Below are positions 1-64,000 of a stretch of DNA of 64,000 nucleotides, piece after piece. Below the pieces are notes generated by a model. It did not search any database. It was not told the origin of the DNA and saw nothing but the letters and a program-made list of their open reading frames with translations. Origin of the DNA: a bacterium SCSIO 12827 (GTDB lineage: Bacteria > Pseudomonadota > Alphaproteobacteria > Rhodospirillales > Casp-alpha2); the NCBI GenBank assembly GCA_024397995.1, contig CP073746.1, forward strand, positions 620,001-684,000. The letters run 5' to 3'. The position numbers and the translations under genes are program-made. Every line of letters begins with the position of its first letter. Positions within the stretch are counted from its first letter, which is position 1.

Positions 1-396
1 CCCGAGAACGCGATCGAGCTGTTCCACGGCTATACTTATTCGTCGCATCCGGCAGCCTGCGCCGCCGGCGTCGCCGTGCAGAAGATCTACGAAGCCGACA
101 ACACCTTCGAGAAGGCGGCCGGCATGGTCGATTATTTCCAGAACGCGCTGTATTCCCTCGAAGGGCTTGACTGTCTGGCCGACATCCGCGGCTACGGCAT
201 GATGGGCGCCATCGAACTGAAGCCCAAGGGCAATCCGGGGGCGCTCGGCACCCAATTCCAGAAAGACCTGTTCTGGCGCGGTCTGCACGTGAAATTCACG
301 GGCGACTGCGGCGTCGTGGCGCCGGCCTTCGTCGCGAGTGAGGCGGACATCGACGCGATGATCGGCCTGCTTCGGGAAGCGCTCGAAGAAATCTGA
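1..396 (+). CDS. Class III aminotransferase, C-terminal part (partial)
   Basis: The open frame enters from the left edge of the window, so only the last 131 residues are seen. The stretch HGYTYSSHPAACAAG is typical of PLP-dependent class III (omega-amino acid:pyruvate) aminotransferases, and the C-terminal GYGMMGAIELK and HVKFTGDCGVVAPAF segments fit the end of that family. Such enzymes move an amino group from an omega-amino acid or amine to pyruvate; the substrate cannot be read here because the PLP lysine and substrate pocket lie outside the window. The gene ends at a bidirectional hairpin terminator shared with the convergent binding-protein gene. Confidence 0.85.
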   Translation, partial: PENAIELFHGYTYSSHPAACAAGVAVQKIYEADNTFEKAAGMVDYFQNALYSLEGLDCLADIRGYGMMGAIELKPKGNPGALGTQFQKDLFWRGLHVKFTGDCGVVAPAFVASEADIDAMIGLLREALEEI

Positions 397-421
397 TTAG
401 GGTCGGGTTGGTGAATTAAAG

Positions 422-454
422 GCCGGGGCCGCTGGGCGGTCCCGGCTTTATTAT
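422..454. terminator. Bidirectional rho-independent terminator
   Basis: An 11-bp GC-rich stem (422-432 with 436-446, one G-T wobble) closes a three-base loop and is followed by TTTATTATTT. It lies between the convergent aminotransferase and binding-protein genes and can serve both. Confidence 0.7.
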
Positions 455-1662
455 TTCGCCGCCAGGTAGCGGTCGCGGTAGGCGTTGCGCAGGCCCGCGA
501 ACCACACGGGTTCGTCCGGCCACCACCACAACTTCTCCAGCGCGTCCCCAGGGTAGGCGTCCTGAAACGCCTGACGGGCCTTCTTGGTCAGCAGGCCTTC
601 GACCCCCTGGACCACGGAGTTGTAGCCCGAGGCATTGCTCATCTGCGCGCCGGCGCGGGCGGTGTAGAGTGCGTCGACAAAGGCATGGGCGGCGTCGACG
701 TTCTTGGCCGCCGCCGTCAGCGACAGCCCGTCCATCCAGGCAAAGGCCCCTTCCTTCGGCGCCATGTAGGCGATCGGCTGGCCGGCCTTGGTCAGTTCGA
801 TGGCCGGGCCGTCCCAGGTCTGGCCGATCACCACGCCGTTGCGGGTGAAGTTGGTCTTCTGGCTTTCGTGATCATGCCACAGGGCGCGTAGCCAGGGCTT
901 GTGCGCGATGGCGAATTTAAGGATGTCGCCCCAGATGCTGCGCATGGTGCCTTCGTCCTTGTAGGCGTCCTGCAGCGGGGGCAGTTTCCCCTGTTCGGCC
1001 AGCATGCGCCCGATCCCGGACATCAGCGAATGGGCTCGACCTTGGATCAGCCCCTTCATTTCCGGCAGCCACAGGTCGGCCAGGGACAGGTTGCCGTAGA
1101 CGCCCATGAAGCGGTCCGTGCGCCAAGCGATGCCTTCCGTCCCCCAGATATGGGGCAGATGATGCTGGCCCTTGTTCCAGGACCAGCTTTCGGAAATTTT
1201 CAGGAACGCAGGCTGCACGTTGGCCAGGTTCGGGATCTTCTTCATGTCCCAGGCCTGGGTCATGTTGAGGGCCAGCCACTGGCTCTTGCGATGGGCGGAG
1301 GGGGAAATCACGTCCCAGGCGCGGCCATGGGTCGCGGTGACCTGGGTCAGCATTTCCTCGTTGGAGCCGACGGTGGTGATGTTGGCGGTGATGCCCGTTT
1401 TCTTCTTGAAGGTCTTGGCGAAGCGGGCGGGGACGTAGCCGGTCCAGGTCAGAACGTTGACCGTTTCGCCCTTGGCGTTGGCGGGCCGGATCAGCATCGG
1501 CGCCAACGCCATGCCAATGCCCCCGGCGGCAAGCGCCGCGCCATTGCCCAGCAACGTACGTCGCGTGAAGGCGCGCGCCAGGCGCGCGGTCTCTCCGGCA
1601 AAGGTGCCAGCGGAATCGGATGTTTTTTGTTGGGGCTTACGGCCCATGGACGGCGATCTCAA
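451..1662 (-). CDS. Tat-exported ABC transporter substrate-binding protein (polyamine-type)
   Basis: 403 aa. The N-terminus carries a twin-arginine signal (TRRTLLG, Arg34-Arg35, then a hydrophobic run ending near ANA at residue 63), so export by the Tat system as a folded protein is expected. The mature part begins with VNVLTWTGYVPARF, as in periplasmic binding proteins of the spermidine/putrescine (PotD/PotF) class, and contains a matching IGQTWDGPAIEL region. No permease or ATPase gene sits next to it, so it is an orphan component or its partners lie elsewhere. The neighbouring aminotransferase would fit polyamine or omega-amino acid use, but that is inference. An in-frame ATG at 1647 is an alternative start. 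Confidence 0.8.
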   Translation of the reverse strand: MRSPSMGRKPQQKTSDSAGTFAGETARLARAFTRRTLLGNGAALAAGGIGMALAPMLIRPANAKGETVNVLTWTGYVPARFAKTFKKKTGITANITTVGSNEEMLTQVTATHGRAWDVISPSAHRKSQWLALNMTQAWDMKKIPNLANVQPAFLKISESWSWNKGQHHLPHIWGTEGIAWRTDRFMGVYGNLSLADLWLPEMKGLIQGRAHSLMSGIGRMLAEQGKLPPLQDAYKDEGTMRSIWGDILKFAIAHKPWLRALWHDHESQKTNFTRNGVVIGQTWDGPAIELTKAGQPIAYMAPKEGAFAWMDGLSLTAAAKNVDAAHAFVDALYTARAGAQMSNASGYNSVVQGVEGLLTKKARQAFQDAYPGDALEKLWWWPDEPVWFAGLRNAYRDRYLAAK

Positions 1663-1818
1663 TACTGATGGATCAATGTTCCATTATCCCCGCCTATGAA
1701 GTCATTGCCAGCACCAGTTTTTATTATTCACGGTGCCAGTCGTCAGGGGCCTGCAAGGCAGGGCGGGTAGTATGAGATCATCATATGGGCATATGCGTGC
1801 GTTTGAGGCCGAAATACC

Positions 1819-2382
1819 GTGGATGATTCTTTGGCAGACGGGGAAAGTGTTTTCGCCGTGGTCGAGCCGCAAGACGTGCGGTCGGCCAAATCGGTGGCGT
1901 TCCTTAATCATTGCCGTGCCCTGCAGGCCGGCCGGGCGTTGCCCCGTTGGTCGGATTTCAAGCTCCACGTATTGCCGACCGACGTCATTCCCTACATGGC
2001 CGTGGTCGATATCAACGGGGCGGATGGGTCGTTCACCTATCGGTTCTGGGGAACCGGCCATACGGCCTTAAAGGGCGTCGATATGACCGGTCGGAAGGTT
2101 TCCGAAATTGCGGCCTCGGCCATGGCCCGCATTGGCCAGCGTCAATACGAGATGGTGGTGGCGGCGCGCCGGCCGCTGGTCTTCGTTCATACGCTCACGC
2201 CCTATAACCCCTGGAAGACGGACATCCAGGTTGCGGTGCGCGTCCCCATGTCCGAAGACGGCAGGGCCATCGACAGGGTCGTGTCTTATTCGAACTACGT
2301 GGAAGACCGGAAAACCTGGGCCGATATCTATCGCCGGGCGCTAAACGCCGGCGGCGACGCAAGGATATCCGCCAACGGCTGA
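1819..2382 (+). CDS. PAS domain protein (PAS_5-like)
   Basis: 187 aa, soluble, no signal peptide. A WSDFKLHVLPTDVIPYMAVVDI segment followed by FTYRFWGTGHTALKGVDMTGRKVSE matches the PAS_5 family common in Rhodospirillales, in which one sensory PAS fold forms nearly the whole protein. No output domain is present, so the protein could act by binding a partner. The ligand cannot be inferred. It stands alone between a binding-protein gene reading away from it and the convergent transaldolase gene. Confidence 0.75.
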   Translation: MDDSLADGESVFAVVEPQDVRSAKSVAFLNHCRALQAGRALPRWSDFKLHVLPTDVIPYMAVVDINGADGSFTYRFWGTGHTALKGVDMTGRKVSEIAASAMARIGQRQYEMVVAARRPLVFVHTLTPYNPWKTDIQVAVRVPMSEDGRAIDRVVSYSNYVEDRKTWADIYRRALNAGGDARISANG

Positions 2383-2407
2383 CGGGCGCCGACCCCGGGC
2401 GTCCGGA

Positions 2408-3061
2408 TCAAAGAATGGACTGGCCGGTCTTTTCCCAGTCCTTGAGGAAGGCTTCCAAGCCCTTATCCGTCAGCGGATGCTTGAACAACTGCCAGATCAC
2501 CCCCGGCGGCAGGGTGCAGACGTCGGCGCCGATGCGCGCGGCGTCGACCACGTGCTGCGGCGAACGTACGGAGGCGACCAGGATTTCCGTCTGGAAGTCG
2601 TAGTTGGAATAAATTTCGGCGATCTCGCCGATCAGGCTCATGCCGTCCTGGCCGATGTCGTCAAGCCGGCCGACGAAGGGCGAAATGAAGGCCGCCCCCG
2701 CCTTGGCCGCTAACAGTGCCTGCGCCGGGGAAAAGCACAGGGTCACGTTGACCGGCGTGCCGGCCTCGCTCAAGGTTTTGCAGGCGACCAGCCCGGCTTC
2801 GGTCAAGGGCACCTTGACCGCCACGTTCTTCGCGACCTTGGCCAGCTTGCGGCCTTCTTCGATCATGCCGGCGGCATCCGTCGCCGTGACCTCGGCCGAT
2901 ACGGGGCCGTCGACCAAGGCGCAGATTTCCTTGATCACGTCGATGAAGTCGCGCCCCGATTTGGCGATCAGGGACGGGTTGGTGGTCACGCCGTCCACCA
3001 GGCCGGTGTCGTTCAGGCGCTTGATTTCGGCGACGTCCGCCGTATCGACGAAGAATTTCAT
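2408..3061 (-). CDS. fsa: Transaldolase / fructose-6-phosphate aldolase
   Basis: 217 aa from [10 protein letters not shown], a start typical of the small transaldolase (FSA/TalC) family of about 215-220 aa. [11 protein letters not shown] and the Schiff-base lysine in VAVKVPLT (about Lys83) are present, as is the C-terminal [12 protein letters not shown] helix. The enzyme either transfers dihydroxyacetone units in the pentose phosphate pathway or cleaves fructose 6-phosphate; sequence alone does not decide which. An upstream in-frame ATG (3076) would add five residues and is less likely because the family starts at MKFF. Confidence 0.92.
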
Positions 3062-3192
3062 AAGGCCGGCTCCCAACCGATGGTGTCGTTATCGGGCCCA
3101 CTTAACCCGCTGGCCCGAGGGAAATCAACCGCCTGCCGCTTGCCCATGGAAATTCACCGCCTCATAGTTCGCAGCAGGAAATGGAGGCGCAC

Positions 3193-3648
3193 ATGCGGGC
3201 ATTGCTGCAACGGGTGACGGCGGCCGGGGTTTCCCTGGTCGATGATGCGGGGGCGGAAACGCCGCTGGCCACGATCGGTCCTGGTCTGGTGGTCCTGGTC
3301 TGCGCCGAACCGAAGGATACGGATGAGACGGCGCAGTTTTTCGCGCGCAAGATCGCCAACATGCGGATGTTCGAGGATGCCGAGGGCAAGACCAACCTGT
3401 CCATCCAGGACGTGGGCGGTCAGGCCCTGGTGGTCAGCCAGTTCACCCTGGCCGCCGATTGGAAGCGGGGCAATCGTCCCGGATTTTCTGGCGCCGCCGA
3501 CCCGGAGACGGCGGAACGCCTCTACCTTGCCTTCGTGGAGAATCTCAAGGCCGAGGGCGTGGAAGTGGTGACGGGGCAGTTCCGGTCGCACATGCGGGTG
3601 ACCCTGACCAACGACGGGCCGTTCACGATCTGGATGGATTCCGACTAG
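3193..3648 (+). CDS. dtd: D-aminoacyl-tRNA deacylase
   Basis: 151 aa, close to the usual length of about 145-150. It starts MRALLQRVTAAGVSL, carries the conserved SQFTLAAD active-site motif and ends with NDGPFTIWMDSD, which holds the Gly-Pro pair that discriminates against L-aminoacyl-tRNA. The enzyme removes mischarged D-amino acids (and glycine from tRNA-Ala) from tRNA in the cytoplasm. An ATG four codons upstream is possible; the MRALLQRV start matches the family. It is divergent from the transaldolase gene. Confidence 0.95.
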   Translation: MRALLQRVTAAGVSLVDDAGAETPLATIGPGLVVLVCAEPKDTDETAQFFARKIANMRMFEDAEGKTNLSIQDVGGQALVVSQFTLAADWKRGNRPGFSGAADPETAERLYLAFVENLKAEGVEVVTGQFRSHMRVTLTNDGPFTIWMDSD

Positions 3649-3658
3649 GCACAAAGAA

Positions 3659-3693
3659 AACGCCGCGCCCTTTTGCAGGGACGCGGCGTTTCC
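3659..3693. terminator. Bidirectional terminator between dtd and the EF-hand gene
   Basis: AACGCCGCGCCC (3659-3670) pairs with GGGACGCGGCGTT (3678-3690) across a 7-base loop, with an A-rich flank on the left and T residues on the right. It separates two convergent genes. Confidence 0.75.
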
Positions 3694-3731
3694 GTGGTGC
3701 CGCCGCTGGGGCGGGCGGCGGCGGGGGAGGG

Positions 3732-4247
3732 TTACTTGCGCTCGCCGTGATGTCCGCGTTCGTCGCGGTCGTGGTCACGGTCATGACCCTTATGCTTGTG
3801 CTTGCGCTTCAGTTCGCTGCGTTCGATCTCGCCGTCGTCGTTACGGTCGAGGTGCGCCATCATGCGGTCGACCCGGCGGGCGATCTCGGCTTCCGAAACC
3901 TTGGCGTCGCCGTCACGATCAAGATTCTGGAACATGCGGACCATGCGCTGGCGCATGATCTCGTTGAACAGGCCCTGGAATTCGTCCAGCGACAACTGGC
4001 CATCCTTGTTGGCGTCGTACTTGGTGATGGACGCCTTGCGGGCGGCCGTGATCTCGTCCTTGGTGATCTTGCCGTCGTTGTTGGCGTCATAGCGTTCGAA
4101 CAGCCATTCCGCCCGGTCGCCGGGCTTGCCGTGGGGGCCACGGGCTTCGGCCTGGACCGCGACGGCGGTCCCGCCAATGGCCGTGGCGACGGCCAGGGCG
4201 CCGAGGATGATCTTGGTGCGGGTCTTCATACGGTGGGTGCGTGCCAT
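3732..4247 (-). CDS. Exported EF-hand calcium-binding protein
   Basis: 171 aa. The start at 4247 (MARTHRMKTRTK) is chosen because GTCTCCTT on the plus strand at 4253-4260 gives an AAGGAGAC ribosome-binding site. The same frame stays open far upstream but that part is antisense to the response regulator. An N-terminal signal peptide (ILGALAVATAIGGTAVAVQAEA) is followed by four DxNxDG-like loops: DANNDGKIT, DANKDGQLS, DRDGDAKVS and DRNDDGEIE. The C-terminus is a charged His/Lys/Asp/Arg tail. It probably buffers or senses calcium in the periplasm. It is divergent from the two-component genes. Confidence 0.88.
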   Translation of the reverse strand: MARTHRMKTRTKIILGALAVATAIGGTAVAVQAEARGPHGKPGDRAEWLFERYDANNDGKITKDEITAARKASITKYDANKDGQLSLDEFQGLFNEIMRQRMVRMFQNLDRDGDAKVSEAEIARRVDRMMAHLDRNDDGEIERSELKRKHKHKGHDRDHDRDERGHHGERK

Positions 4248-4436
4248 CGGTTGTCTCCTTGTTTCGTGGCTTTCGATGCCCCCCAAGAGACCCCGCAAAC
4301 GTCGCTCAAATATGGCGGAAAACGCGGCTATTGTCGCAAAACGTGGCGCCCCGCCGACATGACACAGTTGGTTACAAATTTTTGCCCGCCGCCCCGCGGG
4401 CCTTTGGCATAGTGGCGTCCAGGAAAGAATGAAACC

Positions 4437-5162
4437 ATGGCTGACAGCGAACACATCCTGGTCGTCGACGACCACCCGGACATCCGGGACGCCCTGGCGC
4501 GCTATCTGAAAGAGCACGGCTATCGGGTGACCACGGCCGACCGTGCCCAATCGGCGCGTCAGGTGCTGGACACCAGCGCCATCGACCTGGTGGTTCTGGA
4601 CATCATGATGCCGGGCGAGGACGGCCTGTCGCTGTGCCGTCACCTGCGCGCCACCACATCTCTGCCGGTGATCCTGTTGACCGCCATGGCCGACGATACG
4701 GACCGCATCATCGGCCTGGAAATGGGGGCCGACGATTACGTGACCAAGCCGTTCAATCCGCGTGAACTGCTGGCCCGCATCAAGGCCGTGTTGCGCCGCG
4801 CCACCGCCATGCCGCCGGTCGAGGCCGAGCCCCCCGGCACCTGCTATCGCTTCGGTCCCTGGACCTTCGATCCGGGCGCCCAGGTGCTGAGCGGCCCGGG
4901 CGGCGAGCCCATCACCCTGTCGACGGGGGAAAGTCTTTTGTTGGGCGTGTTCGTGCGCCACCCGGGCCGGGTTCTGAACCGCGACCAGCTGTTGGACCTG
5001 ACCCGCGGGCGCACGGCGCAGTTGTTCGACCGTGCCATCGACAATCAGGTCAGCCGCCTGCGCAAGAAGGTTGAACGCGACGCGCGCAATCCCGAATACA
5101 TCAAGACCCATTGGGGCGGCGGTTACAGCTTTGCCGCCCCTGTGGAGGTCATCCGGCCATGA
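4437..5162 (+). CDS. OmpR-family response regulator
   Basis: 241 aa. An N-terminal receiver domain (ILVVDDHPDIRDAL, phospho-acceptor Asp55 in LVVLDIMMPGEDG, Lys in YVTKPFNPREL) is joined to a C-terminal winged-helix DNA-binding domain (LSTGESLLLGVFVRHPGRVLNRDQLL and VSRLRKKVERD). AGGAAAG lies upstream of the ATG. Its stop overlaps the start of the histidine kinase (ATGA), so the two are translationally coupled and form a cognate pair. The signal sensed is unknown. Confidence 0.93.
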   Translation: MADSEHILVVDDHPDIRDALARYLKEHGYRVTTADRAQSARQVLDTSAIDLVVLDIMMPGEDGLSLCRHLRATTSLPVILLTAMADDTDRIIGLEMGADDYVTKPFNPRELLARIKAVLRRATAMPPVEAEPPGTCYRFGPWTFDPGAQVLSGPGGEPITLSTGESLLLGVFVRHPGRVLNRDQLLDLTRGRTAQLFDRAIDNQVSRLRKKVERDARNPEYIKTHWGGGYSFAAPVEVIRP

Positions 5163-6625
5163 CGGCGCCGTCGTTCAGATTGCCCTGGCCGCGGTCCCTG
5201 GCGGCGCAGTTGATTGCGTCGTTGCTGGTCGCGATCACCGTCGCCCAGGTCGTCAGTTTCGTCGTGTTCACGTCGGAACGTCGCGAGGACATTGCCAACG
5301 CGCGGCGCGAACAGGTGATGCAGCGCGCGGCTTCGCTGGTAAAGATGCTTGACCGCCTGGGGACGCAACGCGACGCGGCCCTGACCGAGACGATCCTGAC
5401 GGCGGCGACCTCGACCCGTGTGCGGTTCTGGATCGCGCCGACCAATGCGGTGCCGGCGGATCGGGCGGAGGTGGTCGACAATGATTATGTCCGCTCCCTG
5501 TCAGATCGCCTGGGCGACGATGACCGGCGGCGGATTCTCATTATGGTGGCCGATCATGACGACCACCGGCTGCTGTCCATGCCCCCGTTCATTCACCGAC
5601 TGCACCGTAAGTGGCATGGAGAGGACGCCAAAGCCGCCGGGTCGCCTGCGGTGGATGCGGGCGCCCCGCCCCATCGCCCCGTGGGCCTGGCGCTGTCCGT
5701 GTCGTTGGGCGGCGGTGAATGGCTGAACGGGGAATGGGCAGCCCCGCCGCCGCGCGTGTGGGGCATCCGCGCCTTGATCGCCATGGCGCTGATGGTGCTG
5801 GCGGTATCCGCCGTCAGTTTCCTGATCGTGCGACGCCTGACCCGTCCGCTGCGCGAACTGACCGCTGCCGCCGATGCGCTTGGCCGCGGCGACGTGCCGC
5901 CGCCGCTGACACCCCGGGGGCCCGGCGAAATCCGCCGTACGACCGCCGCCTTCAACACTATGCAGGAACGCCTGCACCGCTTCGTCGCCGATCGCACGCG
6001 CATGCTGGCCGCCATCAGCCACGATCTGCGCACCCCGCTGACGTCGCTGCGCCTGCGCGCCGAATTCATCACCGATGACGCGGAAAACAAGCAGAAGATC
6101 CTGAACATCCTGGACGAGATGGAACGCATCACCGAAGCCACGCTTGCCTTCGCCCGCGACGAACAGGCGGGTGGTCAGTCGGAAGCCACGGACATCGCGG
6201 CACTTTGCGCCGACGTCGCCCAGGAACTGGGCGACATGGGCCTGGACGTCACGTTCACACCGGCGGGGCCGGCCGTCATGATCTGTCAGCCGACGGCGAT
6301 CAAGCGGGCCATTCGCAATTTGGCCCAGAACGCCGTTCATTACGGCGGCCGTGCGCGCCTGGCGGCACGTCTTGAAAACAATGAAATCCTGATCACGGTC
6401 GAGGACGACGGCCCCGGTATTCCCGAAGCCGACCACGACAGCGTGTTCGAACCCTTTACCCGGCTGGAAACCTCGCGCAGCCATGAAACGGGCGGGGTTG
6501 GGCTGGGTTTGGCGATCACCCGCAACATCGTGCGGGCCCATGGCGGCGACATTCGCCTGGAAAATCTGACGCCCCGGGGACTGCGGGTGACCGTGTCCCT
6601 GCCGCTGCCAAATGACGGCGATTAA
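5159..6625 (+). CDS. Sensor histidine kinase, EnvZ-like
   Basis: 488 aa from the ATG that overlaps the regulator stop. Two membrane segments (about residues 14-38 and 205-228) flank a periplasmic domain rich in His and Asp (DHDDHRLLSMPPFIHRLHRKWHGED), followed by a HAMP segment and the H-box ISHDLRTPLTSL (phospho-His near residue 288). The ATPase domain has N-box NLAQNAVHYGG, G1 EDDGPGIPEAD and G2 GVGLGLAITRNI. The His/Asp-rich periplasmic patch could bind metal, which is inference. It directly precedes the GGDEF-EAL-like cluster, separated by 127 bases with a possible promoter. Confidence 0.92.
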   Translation: MTAPSFRLPWPRSLAAQLIASLLVAITVAQVVSFVVFTSERREDIANARREQVMQRAASLVKMLDRLGTQRDAALTETILTAATSTRVRFWIAPTNAVPADRAEVVDNDYVRSLSDRLGDDDRRRILIMVADHDDHRLLSMPPFIHRLHRKWHGEDAKAAGSPAVDAGAPPHRPVGLALSVSLGGGEWLNGEWAAPPPRVWGIRALIAMALMVLAVSAVSFLIVRRLTRPLRELTAAADALGRGDVPPPLTPRGPGEIRRTTAAFNTMQERLHRFVADRTRMLAAISHDLRTPLTSLRLRAEFITDDAENKQKILNILDEMERITEATLAFARDEQAGGQSEATDIAALCADVAQELGDMGLDVTFTPAGPAVMICQPTAIKRAIRNLAQNAVHYGGRARLAARLENNEILITVEDDGPGIPEADHDSVFEPFTRLETSRSHETGGVGLGLAITRNIVRAHGGDIRLENLTPRGLRVTVSLPLPNDGD

Positions 6626-6667
6626 AGGCCCAGGACAACAGGCTGGGCGACTATAACTAAAGCCTTG

Positions 6668-6698
6668 TTGGCAAAGGGTTTTATTTTAAGGCTATACT
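6668..6698 (+). promoter_or_regulatory. Possible sigma-70-like promoter of the triple-paralogue cluster
   Basis: TTGGCA (6668-6673) and TATACT (6693-6698) are separated by 19 bases, slightly longer than ideal, in an AT-rich stretch about 55 bases before the GTG start at 6753. The -10 box is good; the -35 pairing is uncertain. Confidence 0.4.
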
Positions 6699-6752
6699 GC
6701 CGCTCGGCGCTGCCGGACGGGGACCGGCAGCTGCCCGCAGAGGAGGCAGATC

Positions 6753-7982
6753 GTGGAAACCCTGAATGCGGGCGCAAACGGCGAACCGGGCGGCGAGATC
6801 GGCACCATTCACGATCTGATGGAGACGCTGGACCATTGGTCAGCGGCCGAGTCCGACCTCAATCACCTACTGCTGGTGTCCTTCACCACGCTCGGCATGC
6901 CCGATCAGCAGGCCGGGGTGCAGCAGGCGCTCGAGGGAGCCTTCCTTACCTTCGTCCATTCCCGTGGCGGGCAAGTGTACAAGCTGTCAGATCTGGACAC
7001 CGCGATCCTGATCAAGCTTGCTGAATTCAACCGCATGGAAGCGATGATGGACCTCAAGGTCGACATCATGCGAGTCATCCAGCAGCACCTGCCGGAACAT
7101 TTCTCCAAGATCGATCAGGCCCGTCTGATCCGGCCCATCGACCTTGGCGCGCGCCTGGACGCGGCCAAGCGGTTTCTGGATGCCTATGGCGACCGCCGCC
7201 GCGAGACGGCCGGCGACGAAAGCGGCGAACGGCCGCTCAACATGCAGGACATCCAGAAACTGCGCGACGCGCTGCGCAAACTGGGCCCGCGGGAATTCGG
7301 CAAGCGCTATATCCGCTCGCAGACAGCGGCCCGGATCGTACCGGGCAAAACAGCCCAGCCGGTGATGACCGAATATTATGTTGGGGTTGATCTGCTGAAG
7401 CAGTCGATCCTGCGCGGGGTCGATATCCGCGGCACCGGCAACGTATTCAACCAGCTGACCCTGACTTTCGATCAGGCGCTGCTGTACTGCATCGGCGCCG
7501 TGACCAACGACAGAAGCAAGACGTCGCTGAACATGAACGTGGAAACCGTGTTCACCAATGCCTTCGACCATTTCCTGAACGAAGGCGGCGATGCGGGGCT
7601 GGCCGGTGTGATCATCGAATTCCGCCAGGACAACATGTTCCAGCATTTCAGCCAATTCCAGACTGCGTGTGACTTGATTCATAAGCGCGGCGGCACCGTC
7701 GCCATCGACAATGTGCAGCCGGAAACCTTAGGCGTGGTCAATCTGCACCGCCTGAAGGTCAAGATGGCTAAGGTCATGTGGCGGGGCGACGCCGAGGACT
7801 CCTACCTCCAGGCCAAGGACGATATCCGAACCATGCAGGAAGGCGGTACGGTCATGGTGCTGGCGCATGTCGATGACGAACAGGCCATCACCATCGGCCA
7901 GAGCCTTGGCATCAATATGTTTCAGGGCTATCACGTGGACAAACTTCTGGCCGGGGGAACGGCCGCAAAGGGCCGCGGCTAA
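6753..7982 (+). CDS. Degenerate GGDEF-EAL-like protein, paralogue 1 of 3
   Basis: 409 aa, GTG start with AGAGGAGG six bases upstream. No signal peptide or membrane segment. Residues about 35-90 (LNHLLLVSFTTLGM to VYKLSDLDTAILIKL) follow the pattern of a GGDEF domain but have LSDLDT where GGDEF would stand. The C-terminal 200 residues follow an EAL domain: LNMNVETVF (VNLS-like), VIIEFRQDN (E-TE-like), GGTVAIDNVQPETLGVV (DDFG region), KMAKVMW (KID-like), VLAHVDDEQA (AEGVE-like) and a final NMFQGYHV (QGY). EAL itself and the DD and AEGVE acids are lost, so catalysis on cyclic-di-GMP is unlikely. It could bind a nucleotide or a partner. The domain reading is inference by eye. Confidence 0.7.
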   Translation: METLNAGANGEPGGEIGTIHDLMETLDHWSAAESDLNHLLLVSFTTLGMPDQQAGVQQALEGAFLTFVHSRGGQVYKLSDLDTAILIKLAEFNRMEAMMDLKVDIMRVIQQHLPEHFSKIDQARLIRPIDLGARLDAAKRFLDAYGDRRRETAGDESGERPLNMQDIQKLRDALRKLGPREFGKRYIRSQTAARIVPGKTAQPVMTEYYVGVDLLKQSILRGVDIRGTGNVFNQLTLTFDQALLYCIGAVTNDRSKTSLNMNVETVFTNAFDHFLNEGGDAGLAGVIIEFRQDNMFQHFSQFQTACDLIHKRGGTVAIDNVQPETLGVVNLHRLKVKMAKVMWRGDAEDSYLQAKDDIRTMQEGGTVMVLAHVDDEQAITIGQSLGINMFQGYHVDKLLAGGTAAKGRG

Positions 7983-8017
7983 CGCGGTCCCGCCGGATAG
8001 AGAAACGGATACGCACA

Positions 8018-9205
8018 ATGGCATTTGGGCCTTCATCCATGGCGGGGGACGCCGCCGATCTGCTCAAGAAACTTCGCGCCATGGGCGGCAAAAAGGGGGA
8101 TGTGAACACCCTTTTGCTGGTCGATCTTTCCGACCTGGGGCTGCCTGAAGACGGCGATTACCTGATGGATGAGATCGCCGAAATCCATGCCCGCGTCGCC
8201 CGCGTGCGCGGCGGTGGGGCCTACCAGTTGTCGCCGACCAACATCGCCGTGGTCGCGAATCTGACGGAAATGCACAGGATGGAGGTTCCGCAGGAACTGA
8301 AGATGCATCTGTTCAAAATCCTGCAGGAAGAAGCCCCGGAAAACTTTGCTGCCGTTGATCAGACGAAAATCATCCGCACCATCGACATGACGACCCAGAT
8401 GGCCGGCGCCATCCGCTTTTTGGAAGCATTCGAGGAACGGGCCAAGGAACAGGGGGTGATTGCCGGGGCGGACGGAATGCGGGCGTTGACAGCGACAGAC
8501 AGCCAGGCGGTGCGCGCCATCCACGCCAAGGTCGGCGACAAGGTGTTCGCCGATACCTATGTCCAGGGACAATCGATCACCCTGATCGCCGAGGGCAAGC
8601 GGCCGACGGTGATCGCCCGGGAATACTACATGCGCATGGACCTTTTAGGGTCGGACGCGCTCAAGAACGTGAGCATCCATGAATCGGATCCCTTGTTTCC
8701 GCAGTTGACCCTGACCCTCGACCAGCTGATGCTGGGCATGCACCGCCATTACAACCCGGGAGGCGGGAAATGCGCCCTCAACCTGACCTTGGAATCGGTA
8801 GGTGGGGCGACCTATCAGAAATTCCTGGCGGCCAACGGTGCGGCCAAGCTGTCCAACGTCATTGTCGAACTGCGTCTGGCCGACATTATGCGCGACCTGC
8901 GCAAGTACGAAGCCGCGCAGACCGCTGTGCGTGGCCAGGGCGGGACCATTGCCGTCGACATCATCGACCCGGCCTCGCTCGCAGTGCTGAACCTGGCCGG
9001 GTTCAATGCCAATATCGCGAAAATATCCTGGCGGGAAAGCGGCATGGAGACATTGGCGCGCAACCGCTCGGTCATCAAGCAGGCCCAGGACGCGGGGTGT
9101 ATCGTCGTACTGTGCCGGGTTGATTCCGAACTGGGGCTGCGGGTCGGCCGAGAGGTCGGAATCACCGCCTTTCAGGGGCTGCATATCGAGGAAATGCTGA
9201 TATAA
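8018..9205 (+). CDS. Degenerate GGDEF-EAL-like protein, paralogue 2 of 3
   Basis: 395 aa, 35 bases after paralogue 1 in the same direction. It has the same layout: NTLLLVDLSDLGLPEDGDYLMDEI and AYQLSPTNIAVVANL in the GGDEF-like half; CALNLTLESV, VIVELRLADIM, GGTIAVDIIDPASLAVLNL, NIAKISW, IVVLCRVDSE and ITAFQGLHIEEML in the EAL-like half. It is the most diverged of the three, and the conserved Glu-Ala-Leu and paired Asp are missing here too. The upstream Shine-Dalgarno is weak, suggesting coupling to paralogue 1. A soluble cytoplasmic regulatory role is the simplest guess. Confidence 0.68.
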   Translation: MAFGPSSMAGDAADLLKKLRAMGGKKGDVNTLLLVDLSDLGLPEDGDYLMDEIAEIHARVARVRGGGAYQLSPTNIAVVANLTEMHRMEVPQELKMHLFKILQEEAPENFAAVDQTKIIRTIDMTTQMAGAIRFLEAFEERAKEQGVIAGADGMRALTATDSQAVRAIHAKVGDKVFADTYVQGQSITLIAEGKRPTVIAREYYMRMDLLGSDALKNVSIHESDPLFPQLTLTLDQLMLGMHRHYNPGGGKCALNLTLESVGGATYQKFLAANGAAKLSNVIVELRLADIMRDLRKYEAAQTAVRGQGGTIAVDIIDPASLAVLNLAGFNANIAKISWRESGMETLARNRSVIKQAQDAGCIVVLCRVDSELGLRVGREVGITAFQGLHIEEMLI

Positions 9206-9337
9206 GGCGGCGGAGCAGTTAAGACAGTCTTAGTTTACTCCCTGATATGGGATCGTTAATTCAGGCATTATTCTTGCTTGGAATACACCGTATGAACCAG
9301 AATTTAAGACCATTGACGGAAATGGACCGGAAATTTC

Positions 9338-10516
9338 ATGGCTGACTCAAGCCCAGGCGGCGGTGAGCATCTTAAGCTGCTGACACGACTGAAGAATTGG
9401 AAAGGCGGGGCGGAAGAGCCCAATCATCTGATTCTCGTCAGTTTTTCCACCCTCGGCATGACCGAGGAAGAGGATAAGCAGCTCCGCAAGAAGACCGATG
9501 AATCCTACGAGCGCTCGCGCGAACGGCGCGGCGCCGAGGTGTACCGGCTGACCAGCACCGATACAGCGCTGCTGATGAAGCTCAACGACTATAACCAGAT
9601 GGAATGGACGTCGGAGCTGAAGGTCGACCTGATCCGTGTCATTCAGCAGAATTTCCCGGAATATTTCAGTCAGATCGACCAATCGCGGATGCTCCGCATC
9701 ATCAACCTGCAGGGCCGCATCGGCAACGCCATCAAGTTCCTGGAAACCTTCGATGACCGCGCCAAGGAAGCCGGCGTCGGCACGGGCGAGACCCGACCGT
9801 TGCGCGAAAGCGACATCCAGGTGGTGCGTGACGGCATGCGCAAGATGGGTAAGAAGGCGTTCACGGACAATTTCATCCGATCCCAGGCGACGGTCCTCAT
9901 CACCCCGGGCAAGCCGCCCATGCCGGTGATGAAGGAATACTTCATTTCGGTCGAGATGATCCGCCAGCACATTCTGACCAACGTGGATTTCCGCGGCGCC
10001 GGCTTGGTGTTCCAGCATCTGACCCGCTCCCTCGATCAGATGCTCATCGAATGTTTCGATGAAGTGAATCCGGACCGCGCCAAGGCGTCCCTCAATCTGA
10101 ACGTGGAAACCGTGTTCACCCATTCGTTCCAGAACCTCCTGGAAAAGGGCGGCAAGGCATTGTCGAGCTTGGTCCTGGAGTTTCGCGCCGAAAACATCCT
10201 GCAGAACTGGGATCAGTTCCAGACCGCGTCGGAACTGATCACCTCCCACGGCGGCACCATCGCCATTGACGCCATCATTCCGGAAAGCCTGGGCGTGATG
10301 GACCTGCCGCGTCTGGGCGCCAAGCTGGCCAAGGTGTTTTGGCGGCCGGGCACGGAAAATTCCCTGCCCAAGTTCAAGGAAACGATCCAGGGCTTGCAGC
10401 AGCGCGGCACAGTCCTGGTCATGGCGCGGGTCGACGACGAACTGGCGATCAAGACCGCTCATGCCTGCGGTATCACCATGTTCCAGGGCTTCCTGATCGA
10501 CGACATGGTGCGCTAG
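9338..10516 (+). CDS. Degenerate GGDEF-EAL-like protein, paralogue 3 of 3
   Basis: 392 aa, closest to paralogue 1 (shared LNVETVFT, LDQ and FQTA motifs and QG[FY] end). GGDEF-like half: NHLILVSFSTLGMTEEED and VYRLTSTDTALLMKL. EAL-like half: ASLNLNVETVF, LVLEFRAENIL, GGTIAIDAIIPESLGVMDL, LAKVFW, LVMARVDDELA and ITMFQGFLIDDM. Metal and general-base acids of active EAL phosphodiesterases are again replaced. The 132 bases before it are AT-richer than the genes and could hold a separate promoter. The DUF2927 gene follows 23 bases downstream. Confidence 0.7.
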   Translation: MADSSPGGGEHLKLLTRLKNWKGGAEEPNHLILVSFSTLGMTEEEDKQLRKKTDESYERSRERRGAEVYRLTSTDTALLMKLNDYNQMEWTSELKVDLIRVIQQNFPEYFSQIDQSRMLRIINLQGRIGNAIKFLETFDDRAKEAGVGTGETRPLRESDIQVVRDGMRKMGKKAFTDNFIRSQATVLITPGKPPMPVMKEYFISVEMIRQHILTNVDFRGAGLVFQHLTRSLDQMLIECFDEVNPDRAKASLNLNVETVFTHSFQNLLEKGGKALSSLVLEFRAENILQNWDQFQTASELITSHGGTIAIDAIIPESLGVMDLPRLGAKLAKVFWRPGTENSLPKFKETIQGLQQRGTVLVMARVDDELAIKTAHACGITMFQGFLIDDMVR

Positions 10517-10539
10517 GCGTTTCCTTGTTAGGATAAGCC

Positions 10540-11361
10540 ATGCGCTTTCCAGAACGCTTTCTGCCGGTACGCTTCCTGATTATCGCCTGCGTCCTGATGG
10601 CCGCCGCCGTCACGGCCGCGCGGGCCGAGGACGACGTTTCCAACACCGACCTGATCAAAGCGTTCGCCGGGGTCGCCCTTGGCTCCGAACACGAAAAGCG
10701 CATTCCCCGCATCATCAAATGGGTCGCCCCGGTCAACGTCGCCATCATCGGCAAGGGCTATCCGCCGTTGTTCGAGGAATTGGTTGTCCGTCAGCTGGAT
10801 GATCTCGCCAAGGAAACCGGTCATCCGGTGAAGCTGGTGTATTCCGAGGTCATGCGCCAGGAAAAGCGCCTGGCGCCCAACGTGTCCAAGATTCCCATCA
10901 ACGTGCTGGTGTTCTTCGGGCCCAAGGCGTCGCTCCCGGCGGTCATCGAAAAGCGCACCAAGGGCGCCTACAAAGCCGTCGATGCGGAAAGGATGCTGCG
11001 TCTCGGCTTCTGTCACGGGCGCCTGCGTATCAATAAGGCGGGGGCTTTGACCTTCGGCTATGCGGCGGTGCCGGCGGAAATCGTGACCCAGGTCCAGTAC
11101 GGCAATGTTCAGGTCGATCCCAAAATCTTCCTGCGTGCCTGCGTGACCGAGGAAATCACACAGCTCATGGGGCTGGTCAACGACGTTGACGGGCTGACGT
11201 TTTCGATCTTCTCGGACACCAGCCGCCATGTCGACCTGACCCATGCCGACCGCTGGATGCTGCGCATGCTCTACGATCCGCGCATGAAACCGGGCATGAA
11301 GGCGGATCAGGCGCTGCCCATCGCGGCCCAGTATCTGGCCCTTAAACGGCCCGGTAAATAG
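10540..11361 (+). CDS. Exported DUF2927 family protein
   Basis: 273 aa. Residues 1-28 form a signal peptide (FLIIACVLMAAAVTAARA, cleavage before EDD). The C-terminal half shows the DUF2927 signature: CVTEEITQLMGLVND, SIFSDT, LTHADRWMLRMLYDPRMKPGM. The TEEITQ segment sits where a zinc-metallopeptidase helix would be, but it lacks HExxH, so protease activity should not be assumed. It lies 23 bases after paralogue 3, so co-transcription is likely and would link an exported protein to a cytoplasmic nucleotide-signalling-like trio. Confidence 0.8.
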   Translation: MRFPERFLPVRFLIIACVLMAAAVTAARAEDDVSNTDLIKAFAGVALGSEHEKRIPRIIKWVAPVNVAIIGKGYPPLFEELVVRQLDDLAKETGHPVKLVYSEVMRQEKRLAPNVSKIPINVLVFFGPKASLPAVIEKRTKGAYKAVDAERMLRLGFCHGRLRINKAGALTFGYAAVPAEIVTQVQYGNVQVDPKIFLRACVTEEITQLMGLVNDVDGLTFSIFSDTSRHVDLTHADRWMLRMLYDPRMKPGMKADQALPIAAQYLALKRPGK

Positions 11362-11377
11362 CGGCTTCCAACGCTTT

Positions 11378-11491
11378 CTAAAACGTCCAGAACAGATCGC
11401 GCAGGTCGAACATGGCCTCCGCGGCCAGTGCCGTGAGCGTCAGCGGCAGGGCTACGGCCAAGGCGGCAAGGGGGGCTTTCAAGGTCTCCAT
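11378..11491 (-). CDS. 37-aa hydrophobic membrane peptide
   Basis: A short frame, METLKAPLAALAVALPLT and onward, has one membrane helix (about residues 6-25) and an acidic/aromatic tail ending FDLRDLFWTF. It is supported by a strong AAAGGAGAC ribosome-binding site seven bases before the ATG. The longer in-frame start at 11653 is not favoured because it crosses the terminator at 11591-11625. No family is recognised. It is convergent with the DUF2927 gene, 16 bases away. Function unknown. Confidence 0.5.
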   Translation of the reverse strand: METLKAPLAALAVALPLTLTALAAEAMFDLRDLFWTF

Positions 11492-11590
11492 GACAGGTCT
11501 CCTTTCTCCGTCCAAGCAAGGAGAAGAAGACCAAGGAACCCGGGCCGGGGAAGGGCGGGAAAAGGGCAATATCGGGGCGGCGAAGATCAA

Positions 11591-11626
11591 AAAAAGCGGG
11601 GGAACCAGCGTATCCCCCGCTTTTTT
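11591..11626. terminator. Strong bidirectional terminator
   Basis: AAAAAGCGGGGGA (11591-11603) pairs perfectly with TCCCCCGCTTTTT (11613-11625) across nine bases. It lies directly behind the leftward FAH gene and insulates the small membrane peptide from it. Confidence 0.85.
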
Positions 11627-11665
11627 CAAATTTTCTAATGCGTTGCGCCCCAAAGGGCGGTTTTC

Positions 11666-12352
11666 TTAGACGACCTTGATGGTCAGTTCGTCCACGCCGT
11701 CGACCCCGCCCTTCAGCACGTCGCCGCGCTGCACGGCGCCGACACCAGCGGGCGTGCCGGTGAAGATCAAGTCGCCGGGGGCCAGGGTGAACAGGCCCGA
11801 CAGATATTCGATCATTTCCGGAATTTTCCAGATCATCTGATTCAGGTCGCCGTCCTGGCGAACCTCGCCGTTGCGTTCCAGCCAGATGCGGCCAGAGGTC
11901 GGGTGACCGGTTTTTTCGGCCGGGTGGATCGCCGTGCAGGGGGCGGCCAGATCGAACGCCTTGCCCACGTCCCAGGGGCGGCCCATTTTCTTGGCTTCGC
12001 CTTGCAGGTCGCGGCGCGTCATATCCAGGCCCACGGCATAGCCGAAAACGTGGTCGAGCGCCTGTGCCGCCGGAATGTTGGTGCCGCCGGATTTCAGGCC
12101 GAGAACCATCTCCAACTCCCAATGAACGTCGTTCGAGGCGACCGGATAGGGCCACTCACCACCGCCGACCATCAGGTTGTCAGGGCATTTCATGAAAAAG
12201 AACGGCGGCTCGCGATCCGGGTCATGGCCCATTTCGATGGCGTGCTCGGCGAAGTTGCGGCCCACGCAATAGACGCGGCGCACGGGGAACTGGTCGTCCG
12301 TGCCGGCAACGGGCAGGAATGACTGGGGCGGCTGGGGAATGACGTAGGCCAT
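11666..12352 (-). CDS. Fumarylacetoacetate hydrolase family protein
   Basis: 228 aa starting MAYVIPQPP, with GAGGATTCCCG before the ATG. Family motifs: VYCVGRNFAEHAIEMG, FFFMKCPDNLM, the metal-binding ELEMVLGLK (Glu-x-Glu) with GYAVGLDMTRRDLQ, and the C-terminal FTGTPAGVGAVQRGD. Small FAH-fold enzymes of this size usually hydrolyse acylpyruvates or act as isomerase/decarboxylases on aromatic breakdown products; the exact substrate is not evident. Downstream is a strong terminator; the JmjC-type gene lies upstream on the same strand, 86 bases away. Confidence 0.88.
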   Translation of the reverse strand: MAYVIPQPPQSFLPVAGTDDQFPVRRVYCVGRNFAEHAIEMGHDPDREPPFFFMKCPDNLMVGGGEWPYPVASNDVHWELEMVLGLKSGGTNIPAAQALDHVFGYAVGLDMTRRDLQGEAKKMGRPWDVGKAFDLAAPCTAIHPAEKTGHPTSGRIWLERNGEVRQDGDLNQMIWKIPEMIEYLSGLFTLAPGDLIFTGTPAGVGAVQRGDVLKGGVDGVDELTIKVV

Positions 12353-12438
12353 CGGGAATCCTCGGATTTTTAAAGGTGGTGGGGCGGGCCGCCGGTCGGC
12401 GGCGCCCAATCGGTATGTTCGGATTTACGCGATGCGTC

Positions 12439-13644
12439 TCAGGCGCGCAATAGGATTCCCAAGGTTCTGAGGTGGGAGACACCGTTGCGGATTTCGGGTT
12501 CGCTGAGATTTGGCAGGCTCGTTTCCAACTCCGCGCGGGTGACGACGTCCCGGTCGAGGACCCATTCTGCAAGTTCCGCGGTGGCGGGAGTGATGGTGTC
12601 CCGGGTCTTCGGTGTTTTGACCTGCCAGTCTTGGCCCCGCCGCGCCAGTTTGACCCCGGCAGACTGGACGCGGAAGAAACCGGCGAATTCGGGGTCGGGA
12701 AGATCGAAGCCGGGAACCATGTCGAACAGTCGCCGGCGCTGTTCTTCCAACAATTCGGTGGTGACCTGGGGGTCGTCGAGTATATCCATCAGTCGCCCGG
12801 CAAGGTCGCGGACGCGTTCACGGTACAATTCGGGTTCATCCACGGTCGGCATCTCGCGGCGGAACAGGGGATCGGCAGTCGCCGCGCGGCTCACCGTGCG
12901 CAGAAAATCCAGGCCGGTTGGTCTGACCGTCCCGAACGACAGATGCAGGCAGGAATCCGACGCGGCCAGCGCGTCGTGGTACTGGCCGCGCGGAATATAG
13001 AGGATATCCCCCGGCGTCATGGTGATTTCCTGCGCCAGGGCGCCCCGGGCCTTGGCGTGATAGGCTTCATCGAAACTGGCGTAGCGATAGCCGTCGGCCT
13101 CGATCGGTTCTTCAAACCGTCCTTCATAAAGTTGCCAGGTCTTTTCGCCCTCGATATGGACGGCGAACACCTCCATGGTGTCGAAATGGCTTTTGAAGGC
13201 GGGCCGCTGGCAGCGGGAGTAATAGGCATTGCAGGTGACGCGGGACGCTGTCGCCATCTGCAAGGCCGTGGCGATCGCCGCCGACCCGGAATCCAGCATC
13301 TCCATCAAGTCCAGAACCAGGGACGCGCCGTCTTCAAGAAGGCCTCCGACCCGGGGCCAGTCCGGCACCATGGCGCGTCCGCCTTCGCGCAGAGTGCCCA
13401 TGGAGCAGAATTCGTCGGGGGCCAGATTGCGGCCGTCCAGCGCCATTTTCATGGTATGGGCGTTCCATACCGTGGTCATGTTGATCAGCCGGTTGAACGA
13501 CGACCAGTCGAACAGGCGGCGGATCTTGTCGGCATCGCCCGGAATGTGGACGGCCCGGCGGCCGGAATACTCGGTGAAAAAGGTTTCCGGCGTCATGGGT
13601 GCGATCAGATCGCGAAACGTTATGCTGGTTTGAGGATCCCGCAC
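12439..13644 (-). CDS. JmjC/cupin_4 Fe(II)-2-oxoglutarate oxygenase
   Basis: 401 aa. The sequence SHFDTMEVFAVHIEGEKTWQLY holds the HxD metal pair and GQYHDAL the distal His, in the arrangement of ribosomal-oxygenase-type (cupin_4) hydroxylases. These hydroxylate a side chain of a ribosomal or other protein using 2-oxoglutarate and oxygen. After the double-stranded beta-helix, a helical region and a C-terminal winged-helix-like segment (TPATAELAEWVLDRDVVTRAEL) follow, as in that family. The protein substrate is not known. Upstream is a 336-base gene-free region. Confidence 0.82.
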   Translation of the reverse strand: MRDPQTSITFRDLIAPMTPETFFTEYSGRRAVHIPGDADKIRRLFDWSSFNRLINMTTVWNAHTMKMALDGRNLAPDEFCSMGTLREGGRAMVPDWPRVGGLLEDGASLVLDLMEMLDSGSAAIATALQMATASRVTCNAYYSRCQRPAFKSHFDTMEVFAVHIEGEKTWQLYEGRFEEPIEADGYRYASFDEAYHAKARGALAQEITMTPGDILYIPRGQYHDALAASDSCLHLSFGTVRPTGLDFLRTVSRAATADPLFRREMPTVDEPELYRERVRDLAGRLMDILDDPQVTTELLEEQRRRLFDMVPGFDLPDPEFAGFFRVQSAGVKLARRGQDWQVKTPKTRDTITPATAELAEWVLDRDVVTRAELETSLPNLSEPEIRNGVSHLRTLGILLRA

Positions 13645-13979
13645 CGAACCACCCTTCTTATGCCCGCATTTCAGACTTTTACTGGCCGTTCTGGCCGCGA
13701 CCGTAGTTTACGAAAACTCGTATGTATGCGCCAGCCTGGGCCCGCCCAGGATCGCCCGGTTATCCACACACCACCCGATAAGGGAATATTTTCGTTTTGT
13801 GTGATTCCCCTTGGAGGCGTATGTAGGACATCAGGCGGGAACGTCGCGCGGCGGCTGCGCGCGTTCCGTGACGATATACTAATAACAAAATGTTGGCAGG
13901 CGACTACCTGGGATAGGCAGCCTTTTCCAAAGGGCCGTGCCGTGTGATCGGCATTGTCTTCACCAGAGGACGGATAGCC
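13645..13979. other. Gene-free divergent region with hairpin and TATACT box
   Basis: About 335 bases between the JmjC-type gene and the small gene at 13980. A hairpin (GGAACG at 13838-13843 pairing with CGTTCC at 13862-13867, with a GC-rich middle) stands directly before a TATACT box (13875-13880). No good -35 accompanies that box. A short CCTGGGC/GCCCAGG inverted repeat also lies near 13735-13752. No credible short gene was seen. Confidence 0.4.
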
Positions 13980-14435
13980 ATGTCCAACTCGACAGAAAAT
14001 TCTACTACGGCAGGGGGCTTTGCGGGAAATCCCAATGCCTTCCTTCCCGGCGACTGGTTTTTCGAGTTTGATCAGGATTACGGCGACGGCATCCACGTTA
14101 TAAAGCGTGGGCTCGACGCCTCGCTTCTGGTCGTGCGTAAATACGACATCGGCACCGAAGAGGTTTTGGCCTTCTCGACCTATGACGGCAAGCGCCGGGC
14201 CATGACCGTGTTCCACTTCCACCCAGATTTCGACCTTCACAGCCGCCGCCATTACATGGAGGCCCACCGCGAAGGTTACGATGTCGCGCGCACGGTCACG
14301 AGCCATCTGGAGGCCCAGCGCGCCGAACGCCAGGCCGCCATCAGGCGCCGAGTCGCCAAGGCGCGCCGCGCCGTGACCTTGGCCGCCCATGCCGCCGCCG
14401 TGTTCATCCTGGCCCATTATTCGCCCGGACGCTGA
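13980..14435 (+). CDS. Hypothetical protein with C-terminal hydrophobic segment
   Basis: 151 aa. The ATG at 13980 is preceded by AGAGGA. After a low-complexity Ser/Thr/Asn start comes GDWFFEFDQDYGDGIHVIKRG, then FHFHPDFDLHSRRHYMEAHREGYD, a basic helix (RAERQAAIRRRVAKARRA) and a hydrophobic tail (VTLAAHAAAVFILAHYSPGR). It could be anchored by that tail. No family is recognised. It precedes dgcN by 65 bases. Confidence 0.6.
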   Translation: MSNSTENSTTAGGFAGNPNAFLPGDWFFEFDQDYGDGIHVIKRGLDASLLVVRKYDIGTEEVLAFSTYDGKRRAMTVFHFHPDFDLHSRRHYMEAHREGYDVARTVTSHLEAQRAERQAAIRRRVAKARRAVTLAAHAAAVFILAHYSPGR

Positions 14436-14500
14436 CCCCTTCCCGCCGCGACTGGCTGTGTTACGCTCCTTGCTTGGATGAACCAGCCGGGAGACCTGCC

Positions 14501-15505
14501 ATGGCACTCGCGACCCCCTATCTGATGTTCGTCGGCGATGCGCCGGACCAACTCGCGGCAAAGGTTGCCATCGGGGTCGTTCATTGGCGGCCCGAATGGT
14601 GCAAGGGTCAGCTTCGCCTGGCCGGCTGCAAGGCCGACCTGGGCATTCCCGACATGACCATTGCCGACGCGGTCAAGGCCGGCTGCAAGACCATGGTCAT
14701 CGGTGTCGCCAACCGGGGCGGCGTGATTCCCGACAATTGGGTCGGCGTCATCGTCGAGGCCATCGAGGCCGGCATGGACGTGGCCGCGGGGCTGCACCGG
14801 CGGCTGCGTGACGTGCCTGCGATCGCCGAGGCGGCGGCCCGTCACGGGCGGACGCTGACCGACGCCCGCCACCCGTCCCGCGATTTCGACGTCGCCTCGG
14901 GCCAGGCCAGGGCAGGACGGCGGATATTGACCGTGGGCACGGATGTGTCCGTGGGCAAGATGTTCACGTCGCTGGCCATCGAGCGGGAGATGAAAACCCG
15001 CGGCATGAAGGCGGATTTCCGCGCCACCGGCCAGACCGGCATCTTCATCGCCGGCGAAGGGGCGTCCGTCGACGCCGTGGTCGCCGATTTCATCGCCGGC
15101 GCCGCCGAATGGCTGACACCCGCCAACGATCCGGATCACTGGGACGTGGTCGAGGGCCAGGGCTCCCTGTTCCATGCCTCTTATTCCGGGGTCACCCTGG
15201 GCCTGATCCATGGGGCCAGGCCCCACGCCCTGGTGCTGTGCCACGACGCGGCGCGGCTGGAAATGCGGGGCACACCTGGCGTGCCCGTGCCCGCGTTGGA
15301 GGACTGCATCGCGGTCAACGAGCGCATGGCCCGCATGTTCGAGCCCGACGCCAAGGTCGTCGGCGTGTCCGTGAACACAAGTTCCATGGGGGCGGCGCGG
15401 GCCACGGCCTATCTGGCCGAGATTTCCGAGCGCCTGGGTCTGCCCGCCGTTGATGCGGTGCGCACGGGCGTCGCCCCCATCGTCGACGCCATCGAGAAGC
15501 TGTAA
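14501..15505 (+). CDS. dgcN: D-glutamate N-acetyltransferase (DUF1611)
   Basis: 334 aa. The DUF1611 fold is seen in the N-terminal VANRGGVIPDNWVGVIVEAIEAGMDVAAGLH and a P-loop-like GTDVSVGKMFTSLAI, followed by DVVEGQGSLFHASYSGVTLGLIHGARP. Family members act with DgcA in D-glutamate breakdown: DgcN acetylates D-glutamate and DgcA racemises N-acetyl-D-glutamate. The ATG at 14501 is chosen over an upstream TTG because of the GGGAGA site before it. The dgcA homologue begins two bases after its stop, which strongly supports the assignment. Confidence 0.85.
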   Translation: MALATPYLMFVGDAPDQLAAKVAIGVVHWRPEWCKGQLRLAGCKADLGIPDMTIADAVKAGCKTMVIGVANRGGVIPDNWVGVIVEAIEAGMDVAAGLHRRLRDVPAIAEAAARHGRTLTDARHPSRDFDVASGQARAGRRILTVGTDVSVGKMFTSLAIEREMKTRGMKADFRATGQTGIFIAGEGASVDAVVADFIAGAAEWLTPANDPDHWDVVEGQGSLFHASYSGVTLGLIHGARPHALVLCHDAARLEMRGTPGVPVPALEDCIAVNERMARMFEPDAKVVGVSVNTSSMGAARATAYLAEISERLGLPAVDAVRTGVAPIVDAIEKL

Positions 15506-15507
15506 CC

Positions 15508-16500
15508 GTGGCGGGGTCGCGCCGCCTGTCCGCCGTCGACCAGGGCTGGCCCCTGGCCCGGCCCTTCGCCATTTCGCGCGGCGTCAAGACCGAGGCCCGG
15601 GTCGTCGTCTGCGAGGTCGAGGACGCCGACGGGCGGGCCGGACGCGGCGAATGCGTGCCCTATGCGCGCTACGGCGAAACGGTTGATAGCGTGATCCACC
15701 AGATCGCCGAGGTCGCCGATGCCGTGGCCGAGGGGGGCGGACGCCGCGATCTGCTCGACCTTCTGCCGGCCGGGGCTGCGCGCAATGCCGTCGACTGCGC
15801 GCTGTGGGATCTGGAATGTAAACAGGCGGGCCAGCGTGCCTGGGACTTGGCGGGCCTGCCGGAACCGCTGCCTGCGGTGACGGCGGAAACCATCGGCATT
15901 GCCAGCCCCCAGGAAATGGCGGTTCAGGCCCGCCGCCTGGCCAAGGCCCCCCTGCTGAAGGTCAAACTGGACGGCGCCGATGTGCGTGCGCGCTTAAGTG
16001 CCGTTCGCGAGGCCGCCCCCGAGGCCCGCCTGGTCGTTGATCCAAACGAAGGTTGGGACCTGCATCGACTGGAAAACCTGGCGCCGTTCCTGACTGAGAT
16101 GGGCGTGGAGATGCTGGAACAGCCGGTGCCCGCCCATGGGGATGAAATTTTGCGCGGCCTGTCCTATCCGATCCCAATCTGCGCCGATGAAAGCTGCCAC
16201 ACGGCGGAGGATTTGGAGCGTCTCGCCGGGCTCTATGACATGGTAAACGTAAAATTGGACAAGACCGGCGGCCTGACGGCGGCCCTCGATCTGGCCGATG
16301 CCGCCTGCGCGCAGGGCTTCGGGCTGATGGTCGGCTGCATGGTCGCGACCTCCCTGGCCATGGCCCCGGCCACGCTTTTGATGGGCCGGGCCCGGGTCGT
16401 CGATCTGGACGGTCCCTTGTTGCTGCGCGAAGACCGCGTGCCGGGCCTGGATTTCGCGGACGGGCGCATTCATCCGCCGATACGGGATCTCTGGGGATGA
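15508..16500 (+). CDS. dgcA: Enolase-superfamily epimerase, N-acetyl-D-glutamate racemase
   Basis: 330 aa, GTG start two bases after dgcN. It has the muconate-lactonizing/dipeptide-epimerase layout: KVKLDGADV (KxK acid-base lysine), LVVDPNEGWD, EMLEQPVPA and CADESCH (metal acids), and NVKLDKTGG (second catalytic lysine). The sequence also fits L-Ala-D/L-Glu epimerase, but pairing with dgcN points to N-acetyl-D-glutamate racemase. The product, N-acetyl-L-glutamate, could be deacetylated to L-glutamate by an enzyme not in this window. Confidence 0.85.
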   Translation: MAGSRRLSAVDQGWPLARPFAISRGVKTEARVVVCEVEDADGRAGRGECVPYARYGETVDSVIHQIAEVADAVAEGGGRRDLLDLLPAGAARNAVDCALWDLECKQAGQRAWDLAGLPEPLPAVTAETIGIASPQEMAVQARRLAKAPLLKVKLDGADVRARLSAVREAAPEARLVVDPNEGWDLHRLENLAPFLTEMGVEMLEQPVPAHGDEILRGLSYPIPICADESCHTAEDLERLAGLYDMVNVKLDKTGGLTAALDLADAACAQGFGLMVGCMVATSLAMAPATLLMGRARVVDLDGPLLLREDRVPGLDFADGRIHPPIRDLWG

Positions 16501-16565
16501 CGTTCCGGTTGTGTCATTAGATTATTCTAATGGTCTGATTTTAAACACTATTGGCTTTGTTAATC

Positions 16566-16589
16566 ATTCACGTTAAGTAGAATGTGAAT
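16566..16589. promoter_or_regulatory. Possible operator inverted repeat
   Basis: ATTCAC (16566-16571) and GTGAAT (16584-16589) form an inverted repeat with a 12-base spacer in the AT-rich leader of the REC-Hpt-like gene. The binding protein is unknown. Confidence 0.3.
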
Positions 16590-16681
16590 ACAGGCGCAAC
16601 TTTAAGACGCCAAGGGAAACGCCATGGGTGAGCAACACGTTAGACGGTGGAGAGGGGGCTGGCTCCCTCCGTTGAGAAGCA

Positions 16682-17845
16682 ATGGGCGTATACAATCTGG
16701 AGCGGCTGACCTTTCTTCTGGTCGATGACAACCGTTTCGTACTCAAGATTTTGCAGGACGTACTGAAAACCCTCGGGGCCGGTCAGGTCATCACCGCGGA
16801 GAACGGCGTCGAAGCAATTGAATTCCTGAGCGCCCATCACGGCCCTTATGGCTGTCCCGTGGATATGATCATTTCCGACCTGGTCATGGCGCCGATCGAC
16901 GGCCACCTGCTGCTGAAGTGGGTCCGCCAGGGCAAGGAATCGCCCAACCGCTTCATGCCTTTCATCATGATGTCCGGTGCCGCCGACGCGGAAAACGTCG
17001 AGAAGGCGCGCGACGGCGGGGCCAGCGAATTTCTGGCCAAGCCGTTTTCCGCCCAGACCGTTTGCAACCGGGTGCTTGAGGTCGTCGACTTTCCGCGCCA
17101 GTTCGTCGCAACCCGGGAATACTTTGGTCCCGACCGGCACCGCAAGAGCGACCCGAAGTGCCCTCACGACCGGCGCCGAATCAACGAAAAGGACGCGACC
17201 ATCGTCTATTCCTCGGACCGGGTGCGTCGCCCCAGGAACGATGGCGACGTCTTCCTGTTCCGCCTGCCCAACAAGCTGAAGGAAAAGGTCGGCGGCCTGG
17301 GCATGAGCCCGCCGGGCGAACTGCCGTTGCGCCACCTGCAGGCGGCGGATCAGCACCTACAGCGCAAGGGCTTGGAATTCCATGACTGGGCGCTCGGCTA
17401 TCTGGCGACTTTGTCGAGCATCTGCGAGCGCGCCCTGCAGCAATCGGTGGATCAGCGTGCCCGCCATTTCAAGAACATCAACCTGCTGGCCCATGAACTT
17501 CGCGGCCAGGGCGGAACCTTCGGCTACCCCATCATCACCAACGTCGGCGAGATGCTGTACAAGATGACTCAGGCGCCCTGTCCGACCGAAGACCGCGCGG
17601 TCAAGGTCATCAAGGCCCATATCGACACCATGCGCAGTGTGTTCCGTGACAAGATCACCGGCGACGGTGGTGAGATCGGCATTCAGTTGATGCAGGATCT
17701 GAAGCGGGCGATCCGAAAGTACACTTTCGAGGAACCCCGCGCCGAAGCCGCCGCCAAGGCGGCCAATGTCGCGAGACCGAAAGCGAAGCATGGCGGGGTC
17801 GAGCGCATCGTCGCCCCCCGTCCCAAGTCCGGCCCCGGCGACTGA
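16682..17845 (+). CDS. Receiver domain protein with Hpt-like C-terminal region
   Basis: 387 aa. Residues 9-130 form a receiver domain (FLLVDDNRFVLKIL, phospho-acceptor Asp66 in MIISDLVMAPIDG, SGAA, Lys in FLAKPFSA). A linker with REYFGPDRHRKSD, typical of alphaproteobacterial regulators, follows. The C-terminal helical region contains INLLAHELRGQGGTFGYP, which resembles the phospho-His helix of Hpt domains (AHxLKG...G). No DNA-binding or catalytic output domain is seen, so it may relay phosphate. It stands alone, with no kinase adjacent. Confidence 0.8.
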   Translation: MGVYNLERLTFLLVDDNRFVLKILQDVLKTLGAGQVITAENGVEAIEFLSAHHGPYGCPVDMIISDLVMAPIDGHLLLKWVRQGKESPNRFMPFIMMSGAADAENVEKARDGGASEFLAKPFSAQTVCNRVLEVVDFPRQFVATREYFGPDRHRKSDPKCPHDRRRINEKDATIVYSSDRVRRPRNDGDVFLFRLPNKLKEKVGGLGMSPPGELPLRHLQAADQHLQRKGLEFHDWALGYLATLSSICERALQQSVDQRARHFKNINLLAHELRGQGGTFGYPIITNVGEMLYKMTQAPCPTEDRAVKVIKAHIDTMRSVFRDKITGDGGEIGIQLMQDLKRAIRKYTFEEPRAEAAAKAANVARPKAKHGGVERIVAPRPKSGPGD

Positions 17846-17865
17846 CCGGCGACCGGGTACCAAGC

Positions 17866-19676
17866 TCAGCCGCCTTCGATCTCTTCCCGTTTCATCTCAA
17901 GCGCCAGCCACTCCTCTTCCAGGGTGGCCAGTTTCGCTTCGGCCTTGGTCAGGGCCGCCGCCGTATCGGTGAAGCGCGTGGCATTCTTGGCGAACAGGTT
18001 GGGATCGGACAGGACCTTCTTATGGCCCGCGATCTCTTCCTCAAGCTTGGCCATGCGGTCGGGCAGAATCTTCAACGCGTGACTGTCCTTGAAGGACAGT
18101 TTGCGCTTTTCCTTCGGTCCTCCCGGCGAAGACGAAGCCGCGTTCTTTGCCGCGCCCTTATCCTTCTTCGGCTTGTCGCGCAGTGGCGCCTCGCCGCGCT
18201 GCGCCAACATGTCGGAATAACCGCCGGGATATTCCCGCCATTGGCCTTCGCCTTCCCAAGCGACGGTCGAAGTCACGACCCGGTCGATGAAATCGCGGTC
18301 GTGACTGACCAGCAGAACGGCCCCTTCATAATCGGCCAGCATTTCCTGCAGCAGGTCGAGGGTTTCCAGGTCAAGATCGTTGGTCGGCTCGTCCAGCACC
18401 AGAAGGTTGGACGGGCGGGCCAAGGCACGGGCCAGCATCAGCCGCCCGCGCTCGCCGCCCGACAATTCGCCGATCGGGGTCGGTGCCTGTTCCGGCAGGA
18501 ACAGGAAGTCCTTCATGTAGCTGATGACGTGGCGCGGCTCGCCGCCGACGGAAATCGTGTCGCCGCTGCCGTCGGTCAGGGCGTCGGACAGGCTGGTCCG
18601 GGGGTTCAAGCTTTCGCGCTTTTGGTCCAGGGTCACCATCTCGACCGACACGCCGACCTTGACCTTGCCCGTATCGGGGGCGGCCTGGCCCGTCAGGATG
18701 TTCAACAGGGTCGTCTTGCCGGCCCCGTTGGGGCCGATGATACCGACCCGGTCGCCGCGCAGGATGCGGGTGGAAAATCCGTCGATCAGGGTGCGGTCGC
18801 CGTAGGCCTTGGTGATGTCCTCGGCGTCGATCACCAGCTTGCCCGAGGTTTCGCTCTGGGCGGCGGCCAGTTTCACCTCGCCGGTGACCTGGCGCAGTTC
18901 GCGTTTCTGCTGGCGCATGTCCATCAGATTGCCGAGCCTGCGCTGGTTGCGCTTGCGCCGGGCCGACACGCCGTGGATCAGCCAATGGGTTTCGGCGGCG
19001 ATCTTGCGGTCCAGCTTGTGGCGGGCGGTGCTTTCCTGTTCCAGCAATTCGTCGCGCCATTCCTCGAACGCGGCAAAGCCCTGTTCCAGGCGCTTGACCT
19101 CGCCCCGGTCCAGCCACAGGGTCGCCCGTGACAGGTTTTCCAGGAACCGGCGGTCGTGGCTGATCATCACGATGGCCGACGGCATGGACTTCAATTCCTG
19201 TTCCAGCCAGGCGATGGCGGGCAGGTCCAGGTGGTTGGTCGGCTCATCCAGCAACAGAATGTCGGGCTTGGGGGCCAAGGCGCGGGCCAGGGCGGCGCGC
19301 CGGGCCTCGCCGCCGGACAGATGGCCGGGGGTTTCCTGGCCGGTCAGGCCCAGGACATCCAAAAGATACTGTGCGCGGTAGGGATCGTCGCCCGGCGCCA
19401 GGCCGTCCTCGACATAATCCAGGGTCGTGGCGTGGCCGGACAGATCCGGTTCCTGCGCCAGATAGCGTACGGTCGCCCCGGCTGTACGAAAATTTCGCCC
19501 TTGTCCGGGTCGATCAGCCCGCCCGCGATCTTCAGCAGGGTTGATTTGCCGGACCCGTTGCGCCCGACCAGGCACAGGCGGTCGCCGCGCATGACGGCAA
19601 GCTCCGCCCCCCCAAGAAGCGGCGTGCCGCCGAAGGTCAGATCGATGTCGCGAAGGTGGAGGATGGGTGGGGCCAA
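17866..19676 (-). pseudogene. uup: ABC-F ATPase (Uup-like) with a one-base frameshift
   Basis: About 603 codons if repaired. The first domain starts MAPPILHLRDIDLTFGG with Walker A GRNGSGKST in one frame; after GEIFVQPG the reading continues in another frame with TVRYLAQEPDLS. Adding one base to the run of four C (plus strand 19476-19479) restores a continuous protein. The rest is intact: LSGGEARR, LLLDEPTNHLD, second Walker A GPNGAGKTT, LSGGERGR, VLDEPTNDLD and the C-terminal coiled coil (LEEEIAGHKK, LEEEWLALEMKREE) that marks Uup. ABC-F proteins act on ribosomes or branched DNA rather than in transport. A sequencing error in the homopolymer is as likely as a real mutation. Confidence 0.82.
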
Positions 19677-19775
19677 GGGTGGGGAAACCTAGTCTGTGGG
19701 CGAGAAGCGCCGCACATTACTAAATTCCGCGCGCCAATGGAGAAATTCCTTTGGCCTTTCTGAAAGCGGCCCGCG

Positions 19776-20555
19776 TTATCCCCGAACCCGGTCGAGAAAC
19801 GGGCCGACCGCCGCCAAAAAGCCAGCCGGATTGTCGATATTCGACAGATGGGCCGCGTCCGGAATGACTTCCAGCGTCGATCCCGTGACCAGGGCATGGA
19901 CGCTTTCCGCCGCCGCCAGGGGGGTGCGCTGATCCTGGTCGCCGGTGACGATATGCATGGGCTTGTCGATGCCCTGCAACTGCGTGCGCACGTCCTCGGT
20001 AAAGACGGAGCGCACGGCGTCCAGGTAATCGTCCTTGGTCATGCCGGTGATGGCGGCGATCAGGGCCTGATGATGAGCCGCATCGGTCGCCGGCAGCAGG
20101 GTGCTGTCGGCATAGTCCTTGGCGAACTCGGTCATGGTCATGGTCGCCATCTTGGCTTCCATGCCTTTGACCCGGTCCGGCCCCGCGTCGCCCATGAAAG
20201 CGAAGCTGTCTGCATAGACGATGGACAGAACATCATCGGGGGCCATGGCGTGCAGGCGGGCGCATTGCAGCCCGCCCATGGAAATCCCCATGATGTGCGC
20301 AGGCAACAAGCCCAGTTCCTTGAGCAACGCATGGGCATCCTCGGCGACGGCCTGCATGCTCACCCCGCCCCGATTGGACGAACGGCCATGGCCGCGGGCG
20401 TCCAGGGCGACGCAGGTGAACTTATCCTGCAGGGCCGAGATCTGGCCGTCCCACAGATAACCGTTGGTGCCCAGGCTGTGCAGCATCAGCAGGGTCGGGC
20501 CGCTGCCGGCCTGGCGGTAATGAAGGGTTTCGCCGTTAACGGAAATCGTGGTCAT
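19776..20555 (-). CDS. Alpha/beta hydrolase, 3-oxoadipate enol-lactonase-like
   Basis: 259 aa, full length. It starts MTTISVNGETLHYRQAGSGPTLLMLHSLGTNGYLWD, with nucleophile Ser in GISMGGL, Asp in VTGDQDQRTP and His in PDAAHLSNID. The pattern matches the PcaD-like subgroup, but the substrate is not fixed by sequence. It ends the leftward cox-type operon, 15 bases after the hydratase gene, so it probably acts late in that pathway, for example opening a lactone or hydrolysing a thioester or ester. Confidence 0.85.
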   Translation of the reverse strand: MTTISVNGETLHYRQAGSGPTLLMLHSLGTNGYLWDGQISALQDKFTCVALDARGHGRSSNRGGVSMQAVAEDAHALLKELGLLPAHIMGISMGGLQCARLHAMAPDDVLSIVYADSFAFMGDAGPDRVKGMEAKMATMTMTEFAKDYADSTLLPATDAAHHQALIAAITGMTKDDYLDAVRSVFTEDVRTQLQGIDKPMHIVTGDQDQRTPLAAAESVHALVTGSTLEVIPDAAHLSNIDNPAGFLAAVGPFLDRVRG

Positions 20556-20570
20556 GGATTGGTCCTGTTC

Positions 20571-21308
20571 TTAGGTTTTGTCTTGGGAGGTTATCTCGAC
20601 CGCAATCAGGTTTGCCCCATAACGCGCCTGTCCGGCAAGGTCCATGGTCGGGGCGAGGCGCATGTATTCCTTGATCGCGACCAGGGCGTCGCGGTCCCGG
20701 TCGGCTAATTTGGCAATATAGGCATCGACCGCCGCCGTCAGGCTGCCCTTGAGGGCAACCCGGGAAATTAGCCCGAAAGTGTGGGCCGTTTGCGCGTCGA
20801 TTTCGTCCCGGGTCAGCACCATGTCGAGCACGGCCTTGGCCGGCATTTTCGGCAGGGCGGCGGAAATCGCCAGGGTCGGTGGCAGGTTACCGTCCATTTC
20901 CGGCATGGAGAAGCGGGCGCTCTCTTCGGCAATGGTCACATCCGCCTGAGCAGCGAAGGCGCAGCCGAAACCCTTGGCCCGGCCCTGCACGGCGGCCAGC
21001 ACGGGCACCGGCGTCATGCGCAGGTTTTCGTAGACGCCCAAGATGGCATCGGCGACCCGCTCGCGAAACGCTCGCGCGTTGGCAGGCGGCGTCACGCCCG
21101 GCACGATGCGCCGGCCCAGGCAGAAATCGCCCCCTTCGCCGGTCACCACCACAAGCTTCACGGCCTTGTCCGACCCTTCCGCGCGGATGGCGGCACCAAT
21201 GGCCTGCATGTCGGGCGGGGCCAGGGTGTTGCCCTCCGCCCCCTGGCACAGGGTCACACGGGCGACGGGGCCGTCGCGGGAAACGCGGAAACGGTCGCTG
21301 GTGCTCAT
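20571..21308 (-). CDS. Enoyl-CoA hydratase/isomerase family protein
   Basis: 245 aa starting MSTSDRFRVSRDG. Crotonase features: VVVTGEGGDFCLGRR, the oxyanion region VQGRAKGFGCAFAAQADVTIA and FSMPEMDGNLPP, where family members carry a catalytic Glu (here in PEMDG). The start overlaps the coxL stop by one base (TGATG), so it is part of the same operon. It presumably handles a CoA ester derived from the molybdenum hydroxylase product. Confidence 0.88.
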   Translation of the reverse strand: MSTSDRFRVSRDGPVARVTLCQGAEGNTLAPPDMQAIGAAIRAEGSDKAVKLVVVTGEGGDFCLGRRIVPGVTPPANARAFRERVADAILGVYENLRMTPVPVLAAVQGRAKGFGCAFAAQADVTIAEESARFSMPEMDGNLPPTLAISAALPKMPAKAVLDMVLTRDEIDAQTAHTFGLISRVALKGSLTAAVDAYIAKLADRDRDALVAIKEYMRLAPTMDLAGQARYGANLIAVEITSQDKT

Positions 21309-23659
21309 CAGCAGTCCTCCTGAATGGGCTCTTGCGCGGCGTTGATCAGCTCGATGATACGCTGCGGGGTGATGGGGCAATCGGTGATGCGGATGTCGAA
21401 GGGCGATAAGGCGTTCTCCACCGCCGCGACGATGGCGGCGGGGGCGGGGATGGTGCCGCCCTCGCCGGCCCCCTTGGCACCCAGCGGATTCAGAGGCGTC
21501 GGGCTTTCCATATGCACGATGTCGCAGGTCGGTACGATTTCCGCCGTTGGCATCAGGTAGTCGGCGAAGGTGGTGGTCAGGGGATTGGCGTCGGCGTCGA
21601 ACACCATGCGTTCCAACAGCGCGTTGCCGATGCCGTGGGCGACCCCGCCCTGGACCTGGCCGTCGACCAGCATGGGGTTGATGACCGTGCCGCAGTCGTG
21701 AACCACGGTGTATTTCAGGATGGTGACTTGGCCGGTGTCCGCATCGACCTCGACCTCGGCGAGGTGGCTGCCGTTGGAATAGGTGGCCTGCGGCGGGGTG
21801 AAGTATCCCGACGCTTCCAAATCCGGTTTCACCCCCACGGGCAGGGCATAGCCCGGCATGCCGCTGGTCATCTTGGCCAGTTCTTCGAAGGTGATGCTGT
21901 CGCCCTGTTCACCCTTGATGCGCACGGCGCCATGGGTCAGTTCCACGTCTTCCGGCTTCACGTCGAACTTGGCGGCGGCCAGGGCCAGGGTCTTGCCGCG
22001 CAGTTCGGCGGAGGCCATGCGAACGGACGACCCGGCGTTGACGGTAATTCTGGAAGCATACGTCCCCGCACCGCGCGGCATGACGCCCGTATCGCCGCCG
22101 ACCACGTCGATGTCGCCCATGTCCACGTTCAATTCGTCCGCGCAGATCTGCGCCAGGGTCGTGCGGTGGGCCTGTCCCGCCGCCGCCGCCCCGGTATAGA
22201 TCGCGACGCGCCCGTTGGTCAGGATGCGGATGGTCGCCCCCTCGAAGGGGCCCAGGCCCGTGCCCTCCACATAATTGCCGATGCCGATGCCGATGTGGCG
22301 CCCTTCGGCCAATGCCGCCTTCTGGCGGGCCGGAAAATCGTCATAGCCGGCGGCGGCCAAGGCCTGGGCCTGGGATTCCGGATAGTCGCCGGTGTCGTAC
22401 ATCACCGGCGCGCCGTCGCGGTAGGTCAGGCCCATGTCGTAGGGCATGTCCGATGCCTGGATGAAATTGCGCCGGCGTACTTCGGCCGGGTCGAGGTTCA
22501 GTTTTTGCGCCACGGCGTCCATCAGCCGTTCCATGGCGAACACGGCCTGCGGCCGCCCGGCACCCCGCAAGGGCGTGGTCGGCACCAGGTTGGTGAAGGC
22601 GATGGTCACCGCCATGCGGTAAGCCGGCAGCTTGTAGGGCCCGGGCAGGGTGGTGGCCGAGATATAGGGCATGATGATGCCCCAGGGCAGATAGGCCCCG
22701 GCATCGTGGATCAACGTTCCCTTGATGCCGAGCAGCACACCATTCGCGTCCACGGCGGCGGATACGTCCCAGACCTGGTCCCGCTCCTGCGTCGTGGTCA
22801 GGAAATGTTCGCGCCGGTCCTCGGCCCATTTCACGGGCCGACCCAACAGGCGGGCCGCCGCCGGAATGACCAGTTCTTCCGGATAGACCTGGTTCTTGGG
22901 CCCGAAGCCGCCGCCCACGTCAGGCGTGATGACCCGCACGCGGTCTTCGGGCAGGCCGAACATGTCGATCACGGCGCGCTGGGTGTTGTGGGGTGTTTGG
23001 GTCGACGTCCAGATGCGAAAAGCGTCGCTGACCAGATCATAGACAGCGACCACGCCCCGGCATTCCATGGGATGACCGGTGCCCCGGTGGGGCGCGTACC
23101 GTTCGCGGATGACATGGGCGGCGTTGCGGAACGCCGCGTCCACATCGCCGAAGCCCAGGTTCAGCCGCCCGGCGATGTTATCGGTCATCGAAGAATGGGT
23201 GACGGGCGCACCCGGCTTCAGGGCCGTGTCGCAATGGCTGGCGGCGGGCAGGGGTTCCCAATCGACGATCACCCGTTCCGCCGCGTCCTCGGCCAGGTGG
23301 CGGCTATCGGCGATCACGACCGCCACCGCCTCGCCGACGAAGCAGACTTCCGACGTGGCCAGCGGCTCCTGGGTCACGGCATAGGTGATTTCCGGATGGG
23401 GGACTTGCAGCAGGATGCGCTTGTCCCGCATCTCGGGCGGCAGGTCCTGGGCCGTCAGCACGGCGACCACGCCCGGCATGGCGCGGGCATCCTCGGCATC
23501 GATTTCGGTGAAGGTGGCATGGGCGAAGGGGCTGCGCACGAAGGCGGCTTCCAGCATCCCCGGCAGTTTCAGATCGTCCAGGAACTGGCCGCGGCCGGTC
23601 AGCAGGTCCGGGTCTTCCAATCGCTTCACGCGCTGGCCGACGAAGGCGGTCGAACTCAT
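21308..23659 (-). CDS. coxL: Molybdenum hydroxylase large subunit (CoxL-like, form II)
   Basis: 783 aa starting MSSTAFVGQRVKRLEDPDLLTGRGQFLDD. Molybdopterin-domain motifs include GGGFGPKNQVYPEE, TTPLRGAGRPQAVFAMERL and the catalytic glutamate in GAKGAGEGGTIPAPAAI. The CO-specific AYRCSFR loop is absent and PLRGAGR stands there instead, so this is a form II (xanthine-dehydrogenase-family) enzyme, probably hydroxylating an organic substrate rather than CO. ATG overlaps the coxS stop (ATGA). It works as a heterotrimer with the two following subunits. Confidence 0.92.
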   Translation of the reverse strand: MSSTAFVGQRVKRLEDPDLLTGRGQFLDDLKLPGMLEAAFVRSPFAHATFTEIDAEDARAMPGVVAVLTAQDLPPEMRDKRILLQVPHPEITYAVTQEPLATSEVCFVGEAVAVVIADSRHLAEDAAERVIVDWEPLPAASHCDTALKPGAPVTHSSMTDNIAGRLNLGFGDVDAAFRNAAHVIRERYAPHRGTGHPMECRGVVAVYDLVSDAFRIWTSTQTPHNTQRAVIDMFGLPEDRVRVITPDVGGGFGPKNQVYPEELVIPAAARLLGRPVKWAEDRREHFLTTTQERDQVWDVSAAVDANGVLLGIKGTLIHDAGAYLPWGIIMPYISATTLPGPYKLPAYRMAVTIAFTNLVPTTPLRGAGRPQAVFAMERLMDAVAQKLNLDPAEVRRRNFIQASDMPYDMGLTYRDGAPVMYDTGDYPESQAQALAAAGYDDFPARQKAALAEGRHIGIGIGNYVEGTGLGPFEGATIRILTNGRVAIYTGAAAAGQAHRTTLAQICADELNVDMGDIDVVGGDTGVMPRGAGTYASRITVNAGSSVRMASAELRGKTLALAAAKFDVKPEDVELTHGAVRIKGEQGDSITFEELAKMTSGMPGYALPVGVKPDLEASGYFTPPQATYSNGSHLAEVEVDADTGQVTILKYTVVHDCGTVINPMLVDGQVQGGVAHGIGNALLERMVFDADANPLTTTFADYLMPTAEIVPTCDIVHMESPTPLNPLGAKGAGEGGTIPAPAAIVAAVENALSPFDIRITDCPITPQRIIELINAAQEPIQEDC

Positions 23660-24156
23660 GACGCGGTCCCCCCGCGCATGGTCTCGGCGGCGGCCAGCGC
23701 CGCGCGCACGATGGTGTCGTATCCCGTGCAGCGGCAGATGTTGCCGGAAAGGGCTTCGCGCAATTCCGGCTCGTCCGCGTTCGGATGATCGCGCAGATAG
23801 GCCGTCAGCGTCGTCAGGATGCCTGGGGTGCAGAACCCGCATTGCAGGCCGTGATGCTCCATGAAGGCCCCTTGCAGGGGGCTCAAGGTACCGTCTTCGC
23901 CGACCAATCCCTCGATGGTGGTGACCTGGCACCCCTCGGCCTGAACCGCCAGCATCAGACAGCCGCGCACGGCCTGGCCATCGACCAGAACGGTGCAGGC
24001 GCCGCAGACCCCATGTTCACATCCCAGGTGCGTGCCGGTCAGGCCCAGGCCGTGGCGCAGGAAATCGGCCAGGGAATAGCGGTCTTCCGTTACGGCGGAA
24101 TGTTCCTTGCCGTTGACGGTCAGGGTGATGCGGCGTTTGGGCAGGGCATCAGACAT
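23656..24156 (-). CDS. coxS: Molybdenum hydroxylase small [2Fe-2S] subunit
   Basis: 166 aa starting MSDALPKRRITLTVNGKEH. The plant-ferredoxin-type cluster ligands are in GCEHGVCGACTVLVDGQ plus a later Cys (VRGCLML), and the second, all-helical cluster is in QCGFCTPG and NICRCTGYD. It passes electrons from the molybdenum site to FAD. Its start overlaps the end of coxM by eight bases. Confidence 0.93.
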   Translation of the reverse strand: MSDALPKRRITLTVNGKEHSAVTEDRYSLADFLRHGLGLTGTHLGCEHGVCGACTVLVDGQAVRGCLMLAVQAEGCQVTTIEGLVGEDGTLSPLQGAFMEHHGLQCGFCTPGILTTLTAYLRDHPNADEPELREALSGNICRCTGYDTIVRAALAAAETMRGGTAS

Positions 24157-25024
24157 GGGCGGGCTCCGACGCGCGGACGCAGGCATTGGCGAGGGAACGG
24201 CGCAGCAGCACGCCCGCGAGGTGTTGGCGGTAGGTTTCCGTGACCAGGGCGTCGCCGGCCATGGGCCGCTCGGCGATGAGGGCGCCCGCCGCGCGGAACA
24301 GGGCGTCCGACGGCGCCTCACCGATCATCATGGCTTCCACGTCGGTCGGGCGGACCGGCCCGTCGTCGATGCCGATCAGCACCACGGCGGCGCGGTCGAT
24401 GCATCCGTTTGCGTCCAGGGTGATCAGGCTGCCGACACCGGCCATGGCGAAATCGCCGTGGCGTTGGGCGAATTCCCGGAAATCCCAGCCGTGGCCCGAA
24501 GGCCAGGCATCGAAAGAAAGGGAGGTCAGAATTTCGCCCCCGTTGATATCGGGGGTCATGTAGCCCAGGGGGTAATCGGCCATGGCGACGCGGCGCGTGC
24601 CGTTCTGGCTGGTCAACGTGATCTCGGCCCCCAACAGGGCGGCCATACCCGGCAGTTCCGCCGCCGGGTCCAGGTGCGCCAGCGACCCGCCCACCGTGCC
24701 CCGATTGCGAGTCTGGACATGGCCGACAAAGCCGAGTGCTTCGCGCAGAATCGGGCAGCAGGCGGCCAAGGCGGCGTCTTCCAACACCGTGCGCTGGCGG
24801 GTCATGGCACCGAGGGTGACGCGCCCGCCGTCAATCGTGATCCCGGCGATCTCCGCCACCGGGTTGAGGTCGATCAGATGGTCGACCGCGACATAGCGCA
24901 GGTTCATCATGGCCATCAGGGACTGCCCGCCGGACAAGAGCCGCGCGTTGTCCAGCGTCGCCGCCATCTCGGCGGCCTCGGCGAGGGACCCTGCCCGATG
25001 ATAGGTGAAGGGGGCGGGCTTCAT
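24149..25024 (-). CDS. coxM: Molybdenum hydroxylase FAD-binding medium subunit
   Basis: 291 aa starting MKPAPFTYHRAGSLAEAAEM. FAD pyrophosphate-binding motifs ARLLSGGQSLMAMMNLRY and TRNRGTVGGSLAHLDPAAELP (TIGG-type) are clear. It overlaps the coxG stop (ATGA) upstream and coxS downstream. Electron acceptor beyond FAD is not evident. Confidence 0.92.
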   Translation of the reverse strand: MKPAPFTYHRAGSLAEAAEMAATLDNARLLSGGQSLMAMMNLRYVAVDHLIDLNPVAEIAGITIDGGRVTLGAMTRQRTVLEDAALAACCPILREALGFVGHVQTRNRGTVGGSLAHLDPAAELPGMAALLGAEITLTSQNGTRRVAMADYPLGYMTPDINGGEILTSLSFDAWPSGHGWDFREFAQRHGDFAMAGVGSLITLDANGCIDRAAVVLIGIDDGPVRPTDVEAMMIGEAPSDALFRAAGALIAERPMAGDALVTETYRQHLAGVLLRRSLANACVRASEPAHV

Positions 25025-25572
25025 GCGTCGGGCGTGTCCAGCTTGCCGGCCTTGAAGCGCGCCGTCAGCCCCTGCCACAAAAGCGACCCCACCTTGATCG
25101 CTTCCGGGTCCGGCTCTTCCCCGCTGTCGATGCGCTTGCTCAGGCGGGCCGCGAACTGATCGACCAACTGCTGCGCCGTCTTGGTGACCATGCCGGCCCC
25201 CCGCGCGTATTGGATGATGCTGCCGGCCAGGTTCAGGTCCGTCACCAGTTCCACGCGGGTGCCGTTGGCGGTCGGATGCAGTTGGAAGGTCACGGTGGCA
25301 TGGGCAGAGCCGCGGCCCCGGTCTTCCCGCCCCTTGGCGGACACGCGGACCTTCATGACCTCCGGGTCCACGTCCTCGATCACCGCCGTGCCGCGGAACG
25401 ACAGGCTGACCGGGCCCAGTTTCAGTTCTACCATGCCTTCGTAGGTGTGCTCGTCCACCACCGCTGTCAGCTTGGTGCCGGGCAGGCAGGGCGCGACATA
25501 GGGGATATTCAGCAAGGTGCGCCAGGCATCGTCGGGGGCAAGGCCGAGGTCCAAAGTGTTCTCGATGATCAC
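25021..25572 (-). CDS. coxG: CoxG-like SRPBCC protein
   Basis: 183 aa. MIIENTLDLGLAPDDAWRTLLNIPYVAPCLPG and the YEGMVELKLGPVSLSFRGTA strand pattern are characteristic of the carbon-monoxide-dehydrogenase subunit G family, which in aerobic CO oxidisers helps anchor or assemble the enzyme at the membrane. It begins inside the MarR gene stop (ATGA overlap) and is the second gene of the operon. Confidence 0.9.
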   Translation of the reverse strand: MIIENTLDLGLAPDDAWRTLLNIPYVAPCLPGTKLTAVVDEHTYEGMVELKLGPVSLSFRGTAVIEDVDPEVMKVRVSAKGREDRGRGSAHATVTFQLHPTANGTRVELVTDLNLAGSIIQYARGAGMVTKTAQQLVDQFAARLSKRIDSGEEPDPEAIKVGSLLWQGLTARFKAGKLDTPDA

Positions 25573-26108
25573 GGCACCGGGCTCCGTTTGTCGGATTCCG
25601 GTGCTTCGAATTCGGCCAGCATCTTTTTCAGCAGGGCCGCGAGGGTATCCTGCTCCGCCGGGGTCAGGGTCTCGATCAAGCGGGCCTGGGTTTCCACATG
25701 GGCGACAAGGGCCTGTTCGATCAGCTTCCGCCCTCGGTCGGTCAGGACGATCCGCACGCTGCGGCCGTCATCACGGTTGGCCCGGCGCACGACATATCCC
25801 GATCGCTCCAACTGGTCGATGCGGTGGGTCATGGTGCCCGACGTGACCATGGTCGAGGCGATCAATTCACCCGGTGACAGGCTGTAGGGCGGACCGACGC
25901 GGAGCAGGGTCGACAGCACGTCGAACCCCGCCACATTCAGGTCGAACTTGGCCCAGGTCTCTTCCATCCCGCGCAGAAAGAAGGTGCCGAGCCGCCGCAC
26001 GCGACCGACCACGCCCATGGGCGCGGTGGCCAGGTTCGGAAATCCCTGCCGCCATTCGGCAAGAATGCGGTCGACATGATCCTCGGGGCGATTCAAAGAG
26101 TGATCCAT
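25569..26108 (-). CDS. MarR-family transcriptional regulator
   Basis: 179 aa. A winged-helix region (LSPGELIASTMVTSGTMTHRIDQLERSGYVVRRANRDDGRSVRIVLTDRG read as separate segments) has the DDGRS wing typical of MarR. It is the first gene of the cox-type operon and a perfect 16-base palindrome stands 25 bases upstream of its start, so autoregulation and operon control by a phenolic or acid ligand are likely. The ligand is unknown. Confidence 0.9.
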   Translation of the reverse strand: MDHSLNRPEDHVDRILAEWRQGFPNLATAPMGVVGRVRRLGTFFLRGMEETWAKFDLNVAGFDVLSTLLRVGPPYSLSPGELIASTMVTSGTMTHRIDQLERSGYVVRRANRDDGRSVRIVLTDRGRKLIEQALVAHVETQARLIETLTPAEQDTLAALLKKMLAEFEAPESDKRSPVP

Positions 26109-26132
26109 GCCGGACAGTATTCTCTGGCAACT

Positions 26133-26148
26133 ATCTTGACGTCAAGAT
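26133..26148. promoter_or_regulatory. Perfect palindrome, probable MarR operator
   Basis: ATCTTGACGTCAAGAT is a perfect 16-base palindrome located 25-40 bases upstream of the marR start codon. Its place and symmetry fit an autoregulatory MarR dimer site controlling the whole operon. Confidence 0.7.
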
Positions 26149-26214
26149 TAATTTTCAAATCCGGATATGGCGTTCGGCGCGGCACCCGATCACCGGATGC
26201 CGCGCCGAAGATAT

Positions 26215-27504
26215 CTATCGGGCGACGCCCGGCAGCCAGAGGGCCAGCTGCGGCATGAACCAGACCGCCAAAACCACGAGGAAAATCGTGGCCAGGAACG
26301 GCAGGCAGGCGCGAACCACAAGATCGAAAGGCACATTGGCGATCTTGGTCATGACGAACAGCACCATGCCGAAGGGCGGGGTGGCCTCGCCGATCACCAG
26401 AACCATGATCATGATGACGCCGAAGTGGACCGGGTCGATGCCGACGCTGACCGCGATTGGAACCAGGATCGGCGTCAGGATGTTGATCGACACGGCGACG
26501 GCCATGAAGCAGCCGATCACCAGCAGGAACACGATCATCAGGGCCATCACCAATGTCGGGTCCGTGGTCAGGCCCGAAATGGCGTCAGCAATGCCTTGCG
26601 GCAGGCGTGCGCGGGTCAAAATCCAGCCGAACAGGCCGGAACAGGCCAGGATGAACATGATGACCGTGGAATCGTATGCGGATCGCCAGAACACCCGGCC
26701 GAGGGCGGCCAAGCCGACCGAGCGATAGATGAACACCGCCACGACGGTCGCCCATAGGGCGGCGATGGCGGCGGACTCCGTGGCCGTGAAAAAGCCCGCG
26801 AGAATCCCGCCGATCAGGATTACCGGCGTCAACAGGGCCCAGAAGGATTCCCGAAAGGATTGCCCGAGTGCGCGCATGCCGGGGAAGGGCTCCGACGGCA
26901 GCTTGCGCCGGCGCGCCAGGAAGGCGACCAAGATCATCAGGCCAATGGCCATCAAGACACCCGGGATGGCACCGGCCAGAAGCACGTCGGCCGGCGAAAC
27001 CTCGGCCAGCACGGCATAAAGAATGGCGGCGATCGAGGGCGGAATGATCGGGCCGATCAGGGCGCTGCCGACGGTGACCCCGATGGTGGTCTTGTCGTCG
27101 TAATTGGCTTCGCGCATGGCTTTGACTTCGATGGCGCCCAGGCCGGCGGCATCCGCCGTGCCCGACCCGGACATGCCCGCGAACAGCATCGAGGCCAGCA
27201 CGTTGACCTGGGCAAGCCCACCGCGCCAATGACCGACCAAGGCATTGGCGAAACCGAACAGCCGCGTCGTCGCGCCCGATTCATTCATCAGATGGCCGAC
27301 AAACAGGAACAGGGGAATGGCCAGCAGGGTGAAGGAATTGATCGTTCCCACCAGACGTTGGGTGATGATTTCGTAGGGAATTTCCATAAGCCCGCGGGTC
27401 AGCCCGAAATATCCCAGGCTCGAGGCACCCAGCGCGATCCCGGCGGACACGCCAAGGACGAGCATCCCGATCAGGCCCGCCATCAACCAACCTGCGGCGA
27501 TCAT
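26215..27504 (-). CDS. dctM: TRAP transporter large permease (DctM)
   Basis: 429 aa of about twelve hydrophobic segments. GMSGSGTADAAGLGAIEVKAM and IGPIIPPSIAAILYAV are family signatures of the large TRAP membrane subunit that carries the sodium-coupled substrate path. The start overlaps the dctQ stop (ATGA). It is the last gene of the lyase-dctP-dctQ-dctM set. Confidence 0.93.
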   Translation of the reverse strand: MIAAGWLMAGLIGMLVLGVSAGIALGASSLGYFGLTRGLMEIPYEIITQRLVGTINSFTLLAIPLFLFVGHLMNESGATTRLFGFANALVGHWRGGLAQVNVLASMLFAGMSGSGTADAAGLGAIEVKAMREANYDDKTTIGVTVGSALIGPIIPPSIAAILYAVLAEVSPADVLLAGAIPGVLMAIGLMILVAFLARRRKLPSEPFPGMRALGQSFRESFWALLTPVILIGGILAGFFTATESAAIAALWATVVAVFIYRSVGLAALGRVFWRSAYDSTVIMFILACSGLFGWILTRARLPQGIADAISGLTTDPTLVMALMIVFLLVIGCFMAVAVSINILTPILVPIAVSVGIDPVHFGVIMIMVLVIGEATPPFGMVLFVMTKIANVPFDLVVRACLPFLATIFLVVLAVWFMPQLALWLPGVAR

Positions 27505-28013
27505 GTCCGGGGCTCCGTCGTGTCGGTGGTATGAGGAGCACCGGCCAGGTCGCCGAGCGCCCCGGCCAGTTTGGCGGCGGCGGTGATCGTCGCCAGAACG
27601 CAGCCGATGAACGGTGCCATGTAGATATGTCCTTGATGTAAGAAGCGGATTGCCGGCAGGATCCAGCCCCAGTTCGACAGCATCAGGCGGAAGGAGCCGT
27701 AGGCCACGGCGGACAGCAGCACGATGGTGACCAGGTATTGAAACACCCTGAACCCCGCGCGCATCCGGGGGCGGCTGCCGAGCAGCCGGTCGATCAGATC
27801 AATGCGGACATCGCCGTCCTGGTGCACGACCATGACGAGGCCGAGAAACACCGCATAGATGTTCAACAGGCGGGCGGCGTCTTCACTGAAGACCATGGAC
27901 AGGTCCAGATGGCGATAGCCGACCTGGGCCAGGATCATGATCAGGAATCCGGCGAAGCAAAAGGCGGCGAGGACCATTGAGGTCCTCGCCACAAGGTTCA
28001 ATACGCGAGTCAT
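27501..28013 (-). CDS. dctQ: TRAP transporter small permease (DctQ)
   Basis: 170 aa from MTRVLNLVARTSMVL, four membrane segments, with the family-typical LMVVHQDGDVRIDLIDRL-like region (here LVMVVHQDGDVRIDLID). An in-frame start 30 codons upstream would run into the dctP region and is not favoured. It pairs with DctM in the inner membrane. Confidence 0.9.
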   Translation of the reverse strand: MTRVLNLVARTSMVLAAFCFAGFLIMILAQVGYRHLDLSMVFSEDAARLLNIYAVFLGLVMVVHQDGDVRIDLIDRLLGSRPRMRAGFRVFQYLVTIVLLSAVAYGSFRLMLSNWGWILPAIRFLHQGHIYMAPFIGCVLATITAAAKLAGALGDLAGAPHTTDTTEPRT

Positions 28014-28035
28014 TTTTTTTATTGATCTCTGCGCG

Positions 28036-28998
28036 CTAGTTGCTGGCTTTGACGGCCGCGTCCCAGACGCCCGGGGCGAGGATGTCGCGGGCGGCCTTTT
28101 CAACGATCGGCAGGGCGTCCGTGCGGAACGACGGCTTCGGTTCGATGACCTTCACGCCCTTGGCGGCAATGTCCTTGACGATCTTGTCGTTAAGGGACGA
28201 TGCGGCGTCGGTGGCTGCCTTGCTGGCGGCGTCCGTGGCGGCCTGGACGGCGGTGCGTTCGGCGTCGGTCAGCTTTTTCCAGAAATCCTGGTTGGCCATG
28301 ACCGTCACGTAGCCCTGTTGGTGGCGGGTTGCGACCAGGTGGTCGGACACTTCGTACAGGCGCCGGCCCCAGATGTTGGACAGCATGTTTTCCTGGGCGT
28401 CGATCACACCGGACTGCATGGCGGAAAACACTTCCTTGGACGGCATCGGGGCGATGGTCGCACCCAGGCCGCTCCAGATATCGATCCACAGCGGGATCTT
28501 GGGCATGCGGATCTTGATGCCCTTCAGGCCGGGGACGGTATCAAAGGTCTTGCCCTTGGTGCTGGTCCAACGGGCGCCCTGGTAATAATAGCCGAGCGTC
28601 ACGGCGTTGCCCTTCTTGAGCAGGGCTTCTTCCATCTGCTTGCCGATCGGGCCGGCAAGAAAGCGCTGCACCGCCTCAAAGCTCTGGAACAGATAGGGCA
28701 CCAGGGTGGCGTCAAGTTCCGGATAATACTGGGAGGAATGGATCACGCCCATGTGGATCGAGGTTTCGCCCATGCGCACCAGGTCGATTAATTCCCGTTC
28801 CGCGCCAAGCTGGCTGTCGAGGAAGACTTCCAGTTCCAGTTCCGGCGCGCGGGACTTCAGCTCCTTCGTGAAGGTGTCGACAAAGATCTTGTTCATGCCG
28901 CTGTTGGGCGCGGAGGAGGCAAGGGTCACTTTCTTGGCCTGGGCCGGCAAGGCGGCGAAGCTCAGCAGCACGATGGCTGCCAGTAGTTTCTTCAGCAT
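28036..28998 (-). CDS. dctP: TRAP transporter substrate-binding protein (DctP)
   Basis: 320 aa with a Sec signal peptide (MLKKLLAAIVLLSFAALPAQA). Typical DctP features: the ligand-carboxylate Arg region IKIRMPKIPLWIDIWSGLGA and QSGVIDAQENMLSNI. It captures an organic acid in the periplasm and delivers it to DctQM. Substrate is unknown, but co-location with an ICL/PEPM-family lyase suggests a substituted di- or tricarboxylate. Confidence 0.9.
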   Translation of the reverse strand: MLKKLLAAIVLLSFAALPAQAKKVTLASSAPNSGMNKIFVDTFTKELKSRAPELELEVFLDSQLGAERELIDLVRMGETSIHMGVIHSSQYYPELDATLVPYLFQSFEAVQRFLAGPIGKQMEEALLKKGNAVTLGYYYQGARWTSTKGKTFDTVPGLKGIKIRMPKIPLWIDIWSGLGATIAPMPSKEVFSAMQSGVIDAQENMLSNIWGRRLYEVSDHLVATRHQQGYVTVMANQDFWKKLTDAERTAVQAATDAASKAATDAASSLNDKIVKDIAAKGVKVIEPKPSFRTDALPIVEKAARDILAPGVWDAAVKASN

Positions 28999-29087
28999 TG
29001 TTTGTTTCCTCAGATTTTCTTGGGGAGGGAGTGGGCAGGTCTGCGCCCGGCAGGTGATCGGGCCCGCAGCGCGCGGGCCCGGGGAGA

Positions 29088-29939
29088 TCACTTGTATTTC
29101 TGTTCGAAGTCGTAGACCTGGCCGAAGCCCATGAGCTGGCTGAATTCCGCGAACGGGTAGAAGTCGACCTTGGAGCCGGCGGTCGAGCCGGTTTCCTTGA
29201 GGTCCGTGTACACGGCCTTCAAGGCCTGACCGGCGGCCAGGAACCCGCTTCCGGGGAACAGGGCGATTTTGTAGCCGAGGGATTGCAGGTCGTCGCGGCT
29301 GAGTACCGGGGTGCGGCCGCCTTCGACCATGTTGGCCAGCAGCGGCAGATCGAAGCGTTCGCAGATCGTGCGCATCTCTTCTTCGCTTTCCGGGGATTCG
29401 ACGAACAGGATATCGGCGCCCGCTTCGGCAAAGGCATCGGCGCGCCGCAGGGCTTCGTCCAGGCCCAGGGTGGTGCGGGAATCCGTGCGGGCGATGATCA
29501 GGAATTCATCACTGTCACGGGTGTCGCGGGCGACGCGGATCTTGGCCAGCATGTCTTCCAGCGGCACCACGTTGCGGCCCAGCATGTGGCCGCATTTCTT
29601 GGGGAATTCCTGATCTTCGAGCTGGATCGCCGTGGCGCCGGCCCGTTCGTAGCCGCGCACCGTGTGTTCCAGGTTAAGCAATCCGCCGTAGCCGGTGTCG
29701 CCGTCGGCGATCAGGGGTGTCTTAGTGCCCTCGGCGATCTGGCGCACACGGCTGACCATGTCCGTATAGGTCGCGATGCCGGCATCGGGCAGGCCCAGGT
29801 GCGAGGCCACGACGCCGTAGCCGGTCATGTAAAGGACGTCGAACCCCAGAGAATCCGCGACTTTCGCCGAAATCATGTCGAACACGCCGGGGGCGATAAG
29901 AATCTCATCCTGCTTTAGACGTTGGGACAGGCTTTTCAT
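29088..29939 (-). CDS. Isocitrate lyase/PEP mutase family lyase
   Basis: 283 aa from MKSLSQRLKQDEILIAPGVFD, with GAGGAAATG before the ATG. The family motifs GYGVVASHLGLPD, DGDTGYGG, QLEDQEFPKKCGHM (KKCGH, catalytic Cys) and ARTDSR are all present. Related enzymes include methylisocitrate lyase, 2,3-dimethylmalate lyase and carboxyPEP mutase; the KKCGH motif favours a C-C bond lyase. It heads the TRAP gene set and faces a GntR regulator, so it probably cleaves the imported acid. Confidence 0.88.
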   Translation of the reverse strand: MKSLSQRLKQDEILIAPGVFDMISAKVADSLGFDVLYMTGYGVVASHLGLPDAGIATYTDMVSRVRQIAEGTKTPLIADGDTGYGGLLNLEHTVRGYERAGATAIQLEDQEFPKKCGHMLGRNVVPLEDMLAKIRVARDTRDSDEFLIIARTDSRTTLGLDEALRRADAFAEAGADILFVESPESEEEMRTICERFDLPLLANMVEGGRTPVLSRDDLQSLGYKIALFPGSGFLAAGQALKAVYTDLKETGSTAGSKVDFYPFAEFSQLMGFGQVYDFEQKYK

Positions 29940-29965
29940 TCGAACATTTCCTCTTCGTGGAATAA

Positions 29966-29977
29966 TTGTATGCAATA
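29966..29977. promoter_or_regulatory. GntR/FCD-type operator half of a divergent pair (site 1)
   Basis: TTGTATGCAATA is one of two matching sites in the intergenic region between the lyase and gntR; its reverse complement occurs at 30016-30027. The TTGTATnCAA core is typical of FCD-type GntR regulators. Confidence 0.65.
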
Positions 29978-30015
29978 AAGGCTATTTTTGCCGTTTCGGG
30001 GGCTGTTTTAGCCTA

Positions 30016-30027
30016 TATTGCATACAA
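30016..30027. promoter_or_regulatory. GntR/FCD-type operator (site 2)
   Basis: TATTGCATACAA is the exact inverted copy of site 1, 50 bases apart centre to centre. Flanking GGCTA/TAGCC bases extend the symmetry, so the two sites may bind two dimers or loop, controlling lyase-TRAP and gntR together. Confidence 0.65.
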
Positions 30028-30096
30028 TAAACAAGACTATGTGGCGCATCGCCTGGGACAGTATGTTTGCCGGCGTGATGCCCAGGGAGTGAAAGC

Positions 30097-30780
30097 ATGG
30101 CGACGTCAAGTGATCGGGTGTACCGACAGATCCGCGAAGGCATTCTTGCCGGCGACTACGCTGTGGGCGACCGCCTGCGTGAAGGCGAACTGGCGACGCA
30201 GTTCGGCGTCAGCCGCACACCCGTGCGCATCGCCCTGCAGCGCCTGGTCAATGACCGGCTGATCGACTTCACGGCCCATGCCGGTGCCATCGTGCGCGGC
30301 TACGCCGATGCGGAGATGGTCGAAATTCTGGAAATCCGCGCGCTGTTGGAACCCCAGGGTGCCCGCCTGGCAGCCCTTAACCGCAAACAGGAACACCTGG
30401 ACGAGTTGTTCGAGCTATGCGCGCGGATGGAAACGTTGGGTGACCGGAGCGAGCCGGACTTCGGGCAGATCGCGCCCCTCAACAACCGGTTTCATCAGGT
30501 CCTGCTGGATGCATCGGGGCAACGCCAGCTTCTGGTCGTCACGACGTCCCTGATCGAATTGAACAATGTGGTTCAGTCCTACAGGAAATTCGCCCGCGCC
30601 GATGTCGACCGCAGTTTCGCCGAGCATCGCCAACTGGCCACGGCGATCGAGCGCGGCCAGAGCGATCTGGCGGCCGCGATCATGCTCAGCCACGTCCATG
30701 CCGCGCTTGCCAATTTCAAGTTGCGGATCGGGACAGCTGCCGCCCCGGTCAAGCTTCGGACAGTTCCGGGATCGGGCTGA
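30097..30780 (+). CDS. GntR-family regulator, FCD subfamily
   Basis: 227 aa. N-terminal wHTH (VYRQIREGILAGDYAVGDRLREGELATQFGVSRTPVR in separate motifs) is followed by an all-helical FCD ligand domain (ILEIRALLEPQGARLAALN, NNRFHQVLLDASGQ with metal-site His/Asn, and AEHRQLATAIERGQ, HVHAAL). It is divergent from the lyase-TRAP genes with operator-like sites between. Its 3' end overlaps the convergent hydroxyacid dehydrogenase by 32 bases. Confidence 0.92.
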   Translation: MATSSDRVYRQIREGILAGDYAVGDRLREGELATQFGVSRTPVRIALQRLVNDRLIDFTAHAGAIVRGYADAEMVEILEIRALLEPQGARLAALNRKQEHLDELFELCARMETLGDRSEPDFGQIAPLNNRFHQVLLDASGQRQLLVVTTSLIELNNVVQSYRKFARADVDRSFAEHRQLATAIERGQSDLAAAIMLSHVHAALANFKLRIGTAAAPVKLRTVPGSG

Positions 30781-31708
30781 TCAGGGGCTTGCCGGCCAGA
30801 AAGGCCTCGATATTGCGGCGCATGAGCTTCACGCCCAGGATCTGAACCTCGGGCGCGGCCCCGCCCACATGGGGGGTCAGGACGACGTTGGTCATGGTGC
30901 AGAGCGCTTCGGGGACCACAGGCTCGTCCTCGAACACGTCGAGTCCGGCCCCTGCGATCACGCCGTCCTGCAAGGCAGTGATCAGATCGTCCGTGTGGAC
31001 GACGCTGCCGCGCCCGACGTTGATCAGGAACCCGTCCTTGCCCAGCGCGTCCAATACCGTGCGGTCGATCAGGTGATGGGTCGCGGGGCCGCCGGGCACG
31101 GCGGAAATCAGGAAATCCACGTGCTGTGCCAGGTCACGGACATTATCGACATAGCGCCAGGGCAGGTCCGCCTTGGCCGACCGGGCCATGTAGGACACCT
31201 CCATGTCGAAGCCTTCGGCGCGCCGGGCGATGCCCTGGCCGATGGCGCCCATGCCGATGATGCCGATCTTCTTGCCGTTCAGCATCGGGCGCTGGGGCAG
31301 GTCTTCCCGCCACTTTCCGGCCCGGGCCGACGCGTCATAGACGGGGATGTTGCGCACGATGCCCAACAGCAGGGCGAAGGCGTGATCGGCGACCGAGGGC
31401 GCGTTCATGCCCGCCGCATGGGTGATGCGGATGCCGCGTTCCCGGGCGGCGTCCTGATCGACTTTTTCGTACCCGGTGCCGATGGTGCAGATCAGCTCCA
31501 GCGCCGGCAGGGCGTCCATTTCCGCGCGGGTCACGCCGATGAAGCCCGATGTGACCATGATGCGGGCCGACTTGCGGGCATCGTCGTCGGGCGTCCCGGC
31601 GGCGAGGTCGAAATCCAGCAGGGTGAAGTCGGGTGCGAAGTCGATGCGGTGGCGGGGGGCTTCGTGTTTGAACAGGATGATGGGCTTCACGGTCGTTCCC
31701 TTGGGCAT
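30749..31708 (-). CDS. D-2-hydroxyacid dehydrogenase
   Basis: 319 aa. NAD(P) fold GIIGMGAIGQGIARRAEG, catalytic Arg in NVGRGSVVHTDDL, Glu in VFEDEPVVP and His in LTPHVGG are all present, as in glyoxylate/hydroxypyruvate reductases. It reduces a 2-oxo acid (or oxidises the D-hydroxy acid) in the cytoplasm. A 2-oxo product of the neighbouring lyase could be its substrate; this is inference. Confidence 0.9.
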   Translation of the reverse strand: MPKGTTVKPIILFKHEAPRHRIDFAPDFTLLDFDLAAGTPDDDARKSARIMVTSGFIGVTRAEMDALPALELICTIGTGYEKVDQDAARERGIRITHAAGMNAPSVADHAFALLLGIVRNIPVYDASARAGKWREDLPQRPMLNGKKIGIIGMGAIGQGIARRAEGFDMEVSYMARSAKADLPWRYVDNVRDLAQHVDFLISAVPGGPATHHLIDRTVLDALGKDGFLINVGRGSVVHTDDLITALQDGVIAGAGLDVFEDEPVVPEALCTMTNVVLTPHVGGAAPEVQILGVKLMRRNIEAFLAGKPLISPIPELSEA

Positions 31709-31793
31709 GGGTGAAAGGCACGGACCCTGCCGGTCCGTTCCTGGGTAGGCGCCGACGGTGCCCCGCGGCGTGATGATGGAAAACGGCGGATCG

Positions 31794-33563
31794 CTACGCT
31801 GCGCCCACCTTGCGTTCGATCACGGATTCAAGCTGCGCCGTCGTCGACCGCAACTGGGCCTTGATCTTGCCGGCGGGGATGGGCTCCGCCGCCGTCGATC
31901 CGTAATCCTTGGGCAGGATGTCGTGGATGTCGAAGCCGTCGGGCACGCTTTCGATGTCGAAATCGGCGTCGCTGAGATTCAGGTACTTGAGCGCCGCGTT
32001 GGTCCAGGCGAACAGCCAGAATTGGAAATAGCCGAACCAGTTGGGGACTTGTTTGCGCCGCGAAAAGGCCATGCCGAAACCCTTGAGCGCGTAGTAGACC
32101 CGCTTCGGGTTCAAGGAGAACCGGGTCAGGCGCTGGGTCAGTTGCAGCAAAGCCCGCCAGTTCTTGAACACCATCTTGAGGAACAGGCCCGTGTTGCCGA
32201 AACCCTGGCCCTCGATGGGCACATGGTGGCCCTCGGCCTGCAGGTTGAAGAACGCCTTGAGCCGTTCGTACTGATAGGCGCCGTCCGTGAACACGTCGAC
32301 GAAATGCTTGTAGCCGTCGATCATGGTCCGGCGGGGCAAAAGGTATTTGATGTTGGTCTGGTACTTGTAGCCGCCCAGCCCGAAACGCACGTCGCGCAGA
32401 CGGTTCGACAGCTTCATGCGGCGGTACAAGGGCGTGCCCGGCAGGGCGGTCAGCAGCGACGGGTCGCCGGACAACAGTGCCGCGTCGGTCAGGCCTTTCA
32501 AGGTGATGTCGAAGCAGTCTTCGTCGTCACTGTCGAAGCCGAAGATCAGGCCGCCGACGATGATGAAGCCGCGCGATTGGATTTCACGCACCACCTGGGT
32601 CAGTTCGGTCGACGAATTCTGCACCTTGGCCGTTTCCAGAAGCGAATTCTTGGAAAAGCTTTCGATGCCGATGAACAGCATGTCGAAGCCGGCGCGGCGC
32701 ATCTTGTCCATCAATTCCGGATGGTTGTTCAGGTTGATGGTCAGCCAGGTATAGAGCGAGGGCGTATGGCCGGTCCTGGCCTTCCACTCGAGGATTTTGT
32801 CGATCACAAGTTCAGCCCAGCGCGGCTCGCCGATGAAATTGTCGCAGGCGAACAGGATCTGTGACACGCCGAGCGAGCACAGATGGTCCAGTTCCTCGAC
32901 GATCAGGTCGGCCGACTTGTTATGGGGCCGGTTGTTGTCGTCCATGATGCGGATGTCGCAGAATTCGCAGAGGAACGGGCAGCCGCGGGAGACCTCGATC
33001 ACCGCGCCGTAATAGCGCGAGATCGTCGCGTCCATCAGGCCCCGGTGCATGGGCTTGGCGCGGGATATTTCGAACCGGCCGGGCGATTTGATGAGATGCT
33101 CCATGGGCTGGCCGTCGCGCACGTCCTGGATCAACTGGGCGATGCAGGCCTCGCCGTCGCCGATGAACACATGGTCGAAATTCTCAAACCGGTCGAGGGT
33201 GCCCGCCTGATCGAAGGACCAGGCCAGGGGGCCGCCGACGATGGAGCGCGCCTTGGGGAACCGGGTCTTCAACTGGCCGCGGATCCGCTCCATGAACGGG
33301 GCGTCCTGGTTGATGCCGCTGAACAGGTAGATGTCGGCTTCGGGAATGTCCTCGACCTTCTGAACCCGGGTGTCGTGGAGCATCAAGTCCACGTTCAGGT
33401 CGTCGGGGATGTGCGCGGCCAGGGTATAGGCCCAGACGGGCATGAAGATGGCGCCGTAGGTCTGGGTGTTGGAATAGACCGGATCCGGCGCATGCACGAA
33501 CATCACGCGGAGCGGCGCGTTGGTCGCGCGGTCGGCGGCAGTCGTGTGGCCTGATGTGGTCAT
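31794..33563 (-). CDS. B12-binding-domain radical SAM protein
   Basis: 589 aa. Residues about 17-150 form a cobalamin-binding-like Rossmann domain (PLRVMFVHAPDPVYSNTQ, SIVGGPLAWSFD), followed by a radical SAM core with the CxxxCxxC cluster in SRGCPFLCEFCDIR. A long C-terminal part (YERLKAFFNLQAEGHH onward) is helical and basic. Such proteins usually methylate or rearrange unactivated carbons, often in lipid or natural product pathways. Substrate is unknown. The GT2 gene lies upstream on the same strand. A GGGGAAG site precedes the ATG. Confidence 0.85.
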   Translation of the reverse strand: MTTSGHTTAADRATNAPLRVMFVHAPDPVYSNTQTYGAIFMPVWAYTLAAHIPDDLNVDLMLHDTRVQKVEDIPEADIYLFSGINQDAPFMERIRGQLKTRFPKARSIVGGPLAWSFDQAGTLDRFENFDHVFIGDGEACIAQLIQDVRDGQPMEHLIKSPGRFEISRAKPMHRGLMDATISRYYGAVIEVSRGCPFLCEFCDIRIMDDNNRPHNKSADLIVEELDHLCSLGVSQILFACDNFIGEPRWAELVIDKILEWKARTGHTPSLYTWLTINLNNHPELMDKMRRAGFDMLFIGIESFSKNSLLETAKVQNSSTELTQVVREIQSRGFIIVGGLIFGFDSDDEDCFDITLKGLTDAALLSGDPSLLTALPGTPLYRRMKLSNRLRDVRFGLGGYKYQTNIKYLLPRRTMIDGYKHFVDVFTDGAYQYERLKAFFNLQAEGHHVPIEGQGFGNTGLFLKMVFKNWRALLQLTQRLTRFSLNPKRVYYALKGFGMAFSRRKQVPNWFGYFQFWLFAWTNAALKYLNLSDADFDIESVPDGFDIHDILPKDYGSTAAEPIPAGKIKAQLRSTTAQLESVIERKVGAA

Positions 33564-33593
33564 GTCTTCCCCGATTTCATGTGCGCGCTTTGC

Positions 33594-33599
33594 ATTATA
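33594..33599 (-). promoter_or_regulatory. TATAAT -10 box upstream of the radical SAM gene
   Basis: On the minus strand a consensus TATAAT stands about 30 bases before the start codon at 33563. No convincing -35 is found at 16-18 bases, so this is a weak call. Confidence 0.3.
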
Positions 33600-33659
33600 T
33601 TGGAATTCGGCGCGATTCTCCCGACTTATTAGCAGAGGAGAGGCAAGACCGGCAAAGCC

Positions 33660-34613
33660 TCAGTCGCCGTCACGGGGGCGTTTGGGCGACGTCTGAATGT
33701 CGAAATTGATGGCCTGGACCAGGAACTGTACCCCCAGAAGGATCGCGAGCGTTGCAATCATGATGGTGCCCATGCTCGACGTCACGCCGGTTTCCGCCGC
33801 TTCCCACCACTTGATCCCGCCGAAGATCAGGCCGAATGCGGTCAGCACCGTGCCCGCCGTCAGGTAGAACGACCCCAGCGAAAAATCGTAGAGGAAGTAT
33901 TTGAACAGGATGCGTTTGCCCATGCCGCGGATCAGCCGATAGATGAAGACGGGCATGATCGACGGGATGTGCAGCGAGCTTTGCTCGTCCCCGTAGCGCG
34001 CGGGGATGGCCACGTCCTCGGCCACGGCGCCGATGATGTTGAGGCGGATCAGCATGTCCGATTCGAAGAAATAACCGTCCGACACCCGGTCAAGCTCCAG
34101 ACGCTCCAGCGCGTCGCGGTTGATCGCCGTATAGCCGTTGGTCGGGTCCATCATCTGCCAGTATCCCGACGCGGCCTTGACCAGGAAGGTCAGCACGCTG
34201 TTGCCGAACAGGCGCACGCGGGGCATCTGTCGCAGCGCCTTCAGGTCGCGGAACCGGTTGCCCTTGGTGTAGTCGGCGCGGTCCGCCAGGATCGGCTTCA
34301 ACAGCGCCTTCAAATAGGCCGGGTCCATCTGGTCGTCGGCATCCATCTTGACCACGATGTCGAAGCCGTCGGCCAGGGCCTGGCGGTAGCCGGTCTTCAC
34401 CGCAGCCCCCACGCCGCCGTTCTGCTGCCGGCGCAGAACCATGACCCGGTTATCCCCGGCCGCCTTGGCCGCGTCGCCGGAATGTTCCGGGCAGGCATCG
34501 TCAACCACGTAGATGCGTTTAACCCAATCCGGCACGCCCCGGATCACCGTGGCGACCTGGGCAGCGGCCCGATAGGCGGGAATTACGACGGCGACTTTGT
34601 TGTCTTCCGGCAC
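33660..34613 (-). CDS. Membrane-anchored GT2 glycosyltransferase
   Basis: 317 aa. A family 2 catalytic domain (VAVVIPAYRAAAQV, YVVDDACPEHS, VKMDADDQMDP with the DxD metal site, DPTNGYTAINRDAL) is followed by two membrane helices near residues 245-270 and 283-305. The layout resembles dolichol/polyprenyl-phosphate sugar transferases, which load a lipid carrier for cell-envelope sugars. It lies 96 bases upstream of the radical SAM gene on the same strand. Confidence 0.88.
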   Translation of the reverse strand: MPEDNKVAVVIPAYRAAAQVATVIRGVPDWVKRIYVVDDACPEHSGDAAKAAGDNRVMVLRRQQNGGVGAAVKTGYRQALADGFDIVVKMDADDQMDPAYLKALLKPILADRADYTKGNRFRDLKALRQMPRVRLFGNSVLTFLVKAASGYWQMMDPTNGYTAINRDALERLELDRVSDGYFFESDMLIRLNIIGAVAEDVAIPARYGDEQSSLHIPSIMPVFIYRLIRGMGKRILFKYFLYDFSLGSFYLTAGTVLTAFGLIFGGIKWWEAAETGVTSSMGTIMIATLAILLGVQFLVQAINFDIQTSPKRPRDGD

Positions 34614-34751
34614 CTGAAATCCGTTCTTTCGCCCTTGTTCACGCCCGGGGCCCGTTTCAGGGGCCTTTCGGATAGTCGCAAGGTTGCGCTAAAACCATTA
34701 AAACTTCGTCGATCTTAAAATACCACCTAGACCACCAGCCCAGGAAAATCC

Positions 34752-35912
34752 ATGACCTCCACCACGCCCACTCACCCGGAAATCCGGGAATCCGTTGCTG
34801 CCCTCTGCCGGGATTTCCCCGGCGAATACTGGCGCGAGAAGGACCGCAATGACGCCTATCCCACCGAATTCGTCACGGCCCTGACCGAGGCCGGCTTCCT
34901 CGCCTGCCTGATTCCTGAGGAATACGGCGGGTCCGGCCTGGGCCTGTCCGAGGCCGCTGCGATCATGGAGGAAATCCACAAGTCCGGCTGCAGCGGCGGT
35001 GCCTGCCACGCCCAGATGTACATCATGGGCGCGCTGTTGCGCCACGGCGACGAGGAGAAAAAGCGCCGCTATCTGCCCGAGATCGCGTCCGGCGCCCTGC
35101 GCCTGCAGGCTTTCGGCGTGACCGAGCCTACGTCCGGCACGGACACCACGCGCATCCGCACCACGGCGCGGCGCGACGGCAACGAATGGGTCATCAACGG
35201 CCAGAAGGTGTGGACGTCGCGCGCCGAACATTCCGATCTGATGTTGCTGCTGGCCCGCACCACGCCCCGCGAAGAGGCGGCCAAGCCGCACCAGGGCATG
35301 TCCATCTTCCTGGTCGACATGCAGAAGGCCAAGGGCAACGGCCTGACCATCCAGAAGCTGGAAGCCATGGTCAACCATGCGACCACGGAAATCTTCTTCG
35401 ACGATCTGCGCATTCCCGCCGACGCCCTGATCGGCGAGGAAGGGCGCGGGTTCTACTACGTCCTCGACGGCATGAACGCCGAACGCATCCTGATTTCCGC
35501 CGAAGCCATCGGCGACGCCCGCTGGTTCATCAAGAAGGCCCGCGACTATGCCGTCGATCGACGGGTGTTCGATCGGCCCATCGGTCAGAATCAAGGCGTC
35601 CAGTTCCCCATCGCCCGCTGCTACGCGGAGACGGAGGCCGCGGCCCTCATGGTGCAGAAGGCGGCGGAAACCTTCGACGCCGGTGAAGAAGTCGGGGCCA
35701 TGGCCAACATGTGCAAGTTGCTGGCCTCGGAAGCGACCTGGCACGCCGCCGATACCTGCCTGCAAACCCACGGTGGGTTCGGCTTCGCCCGTGAATACGA
35801 TGTGGAGCGCAAGTTCCGTGAGACGCGCCTGTTCCAGACCGCGCCGATCTCGACCAACCTCATCCTCTCCTACATCGCCGAGCATGTCCTCGACATGCCG
35901 CGCTCCTTCTAA
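34752..35912 (+). CDS. Acyl-CoA dehydrogenase
   Basis: 386 aa, full length. FAD-binding AFGVTEPTSGTDTTRI, GQKVWTSRAEHSDLMLLLART, and C-terminal LQTHGGFGFAREYDVERKFRETRL are the family signatures. It oxidises an acyl-CoA at C2-C3 with FAD. It begins a three-gene set with the hydratase and CoA transferase, spaced 17 bases and 1 base, so activation, oxidation and hydration of one carboxylic acid is a likely pathway. Confidence 0.93.
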   Translation: MTSTTPTHPEIRESVAALCRDFPGEYWREKDRNDAYPTEFVTALTEAGFLACLIPEEYGGSGLGLSEAAAIMEEIHKSGCSGGACHAQMYIMGALLRHGDEEKKRRYLPEIASGALRLQAFGVTEPTSGTDTTRIRTTARRDGNEWVINGQKVWTSRAEHSDLMLLLARTTPREEAAKPHQGMSIFLVDMQKAKGNGLTIQKLEAMVNHATTEIFFDDLRIPADALIGEEGRGFYYVLDGMNAERILISAEAIGDARWFIKKARDYAVDRRVFDRPIGQNQGVQFPIARCYAETEAAALMVQKAAETFDAGEEVGAMANMCKLLASEATWHAADTCLQTHGGFGFAREYDVERKFRETRLFQTAPISTNLILSYIAEHVLDMPRSF

Positions 35913-35929
35913 GCAGAAAGACCACACCT

Positions 35930-36820
35930 ATGGACGACATCGACCCCAACGCGCCTTTGGACATGGACCACCTGCGGTCCTGGATCGGCAAGACCCAGGA
36001 ACTGACGGACACCATCGGCGCCTTCCCGGTGCGCGCCCTGGCCGCCACCATCGACCGCGCCGACACCGCACCCCAGGACGGCGAGGCCCTGCCGCCGTCG
36101 GCTCATTGGCTGTATTTTCTGGAAACGCCGCAGCATTCGGAACTGGCGTTTGACGGCCACGCCAAGAAAGGCGGGTTCCTGCCGCCGGTGCCGCTGCCGC
36201 GCCGCATGTGGGCGGGCGGGCGCATCTGGTTCAAGGAAGCGCTCCGCATCGGTGACAAGGCGACGCGGCTGTCCACGGTCAAGGACGTGACCTTCAAGGA
36301 AGGCAAATCCGGGCGGCTGGTCTTCGTGCTGGTCGAACATCGCATCCAGGCCGGCGGCCAGGACGTGATTGTCGAGGAACACGACATCGTCTACCGCGAC
36401 GAAGCCGCCCCCGACGCGCCGCCGCCGCCGCCGCCCAAGCCCGCCCCCGAAGGAGCCGTTTGGGAACGTCGCGTGCTGCCGGACGAGGCCATGCTATTCC
36501 GCTACTCAGCACTTATTTTCAACGCCCACCGTATTCACTACGACCGCGAATTTACGCAGAACGACGAAGGTTATCCGAATTTGATCGTCCACGGCCCCCT
36601 GATCGCGAGTTTGCTGATGGACCTGGGCGCGCGTGAAATGGCCAAGCAGGGCAAGCGCATGACCCGCTTCGCCTACCGGGCCGTCCGGCCCAGCTTTACC
36701 GACGGCCGCGCCATGACCTTCCAGGGCAAGCCGACAGGGGACAGCGCCGCCGACCTTTGGGCGTTGGATCAGGACAACTGGCTTGCCATGCAGGCCGACG
36801 CCGATTTCGAGGATGCGTAA
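35930..36820 (+). CDS. MaoC/HTD2-type acyl-CoA hydratase
   Basis: 296 aa, double hot-dog. The N-terminal half carries WLYFLETPQHSELAFDGH and LPPVPLPRRMWAGG; the C-terminal half has the hydratase site FNAHRIHYDREFTQNDEGYP and LIVHGPL. The layout matches mesaconyl-C4-CoA/itaconyl-CoA hydratase-like proteins of the FAS1-like dehydratase group. A Pro-rich stretch (DAPPPPPPKPAP) links the halves. With the adjacent CoA transferase it likely hydrates an unsaturated dicarboxylyl-CoA. Confidence 0.88.
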   Translation: MDDIDPNAPLDMDHLRSWIGKTQELTDTIGAFPVRALAATIDRADTAPQDGEALPPSAHWLYFLETPQHSELAFDGHAKKGGFLPPVPLPRRMWAGGRIWFKEALRIGDKATRLSTVKDVTFKEGKSGRLVFVLVEHRIQAGGQDVIVEEHDIVYRDEAAPDAPPPPPPKPAPEGAVWERRVLPDEAMLFRYSALIFNAHRIHYDREFTQNDEGYPNLIVHGPLIASLLMDLGAREMAKQGKRMTRFAYRAVRPSFTDGRAMTFQGKPTGDSAADLWALDQDNWLAMQADADFEDA

Positions 36821-36821
36821 C

Positions 36822-38045
36822 ATGACGAACAAGCAAAGCCCCGCCGCGCTGAACGGCGTTCGCGTCATCGATATCGCGACCTTCATCGCGGGACCCTATG
36901 CGGGCACGATCCTGAGTGAATTCGGCGCCGAGGTCATCAAGGTCGAACAGCCCCACAAGGACGGGCAGGGCGGTGGCGATCCCTGGCGGCGTTACGGGAC
37001 CAAGACGGCACGAGAGGATTCGACCCTCGCCTGGCTGACCGAGGCCCGCAACAAGCAGGCCGTGACCCTCAACCTGCGGGAGGCCGAGGGCCAGGATCTG
37101 CTGAAAAAACTGGTCGCCGACGCCGACGTGCTGATTGAGAATTTCCGCCCCGGCACCCTGGAACGCTGGGGCCTGGGGCCGGACGTGCTGTGGGCGATCA
37201 ATCCCGGCTTGGTGATCCTGCGGGTTACCGGCTACGGCCAGACCGGCCCCTACAAGGACCGGCCCGGATTCGCCCGTATCGGCCATGCGGTGGGCGGGCT
37301 GACCTATCTTTCGGGCAAGCCCGGGGAAATTCCGGTGACGCCGGGCTCGACCTCGCTCGGCGATTACATGACCGGCATGTACGGCGCCATCGGCATCATG
37401 ATGGCCCTGCGTCATCGCGACGCCACCGGCGAGGGCCAGGTCATCGACGCTGCCCTTTATGAAAGCGTGTTTCGCGTGCTCGACGAACTGGCCCCGGCCT
37501 ATGCCGCCCAGGGCACCGTGCGCGAGCCCGAGGGAACGGGTACCCTCAACGCTTGCCCGCACGGGCATTTCCCTTGCGGTGACGGCAAGTTCCTGTCCAT
37601 CGCCTGCACCACGTCCAAGATGTTCGAACGCCTGACCCAAGGCATGGGCCGCCCGGATTTGTGGGACCTCTACGGCGATCAGGCGGAGCGCCTGAAGCAC
37701 CGAGACACCGTGATTGAGGAAGTCACCAACTGGTGCCTGTCCATGACCCGCGAACAGGTCATGGAAAAATGCATCGGCGCCGAAGTTCCGGCCGGGCCGA
37801 TCAATTCCATTGCCGACATCTTCGAAGACCCGCATTTCCGCGCCCGTGATCAGCTTGTCACGATCGACGATCCGGAAGTCGGTGAGGTGACGATCCCCGG
37901 TGTAATCCCGAAGCTGTCCAAGACGCCGGGGCAGATCAAGTCCCTCGGCAAGGGGCTGGGGGCGTCCAACGCGGACGTCTACGGCAAGCTGCTGGGCTTG
38001 TCAGAGGCCGACCTGGCGGACCTGAAGGCGCGCGGGATTATCTAG
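36822..38045 (+). CDS. CaiB/BaiF family CoA transferase
   Basis: 407 aa from the ATG one base after the hydratase stop. Class III CoA-transferase motifs: GVRVIDIATFIAGPYAGTILSEFGAEVIKVE, VLIENFRPGTLERWGLG, and the catalytic Asp in TSLGDYMTGMYGAIG. It moves CoA between carboxylic acids, probably activating the acid that the two upstream enzymes process. Confidence 0.92.
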   Translation: MTNKQSPAALNGVRVIDIATFIAGPYAGTILSEFGAEVIKVEQPHKDGQGGGDPWRRYGTKTAREDSTLAWLTEARNKQAVTLNLREAEGQDLLKKLVADADVLIENFRPGTLERWGLGPDVLWAINPGLVILRVTGYGQTGPYKDRPGFARIGHAVGGLTYLSGKPGEIPVTPGSTSLGDYMTGMYGAIGIMMALRHRDATGEGQVIDAALYESVFRVLDELAPAYAAQGTVREPEGTGTLNACPHGHFPCGDGKFLSIACTTSKMFERLTQGMGRPDLWDLYGDQAERLKHRDTVIEEVTNWCLSMTREQVMEKCIGAEVPAGPINSIADIFEDPHFRARDQLVTIDDPEVGEVTIPGVIPKLSKTPGQIKSLGKGLGASNADVYGKLLGLSEADLADLKARGII

Positions 38046-38133
38046 CCGTCCCGTAATCCCCGTTGCCGCCTGGACCGATTTCGGCGACTGTTTCCCGGCC
38101 GCGTCCTGCGGTGCCTTGGGGGAGGATACGACC

Positions 38134-38772
38134 ATGTTCACGTTGTTCTACGCGCCGGATACATGCGCGCTGGCGACCTTGATTGCGTTCAAGGACGCGG
38201 GGCTGAAGGCGGGGGACGGTTATGCGCTGCGCCGTGTCGATTTTAAGCGCCTGGAGCAGCGCTCGCCGGAATACTTGGCCGTCAATCCCAAGGGTCGGGT
38301 GCCCGCCCTGGTCACGCCAAGGGGCATCCTGACGGAAACCCCGGCCATGCTCGCCTTCGTCGCGCAAAGCTTCCCTCAGGCCAATCTGGCGCCGCTTGAG
38401 GATCCCTTCGCCTTCGCCGAACTGCAGGCCTTCAACAGTTTTATCTGCTCGTCCCTGCATGTCGCCCATGCCCATCGCATGCGTGGCCACCGCTGGGTCG
38501 ATGAAAACGATCAGGCAGCGATCACGGCCATGCAGAAGAAGGTGCCCGAGTCCGTCGGTGCCTGTTACGACCTGATCGAGGCGGGCATGCTCAAGGGCCC
38601 CTGGGTGATGGGTGATGCCTATACCATCGCCGATCCCTATCTGTTCACCATCGCGCAATGGCTGGAACAGGACGGCGTCGATCCCGCGCGCATCCCCAGG
38701 ATCGTCGATCACCGCGCGCGCATGGCGGCGCGGGCCAACGTGAAAGCGGCCATCACGGAAGAAAACGCCTGA
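38134..38772 (+). CDS. Glutathione S-transferase family protein
   Basis: 212 aa starting MFTLFYAPDTCALATLIAF, with GGAGGATACG before the ATG. The thioredoxin-like half has NPKGRVPALVTPRGILTETPAMLAF (cis-Pro and glutathione site); the helical half has GPWVMGDAYTIADPYLFTI. The Cys in PDTCALA is where bacterial beta-class enzymes use a catalytic Cys. Substrate unknown. Confidence 0.9.
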   Translation: MFTLFYAPDTCALATLIAFKDAGLKAGDGYALRRVDFKRLEQRSPEYLAVNPKGRVPALVTPRGILTETPAMLAFVAQSFPQANLAPLEDPFAFAELQAFNSFICSSLHVAHAHRMRGHRWVDENDQAAITAMQKKVPESVGACYDLIEAGMLKGPWVMGDAYTIADPYLFTIAQWLEQDGVDPARIPRIVDHRARMAARANVKAAITEENA

Positions 38773-38876
38773 TCCCTGGGGGGGAGCTGCATTGTGATTG
38801 AACGCAAGAGCCGGGAAGACGACCCGTTCCGATACGGGCATCACCGATACCGGGTACACCTGTCCGCGAGAGAAAC

Positions 38877-39803
38877 ATGACACAAGGCCAACCGCCCCGT
38901 TCCATGAACGGTCCCGAATGGGGGCAGTTGGTGTTTCTGTCCGTGCTGTGGGGCGGGGCATTCTTTTTCGTCGGGGCCGCCGTGCGCGAGGTTCCGCCGC
39001 TGACGGTCGTGTTCGCCCGGGTGTTCCTGGCGGCGCTGCTGCTGTTGCCGCTGTTTTTCCGCTATGGCCATCATCTGCCGCGCGGATGGGCGGCCTGGCG
39101 GCCCTTCTGCATCATGGGGATGCTGAACAACGTCCTGCCGTTCGGCCTGTTGTTTTTCGGGCAGACGCAGGTGACAGTGGGCCTCGCCTCGATCATCAAC
39201 GCCATGACGCCGCTGTTCACGGTTCTCGTCATGGCGGGTTTCGGGGTGGAGCGGCTGACGGCGCTCCGCGTCATCGGGGTCGTCCTGGGTATCCTCGGCG
39301 TGGTGGTTCTGCGGGGCGGCGGGGCCGCCGACGCGGGGCAGACCCTCGGCATCGGCCTGTGTCTGGCGGCCACGGTCAGCTATGCCTTCGCGGGCCTGTG
39401 GGGCCGCCGCCACCTGGGCGGGGTGCCGCCGCTGAAATCGGCGACCTGTCAGCTGATCTGTTCCAGCCTCGTCATGGCCGTGGTCGCCGGCCTGTGGGAC
39501 CGGCCATGGGAGCTGCCCTTGCCGGCGCCGGCGACATTGGGTGCGATCGTCGGCCTGGCCGCGTTCGGCACGGCGCTCGCCTATATCGTGTTCTTCCGCC
39601 TGCTGGTCAGCGCCGGGGCCAGCAATGTCATGCTGGTCACCCTGCTGATCCCGGTGACGGCGATGGCTTTGGGCATTCTGTTCCTGGGCGAAACGATGCA
39701 TCCCCGGGAACTGGCGGGAGCGGCGGTGATCGGCCTCGGCCTTGTGTTTATCGACGGTCGCCTGCTGCGCCGTCCGGGGGCTGCCGGTCGGCCAGGGCGG
39801 TGA
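38877..39803 (+). CDS. EamA/DMT-family transporter
   Basis: 308 aa with about ten membrane segments in two EamA repeats (LVFLSVLWGGAFFFVGAAVREVPPLTVVFAR and ATLGAIVGLAAFGTALAYIVFF; conserved FLGETMHPRELAGAAVIGLGLVF). Members usually export amino acids or metabolites. Its 3' end overlaps the convergent sodium-channel gene by 56 bases. Confidence 0.92.
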   Translation: MTQGQPPRSMNGPEWGQLVFLSVLWGGAFFFVGAAVREVPPLTVVFARVFLAALLLLPLFFRYGHHLPRGWAAWRPFCIMGMLNNVLPFGLLFFGQTQVTVGLASIINAMTPLFTVLVMAGFGVERLTALRVIGVVLGILGVVVLRGGGAADAGQTLGIGLCLAATVSYAFAGLWGRRHLGGVPPLKSATCQLICSSLVMAVVAGLWDRPWELPLPAPATLGAIVGLAAFGTALAYIVFFRLLVSAGASNVMLVTLLIPVTAMALGILFLGETMHPRELAGAAVIGLGLVFIDGRLLRRPGAAGRPGR

Positions 39804-40608
39804 CCTTTTGTTCGATGCGGTCGACCTGCATCGCCAGCTTGCGGATGATCTCGTCCTGTTCGGCCTGATGCTGCTCCGCGTCGACGGCTGCCGCGTCGTG
39901 CATGGAATTGACGATGATCGCGATGAACAGGTTGAGGACGGCAAAGGTGACGATCAGGATGAACGGCACGAAGAACGCCCAGGCGAAGGGGTGGACCTCC
40001 ATCACCGGACGGACGATACCCATGGACCAGGATTCCAGGGTCATGATCTGGAACAGGGAATAGGCCGATTCCCCGATGGTGCCGAACCAGGCGGGGAAAT
40101 CGCCGCCGAACAGCTTGGTCGCCATGACGGCGGCGATATAGAACACCAGGCACAGCAGGGCGAGGACCGAGCTCATGCCCGGCACGGCCTCCAGCAAGGC
40201 CTGGATCACTACGCGCATCTTGGGCACGGCGGAGACAAGGCGAAGTGCGCGCAGCACGCGAAGTGCGCGCAGCACGGTCATGCCCTCCGTCACCGGCATC
40301 AAGGATATGCCGACGATCACGAAGTCGAAGATATTCCAGGCGCTGCGGAAAAACCCAAGCCGATAGACCACGAGTTTGATCGAAAGTTCGGCAACGAAAA
40401 TGGCGACCGCGATGTGATCGAGCAGGCGCAGGATGTCCCCGGCGGCGGCCATCGCCGTGGGCGAGGTTTCCAGGCCAAGGACGATGGCGTTGAAGATGAT
40501 GACGGCGATGATCACGCGGCGGGTCGCCTCGGCCTCGATGAAGGCCTGCAGGCGGCCCAGGGCGCCCGCCGGGCGCTGGTCCAGGGTATCGGTCGATGCG
40601 TCGGACAT
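39748..40608 (-). CDS. BacNav-type voltage-gated sodium channel
   Basis: 286 aa, six transmembrane segments. S4 (about residues 111-131) has four arginines every third residue (Arg114, 117, 120, 123). The pore helix and selectivity filter read TLESWSMG at residues 190-197, the exact filter type of bacterial sodium channels, followed by S6 (FFVPFILIVTFAVLNLFIAIIVNSMHD) and a C-terminal coiled coil for tetramer assembly (AEQDEIIRKLAMQVDRIEQKV). It conducts sodium on depolarisation. It stands alone, overlapping only the convergent exporter gene. Confidence 0.95.
   Translation of the reverse strand: MSDASTDTLDQRPAGALGRLQAFIEAEATRRVIIAVIIFNAIVLGLETSPTAMAAAGDILRLLDHIAVAIFVAELSIKLVVYRLGFFRSAWNIFDFVIVGISLMPVTEGMTVLRALRVLRALRLVSAVPKMRVVIQALLEAVPGMSSVLALLCLVFYIAAVMATKLFGGDFPAWFGTIGESAYSLFQIMTLESWSMGIVRPVMEVHPFAWAFFVPFILIVTFAVLNLFIAIIVNSMHDAAAVDAEQHQAEQDEIIRKLAMQVDRIEQKVTALADRQPPDGAAGDRR
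40241..40276. repeat. Tandem 18-base duplication in the S4 voltage sensor
   Basis: CGAAGTGCGCGCAGCACG occurs twice back to back (40241-40258 and 40259-40276). On the minus strand each copy encodes VLRALR, giving two gating arginines per unit of the S4 helix. The S4 length is normal, so the duplication is part of its regular charge ladder. Confidence 0.9.
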
Positions 40609-40753
40609 ATGTGGGCGTCGCCTTAGGAATATCGTTGATGGGAGTAGGTGGCCCTCTTTGCGGCAGCCGCGCCCAAGATAGGATCGGCGCGCATTTCCTT
40701 CAAGCGGCCATCAACGCCTGTGTCGGCGATGGCACGAAACGGGCGGCTTCTCC

Positions 40754-40782
40754 TTGCGGGGAAGCCATGCCATTGTATACAA
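40754..40782 (+). promoter_or_regulatory. Promoter with overlapping GntR-type palindrome before the cupin gene
   Basis: TTGCGG (40754-40759) and TATACA (40776-40781) are 16 bases apart. The -10 lies inside TTGTATACAA (40773-40782), the perfect GntR/FCD-type palindrome also found before tcuA. Binding there would block transcription of the cupin gene that starts at 40823. Confidence 0.55.
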
Positions 40783-40822
40783 AACGTCCACCAGAAAACC
40801 GCCAATAAAGGGAGGCTTCCAA

Positions 40823-41236
40823 ATGGAACCCAAAATCATCCGCGCCGGCGATCGGCAAACCAAGATCGCTCCGGCCCATAATTTCGTCGGTCAGGTCCTG
40901 CATGAAAGCGTGTTCGCCGAGGAAGCGCCGTCGCGGCTGCGTGTGTCGCGCGTCACCTTCACGCCCGGCGGGCGCACCAACTGGCACACCCATGCGGTGG
41001 GGCAGATTCTTTACGTGCTGTCGGGTTCGGGCCGCTACCAGCTGGAAGGCCAGGCGGTCGAGGAAATCAACGCCGGCGACACGGTCGTCATTCCGCCCAA
41101 TGCCCGCCATTGGCATGGTGCCGCGCCGGACAGCATGATGTGCCACCTCGCCCTGTCCGAAGCCGACGATCAGGGCAATGGCGCGACCTGGTTGGAGCCT
41201 GTCGATGACAAGGACTTCATGCAGGAACCGGCGTAA
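40823..41236 (+). CDS. Small cupin protein
   Basis: 137 aa, single conserved beta-barrel. Metal-ligand motifs TNWHTHAVGQILYVLSG (cupin motif 1) and GDTVVIPPNARHWHGA (motif 2) are complete. Such (R)-mandelonitrile-lyase/carboxymuconolactone-decarboxylase-associated cupins often act as small metal enzymes. GGGAGG precedes the ATG. A GntR-type palindrome lies in its promoter, tying it to the lyase-TRAP and tcu genes. Confidence 0.85.
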   Translation: MEPKIIRAGDRQTKIAPAHNFVGQVLHESVFAEEAPSRLRVSRVTFTPGGRTNWHTHAVGQILYVLSGSGRYQLEGQAVEEINAGDTVVIPPNARHWHGAAPDSMMCHLALSEADDQGNGATWLEPVDDKDFMQEPA

Positions 41237-41267
41237 CCACGTTTGACGTATTCAAAAAGTTGAGTTG

Positions 41268-41294
41268 CGAACGGGCCCCTCGCGGGCCCGTTCG
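41268..41294. terminator. Bidirectional hairpin between the cupin and transglycosylase genes
   Basis: CGAACGGGCCC (41268-41278) pairs perfectly with GGGCCCGTTCG (41284-41294) across CTCGC. T-tracts are short on both sides, so termination is probable but not strong. Confidence 0.6.
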
Positions 41295-41296
41295 TA

Positions 41297-42268
41297 TTAG
41301 CGTTCGACCGTTATCTGTGGCGTGTCGCCGACCAACTTGCCGGTCCGGCGCCAGCGGTCAAGCTGGTCGCGGCGCTTTTCGGCGAAGGTGACGTCGCGGG
41401 TGGCGCGATCCAGGTCGCGCATCTTTTCCGCGCGCTGCACTTCCATCTCGGCGATTCGTTGGGCGACCACGGCCTCCAGGTGCACGCCGCGGCGTTTCTG
41501 ATAACGCCAGTCGTCGAGATCGGTGCGCCGCCGGTCGGTGTCGCCCAGTGCCCGCATGTCCAGACGTTCGTTCCGGCGCTTTTCCTTGAGCAGGCCGTTC
41601 AAGCGTGCGGTGCGGCCGGTGTCGACGGCGACCAGGGTGGTCTCGCGGGATTCATCCCCGTCCGTCCCGGCGTCCTTCTTGGCTTGACGGGTTTCGCCGT
41701 CACCCCGGTTCAGGCGGTTCCAATAGCTCAGCACCTTGATGCGGTAGGGACGGAAGTTTTCCGGCGTTTGGGAATGGTACTGGCCGGCTGCGGTCAGCCA
41801 ATTGCGGGTCTGGTCATATTTGGCCTTCAGGAACTTGGCCGCATAGGCCGCGTTGGCGGCGGGATCAAAGGCATGGTCCAGGGTCTCGAAGGCGTTCCAG
41901 TGGTAATGCATGTTGATCTGCATGCAGCCGACGTCGATGTTGCGGACCCCTTGGCTCAACAAAATTTCAACCTCGGCGCGGGCTTCGGCCTTGGTCGCGA
42001 AATAGCGGCCCTTGCCCTGGGATGTCACGGTCCAGGGCCAGGCAAAATTTTCCCCGCTTTCCTTATCGAAACGGCCCGACTCCGTCAGCGCGATGGCGGC
42101 CAGAAGATTGGCCGGAATGCCCTCGCGCCGTTCCACGGCGCGCGCCGCCTGGAGACAGACTTCGTCAGTATTTTCAGATGCTTGTCCGCGCGCGGCCAAG
42201 GCGTCCGGGGCCCATCCAAGACCCCAGGCCAAAAGCCAGCAAAGGAACAAGCGCGTTTGCCACGCCAT
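41297..42268 (-). CDS. Exported lytic transglycosylase (SLT domain)
   Basis: 323 aa with a signal peptide (FLCWLLAWGLGWAPDALA). The SLT fold shows IPANLLAAIALTESGR (catalytic Glu), VGCMQINMHYH and YAAKFLKAKYDQTRNW, then AAGQYHS. It cuts peptidoglycan without water. The last 110 residues are charged and likely coiled-coil (RIAEMEVQRAEKMRDLDRATRD in part), an unusual extension that may bind a partner. GGGAGAATAATC precedes the ATG. Confidence 0.88.
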   Translation of the reverse strand: MAWQTRLFLCWLLAWGLGWAPDALAARGQASENTDEVCLQAARAVERREGIPANLLAAIALTESGRFDKESGENFAWPWTVTSQGKGRYFATKAEARAEVEILLSQGVRNIDVGCMQINMHYHWNAFETLDHAFDPAANAAYAAKFLKAKYDQTRNWLTAAGQYHSQTPENFRPYRIKVLSYWNRLNRGDGETRQAKKDAGTDGDESRETTLVAVDTGRTARLNGLLKEKRRNERLDMRALGDTDRRRTDLDDWRYQKRRGVHLEAVVAQRIAEMEVQRAEKMRDLDRATRDVTFAEKRRDQLDRWRRTGKLVGDTPQITVER

Positions 42269-42427
42269 GATTATTCTCCCGTTCTAGGCCAAGGCGTCGC
42301 AAGGGGCGTGCCAGGAACGGGCAAAAAATTTGACTGTAAAAACAATATGTTATCAGGTCGTCGTGCGTTGCCTGGGCGGCGGCATTTGCCGGGGGCGAAA
42401 AAAATGCCGAGGGCGGTATTTTTTTGT

Positions 42428-42456
42428 TTGCACCTGCGAACAAAGCCACGTATATA
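42428..42456 (+). promoter_or_regulatory. Promoter of the sRNA candidate
   Basis: TTGCAC (42428-42433) and TATATA (42451-42456) are separated by exactly 17 bases, a good housekeeping-type promoter. Transcription would begin near 42463. Confidence 0.65.
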
Positions 42457-42462
42457 TTGCAT

Positions 42463-42570
42463 CGCAGCATGCGGGAGACGGATCCTCCCAGACGGTCTTC
42501 CGCACCTGCCTTTACTTGGATGTTTCCTCCCAACGACTCGGGCCGTGTCTCTGACACGGCCCTTTTTTTT
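42463..42570 (+). ncRNA. Candidate small RNA with anti-Shine-Dalgarno loops
   Basis: About 108 nt. A 9-bp stem (GCGGGAGAC at 42471-42479 with GTCTTCCGC at 42495-42503, one G-T) exposes a 15-base loop containing TCCTCCCA (42483-42490). A second TCCTCCCA (42525-42532) lies in the single-stranded linker. The transcript ends at a perfect hairpin and T8. CCTCC loops complementary to ribosome-binding sites are known in alphaproteobacterial trans-acting sRNAs, so it may repress translation of several mRNAs. Class membership is inferred from structure only. The start is approximate. Confidence 0.65.
42540..42570 (+). terminator. Strong rho-independent terminator of the sRNA
   Basis: GGGCCGTGTC (42540-42549) pairs perfectly with GACACGGCCC (42553-42562) across TCT and is followed by eight T. 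No protein gene ends upstream on the plus strand, so the terminator needs another transcript, the sRNA. Confidence 0.88.
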
Positions 42571-42619
42571 GCCTGCGCCGATTGTTCATTAATGAGAAAA
42601 TGCTAACAAAGTCCGGGAC

Positions 42620-43159
42620 TTAGTCTTCGGGCAAGGAATCCCCGCCGTCGCCGAGCGCCAGCTGCATGGTCACCGAGTCGAGCCAGCGCCCGAACTTGAA
42701 TCCGATGTTGCGGATGACCCCGACCTCGCGGAAGCCCATTTTGCGGTGCAAACTAATTGAGCCCGCATTTCCCGAATCCCCGATCACCGCGATCATCTGC
42801 CGATAGCCCTCGGCGGTGCAGCGACGGATCAGCTCCGCCAGCAGTTTCTGGCCGACGCCGCGGCGATGGGCGTCCTCGGCGACATAGACCGAATCCTCCA
42901 CCGTATAGCGATAGGCCCGGCGCGGCCGATAGGCCCCGGCATAGGCGTATCCCAGCACCCGCCCGGCGTCCTCGGCCAGGATATAGGGGTATCCGGCGTC
43001 GACCACGGCGGCGCGGCGGCGGATCATCTCGGCGACATCCGGCGGATCGTATTCGAAGCTGCCGCCGCCGGTCGCCACATGATGGGCGTAGATGTCGCGG
43101 ATCGCGGCCATGTCGGCCTCGGTGGCGTCGCGGACTTGGATGGTGTCGGATGTGCTCAT
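42620..43159 (-). CDS. GNAT N-acetyltransferase
   Basis: 179 aa. The pattern IQVRDATEADMAAIRDIYAHHVATGGGSFEYDPPD, SVYVAEDAHRRGVGQKLLAELI (acetyl-CoA loop RRGVGQ) and SISLHRKMGFREVGVIRNIGFKFGRWLDSV matches phosphinothricin-acetyltransferase-like enzymes that acetylate small amino acid-like compounds such as methionine sulfone. It is followed upstream on the same strand by the N-formylglutamate amidohydrolase gene (24 bases). Confidence 0.92.
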   Translation of the reverse strand: MSTSDTIQVRDATEADMAAIRDIYAHHVATGGGSFEYDPPDVAEMIRRRAAVVDAGYPYILAEDAGRVLGYAYAGAYRPRRAYRYTVEDSVYVAEDAHRRGVGQKLLAELIRRCTAEGYRQMIAVIGDSGNAGSISLHRKMGFREVGVIRNIGFKFGRWLDSVTMQLALGDGGDSLPED

Positions 43160-43183
43160 CGCGGTGTTGTTCCTGGGGCGGGC

Positions 43184-44128
43184 TTATTCCGCCGCTTCCG
43201 GCAGGACCAGCCGCCGCGCCCCGGCGCAAAGCTGCGCCATGAAATCGTCAAGGCGGGCGGTGATCCCGGCCATTTCCGGCTTGGGCGCGATGGCTGTCTC
43301 GTCCAGGTAAAGGGCGCGGTTGAGTTCGATCTGCAGGACATGAACGCCCGCCCGGGGGCGACCGTAATGGCGGGTGGTATAGCCGCCGGCATAGGGCCGG
43401 TTGCGGGTCACGGAAAAGCCCAGTTCCCTGAGCAACCGTTCCGCCAGGGCTGTCATCGCCGGCGCGGCGGCGGTGCCGTGGCAATCGCCCAGAATGATAT
43501 CGCCCAGGGGATGGTCATTGCGGGTGCCGGTCACGTTGGACGGCATGGAATGGCAATCGACCAGAAGACAGCCGCCGAAAGCCTGGCGCGTGTCGTCGAT
43601 CAGGCCCATGAGTGCCTTGTGATAGGGCCGGTGGGTGTCCTCGATACGCCGGCGGGCCTCGGCGAAGGTCAGGGGATGGCTGTAGATTTCCTCACCGTTG
43701 GCGACCACGCGGGCGATGGTGCCAAGCCCCGCCGCGATGCGCGGCGAGCGGGTCACCACATAGTCTGGCAGGGCGCCTGAGAACATGCGGGGGTCGAGCT
43801 CATAAGCCTCGCGGTTGGCGTCCACATAGGCGCGCGGGAAATTGGCGCGAATCAGGGGCGCGCCGAAATCGGGGGCACGGCGGAACAATTGGTCAACGAA
43901 GGCGTCTTCCGAGCGGCGCAGCGCCGTCGCGTCCAAACAGGATTGTTCGACGAAGTCGGGGGTGTAATTGCGGCCCGAATGGGGGGAGGCGAACACCACG
44001 GGGGCGGTCTGCGCGTTGGGGCGGAAAATGTCGATAGGCCGGGCCGGGGTTTGGGGCCCGGCCGAGGCGGCGGACGAGGTACCGCCCGTGCCGTCTTCGT
44101 TTTGGCCTGCGTCCCGGCCTTTATCCAT
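43184..44128 (-). CDS. N-formylglutamate amidohydrolase family protein
   Basis: 314 aa from MDKGRDAGQNEDG; the first 35 residues are low-complexity and an exact start is uncertain. The family core is clear: VVFASPHSGRNYTPDF, RSEDAFVDQLF, LIRANFPRAYVDANREAYELDP, LLVDCHSMPS, GYTTRHYGRP and VHVLQIELNRALYLDE. It removes formyl groups from N-formylglutamate or similar compounds in histidine-type breakdown. No hut genes are adjacent. Confidence 0.85.
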   Translation of the reverse strand: MDKGRDAGQNEDGTGGTSSAASAGPQTPARPIDIFRPNAQTAPVVFASPHSGRNYTPDFVEQSCLDATALRRSEDAFVDQLFRRAPDFGAPLIRANFPRAYVDANREAYELDPRMFSGALPDYVVTRSPRIAAGLGTIARVVANGEEIYSHPLTFAEARRRIEDTHRPYHKALMGLIDDTRQAFGGCLLVDCHSMPSNVTGTRNDHPLGDIILGDCHGTAAAPAMTALAERLLRELGFSVTRNRPYAGGYTTRHYGRPRAGVHVLQIELNRALYLDETAIAPKPEMAGITARLDDFMAQLCAGARRLVLPEAAE

Positions 44129-44337
44129 GTAATCGCGCCCCGTCGGCTGCTTCGACACACCCCATAATTTGTTAGCCTCCCGGCGCGGGGGGCGCAATGG
44201 TTTCTTGCGGTTGACGGCCTTGGGGCAGGCGGCGATCGGGGATCGTCACAAAGCCCGACCGCGGGCCTTGCCAAGCGGGGTCGAAGGCATTAAAACCCCC
44301 TTCTCTTGGCCGCCCCGATACGGGGCGGGGCCGGGAC

Positions 44338-44412
44338 GGGCGCGTAGCTCAGCGGGAGAGCACCTCGGTGACATCGAGGGGGTCGTAGGTTCAATCCCTA
44401 CCGCGCCCACCA
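44338..44412 (+). tRNA. tRNA-Val (GAC)
   Basis: 75 bases with an encoded CCA. The acceptor GGGCGCG pairs with CGCGCCC, the D-arm is GCTC-AGCGGGA-GAGC, the anticodon stem CCTCG/CGAGG encloses GTGACAT (anticodon GAC), and the T-arm GTAGG/CCTAC encloses TTCAATC. A small GC hairpin (44311-44327) precedes it and a strong terminator follows at 44423-44449. Confidence 0.97.
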
Positions 44413-44422
44413 TCTAACACTC

Positions 44423-44449
44423 AAAAACGCCCCCTTCGGGGCGTTTTTT
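44423..44449 (+). terminator. Terminator of the tRNA-Val transcript
   Basis: AAAAACGCCCC (44423-44433) pairs with GGGGCGTTTTTT (44438-44449) across CTTC and ends in a T-tract, 11 bases after the tRNA. Confidence 0.92.
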
Positions 44450-44509
44450 GTTACCGCATCGGCGCGCTAAATCCTGTCCCTACGCCCCTCGATTGGGTAG
44501 AAGACGCCT

Positions 44510-46228
44510 ATGATCATCCTCTCCCTCCACACCGGCTATCACGACGGAACGGCGGCGCTGCTCGACGGCTACAATCTGGTCGCGGCGGTGCAGCTGGAGC
44601 GCCTGACCCGCAAGAAGGGCGACGGCGGCGGGATTCCCGAGGCGGCCATGGACGAGGTCCTGGCCATCGCCGGGCTGACGCGCAGGGATGTCGATGTGGT
44701 GGTGCTGTCCCGTGCGTCCTTCCCTGCGCGCTATTTCAAGTCGAACGCCCTGAAAACGGCGGAATACGCGTTTCACAAGATCATCGGCCATGAAAAGCTG
44801 AAGGATATGTGCGCGCAGATGCAGCAGCGCGGCGAGGGCGAGCCGGCGAAGCTGTTCCGCGAGGAAATGTTCCGCGCCGACTTCGGCTTCAAGGAAGGCG
44901 TGAAGATCGCCTATTCCAACCACCACATGTCCCATGCGCTGTCGGCCCTGTTCTACACGGATTGGGACGATGGGCTGCTCTATACCGCCGACGGTTGCGG
45001 CGACAACGTGCATTATTCCCATCGAATCCTGAAAGACGGCCGGCTCGACTGCCTGTTCGGCGGCGAGAACATGACGCTCCAGCCCCGGCGCGTGGATAGC
45101 CTGGGCCTCGCCTACGGCTTCACGACCCAGGCCCTGGGCTACCGGATGAACCGCCACGAGGGCAAGCTGACGGGCCTGGCCGCCTTCGGCGAGCCGGCGC
45201 AGGCGGATGCCCTGGGCCGCCATTTCAACGTCGATGCGGCGGGCGTCATCTGGTCCGATTTCGATTCCGACGCCGCCATGCGCGACGAGATCCAGAAACT
45301 CGCCAAGGGGGCGGAGCCCGCCGACATGGCGGCCTCGGTCCAGAAGGTGCTGGAGGACACGGTCTTGGCCTCCGTCCGCGCGATCCTCAAGCGTCACCCC
45401 GTGCGCCGCATCGGCCTGGCCGGCGGCGTGTTCGCCAACGTGCGTCTTAACCGGCTGCTTTGCGAGGAAACGGATACGGATGAAATCTTCATCTTCCCCG
45501 GCATGGGCGACGAAGGCATCACCGTGGGCGGCGCGTTGCAGTATCTGTTGGAGCAGGACGGGCTTGATGCCTGGCTGAAGCAGCGGCGGCGGTTGTCCTC
45601 GGTCTATCTGGGCCGCGATTACAACGCCGACGCCGATCAGGTGCTGGCCGCCAACGGGGTGCTCAAGCGGATCGACGGCAACCCGGCGGACCGGGCGGCG
45701 GAATTGATCGCGTCGGGCAAGGCCGGGGCGATCTATGACGGGCGCATGGAATTCGGGCCACGGGCCTTAGGCGCGCGCTCGATCCTTGCCAATCCGGCGG
45801 ACGCGGAGATCAATGCGTCGCTCAACGCCAGACTTCAGAGAACCGAATTCATGCCCTTCGCCCCCTATGTGGCGGAGGAAGACGCAGACAGCGTGTTCGA
45901 TATCACCAAGGCCAACCGCTACGCCGCCAGTTTCATGACCATTACCACCGCCGTGAAGCCGGAATGGCATAAGCGCATCCCCGCCGTGGTCCATGTCGAC
46001 GGCACGGCCCGGCCGCAGGTCGTCCGCCGCGCGGAAAATCCCCTCTATGCCGATATCCTGTCGTCGTTCAAGGCGAAGACGGGTCTGCCGGTGCTGATCA
46101 ACACGTCGTTCAACGCCCATGAAGAGCCGATCATCAATACGCCCGCCGAATGCCGCCGGGCGCTGGTCGATGATCGGGTCGATTTCGTGGTCACGGGGCA
46201 GGCGGTTTACACCCGTAACTCTGCTTGA
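44510..46228 (+). CDS. Carbamoyltransferase (NodU/TobZ family)
   Basis: 572 aa, full length. The N-terminal ASKHA-type fold holds IILSLHTGYHDGTAALLDG, YSNHHMSHALSALFYT (metal-binding His residues), LTGLAAFGEP and RIGLAGGVFANVRLN; the C-terminal domain has GAIYDGRMEFGPRALGARSILANP, TEFMPFAPYV and PVLINTSFNAHEEPII. These enzymes carbamoylate a hydroxyl group on a sugar or natural product from carbamoyl phosphate and ATP. No obvious biosynthetic cluster surrounds it, so the acceptor is unknown. Its last codons overlap the tcu promoter region. Confidence 0.9.
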   Translation: MIILSLHTGYHDGTAALLDGYNLVAAVQLERLTRKKGDGGGIPEAAMDEVLAIAGLTRRDVDVVVLSRASFPARYFKSNALKTAEYAFHKIIGHEKLKDMCAQMQQRGEGEPAKLFREEMFRADFGFKEGVKIAYSNHHMSHALSALFYTDWDDGLLYTADGCGDNVHYSHRILKDGRLDCLFGGENMTLQPRRVDSLGLAYGFTTQALGYRMNRHEGKLTGLAAFGEPAQADALGRHFNVDAAGVIWSDFDSDAAMRDEIQKLAKGAEPADMAASVQKVLEDTVLASVRAILKRHPVRRIGLAGGVFANVRLNRLLCEETDTDEIFIFPGMGDEGITVGGALQYLLEQDGLDAWLKQRRRLSSVYLGRDYNADADQVLAANGVLKRIDGNPADRAAELIASGKAGAIYDGRMEFGPRALGARSILANPADAEINASLNARLQRTEFMPFAPYVAEEDADSVFDITKANRYAASFMTITTAVKPEWHKRIPAVVHVDGTARPQVVRRAENPLYADILSSFKAKTGLPVLINTSFNAHEEPIINTPAECRRALVDDRVDFVVTGQAVYTRNSA

Positions 46229-46253
46229 CGGCGATTGTATACAATCCTAAAAA
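46225..46253 (+). promoter_or_regulatory. tcuA promoter with GntR-type palindrome
   Basis: TTGACG (46225-46230) and a weak TAAAAA -10 (46248-46253) are 17 bases apart. Between them lies the perfect palindrome GATTGTATACAATC (46233-46246). A transcript from here would begin near the tcuA ATG at 46261, so tcuA mRNA may be almost leaderless. Confidence 0.55.
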
Positions 46254-46260
46254 GCCCGGC

Positions 46261-47685
46261 ATGAAGGGGTTACCGGAAAAAGTAGACGTCATTGTCGTCG
46301 GCGGCGGCGGAGCCGCCATGGCGGCCGCCCTGACCGCGCGCGAACGCGGCGCCAGCGTGCTGGTGCTGGAAGCGGCACCCAAGGATTTCCGTGGCGGCAA
46401 CACCCGCCACGTGCGCAACATCCGCTATGCCCATGACGCGGCGACGGATTTCGTCACCGGCCCCTATCCGGTTGATGAATATTACGATGACCTGTTGCGC
46501 GTGACCCAGGGCAATACGGACAAGGACCTGTCCCGCTTCCTGATCGAAAAATCCCTCGACGCCGCCGACTGGATGGCGGCCCGGGGTGTCAAGTTTCAGC
46601 CGCCCCTGTCCGGCACCATCGGCCTGGACCGCACCAACGCCTTTTTCAAGGGCGGCGGCAAGGCGGTCTTGAACGCCTATTACGCGACTGCGGAAAAGCT
46701 CGGCATTGATTGCCGCTACGAGGCCGAGGTCATGGACCTGAAGATCGAGGACGGCGCCTTCACCGCCGCCCGCGTCAAATACCAGGGTCAGGAACAGACG
46801 GTCGAGGCGCGGGCCATCGTGCTCGCCTCCGGCGGGTACCAGGCCGACATCGACTGGCTGAAGGAAGGCTGGGGCGAGGCGGCCGAGGGCTTTCTGATCC
46901 GCGGCACCGGCTACAACAAGGGCCGCATGCTGCGGGTTCTCATGGACCACGGCGCCGAAACGGCTGCCGACGCGGACCAGTGCCACGCCATTGCCATCGA
47001 CGCCCGCAGCCCGAAATGCGACGGCGGCATCGCCACGCGGGTCGACTGCGTGATCTATTCCATCATGGTCAACCGCAAGGCCCAGCGTTTCTATGACGAG
47101 GGCGAGGACATCTGGCCCAAGCGCTATGCCATCTGGGGCCGTCTGCTGGCCAAGCAGGAAGACCAGATCGCCTTCGGCATCGTCGACGCCAAGGCCAACG
47201 ACCTGTTCATGCCGTCGCTTTACCCGCCCTTGAAGGCCGACAGCATCCGCGACCTTGCCGGTCTGCTGGAACTGGACCCCGACGCCCTGGAAAAGACCGT
47301 GGCGGACTACAACGCCGCCTGCCGCGGGGGGGGCAACAAGGACAGGGAATTCAAGCCGGGTGTGCTTGACGGTCTGTCGACCGAGGGTCTGAGCCCCGCC
47401 AAATCCAACTGGGCGCAGACCATCGACACGCCGCCCTACTACGGTTATCCCCTGCGCACCGGCATCACCTTCACCTATCTGGGGGTCAAGGTGAACAAGG
47501 AAGCCCGCGTGCAGTTCAAGGGCAAGGACGGCCGCACTGTGTCCGCCGCCAATATCTTCGCCGCCGGCGAGATCGTGTCCGGCAACATCCTGGGCCAGGG
47601 GTATGCCGGTGGTATCGGCATGGCCATCGGCCTGGTATTCGGCCGCATCGCCGGAGAGGGAGCCGCCCGCAATGCCTCAAACTGA
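46261..47685 (+). CDS. tcuA: FAD-dependent tricarballylate dehydrogenase
   Basis: 474 aa. FAD fold VDVIVVGGGGAAMAAALTARERGASVLVLEAA, the GGNTRHVRNIRYAHD region, FKGGGKAVLNAYYATAEKLGI, and the C-terminal AANIFAAGEIVSGNILGQGYAGGIGMAIGLVFGR match TcuA, which oxidises tricarballylate to cis-aconitate. The start at 46261 is chosen because the upstream TTG start would place the operator inside the coding region. Its end overlaps tcuB by 14 bases. A TRAP or citrate-type importer is not adjacent. Confidence 0.9.
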   Translation: MKGLPEKVDVIVVGGGGAAMAAALTARERGASVLVLEAAPKDFRGGNTRHVRNIRYAHDAATDFVTGPYPVDEYYDDLLRVTQGNTDKDLSRFLIEKSLDAADWMAARGVKFQPPLSGTIGLDRTNAFFKGGGKAVLNAYYATAEKLGIDCRYEAEVMDLKIEDGAFTAARVKYQGQEQTVEARAIVLASGGYQADIDWLKEGWGEAAEGFLIRGTGYNKGRMLRVLMDHGAETAADADQCHAIAIDARSPKCDGGIATRVDCVIYSIMVNRKAQRFYDEGEDIWPKRYAIWGRLLAKQEDQIAFGIVDAKANDLFMPSLYPPLKADSIRDLAGLLELDPDALEKTVADYNAACRGGGNKDREFKPGVLDGLSTEGLSPAKSNWAQTIDTPPYYGYPLRTGITFTYLGVKVNKEARVQFKGKDGRTVSAANIFAAGEIVSGNILGQGYAGGIGMAIGLVFGRIAGEGAARNASN

Positions 47686-48850
47686 GACACCGCAAACTGA
47701 GACCCCCTTGGCCAAGATGGCTGCTGCCTCCGACGAAGCGCTGCAGGGCGATCAGCTGGCCGACCTGCACGACGAAGCCCGCCGCCTGATGACCATCTGC
47801 AATGCCTGCCGGTATTGCGAGGGGTTTTGCGGCGTATTCCCGGCGATGATGCGCCAGAACACCTTCGCCGACGGGGATCTGGATTACCTGGCCAACCTGT
47901 GCCACGGCTGCAACGGCTGCTATTACGCCTGCCAGTACGCGCCGCCTCACGAATTCGCCGTCAATGTGCCGCAGGCCTTCGCCCGCCTGCGCGCCGACAC
48001 CTACCGCCGCTACACCTGGCCCGGCTTCCTTGCGGGGCTGTTCCAGAAGAACGGCACCCTTGTGTCGGTCTTGATGGCGGGCGGCATCGGCCTTGTCCTG
48101 GCGCTGATCCATCTGTTCCAGCCGGCGGAGGTCATCCACGGCGAGCACGCCGGAAACTTCTACGCCGTGATTCCCCACAACGTGATGGCCTATTCCTTCG
48201 GCAGCGTGTTCCTTTATGCCGTGGGGGTGCTGCTGTTCGGGTTCTGGCGGTTCCGCCGCGACACGGCGCCGTCCCAGGCCGACGAAACGGCGCTGTCCGT
48301 CGCGGGGGCGACCCATGACGCCTTGGTCATGAAGTACATGGGCGGCGGCGGCGTGCGGGGCAAGATGGATGGCTGCAACTATCCTTCGGAAAGCTTTTCC
48401 CAGGTCCGCCGGGTGTTCCACCAGATGACCTTCTGGGGTTTCCTGCTGTGTTTCGCGGCGACGTCCCTGGGCACGGTCTATCACTACGTGTTCGGCTGGG
48501 AAGCGCCCTACGGCTATACGTCCCTGCCGGTCCTTTTTGGCACGGTCGGCGGCATCGGGCTGCTGATCGGGCCGCTCGGCCTGATCTATCTCAAGCGCAT
48601 TGCCGACCCCAACGTGCTGGTCAACGCCCAGCGCGGCATGGACACGGGCTTCCTCGCGTTGCTGTTCCTGGTCAGCCTGACCGGCCTGGCCCTTCTGGGC
48701 TGGCGGGAGACGAGCGCCATGGGGACGCTGCTGGCGATCCACTTGGGCACGGTGCTGGCTTTGTTCCTGACCATGCCCTACGGCAAGTTCGTGCACGCGG
48801 TCTACCGCTACGCCGCCCTGCTGCGCAACCGCCGCGAACAGAAGCGCTGA
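47672..48850 (+). CDS. tcuB: Tricarballylate utilisation Fe-S electron carrier
   Basis: 392 aa. Two 4Fe-4S motifs, MTICNACRYCEGFCGVFP and CHGCNGCYYACQYAPPHEF, precede about six membrane helices, the layout of TcuB (CitB family), which reoxidises the FAD of TcuA by passing electrons to the quinone pool. A GGAGAGGGAG site precedes the ATG. Its gene overlap with tcuA indicates one operon, and it ends at a hairpin terminator. Confidence 0.92.
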   Translation: MPQTETPQTETPLAKMAAASDEALQGDQLADLHDEARRLMTICNACRYCEGFCGVFPAMMRQNTFADGDLDYLANLCHGCNGCYYACQYAPPHEFAVNVPQAFARLRADTYRRYTWPGFLAGLFQKNGTLVSVLMAGGIGLVLALIHLFQPAEVIHGEHAGNFYAVIPHNVMAYSFGSVFLYAVGVLLFGFWRFRRDTAPSQADETALSVAGATHDALVMKYMGGGGVRGKMDGCNYPSESFSQVRRVFHQMTFWGFLLCFAATSLGTVYHYVFGWEAPYGYTSLPVLFGTVGGIGLLIGPLGLIYLKRIADPNVLVNAQRGMDTGFLALLFLVSLTGLALLGWRETSAMGTLLAIHLGTVLALFLTMPYGKFVHAVYRYAALLRNRREQKR

Positions 48851-48877
48851 TTTCTCTTTTCCCCTAAGCCCAACGAA

Positions 48878-48907
48878 AAACCGGCGCCCGTTTCCGGACG
48901 CCGGTTT
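48878..48907 (+). terminator. Terminator after tcuB
   Basis: AAACCGGCG (48878-48886) pairs with CGCCGGTTT (48899-48907), with a further CCG/CGG near the TTTC loop and one mismatch. A-rich left flank and T-rich right flank fit a bidirectional terminator. Confidence 0.65.
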
Positions 48908-48966
48908 CGTTTGCCGGGTCTGCCGCCGGCCGCGGGGATGCGGCCTGGGCGGCGCCCGTCAACCTG

Positions 48967-49269
48967 TTAGTCGTCGGAACTCGGGGCCGTCGGCGTGACG
49001 ATGGTCACGACGTTCAGCTGTCCCTGATAGTCGGCGAATTCCTCGGCCGACCGGGTGGCGGCGGCACTGGCGAGCTGGGCATCGTCAACCGGCTTCGGCT
49101 GAACGATCTGGCCTTCCTGCTGCTGGCCGAGCTGCTGCGACTGGTGATCGGCGATTTCCTCGGACGACATGGTGTCATAGGGGTTGGCGGCGATAACGCT
49201 TTGGGCGGTCACCAGGGCCAGACCGAGAACGAGCGCAGGAACGACATGAGTGCGGGACAGGGTAAACAC
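48967..49269 (-). CDS. Small exported protein, unknown
   Basis: 100 aa from a GTG at 49269, chosen because AAGGAG stands eight bases before it; an ATG further upstream (49365) has no such site. A signal peptide (VVPALVLGLALVTAQSVIA) is followed by a Gln/Asp/Glu-rich mature part with two similar acidic motifs, SSEEIADHQSQ and SAEEFADYQGQ, a diverged internal repeat. No family recognised. Confidence 0.6.
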   Translation of the reverse strand: MFTLSRTHVVPALVLGLALVTAQSVIAANPYDTMSSEEIADHQSQQLGQQQEGQIVQPKPVDDAQLASAAATRSAEEFADYQGQLNVVTIVTPTAPSSDD

Positions 49270-49472
49270 GTGAATTGCTCCTTGAGCTGCCGCGTCCAAC
49301 CAGGAGGCGGGGGAGGGACAGCTCCTTAAATTCGCCGGATACAGTCGGCGGCTGCGCCGGACCAAACCGGCGAGAGGGACTCTAGGACAAAAATTAACCT
49401 CCTCATATCGAATATAAATAATGGATGATATCGAAAAAATAGAAGCTATGGAGGCCGCTTGAGCAAAAGAAA

Positions 49473-49505
49473 GCCGGCGCTCCCGGGGGAAAGGGGAGCG
49501 CCGGC
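49473..49505 (-). terminator. Terminator of the 54-aa exported protein gene
   Basis: GCCGGCGCTCCC (49473-49484) pairs perfectly with GGGAGCGCCGGC (49494-49505). On the minus strand the hairpin is followed by TTTCTTTT, so it ends the gene at 49553-49717. Confidence 0.82.
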
Positions 49506-49552
49506 ATGGGGGGCCGGAAGGGGGATGCTGCCGGCCCGCGGCTGTGGCGGGA

Positions 49553-49717
49553 TCAGTCGCCCCAGCGATGGGCGTCTTCGACCGGCGCGTCGACGGTCTG
49601 GGTATGGTCGCCGGTGTTCAGGGCCGTTTCACCGGCCTGGGCCGGAGCCTGGAAAAGGGCGACGCCAAGGGCGAACAGAAGGGCCGGCAGCAAAGCGGCG
49701 GAAGTACGGTAGGTCAT
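49553..49717 (-). CDS. 54-aa exported protein, unknown
   Basis: The start at 49717 has AAAGGAGAG seven bases upstream. The protein is a signal peptide (TSAALLPALLFALGVALFQAPAQA) plus a 31-residue acidic mature part ending DAPVEDAHRWGD. It has its own perfect terminator. Together with the 100-aa neighbour it forms a pair of small exported proteins on the same strand. Function unknown. Confidence 0.6.
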   Translation of the reverse strand: MTYRTSAALLPALLFALGVALFQAPAQAGETALNTGDHTQTVDAPVEDAHRWGD

Positions 49718-49957
49718 GGTCTCTCTCCTTTGAGTGTCGGGGACGGCGACTGCGTCCCGGTGATGAGGGAGAGATGTGGATCGACCACCGTTTTCGCCAA
49801 ACACAGACGATCAACGACGCGTGAGCACATAACGCGTTGAAAAACAAATATATATTAGAAAAATCGGCACGCACGAAAGCCCTCCTTGCTCACGCCCCTA
49901 TCGCGAGCAGGGTTTTCCGGCGGGATGTTTTTCGCCGATTTTACCGGGAAGGAAGGG

Positions 49958-50686
49958 TCAGTCGAAGCCCATGAACTTGGTGAACCCGTCGACCGGTTCG
50001 CGCACCGGACGGAAGGTATTGGCGACCGCGTCCGGATCGGCATGGCCGAGCGCCATACCGCAAACCACGATCTCGTTCTCGGGGATGTCCAGGACGTCCT
50101 TCACCGTGGTGTGGAACGAACACCAGGCCGCCTGCGGGCAGGTGTGCAGGCCGAGGCCGCGGGCCATCACCATGATGTTCTGCAGGAAGGTGCCGTAGTC
50201 GAGCCCGCTGCCCATCTCCAGCGTGTTGTCGATGGTGAAGACCAGGCCCACGGGGGCGTCGAACAGAAGGAAGTTGCGTCCGTGCTGGCGGTGCATGGCT
50301 TCCTTGTCGCCCTTTTCGATGCCGAGGGTACCGTAGAGGCCCCAGCCCGTGGCCCGGCGGCGCGTGAGGTAGGGTTCTGGAAACGGATCGGGATAGTACT
50401 TGAAATCCCGTTCCTGGGCGCGTCCGGCGTCGTGTTCGGCGCTCACGGCCTTGATCAGTCTGTCCCGCACGTCACCTGCGACCACGCGCACCTTCCAGGG
50501 CTGCATGTTGGAGCCCGAGGGCGCGTAGGAGGCGGCGGCGAGGATGCGTTCGATGGTTTCCTGGGGCACGGGCGTGGGCAAGAAGGCGCGGATCGAGGCG
50601 CGCGACGTGATGGCGGTTTCAACGATTTCCGCATGGATATCCTGCGGAACGGCGGGGGAAACGGCGGCGCCGTCGTGGTTGGGCAT
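49958..50686 (-). CDS. Nitroreductase family oxidoreductase
   Basis: 242 aa from the ATG at 50686; a second ATG two codons upstream is possible. FMN-site motifs SRASIRAFLPTPVPQETIERIL and AASYAPSGSNMQPWKVRVV, then GSGLDYGTFLQNIMVMARGLGLHTCPQAAWC and CGMALGHADPDAVANTFRPVREPV, are characteristic. It reduces nitro groups, quinones or flavin-type substrates using NAD(P)H. It is divergent from the class II aldolase gene. Confidence 0.92.
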   Translation of the reverse strand: MPNHDGAAVSPAVPQDIHAEIVETAITSRASIRAFLPTPVPQETIERILAAASYAPSGSNMQPWKVRVVAGDVRDRLIKAVSAEHDAGRAQERDFKYYPDPFPEPYLTRRRATGWGLYGTLGIEKGDKEAMHRQHGRNFLLFDAPVGLVFTIDNTLEMGSGLDYGTFLQNIMVMARGLGLHTCPQAAWCSFHTTVKDVLDIPENEIVVCGMALGHADPDAVANTFRPVREPVDGFTKFMGFD

Positions 50687-50784
50687 GGTCATATTCCTTT
50701 GTTTGGTCGGTATGTTCTGACCTACCATCGAAATCCGACAAGGCCAAGTGCAGGGCATCCAACGGCGGATGAGGGAGGACGACA

Positions 50785-51588
50785 ATGGCAGACGGCGACG
50801 GCAAGGCAGGCAAACACGCATCCAAGGATACCTTCGACCGGCGGGCGACCGCCGAGATGGAGGCGAATCTCGTCAAGACGGACCAATGGTCCCTGCGCCA
50901 GAAATTGGCGCTGACGGCGCGTATGCTGGCCCGCGAAGGCCATGGCAACGCCCTGGCCGGGCAGATCACGGCCCGGGGCCCCGATGCGGGCACCATGTGG
51001 ACCGCGCGGTTCGGCCTGGGCCTGGATGAAATCCGCGCTTGTGACTTCCTGCTGGTCGACGGCGACCTGAAGGTTCTCCAGGGCGAAGGCATGGCCAATC
51101 CGTCGAACCGTTTTCACCTGTGGATCTACAAGGCGCGGGCCGACGTTCATTGCGTCGTCCATACCCACCCGCCCTATGTCTCGGCGCTGTCCATGATCGG
51201 GGTGCCGTTGAAGGCGGCCCATATGGACACGGCCATGTTCTACGAGGACTGCGCCTTTCTGGACTACTGGCCCGGCCCGCCCATCGGTGATGAGGAAGGG
51301 GATCTGATCTCGACCGCGCTTGGCGGCAAGAATTCGATCCTTCTTGCCAATCACGGACAGTTGGCGGCGACGGAAACGGTCGAGGAAGCGGCCATGCGCT
51401 CGCTCTACATCGAATACGCGGCGCGTCTGCAACTGATGGCCCAGGCGGCCGGAACGATCCAGGAGATCGATCCCAAACGGGGCAAGGAAGCCCACGACTA
51501 TCGCCTGAAGCCCCAGCCCCTGAACGCCAGCTTCCATTACTACGCGCGCAAGGTCCTGCGCGAGGACCCGAATTGTCTTGAGGAATAG
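50785..51588 (+). CDS. Class II aldolase/adducin family protein
   Basis: 267 aa. Zinc-site motifs: VHCVVHTHPPYVSALS (His-x-His) and ILLANHGQLAATETVEEA (third His), with GNALAGQITAR at the phosphate-binding loop. Members cleave or decarboxylate hydroxy-carbonyl compounds. No kinase or sugar gene is adjacent, so the substrate is unknown. It is followed 20 bases later by the ureohydrolase gene. Confidence 0.88.
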   Translation: MADGDGKAGKHASKDTFDRRATAEMEANLVKTDQWSLRQKLALTARMLAREGHGNALAGQITARGPDAGTMWTARFGLGLDEIRACDFLLVDGDLKVLQGEGMANPSNRFHLWIYKARADVHCVVHTHPPYVSALSMIGVPLKAAHMDTAMFYEDCAFLDYWPGPPIGDEEGDLISTALGGKNSILLANHGQLAATETVEEAAMRSLYIEYAARLQLMAQAAGTIQEIDPKRGKEAHDYRLKPQPLNASFHYYARKVLREDPNCLEE

Positions 51589-51608
51589 AGCATTCGCCCG
51601 CAACCGCC

Positions 51609-52538
51609 ATGACCGACACCATTGATAGCAGCCTGTTCCAGCCGCCGTTGACCTTCATGGGCGTGGACTACGGCCACGACCTTGCGGGACGGGGCGCTGC
51701 CGTCCTCGGCATCCCCTATGACAACGGCACCCACCCCAGCCGTGTCGGCGCCCGCGAGGGCCCCCGCGCCATCCGCGAGGCCTCGCGCCTGATCCGCCGC
51801 TTCCGTCCGCCCGACGCCGATTTCGACCCCCTGGACCGTCTTTCCCTGATCGATTGCGGGGATGTGCGGCTGATCCCGTCCCTGCAGGACGAGGCCGAGG
51901 CCGCCATCGAAAAGGCCATCGGTCTGATCGCCGGGGCGGGCCTTGTGCCCGTGACCATGGGCGGCGACGGCAGCGTCACCCTGGGCCAATTGCGGGCCCT
52001 GACCAGGCGGCATCCGGACCTGGTGGTGCTGCATGTGGATTCCCACACGGACGCCAACGCGGGCACGGGGCGCGCCGCCGCCACGGGCACGACCTTCACC
52101 CGTGCCGCAGAGGAGGGCCTGGTCGATACGGGAACTTCGCTGCACCTGGGCATGCGCGGCACCTTTCGCGCGCCGGGGACGTTCGATCAGGCGCGGGGGC
52201 TCGGCTATGGTCTGATGACCTATGACGACCTGCGAACGCGCGGGGTTGATGTGGTGACGGCCGAGATCAAAGCCCGGCTTGCCGGACGCCCGGTCTATCT
52301 GTGCTGGGACATGGATTTCTTCGATCCGTCCTGCGCGCCTGGGGTCTGCGCGCCCATTCCGGGCGGCCCGGGGGCGGAGGAGGGCCTGCGCCTGCTGCGC
52401 GGCTTCGCCGGCTTGAACATCGTCGCCTGTGACGTCAACACGGTCAGCCCGCCCCACGACGTCGGGGGGATCACGGCGCTGCTGGCTGCCCAGGTGATGT
52501 ATGACTGCCTGGTTCTGGTCTGTCAGCGGGCCGGTTAG
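51609..52538 (+). CDS. Arginase/agmatinase family protein with altered metal site
   Basis: 309 aa. The family blocks are VTMGGDGSVTLGQLRAL, VVLHVDSHTDAN and YLCWDMDFFDPSCAPG, then the C-terminal DVNTVSPPHDVGGITALLA. In normal ureohydrolases the first block reads GGDHS, whose His binds one manganese ion; here it is GGDGS. The other Asp and His ligands remain. The enzyme may therefore use one metal, a different metal or a different reaction. It ends four bases inside the convergent GlcG-like gene. Confidence 0.82.
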   Translation: MTDTIDSSLFQPPLTFMGVDYGHDLAGRGAAVLGIPYDNGTHPSRVGAREGPRAIREASRLIRRFRPPDADFDPLDRLSLIDCGDVRLIPSLQDEAEAAIEKAIGLIAGAGLVPVTMGGDGSVTLGQLRALTRRHPDLVVLHVDSHTDANAGTGRAAATGTTFTRAAEEGLVDTGTSLHLGMRGTFRAPGTFDQARGLGYGLMTYDDLRTRGVDVVTAEIKARLAGRPVYLCWDMDFFDPSCAPGVCAPIPGGPGAEEGLRLLRGFAGLNIVACDVNTVSPPHDVGGITALLAAQVMYDCLVLVCQRAG

Positions 52539-52969
52539 ACCTCTTTCACCCGGCCCGGGTCGGCCTTGAACCCAGCGCCCTCGATCCCGGCGACGGCGCA
52601 TTCCTCGTCGCGTTCGCCCGTATCGCCGGAAATGCCGCAGGCGCCGATGATGCGGCCCGTTTCGGGATCGCGAATCAGCACGCCGCCGGGGGCGGGGACC
52701 ATGCCCTTCGGCGCGGTCGAGATCACCCCCGCCATGAACTTGGGGTTCTTTTCCCGAAGTTCCCGCCCGCCGACACCGAAGCCGAGCGCGCCATAGGCCT
52801 TGCCGACGGCGATCTCGACGCGCAGGATGCCCGAGTCGTCTTCCCGTTTCAGCGCCACCAGATGCCCGCCTGCGTCCAGCACGGCCACGGTCAGCGGCGC
52901 GCAGTCGATGGCATGGCCCTTGGCCAGGGCCCCGTCGACGATGGCGACGGCCAGTTCCAGGGTCATCAT
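52535..52969 (-). CDS. GlcG/HbpS-like protein
   Basis: 144 aa. LTVAVLDAGGHLVALKREDDSGILRVEIAVGKAYGA, PAPGGVLIRDPETGRIIGACGISGDTGERDEECA is the GlcG/HbpS fold (shown here in parts), a small alpha/beta protein often found beside catabolic genes and in some cases binding haem. Its role is not established. Convergent overlap with the ureohydrolase by four bases. Confidence 0.88.
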   Translation of the reverse strand: MMTLELAVAIVDGALAKGHAIDCAPLTVAVLDAGGHLVALKREDDSGILRVEIAVGKAYGALGFGVGGRELREKNPKFMAGVISTAPKGMVPAPGGVLIRDPETGRIIGACGISGDTGERDEECAVAGIEGAGFKADPGRVKEV

Positions 52970-53084
52970 TCAGATCGGCTCCGTTCCCATTAATTGATCT
53001 GTTTCATGCCGGATACAGTCCGATTTATCCGTGTTGCCCGTCAGTGTTGGGTATATTGGCGGCAATGACAATCCACGATCCAAG

Positions 53085-54101
53085 ATGGACACCATGACCA
53101 CATCCAAGACCGATACGCCTCTCGACCTCACCCTCGCCTGCTGGGACTACGACCGCGCCCAGGCCGTGCTTGACGGCACGGTTGCCGTTCCCGGCTGCGC
53201 CATCCGGGCCGAAGTCCATCCGACCTCGACCCTGTTTCCGCTCGCCGTGGGCGAGGCCCGGTTCGACGTGACGGAAATGTCCATGTCGTCCTACATCCTT
53301 GAGGTCGCGAAGGGCGAAGGCGCCTATGTCGCGATTCCCGTGTTCCTCAGCCGCGCCTTCCGCCACAACGGCTTCGTCGTCCGCGCCGACGCGGGCATCG
53401 ACAATCCCAAGGATCTGGAAGGAAAGCGCGTCGGTGTGCCCGAATACCAGATGACGGCGGCCCTGTGGATGCGGGGCATCCTGACGGAAGAATACGGCGT
53501 CGACACGGATACCTTCCAATGGCGTACCGGGGCGTTGGAGCAAGGGACCCGCAAGGACCGCCTGACCCTCGACCTGCCGCCGCATATGTCGGTCACGCCC
53601 ATCGAGGCGGGGGAAAGTCTTCAGGACCTGTTGCTGGCGGGCGAACTGGACGCCGTGTTCGCGCCCAAGCCTTTGAACGCCCTGGTCGCGGGCGATCCCC
53701 GCGTCCGGCGCCTGTTCCCCGATTTCGCGGCGGTCGAGCGCGCCTATCACGCCAAGACCGGCTTTTTCCCCATCATGCATGCGATCGGGGTGCGCAGGAC
53801 CATCGCCGAGGCCAATCCCTGGCTGCCCCGTGCCCTCTACGACGCCTTTACTCAGTCCCGCGACCTGGCCCTGGCCCGGCTGGACGGCATCTGGCGCGGT
53901 TCCGCCAACCGCCTGACCCTGCCGTTCTTCCACGCCGACATGGAGGAAACCCGCGCCCTCATGGGGGCGGATTTCTGGTCTTACGGATTCCCGGACAACC
54001 GGGCGGAACTGGACGCCATGTGCCGCTGGTCCTGGGCCCAACACCTGGCCCCCCGGCGGGTGGCGCCGGAAGAACTTTTCCACCAATCGCTGATTTCATA
54101 A
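53085..54101 (+). CDS. Binding-protein-fold enzyme, 4,5-dihydroxyphthalate decarboxylase-like
   Basis: 338 aa, no signal peptide. LTLACWDYDRAQAVLDGTVAVPGC, FDVTEMSMSSYILEVAKGEGAYVAIPVFLSRAFRHN and VGVPEYQMTAALWMRGIL are conserved in the 4,5-dihydroxyphthalate decarboxylase family, which has the fold of periplasmic binding proteins. The lack of a signal sequence favours an enzyme or a cytoplasmic protein over a transport component. ATG at 53094 is an alternative start; neither has a strong ribosome-binding site. Confidence 0.82.
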   Translation: MDTMTTSKTDTPLDLTLACWDYDRAQAVLDGTVAVPGCAIRAEVHPTSTLFPLAVGEARFDVTEMSMSSYILEVAKGEGAYVAIPVFLSRAFRHNGFVVRADAGIDNPKDLEGKRVGVPEYQMTAALWMRGILTEEYGVDTDTFQWRTGALEQGTRKDRLTLDLPPHMSVTPIEAGESLQDLLLAGELDAVFAPKPLNALVAGDPRVRRLFPDFAAVERAYHAKTGFFPIMHAIGVRRTIAEANPWLPRALYDAFTQSRDLALARLDGIWRGSANRLTLPFFHADMEETRALMGADFWSYGFPDNRAELDAMCRWSWAQHLAPRRVAPEELFHQSLIS

Positions 54102-54127
54102 ACGCCGTGGTGGCCATCTATTCCCAT

Positions 54128-54264
54128 GTCATTCCCGTGGAAGCGGGAATCCCGTCACCCTTTTTCTTCTCACCGTCTCACTGCCTCAGTGGTTCAAAAA
54201 ATAGAAAACCACAGAGACGGTGAGACGGTGAGAAATCCTGGACCCCCGCTTTCGCGGGGGTGAC
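54128..54264. repeat. Palindromic REP/MITE-like element
   Basis: About 137 bases that fold as one nested hairpin. Related arms GTCATTCCCGTGGAAGCGGG (from 54128) and CCCCCGCTTTCGCGGGGG (to about 54260) flank a perfect 15-base inverted repeat, TTCTCACCGTCTCAC (54167-54181) with GTGAGACGGTGAGAA (54220-54234), with TGGTT/AACCA inside. The sequence type is common as an interspersed element in alphaproteobacterial intergenic DNA. No gene is inside. Confidence 0.8.
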
Positions 54265-54329
54265 GATAGGAGTAAAAGTGATCGACCTCATGCCGCCGGG
54301 CATTGAATTTGTGGAGACGTAAGCCGCCC

Positions 54330-55388
54330 ATGACTCAACACGCCAATAACGTGATTGCCTGCCGGGGCGGCGACGCCACGGTGCTGGAGCCGCGGCCCGT
54401 GCCGGAGGTCGGCGCGGGTGAGATGCTGTTGAAGCTGCGGGTCGTCGGTTTCTGCGGCACGGATCTGTTCAAGCTGGATACGGGGGCGGCGCAGCCGGGC
54501 ACGGTCCTGGGCCATGAACTGGTCGGCGAGGTGGTTGCCCTGGGGGACGGGGTCACCGAATTCCAGACCGGCGACCGCATCGCCGTGCCCCATCATGTGC
54601 CCTGCGGCACCTGCCTGATGTGCCGGCGCGGCAACGAGACCATGTGCGAGACCTTTCGCGAGAACCTGATGGCCCCCGGCGGTTTCGCCGACACGGTGCT
54701 GATCAAGGCCCGGGCCACGGCCCAGGCGGCGCATCGCGTGCCCGACGGCGTGTCCGACGAGGCCGCCGTGTTCATGGAACCGGCCGCCTGCGTGCTGCGC
54801 GGTGTGGAGCGGGCGGAGATCGCCGCCGACGGCGTCGCGGTGATCCAGGGGGCGGGCAGCATGGGATTGCTGCATCTGTTGGTCCTGAAGGCCGCCCTGC
54901 CGGGCGTGCGGGTCGCCGTTATCGATCCGCAGGCCGACCGCCGCGATCTGGCGGTGAAACTGGGCGCCGACGCGCCGGCCGCGCCGGGGGAAGCCGCCCA
55001 GACCGCCGTCGGAAACCTCAGCAACGGCGCCGGGGCTGATGCCGTGTTCGACACGGTCGGCGGTGCCGGGCCGCTCAAGGCGGCGCTCGGCCTGACCCGC
55101 CAGGGCGGCAGCGTGGTTCTGTTCGCCCATGCGCCGGACGGCCAGGCGGCGGATTTCGACCTCAACGACCTGTTCAAGTACGAGCGCCGCATCCTCGGCA
55201 CTTATTCCGGCGCGGTCCACGAACAGGGGCGGGTGTTCGACCTGATCGCCTCGGGGGCGCTGGACCCGACGCCGCTGGTCACCCACAAGATGCCCTTGGA
55301 CGATTTCCAGACGGGCCTGGACCTCGTCCGCGCGCGCAAGGCGCTCAAGGTTCTGTTCACACCGTCCCGCGCGGCGGAAGGAAGCTGA
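54330..55388 (+). CDS. Zinc-dependent alcohol dehydrogenase (MDR family)
   Basis: 352 aa. Catalytic zinc ligands in VVGFCGTDLFKL and VLGHELVGEV; structural zinc in CGTCLMCRRGNETMC; NAD(P) fold VIQGAGSMGLLHLLVLKA. It oxidises a secondary alcohol or polyol. A second MDR dehydrogenase begins four bases after its stop, suggesting both act in one sugar or polyol-acid pathway. Confidence 0.9.
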   Translation: MTQHANNVIACRGGDATVLEPRPVPEVGAGEMLLKLRVVGFCGTDLFKLDTGAAQPGTVLGHELVGEVVALGDGVTEFQTGDRIAVPHHVPCGTCLMCRRGNETMCETFRENLMAPGGFADTVLIKARATAQAAHRVPDGVSDEAAVFMEPAACVLRGVERAEIAADGVAVIQGAGSMGLLHLLVLKAALPGVRVAVIDPQADRRDLAVKLGADAPAAPGEAAQTAVGNLSNGAGADAVFDTVGGAGPLKAALGLTRQGGSVVLFAHAPDGQAADFDLNDLFKYERRILGTYSGAVHEQGRVFDLIASGALDPTPLVTHKMPLDDFQTGLDLVRARKALKVLFTPSRAAEGS

Positions 55389-55392
55389 CGCC

Positions 55393-56466
55393 ATGACCCG
55401 CATGATGAAGGGGGCCATGCTGCTCGGCCCCGAGAAAATCGAGGTCCGCGACCTGCCCGTGCCGGAGCCCGACGACGGCGAGATCATTCTCAGCATCGAG
55501 GCCGCGACCACCTGCGGCACCGACGTGAAGGTGTTCAAGCGCGGCGGTCATCCCCGCATGCTCAAGGTGCCGACCCTGTTCGGCCATGAAATGGCGGGCC
55601 GGGTGGCGGCCATGGGAAAGGGTGTTGCCAAGTTCAAGGAAGGCGACGCCGTGGTGGTCGCCAATTCCGCCCCCTGCGGCGACTGTGACTACTGCGCGCG
55701 CGGGCGGGAAAACCTCTGCACCGATCTGCAATACATCAACGGCGCCTTCGCCGAATTCATCCGCATCCCGGCCCGCTTCGTCGACCGCAACACCTATAAA
55801 ATTCCCAAGGGCCTGGCCTTCGGCAAGGCGGCGCTGACGGAACCGCTGGCCTGCGTGCTGCACGGCATGGACGCCTGCGAATTGGACAAATACGGCCCGG
55901 GGACCGAGGTCGTCCTGTTCGGCGCCGGGCCCATCGGGCTGTTGTTCGTGGGGGCGCTGGCGCGGGCCGGACATCGGGTCATTCTGGCCGACCCCAACCC
56001 GCCGCGCCTGGACGTGGGCAAGCAGTTGGGCGCGGCCCAGGTCGTGCAGATCGACCGCGGCGGAAACCAATCAGACAAGGTCAAGGCGCTGACCGAGGGC
56101 GGGCTAAATGGAACGCATGGGGGCGCCTGGGTCGCCGTCGATGCCTCCGGCGTGCCGGAAGTCTGGGTTGACGCCATCAACTCCGTGCGCCCCGGCGGCC
56201 TGATCAACCTGTTCGGCGGCTGCGCCCCCGGCACCTCGATCCCCCTCGACACCCATGCCGTCCACTACAGCGAACTGACGGTAAAGGGTGTGTATCACCA
56301 CCGCCCCGACACCATCCGCCGGGCGTTGGACATGCTCGCCGACCCCGCGTTCAAGGCCGACCTGATGCTCACCGCCGAAATGCCCGTGGCGCAGACCGAG
56401 GCGGCGCTCCGCGCCATGATCGCCAAGGAAGCGTTGAAGGTGGTTATTCGGGGGGGGGATGATTAG
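55393..56466 (+). CDS. Zinc-dependent dehydrogenase (MDR family), second copy
   Basis: 357 aa. Catalytic zinc: TTCGTDVKVF and LFGHEMAGRV; structural zinc CGDCDYCARGRENLC; coenzyme fold VVLFGAGPIGLLFVGALARAG. Sequence divergence from the upstream copy is high, so they are not a recent duplication. The last codons follow a run of nine G. The 3' side holds no clear terminator before the AT-rich orphan gene. Confidence 0.9.
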   Translation: MTRMMKGAMLLGPEKIEVRDLPVPEPDDGEIILSIEAATTCGTDVKVFKRGGHPRMLKVPTLFGHEMAGRVAAMGKGVAKFKEGDAVVVANSAPCGDCDYCARGRENLCTDLQYINGAFAEFIRIPARFVDRNTYKIPKGLAFGKAALTEPLACVLHGMDACELDKYGPGTEVVLFGAGPIGLLFVGALARAGHRVILADPNPPRLDVGKQLGAAQVVQIDRGGNQSDKVKALTEGGLNGTHGGAWVAVDASGVPEVWVDAINSVRPGGLINLFGGCAPGTSIPLDTHAVHYSELTVKGVYHHRPDTIRRALDMLADPAFKADLMLTAEMPVAQTEAALRAMIAKEALKVVIRGGDD

Positions 56467-56512
56467 GGGGTGCGTTATCTCCATGTGGCAGACATTGTGG
56501 TCTCTAATGGAA

Positions 56513-56893
56513 TTAACTGCGCAAAGCTTTAATCACGTCATTTGCAGTGCTTTTATTTTCAATAAAAAATTCTTCAGCAAACCCGTAAGAGTCTTGCCAA
56601 TTTGGAAAAATTGCGGCGAATGCTCCAATGCATTCGATCAATTTTTCTCTAACCGTATCCGGGGCGGAACTTCGATCAACAACTCCATCCATGAACATTG
56701 ATGTCATTGTTTTTTTTAACTCTTGTTCAAAAAATTCCCATGCCTCGCGACCTTTGTCGCGGCCGAAAAATGTTTTTTTTCCTCGGTTTTTTTGGAACTT
56801 TGCCATCGCCATCACTAATTTCTGAAGGGAATTAAAAGTGTGTGGAATGGCTTCTTGGAGAATTGGCAGAGATTCATAATTTGTCGTCGCCAT
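56513..56893 (-). CDS. AT-rich orphan gene, unknown protein
   Basis: 126 aa from MATTNYESLPILQEA, with GGGAGGC before the ATG. Base composition is far more AT-rich than every neighbour, with many AAA/TTT codons (KFQKNRGKKTFFGRDKGREAWEFFEQELKKT, read in parts). It is soluble, helical and mixed in charge. No family recognised. Composition and isolation between unrelated genes suggest recent transfer. Confidence 0.65.
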   Translation of the reverse strand: MATTNYESLPILQEAIPHTFNSLQKLVMAMAKFQKNRGKKTFFGRDKGREAWEFFEQELKKTMTSMFMDGVVDRSSAPDTVREKLIECIGAFAAIFPNWQDSYGFAEEFFIENKSTANDVIKALRS

Positions 56894-57119
56894 TTTTGCC
56901 TCCCGAAAGCGCCTTACAGCTCTTGGTAGATTAGTATTCACGTCAATACGTGTCTATATTCCGCGTAATCTGTACAATCGTATTAATTGACCCACTTTTC
57001 TGCGCTGTTACGCCCACTCGGCGGTTGATAACGCCCAACTGAATCCGTCACACACGACCCCATGGACTGCCGCCCCGCCGGTGATAAAGTGATGTCGTCG
57101 CACCGATCCGGGGAACATC

Positions 57120-58757
57120 ATGCAACGCTTCACCACCTTCGCGCTTTTCGTGCTCGCCACGCCTGTGCTTATCGGGCTGGCGTTTTTTCATCTTTGGCTT
57201 ATTCCCATCGCCGCGATCGCGGCCGCGTTGACGGCGCTGGGGGTGTGGGATCTGTGCCAGACGCGCCATGCGATCATGCGGAACTATCCGATCGTCGGGC
57301 ACATGCGCTGGTTGTTCGAGGGCATCCGTCCTGAGATCAGGCAATATCTGATCGAAAGCGATCAGGACGAGCAGCCGTTCTCGCGCGAGCAGCGCTCCCT
57401 GGTCTATCAGCGCGCCAAGGGGGTCGAGGACAAGCGTCCCTTCGGCACGCGCGAAGACGTCTACGCCCCCGGCTTCGCCTGGCTGACCCATTCGGTCAAC
57501 GCCAAGCATATCGACGACCACGATTTCCGCGTGCGCATCGGCGGGCCGGACTGCAAGCAGCCCTATGAGGCCTCGCTCTACAACATCTCGGCCATGAGCT
57601 TCGGCGCGCTCAGCGCCAACGCCATCCAGGCGCTCAACACCGGCGCCAAGATGGGCGGCTTCGCCCACGACACGGGCGAGGGCGGCATCTCGCGCTACCA
57701 CCGGGAGGGCGGCGGCGACCTGATCTACGAGATCGGTTCGGGCTATTTCGGCTGCCGCGCCGACGACGGCACGTTCAGCCCCGAGCGCTTCAGGGAACAG
57801 GCCGCGTCGGAGCAGATCAAGATGATCGAGGTCAAGCTGTCCCAGGGGGCCAAGCCGGGCCATGGCGGCGTGCTGCCGGCGGCCAAGGTGACGCCGGAAA
57901 TCGCCGAGGCCCGGGGCGTGCCCATGGGCCAGGACTGCGTGTCGCCGGCCGGTCATTCGGCCTTCACCACGCCCATCGAGTTCATGGAATTCTTAGGGAC
58001 GCTGCGCGAGCTGTCCGGCGGCAAGCCGGTCGGCTTCAAATTGTGTATCGGCCATCGGCGTGAATTCATGTGCATGGTCAAGGCCATGCTGGAAACCGGG
58101 ATCATCCCCGACTTCATCGTCGTCGACGGGACCGAGGGCGGCACCGGGGCGGCCCCCCTGGAATTCACCAACCACATCGGCACGCCGATGATCGAGGGCC
58201 TGACCTTCGTCCACAATACCCTGCGCGGGGCGGGCATCCGCGACCGCGTGCGCATCGGGGCGGCGAGCAAGCTGGTCACCGCCTTCGACATTTCCCGCGC
58301 CCTCGCCCTGGGGGCGGACTGGTGCAATTCGGCACGCGGCTTCATGTTCGCGATCGGCTGCATCCAGGCCCAGGCCTGCCACACCAACGCCTGCCCGACG
58401 GGCGTGGCGACGCAGGATCCGCTGCGTCAGCGCGCACTGAACGTCGACGACAAGTCCCAGCGCGTCGCCCGTTTCCACGCCAACACGCTGCGCGCCGTGG
58501 CCGACATGGTGGGGTCTGCGGGGCTCGACAATCCGGGCCAACTGCACCCCAAGCATTTCAACGTGCGCCAGAACAGCGGCGAGACCGTCGCCGGCGACAT
58601 CGCCTATCCGGAATGGCCCGTGGGCGGGTTGCTCGACGGGACCTGCGATCCCGAACAGATGGTGCGCTGGTCGAAGGCGCGGGCGGATACCTTCCGCGAA
58701 GTCGGCGGCGAACGGCGCGGCAAGGCCCGCCGTCAGGTCGGCGCCGTCACGCCCTAG
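57120..58757 (+). CDS. Membrane-tethered FMN-binding glutamate-synthase-domain protein
   Basis: 545 aa. Two N-terminal membrane segments (FALFVLATPVLIGLAFFHLWLIPIAAIAAALTALGV, in parts) precede a GltS-type FMN barrel: YNISAMSFGALSANAIQALN, DTGEGGISRYHREGGGDLIYEIGSGYFG, IVVDGTEGGTGAAPLEFTNHIGTP, and Fe-S-type Cys in CIQAQACHTNACPTGVATQD. This family shares the glutamate synthase core but lacks the glutaminase domain; its reaction is not settled. Overlaps the convergent TauD-type gene by four bases. Confidence 0.88.
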   Translation: MQRFTTFALFVLATPVLIGLAFFHLWLIPIAAIAAALTALGVWDLCQTRHAIMRNYPIVGHMRWLFEGIRPEIRQYLIESDQDEQPFSREQRSLVYQRAKGVEDKRPFGTREDVYAPGFAWLTHSVNAKHIDDHDFRVRIGGPDCKQPYEASLYNISAMSFGALSANAIQALNTGAKMGGFAHDTGEGGISRYHREGGGDLIYEIGSGYFGCRADDGTFSPERFREQAASEQIKMIEVKLSQGAKPGHGGVLPAAKVTPEIAEARGVPMGQDCVSPAGHSAFTTPIEFMEFLGTLRELSGGKPVGFKLCIGHRREFMCMVKAMLETGIIPDFIVVDGTEGGTGAAPLEFTNHIGTPMIEGLTFVHNTLRGAGIRDRVRIGAASKLVTAFDISRALALGADWCNSARGFMFAIGCIQAQACHTNACPTGVATQDPLRQRALNVDDKSQRVARFHANTLRAVADMVGSAGLDNPGQLHPKHFNVRQNSGETVAGDIAYPEWPVGGLLDGTCDPEQMVRWSKARADTFREVGGERRGKARRQVGAVTP

Positions 58758-59869
58758 GACGCCAGCCGTTCGGGAATGAACCGCTCCTTCGCCGGGGCCG
58801 GCATGCCCAAATCGGCGGCCTGGCGGGTTTCGAAGGCGAGCCGCACGTCATCGTATTCATGGCCGCGAATGCCGCCCCGCACCGTGCCCGGTTCGATGGA
58901 CCGGAAGTAACCGCCCCAGCTTTCCGGCATGCGCAGGGAATTGGGCGTCGCCAGCCACAGGCGATAGAGCAGACGCTTGCGGTCTTCGTCCTCATGATCC
59001 TCGAACGGGGTGCGCGAATGCAGCATGACGTGGTTGTTCATGATCTGCAGGTCGCCGGGCTCCAGCCACATGGTGAACATGACCTCCGGGCGGCGCAGAA
59101 TGTCGTCCAGCAGGTTCGTGCATTCCTTCTGCGCGTCGGTCAATTGCGGCACACCCAGGATTTCCTGGGCCGTGCGCACGCGGTTGCGGTTCCATTTGCC
59201 GAACATGTGGCCCTCGGCCATGTCGAACAGCGGCTGGCTGTAATAGGGGCCTTCGTCGGGGGCCTGTTCCGTGTTGCGCGAGAAATAGAACGGCTGACAG
59301 GCGATCTCGGCCAGGTCCGGGCGTTCGGCCAAAAGGATGTTCCAGGCGGTGATGCTGGAGGACACCATGCTCTGGCCGCCCGACTTCGCCTTGTTGAAAC
59401 AGGCCAGGGTGACCAGATCGCAGCCGTCCGTGTGGAAATCCAGCCCGGCGTTGGAATTGTAGCCGCGCCCGTTGGCGGCGCGGTAGGTATGGCCCACGGC
59501 GCGGACCTCGGAAATGTATTGCGATTTGATGCCCTGGGGCCGGGCGACGCCGAAGTGCAGGCCGATGGCCCAGTTCATGAAGCGGAATTCGGGGGCGCTT
59601 AATTCATCCCGCGGCAGGCCCTTGACCAGGGCGATGCCGCGCCTTCCATGGGCTTCCATCATGGCGTCGGTGATGGTCTTGAGGGCCGGGCCCAGATCGA
59701 CGTCGTTGCGCCGGTAATCGAACAGAGGGCGGTCGGCGTCGAAGGCGGCCTTCGTCGCATCGGCCAACTGGCCGCGCGCCGCGTCGTCGAGCCGGAAGAT
59801 CCAGGTTTTGTCCTGTTCGATTTCGGAAACCCGCCAGGCGGCGGGGATGTCGATATGGGGGAAGGTCAT
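58754..59869 (-). CDS. TauD/TfdA family dioxygenase (first copy)
   Basis: 371 aa. The iron site is AGLDFHTDGCDLVTL (HxD) and the distal His is NNHVMLHSRTPF; the C-terminal KRLLYRLWL holds the 2-oxoglutarate Arg. Length and N-terminal domain fit the gamma-butyrobetaine-hydroxylase/TfdA side of the family. It is divergent from a LysR gene that probably controls it. Confidence 0.88.
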   Translation of the reverse strand: MTFPHIDIPAAWRVSEIEQDKTWIFRLDDAARGQLADATKAAFDADRPLFDYRRNDVDLGPALKTITDAMMEAHGRRGIALVKGLPRDELSAPEFRFMNWAIGLHFGVARPQGIKSQYISEVRAVGHTYRAANGRGYNSNAGLDFHTDGCDLVTLACFNKAKSGGQSMVSSSITAWNILLAERPDLAEIACQPFYFSRNTEQAPDEGPYYSQPLFDMAEGHMFGKWNRNRVRTAQEILGVPQLTDAQKECTNLLDDILRRPEVMFTMWLEPGDLQIMNNHVMLHSRTPFEDHEDEDRKRLLYRLWLATPNSLRMPESWGGYFRSIEPGTVRGGIRGHEYDDVRLAFETRQAADLGMPAPAKERFIPERLAS

Positions 59870-59959
59870 CGTAAGGGCTCCTGATGCGGCGGGGCCATGG
59901 GCGCCCCGGTGAGAACGCGGCTAATCTATCGGCAATCTCATTGAAAGAAAAATACGATG

Positions 59960-59981
59960 ATTATATAAACTGATAGATAAT
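59960..59981. promoter_or_regulatory. Possible LysR operator
   Basis: ATTAT (59960-59964) and ATAAT (59977-59981) form an inverted repeat 12 bases apart in the short AT-rich space between the divergent TauD and LysR genes. This fits the loose T-N11-A style of LysR sites; it is a weak call. Confidence 0.3.
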
Positions 59982-59982
59982 T

Positions 59983-60879
59983 ATGATTAATCTGTCTCCC
60001 GCCGATCTGGACGCTTTCATCGCCGTCGCCGAAACCGGAAGCTTCCGGCAAGCGGCGCAGACGCTCGGCGTGTCGCAGCCGACGATCTCCGCCCGCATCC
60101 AGCATCTTGAAGCCGTTCTGGGCGTGCGCCTGTTCCACCGCACCACCCGGCGCGTGGTCATCACCGATGCCGGCGAGCGCCTGCGCGGGCGGGTCGAGCG
60201 CATGGTGCTGGAAACGCGCGCCCTGCTGCGCGAATTCCGCGAAGAAGCCCATCTGGGGCGCGGCCGGGTCACGGTCGGGGCCTCGCCTTCGGCGGCGGCG
60301 GCCATTCTGCCCCGGGTGATCGGTGAATTCCGCCGCCGTCATCCCGCCGTCGAAGTCGTGCTTTTCGACGACTTCTTCGGCCAGGTCATGGACCGGGTGA
60401 TGCGGGGTGAGGTCGATTTGGCCGTATCGCCCTTTGTCGGGGACGAGACGCCTTTCCGTATCGATCCGCTGTTGACCGACACGGTCATGCTTGCGGTGCG
60501 CGAGGACCATGCGCTTGCGGCCCGGGAGTCGGTAACCCTGGCCGAGATCGGGGCCGAGCGCTTGATTTCCATGCCGCCGGAATCCGCCGCCTGGGCCTAT
60601 ACGCGCCGGGCCTTCGAAGACGCCGGGGTCGATTATGCGCCTGTGTTCATGACCCGCTATGCCCTGACCCTGGTCAATCTGGTCAAAGAAGGGGTGGGGG
60701 TCGGACTGGTCGCGGGGCTGGTTGCCCGTGTGCTCGACATGCGGGGGCTGAAGCTGCTGCCCGTGGCCGACGTGGATCTGACCCGCCGGGTCTCGCTCAT
60801 CCGGGCCCGCGACCGCGCCCTGACCCCGGCGGCCCAGGCGTTCTGCGACCTGCTGCGCCAGACGGCCAAGCGGCTTTAG
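59983..60879 (+). CDS. LysR-family transcriptional regulator
   Basis: 298 aa. N-terminal HTH (LDAFIAVAETGSFRQAAQTLGVSQPTISARIQHLE in parts, then GVRLFHRTTRRVVITDAG) and a co-inducer-binding domain. It is divergent from the first TauD-type dioxygenase with an AT-rich palindrome between, so it likely regulates that gene. Inducer unknown. Confidence 0.93.
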   Translation: MINLSPADLDAFIAVAETGSFRQAAQTLGVSQPTISARIQHLEAVLGVRLFHRTTRRVVITDAGERLRGRVERMVLETRALLREFREEAHLGRGRVTVGASPSAAAAILPRVIGEFRRRHPAVEVVLFDDFFGQVMDRVMRGEVDLAVSPFVGDETPFRIDPLLTDTVMLAVREDHALAARESVTLAEIGAERLISMPPESAAWAYTRRAFEDAGVDYAPVFMTRYALTLVNLVKEGVGVGLVAGLVARVLDMRGLKLLPVADVDLTRRVSLIRARDRALTPAAQAFCDLLRQTAKRL

Positions 60880-60880
60880 G

Positions 60881-61003
60881 GCCCCCTCACCCTGTCCTCT
60901 CCCCCGTGCCGGGGGCGAGGGGACACCCGCCGTACGATCACGGCACCCTTCTCCCTCTCCCCTTTGGGGAGAGGGTTGGGGTGAGGGGAGGGGGAGTAAG
61001 AAA
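60881..61003. repeat. GC-rich inverted-repeat intergenic element
   Basis: Arms CCCCTCACCCTGTCCTCTCC (from 60883) and GGGGAGAGGGTTGGGGTGAG (from 60966) are inverted copies. A local perfect hairpin CCCTCTCCCC/GGGGAGAGGG closes on TTT at 60953-60975. This family of palindromes is widespread in proteobacterial genomes and may help terminate both convergent genes. Confidence 0.75.
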
Positions 61004-61021
61004 GAAGCGGGCGCCCGCCGC

Positions 61022-61879
61022 CTAAACTGGCACCGGCCCCCGGATCGTGGTGCGCCACAACAGGCGGCGCTGCGGTTGGTCATAATCCAGGATCGCCTTG
61101 TGCTGCACCGTGCAATTGTCCCACACCACCAGTTGATCGACCTGCCATTGATGGCGGTAGACGAATTCAGGGCGCACCACGTGTTCGGAAAGCGCGTTGA
61201 TCAGGTTGCGCGCCGCGTGATCGTCCATGCCGACGATGCCGGTGCAGTCGTCGTGGTTGACGTAAAGGCTTTCCCGGCCCGTGCGTGGATGGCGGCGCAC
61301 GATGGGATGGTCCACGGGCGGGTACTGGGCGATGGCTTCGGCGCTGGGCTTTACCGGGCGCTTGCGGCCCTGGAAATCGAAGATGGCGCGCTTGCCCCGC
61401 AGAAACGTCTTCATTTCCTCCGGCAGCGCCTCAAATGCGGCGGCGGCGTTGGCGAAGCCCGTGTCGCCCAGGATCAGGCCATGCAGCACCGGCACCTCGC
61501 GGGCGTAGAGCATGGTCGCCAGGGCCGGGTTCCGGGCGTAGCACATGTCCGAATGCCATTCCTCGCCGGCGCGGGCGGAGCCGACGGGCTTGCCGTCCAC
61601 GGTGACGTTGGAGATGACGTAAAGTTCCGGGCTGCCGCCCAGGCCGTAGCGGGCGGCGTTGTGGTTGATTTCCACGGGTCCGAAGATGCGGCTGAAGGTG
61701 ACCTGCTGTTCCGGGGTCAGGTGCTGGTCGGGAAACACCAGAATGCCGTGGATGCCCAGCGCCTCGGTGATCGCCGCCGCCGTTTCGGCGGTCGGCGGTT
61801 CGGACAGGTCGACGCCGGTGACCTGGGCCCCCACGGCGGCGTCCAGGGGCTGCACGGACAGTTGTGCGTGATCAAGCAT
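61022..61879 (-). CDS. TauD/TfdA family dioxygenase (second copy)
   Basis: 285 aa, the length of taurine dioxygenase. It has EEWHSDMCYARNPALATMLYA (HxD), QLVVWDNCTVQHKAILDY (distal His) and RRLLWRTTIRG (Arg for 2-oxoglutarate). The N-terminus VQPLDAAVGAQVTGVDLSEP is also TauD-like. It oxidises a sulfonate or aryloxy-type acid; the exact substrate is unknown. It differs strongly from the first copy. Confidence 0.92.
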   Translation of the reverse strand: MLDHAQLSVQPLDAAVGAQVTGVDLSEPPTAETAAAITEALGIHGILVFPDQHLTPEQQVTFSRIFGPVEINHNAARYGLGGSPELYVISNVTVDGKPVGSARAGEEWHSDMCYARNPALATMLYAREVPVLHGLILGDTGFANAAAAFEALPEEMKTFLRGKRAIFDFQGRKRPVKPSAEAIAQYPPVDHPIVRRHPRTGRESLYVNHDDCTGIVGMDDHAARNLINALSEHVVRPEFVYRHQWQVDQLVVWDNCTVQHKAILDYDQPQRRLLWRTTIRGPVPV

Positions 61880-62007
61880 GGCAGGGGTCCTCCCAAGACC
61901 GGTGACCGGCGCGGTTTTCCGCGTTCCGGGCAGTCAGGATAGGACCGTTCCGGCCCCGCCGCTATGGACGATTCCTAACGCCGGGGTTGAGGTTTTCTCT
62001 GTCGGTT

Positions 62008-62862
62008 TTAGGCGAAGCGGTCTGTGAAAAAGGCCCGGATACGGGCGTTGGCCAGGTCCGGGCTTTCCCAGGCGACGAAATGCCCGGCGCCTGGGGCCTG
62101 TTCCAGGGTGATGTCGGTGAACACGCCGGTCAGGGTTTCCTGCCATTCGGCGCGTAGGATCGGATCGGCCGCACCCCATAGGGAATAGGCGGGGATATCC
62201 AAGGGTGGATGGTTCTCCCCGCCCGCCGCCATGGCCTTGAGCCGCCGGTCGTTGGCGCAGGCGTACCAGCGGAACCCGCCCGCCAGGTTTCCGGGCTTGA
62301 GGAAATTATCGACCCATTCTTCCAGCACGGCCCCGTCGAAGGCGTCGGCTGATCCCGCCCAATGGCTAAGGAAATGGCGGAAATAGACGCGGCAGCTGTC
62401 GCGCGACGCGCCGACCAGTTCCTGGGCCAGGGGCAGTTGATGAAACGACTGATACCAGATTTCCCGCAGCTGCTGGCCCTGGACCCAGCGTGGCCCGATG
62501 CCGAAGTGCGGGCAGTCGAAAAAGAACAGGCCAGCCACGCGCTCGGGATGCTTGCGGGCGTAGTCCTGGGCCAGGAATCCGCCGATGTCGTGGCTGACGA
62601 TGCCGACGCGGTCCAGCCCCAGGCCGTCGACCAGGGCTTCGATATCGGAAACGTAATGGGCGACGTTGCGGGCCTCCGCCCCCCGGCTGTCACCGAAATT
62701 GCGCAGGTCCGGGGCAATAACGTCGAAGGTTTCGGCCAGCACGGGCAGATTGTTGCGCCATACGCCCGACCATTCGGGCCAGCCGTGCAGGAACAGCAGC
62801 GGCGGGCCGCTGCCTTGGCGGCGGTAGTGAAGGCGCAGGTCGGGCAGGTCGAGGAAATTCAT
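62008..62862 (-). CDS. Alpha/beta hydrolase, dehalogenase/epoxide-hydrolase-like
   Basis: 284 aa. The motif LLFLHGWPEWSGVWRNNLPVLAE, nucleophile Asp in IVSHDIGGFLAQDYARKHP (SHDIGG, not the usual Ser) and final His in PGAGHFVAWESP place it with epoxide hydrolases and fluoroacetate/haloalkane dehalogenases that use an Asp nucleophile. Start at 62862 chosen over an upstream TTG. The next gene upstream on the same strand is the iron-ADH-like gene, 18 bases away. Confidence 0.88.
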   Translation of the reverse strand: MNFLDLPDLRLHYRRQGSGPPLLFLHGWPEWSGVWRNNLPVLAETFDVIAPDLRNFGDSRGAEARNVAHYVSDIEALVDGLGLDRVGIVSHDIGGFLAQDYARKHPERVAGLFFFDCPHFGIGPRWVQGQQLREIWYQSFHQLPLAQELVGASRDSCRVYFRHFLSHWAGSADAFDGAVLEEWVDNFLKPGNLAGGFRWYACANDRRLKAMAAGGENHPPLDIPAYSLWGAADPILRAEWQETLTGVFTDITLEQAPGAGHFVAWESPDLANARIRAFFTDRFA

Positions 62863-62880
62863 GGCCGTCAATCTGCCCGT

Positions 62881-64000
62881 CTACCAGGCCAATTCCAATA
62901 GGTCGAGGGATCGGGCGATGCGGTCCTCGGGCGAAGTCAGGTCGGCGCTGGCGTTGAAGATCTTCACCGTGCGCGCTGCGATGCCCGGCAGGTCGTCACG
63001 CTCGATACCGAGGGCGCGCAAGCCGGTCGGCATGCCGGCGGTGCGGTAAAGGCCTTGCAGCGCGCTCGCAACGGCCTCGGCGGTGGCGGCCGCATCCATG
63101 CCGTCCCGCCACACGCCCAGGGCCTCGGCCGGAGGGCGCGCCTGGGCCGGCGTGACGTCCCGCGCCCGGCGGATGGTGGCGGCGTGGACGGCGGCGGTCG
63201 TTTCTCCCTGGCCCAATTCCGGGGCATGCAGGTGCAGAGCCGTCGCCACGGCATAATCGCTGGCGAAGGGGCCGCGCCGGAACAGGGCCTGGCCGTCGTC
63301 CTCGGCCCGGTTCTGCAAAAAGGCGGCGAGACAGAGATCGCGGCGCAGCCCGGGGGCATCCATGGCGCCGTTCATGCGCAGGTAGGCGTCATGGGCCAGG
63401 CGGAAGGCCTGGGCATGGTCGCCCGCGACCAGCGGGTTCACCTCGGCGAGGGACAGCGCTCCCAGGGCCCAGGCGAACACGGTCGTCGCCGTGGAACGCA
63501 GCAGCCCCGGTGGCGCCGACATCAAGGCCCCGTCGTCCAGGAAGACCGCCTGCGGCCGGGTCTTGGGATCGAAGTATTCCATGCGGTGGTCCAGGTCCGG
63601 ATTCTTCAATCCGGTGCCGCCCCGGTTCATGGCGCTGGTCGGCGTCGTCGGCACGTTGATAATCGGCACCTTGGGCACTTCCAGGCGGGGGCTGAAGGGC
63701 CGTCCGTCCTTTGGATACTGGGTCATCAGGTCGAACGGGCTGGCCGTTTCCGACAGGAAGATGGAAACGGCGCGAACCGCGACCAGGACGCTGCCGCCGC
63801 CCACGGCTATCAGAAGGTCGGCGTTCTGGTCCCTGGCAGCCTGCGTGGCGGCGGTGACGGAGGCATAGGTCGAATCCTTGGCGATTCCATCGAACACGCC
63901 GGCGTAAAGGTCGCCGAGTGCGGCCCGGATGCGGGTGACGCAGTCGGTCTTCTGATTGACGGAAGGAGAGCAGACGACCAGGGCGCGTTTCGCCCCCGCG
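62881..64000 (-). CDS. Iron-ADH-family protein with altered metal site (partial, N-terminus off window)
   Basis: 373 codons seen; the frame enters from the right edge (ALVVCSPSVNQK). LLIAVGGGSVLVAVRAVSIFLSE and VPKVPIINVPTTPTSAMNRGG are the iron-dependent alcohol dehydrogenase / maleylacetate reductase fold. The first iron-binding helix, normally DxxxH (as in DALTHAIEA), reads FAWALGAL here, and the Asp of GGGSxxD is Val. Other His residues (LHLHAPE and AVHAA) remain. The protein may be metal-independent or non-catalytic. It probably shares a transcript with the hydrolase. Confidence 0.75.
   Translation of the reverse strand, partial: AGAKRALVVCSPSVNQKTDCVTRIRAALGDLYAGVFDGIAKDSTYASVTAATQAARDQNADLLIAVGGGSVLVAVRAVSIFLSETASPFDLMTQYPKDGRPFSPRLEVPKVPIINVPTTPTSAMNRGGTGLKNPDLDHRMEYFDPKTRPQAVFLDDGALMSAPPGLLRSTATTVFAWALGALSLAEVNPLVAGDHAQAFRLAHDAYLRMNGAMDAPGLRRDLCLAAFLQNRAEDDGQALFRRGPFASDYAVATALHLHAPELGQGETTAAVHAATIRRARDVTPAQARPPAEALGVWRDGMDAAATAEAVASALQGLYRTAGMPTGLRALGIERDDLPGIAARTVKIFNASADLTSPEDRIARSLDLLELAW

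Follow-up and report, generated by a model that had tools for sequence, protein, structure and literature searches.

Introduction

Degenerate GGDEF-EAL receptors are already known, and the protein family described here is a variant of them. In LapD both domains are degenerate; this protein has KVL in place of EAL yet binds c-di-GMP, carries a HAMP and a periplasmic domain, and passes c-di-GMP binding on via domain contacts (PMC3032553). FimX, which works with a PilZ protein, binds c-di-GMP through a degenerate EAL domain (excerpts of PMC3989770). Active EAL domains provide the yardstick for such proteins. According to excerpts of PMC11537037, the metal site is made up of seven residues (E, N, E, D, K, E and Q) and the substrate is contacted by Q, R, D and D; a Glu of loop 6 and a water Glu are listed as well. 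In BlrP1, both Asp residues of the DDFG motif are metal ligands, and water is activated by the Lys (PMC3989770, same excerpts).

A tandem trio of paralogous genes

The window, i.e. the whole 64,000-nucleotide stretch of DNA that was analysed, carries three paralogues of 392–409 aa (P1, P2 and P3) that lie head to tail on the + strand, and the open reading frames bear out the original prediction on this point. The trio and its surroundings comprise the following features.

4437-5162, + strand: OmpR-type response regulator gene, upstream of P1 (Pfam Response_reg, Trans_reg_C)
5111-6625, + strand: HAMP histidine kinase gene, upstream of P1 (Pfam HAMP, HisKA, HATPase_c)
6651-6699, + strand: putative promoter-like block 5' of P1, with TATACT at 6693-6698 (6-genome alignment and sequence)
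6753-7982, + strand: P1, degenerate GGDEF-EAL protein, 409 aa, GTG start (ORF list)
8018-9205, + strand: P2, degenerate GGDEF-EAL protein, 395 aa, most divergent copy of the trio (ORF list)
9206-9337, + strand: P2-P3 gap, 132 bp, partly conserved (7-genome alignment, mean column identity 61%)
9338-10516, + strand: P3, degenerate GGDEF-EAL protein, 392 aa, trio copy under the strongest constraint (ORF list)
10540-11361, + strand: DUF2927 protein gene (Pfam DUF2927, E 1.6e-35)

P1 shares 44% identity with P3 and P2 shares 34%, and the P3 counterpart in Rhodospirillaceae bacterium UBA1479 is 99% identical. The spacing is 35 bp between P1 and P2, 132 bp between P2 and P3 and 23 bp between P3 and the DUF2927 gene, and these four genes probably share one operon. 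The DUF2927 gene accompanies the trio in the window, in loci L006-L009 and L011 (by clustering) and in L010 (by reading of the ORF list). In L010 no response regulator or HAMP kinase was seen upstream of the trio. Because this locus carries the trio and the DUF2927 gene without the kinase pair, the pair is not required; we reject an obligatory coupling and regard the pair as a neighbour and not an obligatory part of the trio unit. A kinase-P1 fusion in L007 (genome G005), where a 1008-codon frame is open, was also rejected, as the kinase reads in a different frame.

The promoter-like block before P1 is kept in an alignment of six genomes of the genus, L010 included. A consensus promoter scan did not report the block, and a scan for promoters and terminators gave the same counts as in shuffled sequences. 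The P2-P3 gap is similar in length across seven genomes (117-137 bp) with a conserved core, and may hold a second regulatory element. Elsewhere in the window, positions 16682-17845 encode a 387-aa protein whose receiver domain is followed only by a weak Hpt-like match (E 0.16), with no domain assigned to the C-terminal half.

Fold and domain assignment

All three copies match the Pfam EAL profile (E 2.2e-6 for P1, 3e-5 for P2 and 8.7e-6 for P3), with scores of 27.7, 24.0 and 25.7 bits that lie below the curated PF00563 cut-off of 31.3 bits, and the profile matches all 24 proteins of a 24-member family alignment at E <= 1. Profile-profile comparison with EAL gives a probability of 97%, versus less than 1% for the crossed controls (N-half against EAL and C-half against GGDEF). 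By these three measures, the EAL motif order that had been read from the letters is above chance. The trio family has the EAL fold, a modified TIM barrel; of the two outcomes that the original prediction had named as contrary to it, an unrelated fold and the lack of an EAL match in any copy, neither occurred. In a search of PDB sequences with the family profile the matches had E-values of 0.04-0.08, and one of the four was unrelated.

An AlphaFold2 model of P3 (pTM 0.60), in which the domain arrangement is unsettled, has LapD as its top fold match when taken whole, and its EAL half is closely matched by the FimX EAL domain. The N-half of P1 folded alone (residues 17-154, window 6801-7214) is GGDEF-like, again with LapD as best row. 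The N-half of P1-P3 is thus probably GGDEF-like by structure, and these fold matches support the suggested combination of a degenerate EAL half with a probable GGDEF-like N-half. At the sequence level, the GGDEF profile (PF00990) has no Pfam match at E <= 10 in P1, P2 or P3, and hhalign of the N-half to five GGDEF domains from its own genome reaches 0.3%. The GG[DE]EF motif is absent, its position reading SDLDT in P1, SPTNI in P2 and TSTDT in P3. P1-P3 resemble LapD in that both domains are degenerate; they differ from it in that no HAMP, periplasmic or other Pfam domain was found in them. None of the three reaches an NCBIfam cut-off.

A half-conserved EAL active site

Conservation was read from a family alignment of 98 rows (102 distinct proteins minus four shorter than 380 aa), which also underlies the tree. 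Six of the seven metal-site residues (E, N, E, the first D, K and Q) are kept in 97-98 of the 98 rows; the sole row without K or Q, L041, is a homologue found in two pieces by genome search. These six are common to the active enzymes RocR, BlrP1 and TBD1265, as is the Gln of YQP (excerpts of PMC11537037). By contrast, the second DDFG Asp, the EGVE Glu, the loop 6 Glu and the KID Asp, by which the same enzymes differ from the family, are absent from all 98 rows, and the second ExTE Glu occurs in none of them. The EGVE Glu position is occupied by Arg in 85 rows and by His in 10, with Asp, Leu and Lys in one row each, so that the full set of seven metal-site residues of an active EAL phosphodiesterase is nowhere present. 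The family has retained half of the EAL active site and lost the rest. The canonical EAL domains used for comparison come from the 31 of 34 loci retained by a motif filter, and their counts lean to canonical letters.

The original prediction had the catalytic letters lost from all three copies. This stands for the second DDFG Asp and the EGVE Glu and does not for the EAL Glu (E207 in P1, E202 in P2, E200 in P3) or the first DDFG Asp, both of which P1-P3 possess; in keeping the EAL Glu they depart from LapD. The EALLR Arg is kept in eight rows, the P2 rows, and lost in 90, and P2 alone in the trio retains it (R204 column).

Just 11 of 392 positions show the same residue in 96 or more of the 98 rows, and all fall in the EAL half (P3 numbering: Q183, E200, F225, D233, N253, F264, E281, D311, K332, Q383 and G384). 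Seven of them are canonical EAL residues, namely the six metal-site residues plus Q183, the substrate Gln. Under random placement, six of seven sites would fall within 11 of 243 columns with P 1e-8, a value that ignores the relatedness of the rows. N253, E281, D311, K332, R364 and Q383 were placed by profile alignment, while E200 and Q183 were placed on weaker grounds: AlphaFold2 strand assignment, spacing and the P2 Pfam match. In that match residue 198 lies at profile position 28, which puts E202 at position 32, and the EAL Glu of L093 also falls at position 32 by a hand count that assumes no gaps. Two profile alignments spanning this stretch, with low confidence there, did not put E200 on the EAL Glu, and profile alignment of the E200 segment alone gave no usable alignment.

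Distribution and history of the family

The genome that contains the window has five family members, the trio and a tandem pair of 458 and 435 aa (G000:C1 about 12452-15182; L043 7452-10182) that adjoins SIS-domain (GmhA-like), HldE-like and epimerase genes. The pair also occurs in related genomes, near heptose-type sugar genes. Trio and pair are both present in eight of the eight genomes of the genus. Among 17 genomes from other genera of the same taxonomic family, 11 have one homologue of at least 190 bits and none has three. In the tree, a quick search with long-branch warnings in other parts, the trio is a single group of 23 rows (SH-aLRT 95) with a long P2 branch. Because the trio forms one tree group and the homologue is single in related genera, its probable origin is duplication in the stem lineage of the genus; the tandem pair is older. 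The proposal that the three genes together are the unit is not supported, since beyond the genus the loci examined hold a single copy or a two-gene pair.

Each trio copy is under purifying selection, with dN/dS values of 0.030-0.205 for P1 (five comparisons), 0.027-0.222 for P2 (six) and, lowest of the trio, 0.025-0.140 for P3 (six); P1 of L007 and all copies of genome G006 are excluded from this table. The 17 comparisons, spanning 0.025-0.222, agree with the view that the frame is conserved and the copies are kept by selection.

The family occurs in 78 of the 289 sampled alphaproteobacterial genomes (E <= 1e-6); this count scores at most six candidates from any one genome and includes weak matches as far as that limit. 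A phylum sample of 299 genomes, which includes an unstated share from outside Alphaproteobacteria, has matches at 1e-12 in nine genomes, all nine alphaproteobacterial. Four loci (L014, L017, L018 and L019) come from records labelled Candidatus Marinimicrobia; their homologues are nested among Rhodospirillales and the labels may be wrong. A literature search of top-ranked papers, thin on subscription journals, found no description of the trio's family, and two annotated Azospirillum homologues of the tandem-pair protein are labelled 'hypothetical protein'.

Gene neighbourhoods and c-di-GMP context

We compared the neighbourhoods of 79 loci, a total that counts one place twice (L012 and L062 are apparently one contig). 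Two family members are neighbours in 16 of these, with spacings that range from a gap of 46 bp to an overlap of 37 bp; the scripted gene calls take the earliest possible start and may choose the wrong strand, and overlaps may be start-codon errors. Neighbours were named from BLAST clusters with one member each identified by profile, and the scripted clustering missed hldE beside the tandem pair of the window's own genome. Within five genes of a homologue there is a dCache-HAMP-SpoIIE (PP2C) gene in seven loci, RegB in 10, RegA in seven, an HldE-like gene in 12 and a SIS-domain gene in eight. No neighbour common to all 79 loci was found, and on these counts a family-wide link to PP2C, RegB or hldE was rejected. 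One locus (L021) has a canonical PAS-GGDEF-EAL gene no more than three genes away. Among the neighbours that were named, none was recognised as a PilZ partner of the kind that FimX works with.

The dCache-HAMP-SpoIIE gene adjoins a single-copy homologue in L013, L015, L016, L018, L019, L020 and L022, in some of which a DUF1489 gene then follows. SiaA is a phosphatase of a biofilm pathway (PMC7647112); the dCache-HAMP-SpoIIE neighbour scores 86.8 bits against the SiaA model cut-off of 700, a resemblance only, and this SiaA-type PP2C gene adjoins single-copy homologues, not the trio. Distant homologues lie near RegA/RegB (ActR/ActS) redox genes in L150, L157, L159, L162, L163, L168 and L175.

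The window's own genome has eight GGDEF, six EAL and five PilZ matches over the Pfam cut-offs, so c-di-GMP is probably made there. GGDEF domains were found in 25 of 25 family-positive versus 14 of 20 negative genomes (Fisher P 0.005), and among genomes of at most 2.5 Mb in 18 of 18 positives versus four of 10 negatives (P 0.0006), in both cases in a non-random sample and with kinship ignored. The positive genomes were picked mostly for small size and the negatives are 20 from the 289-genome survey; the E limits were unequal (0.01 and 1e-10), and the best E was <= 3.0e-34 in all 25 positives. This co-occurrence fits c-di-GMP as ligand.

Proposed function and alternatives

Judging from the pattern of kept and lost residues, we lean slightly towards P1-P3 being proteins that bind a nucleotide and one metal, do not hydrolyse, and pass a signal on by domain or subunit contacts. 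They are more likely to be receptors than enzymes, and perhaps act as hetero-oligomeric adaptors. In this reading the EAL half would take up c-di-GMP or a related nucleotide, for instance pGpG, together with a single metal ion coordinated by the six retained residues (E, N, E, D, K and Q). Hydrolysis would be expected to fail because the family lacks the second DDFG Asp, the loop 6 Glu and the EGVE Glu, the last being replaced by Arg or His. Nucleotide binding may then alter the interface of the two domains, as in LapD, or that of one paralogue with another; the altered contacts would relay the c-di-GMP level to a partner protein. The three diverged copies could be non-identical subunits, or receptors for different partners; a hetero-complex of co-encoded paralogues is plausible from the closely spaced pairs, though no more than that. 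Against the receptor reading stand the loss of the EALLR Arg, a substrate contact (excerpts of PMC11537037), from most rows and the rarity of a canonical GGDEF-EAL gene nearby. Moreover, since LapD lost the EAL Glu and still binds, a receptor has no need of this Glu, and its retention could be the sign of an enzyme. The broader notion of a class of alphaproteobacterial half-site EAL receptors, with one invariably kept metal site and Arg or His at the former EGVE Glu, whose co-encoded paralogues (pairs in many lineages, the trio in this genus) would form hetero-oligomers that sense c-di-GMP or a different nucleotide on behalf of two-component or PP2C partners, is tentative and on present evidence rather doubtful.

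An EAL-type fold can also be kept for protein-protein contacts, as in YdiV/RflP and CsrD. P1-P3 might likewise be ligand-free scaffolds whose invariant residues hold the barrel together; the loss of the second-site residues, the loop 6 Glu and most EALLR Arg residues would suit such a role, as would variable gene neighbours with signalling genes among them. However, the invariant positions are the polar metal-site set and not a hydrophobic core, and BvgR, which is predicted to be inactive, is without 12 of 13 active-site residues (excerpts of PMC11537037), unlike the trio family. We therefore consider scaffolds unlikely. Slightly less probable again, in our judgement, are one-metal enzymes, in which Arg or His in place of the EGVE Glu would substitute for the second metal and allow slow hydrolysis of c-di-GMP, pGpG or another phosphodiester. 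The near-invariance of the six metal-site residues is in keeping with catalysis, the kept Lys is the water-activating residue in BlrP1 (excerpts of PMC3989770), and so strong a preference for Arg and His at a single position suggests function; on the other hand, changing E703, the first EGVE Glu, to Ala abolishes TBD1265 activity (cited in PMC12943098), and the second DDFG Asp and the loop 6 Glu are missing throughout the family. Many catalytic residues have changed, as in decaying copies of a GGDEF-EAL gene, but decay is contradicted by the low dN/dS values and by the retention of all three copies throughout the genus, and is hardly credible.

For surveys of c-di-GMP signalling, EAL protein counts that use the Pfam cut-off would miss P1-P3, because all three score below it. 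If the family members are receptors, a c-di-GMP input in the 78 family-positive genomes of the alphaproteobacterial sample has gone uncounted so far. The half-kept site offers a clean test of what makes an EAL domain bind or cut, and with the trio and the paralogue pairs hetero-oligomeric receptors can be tested directly.
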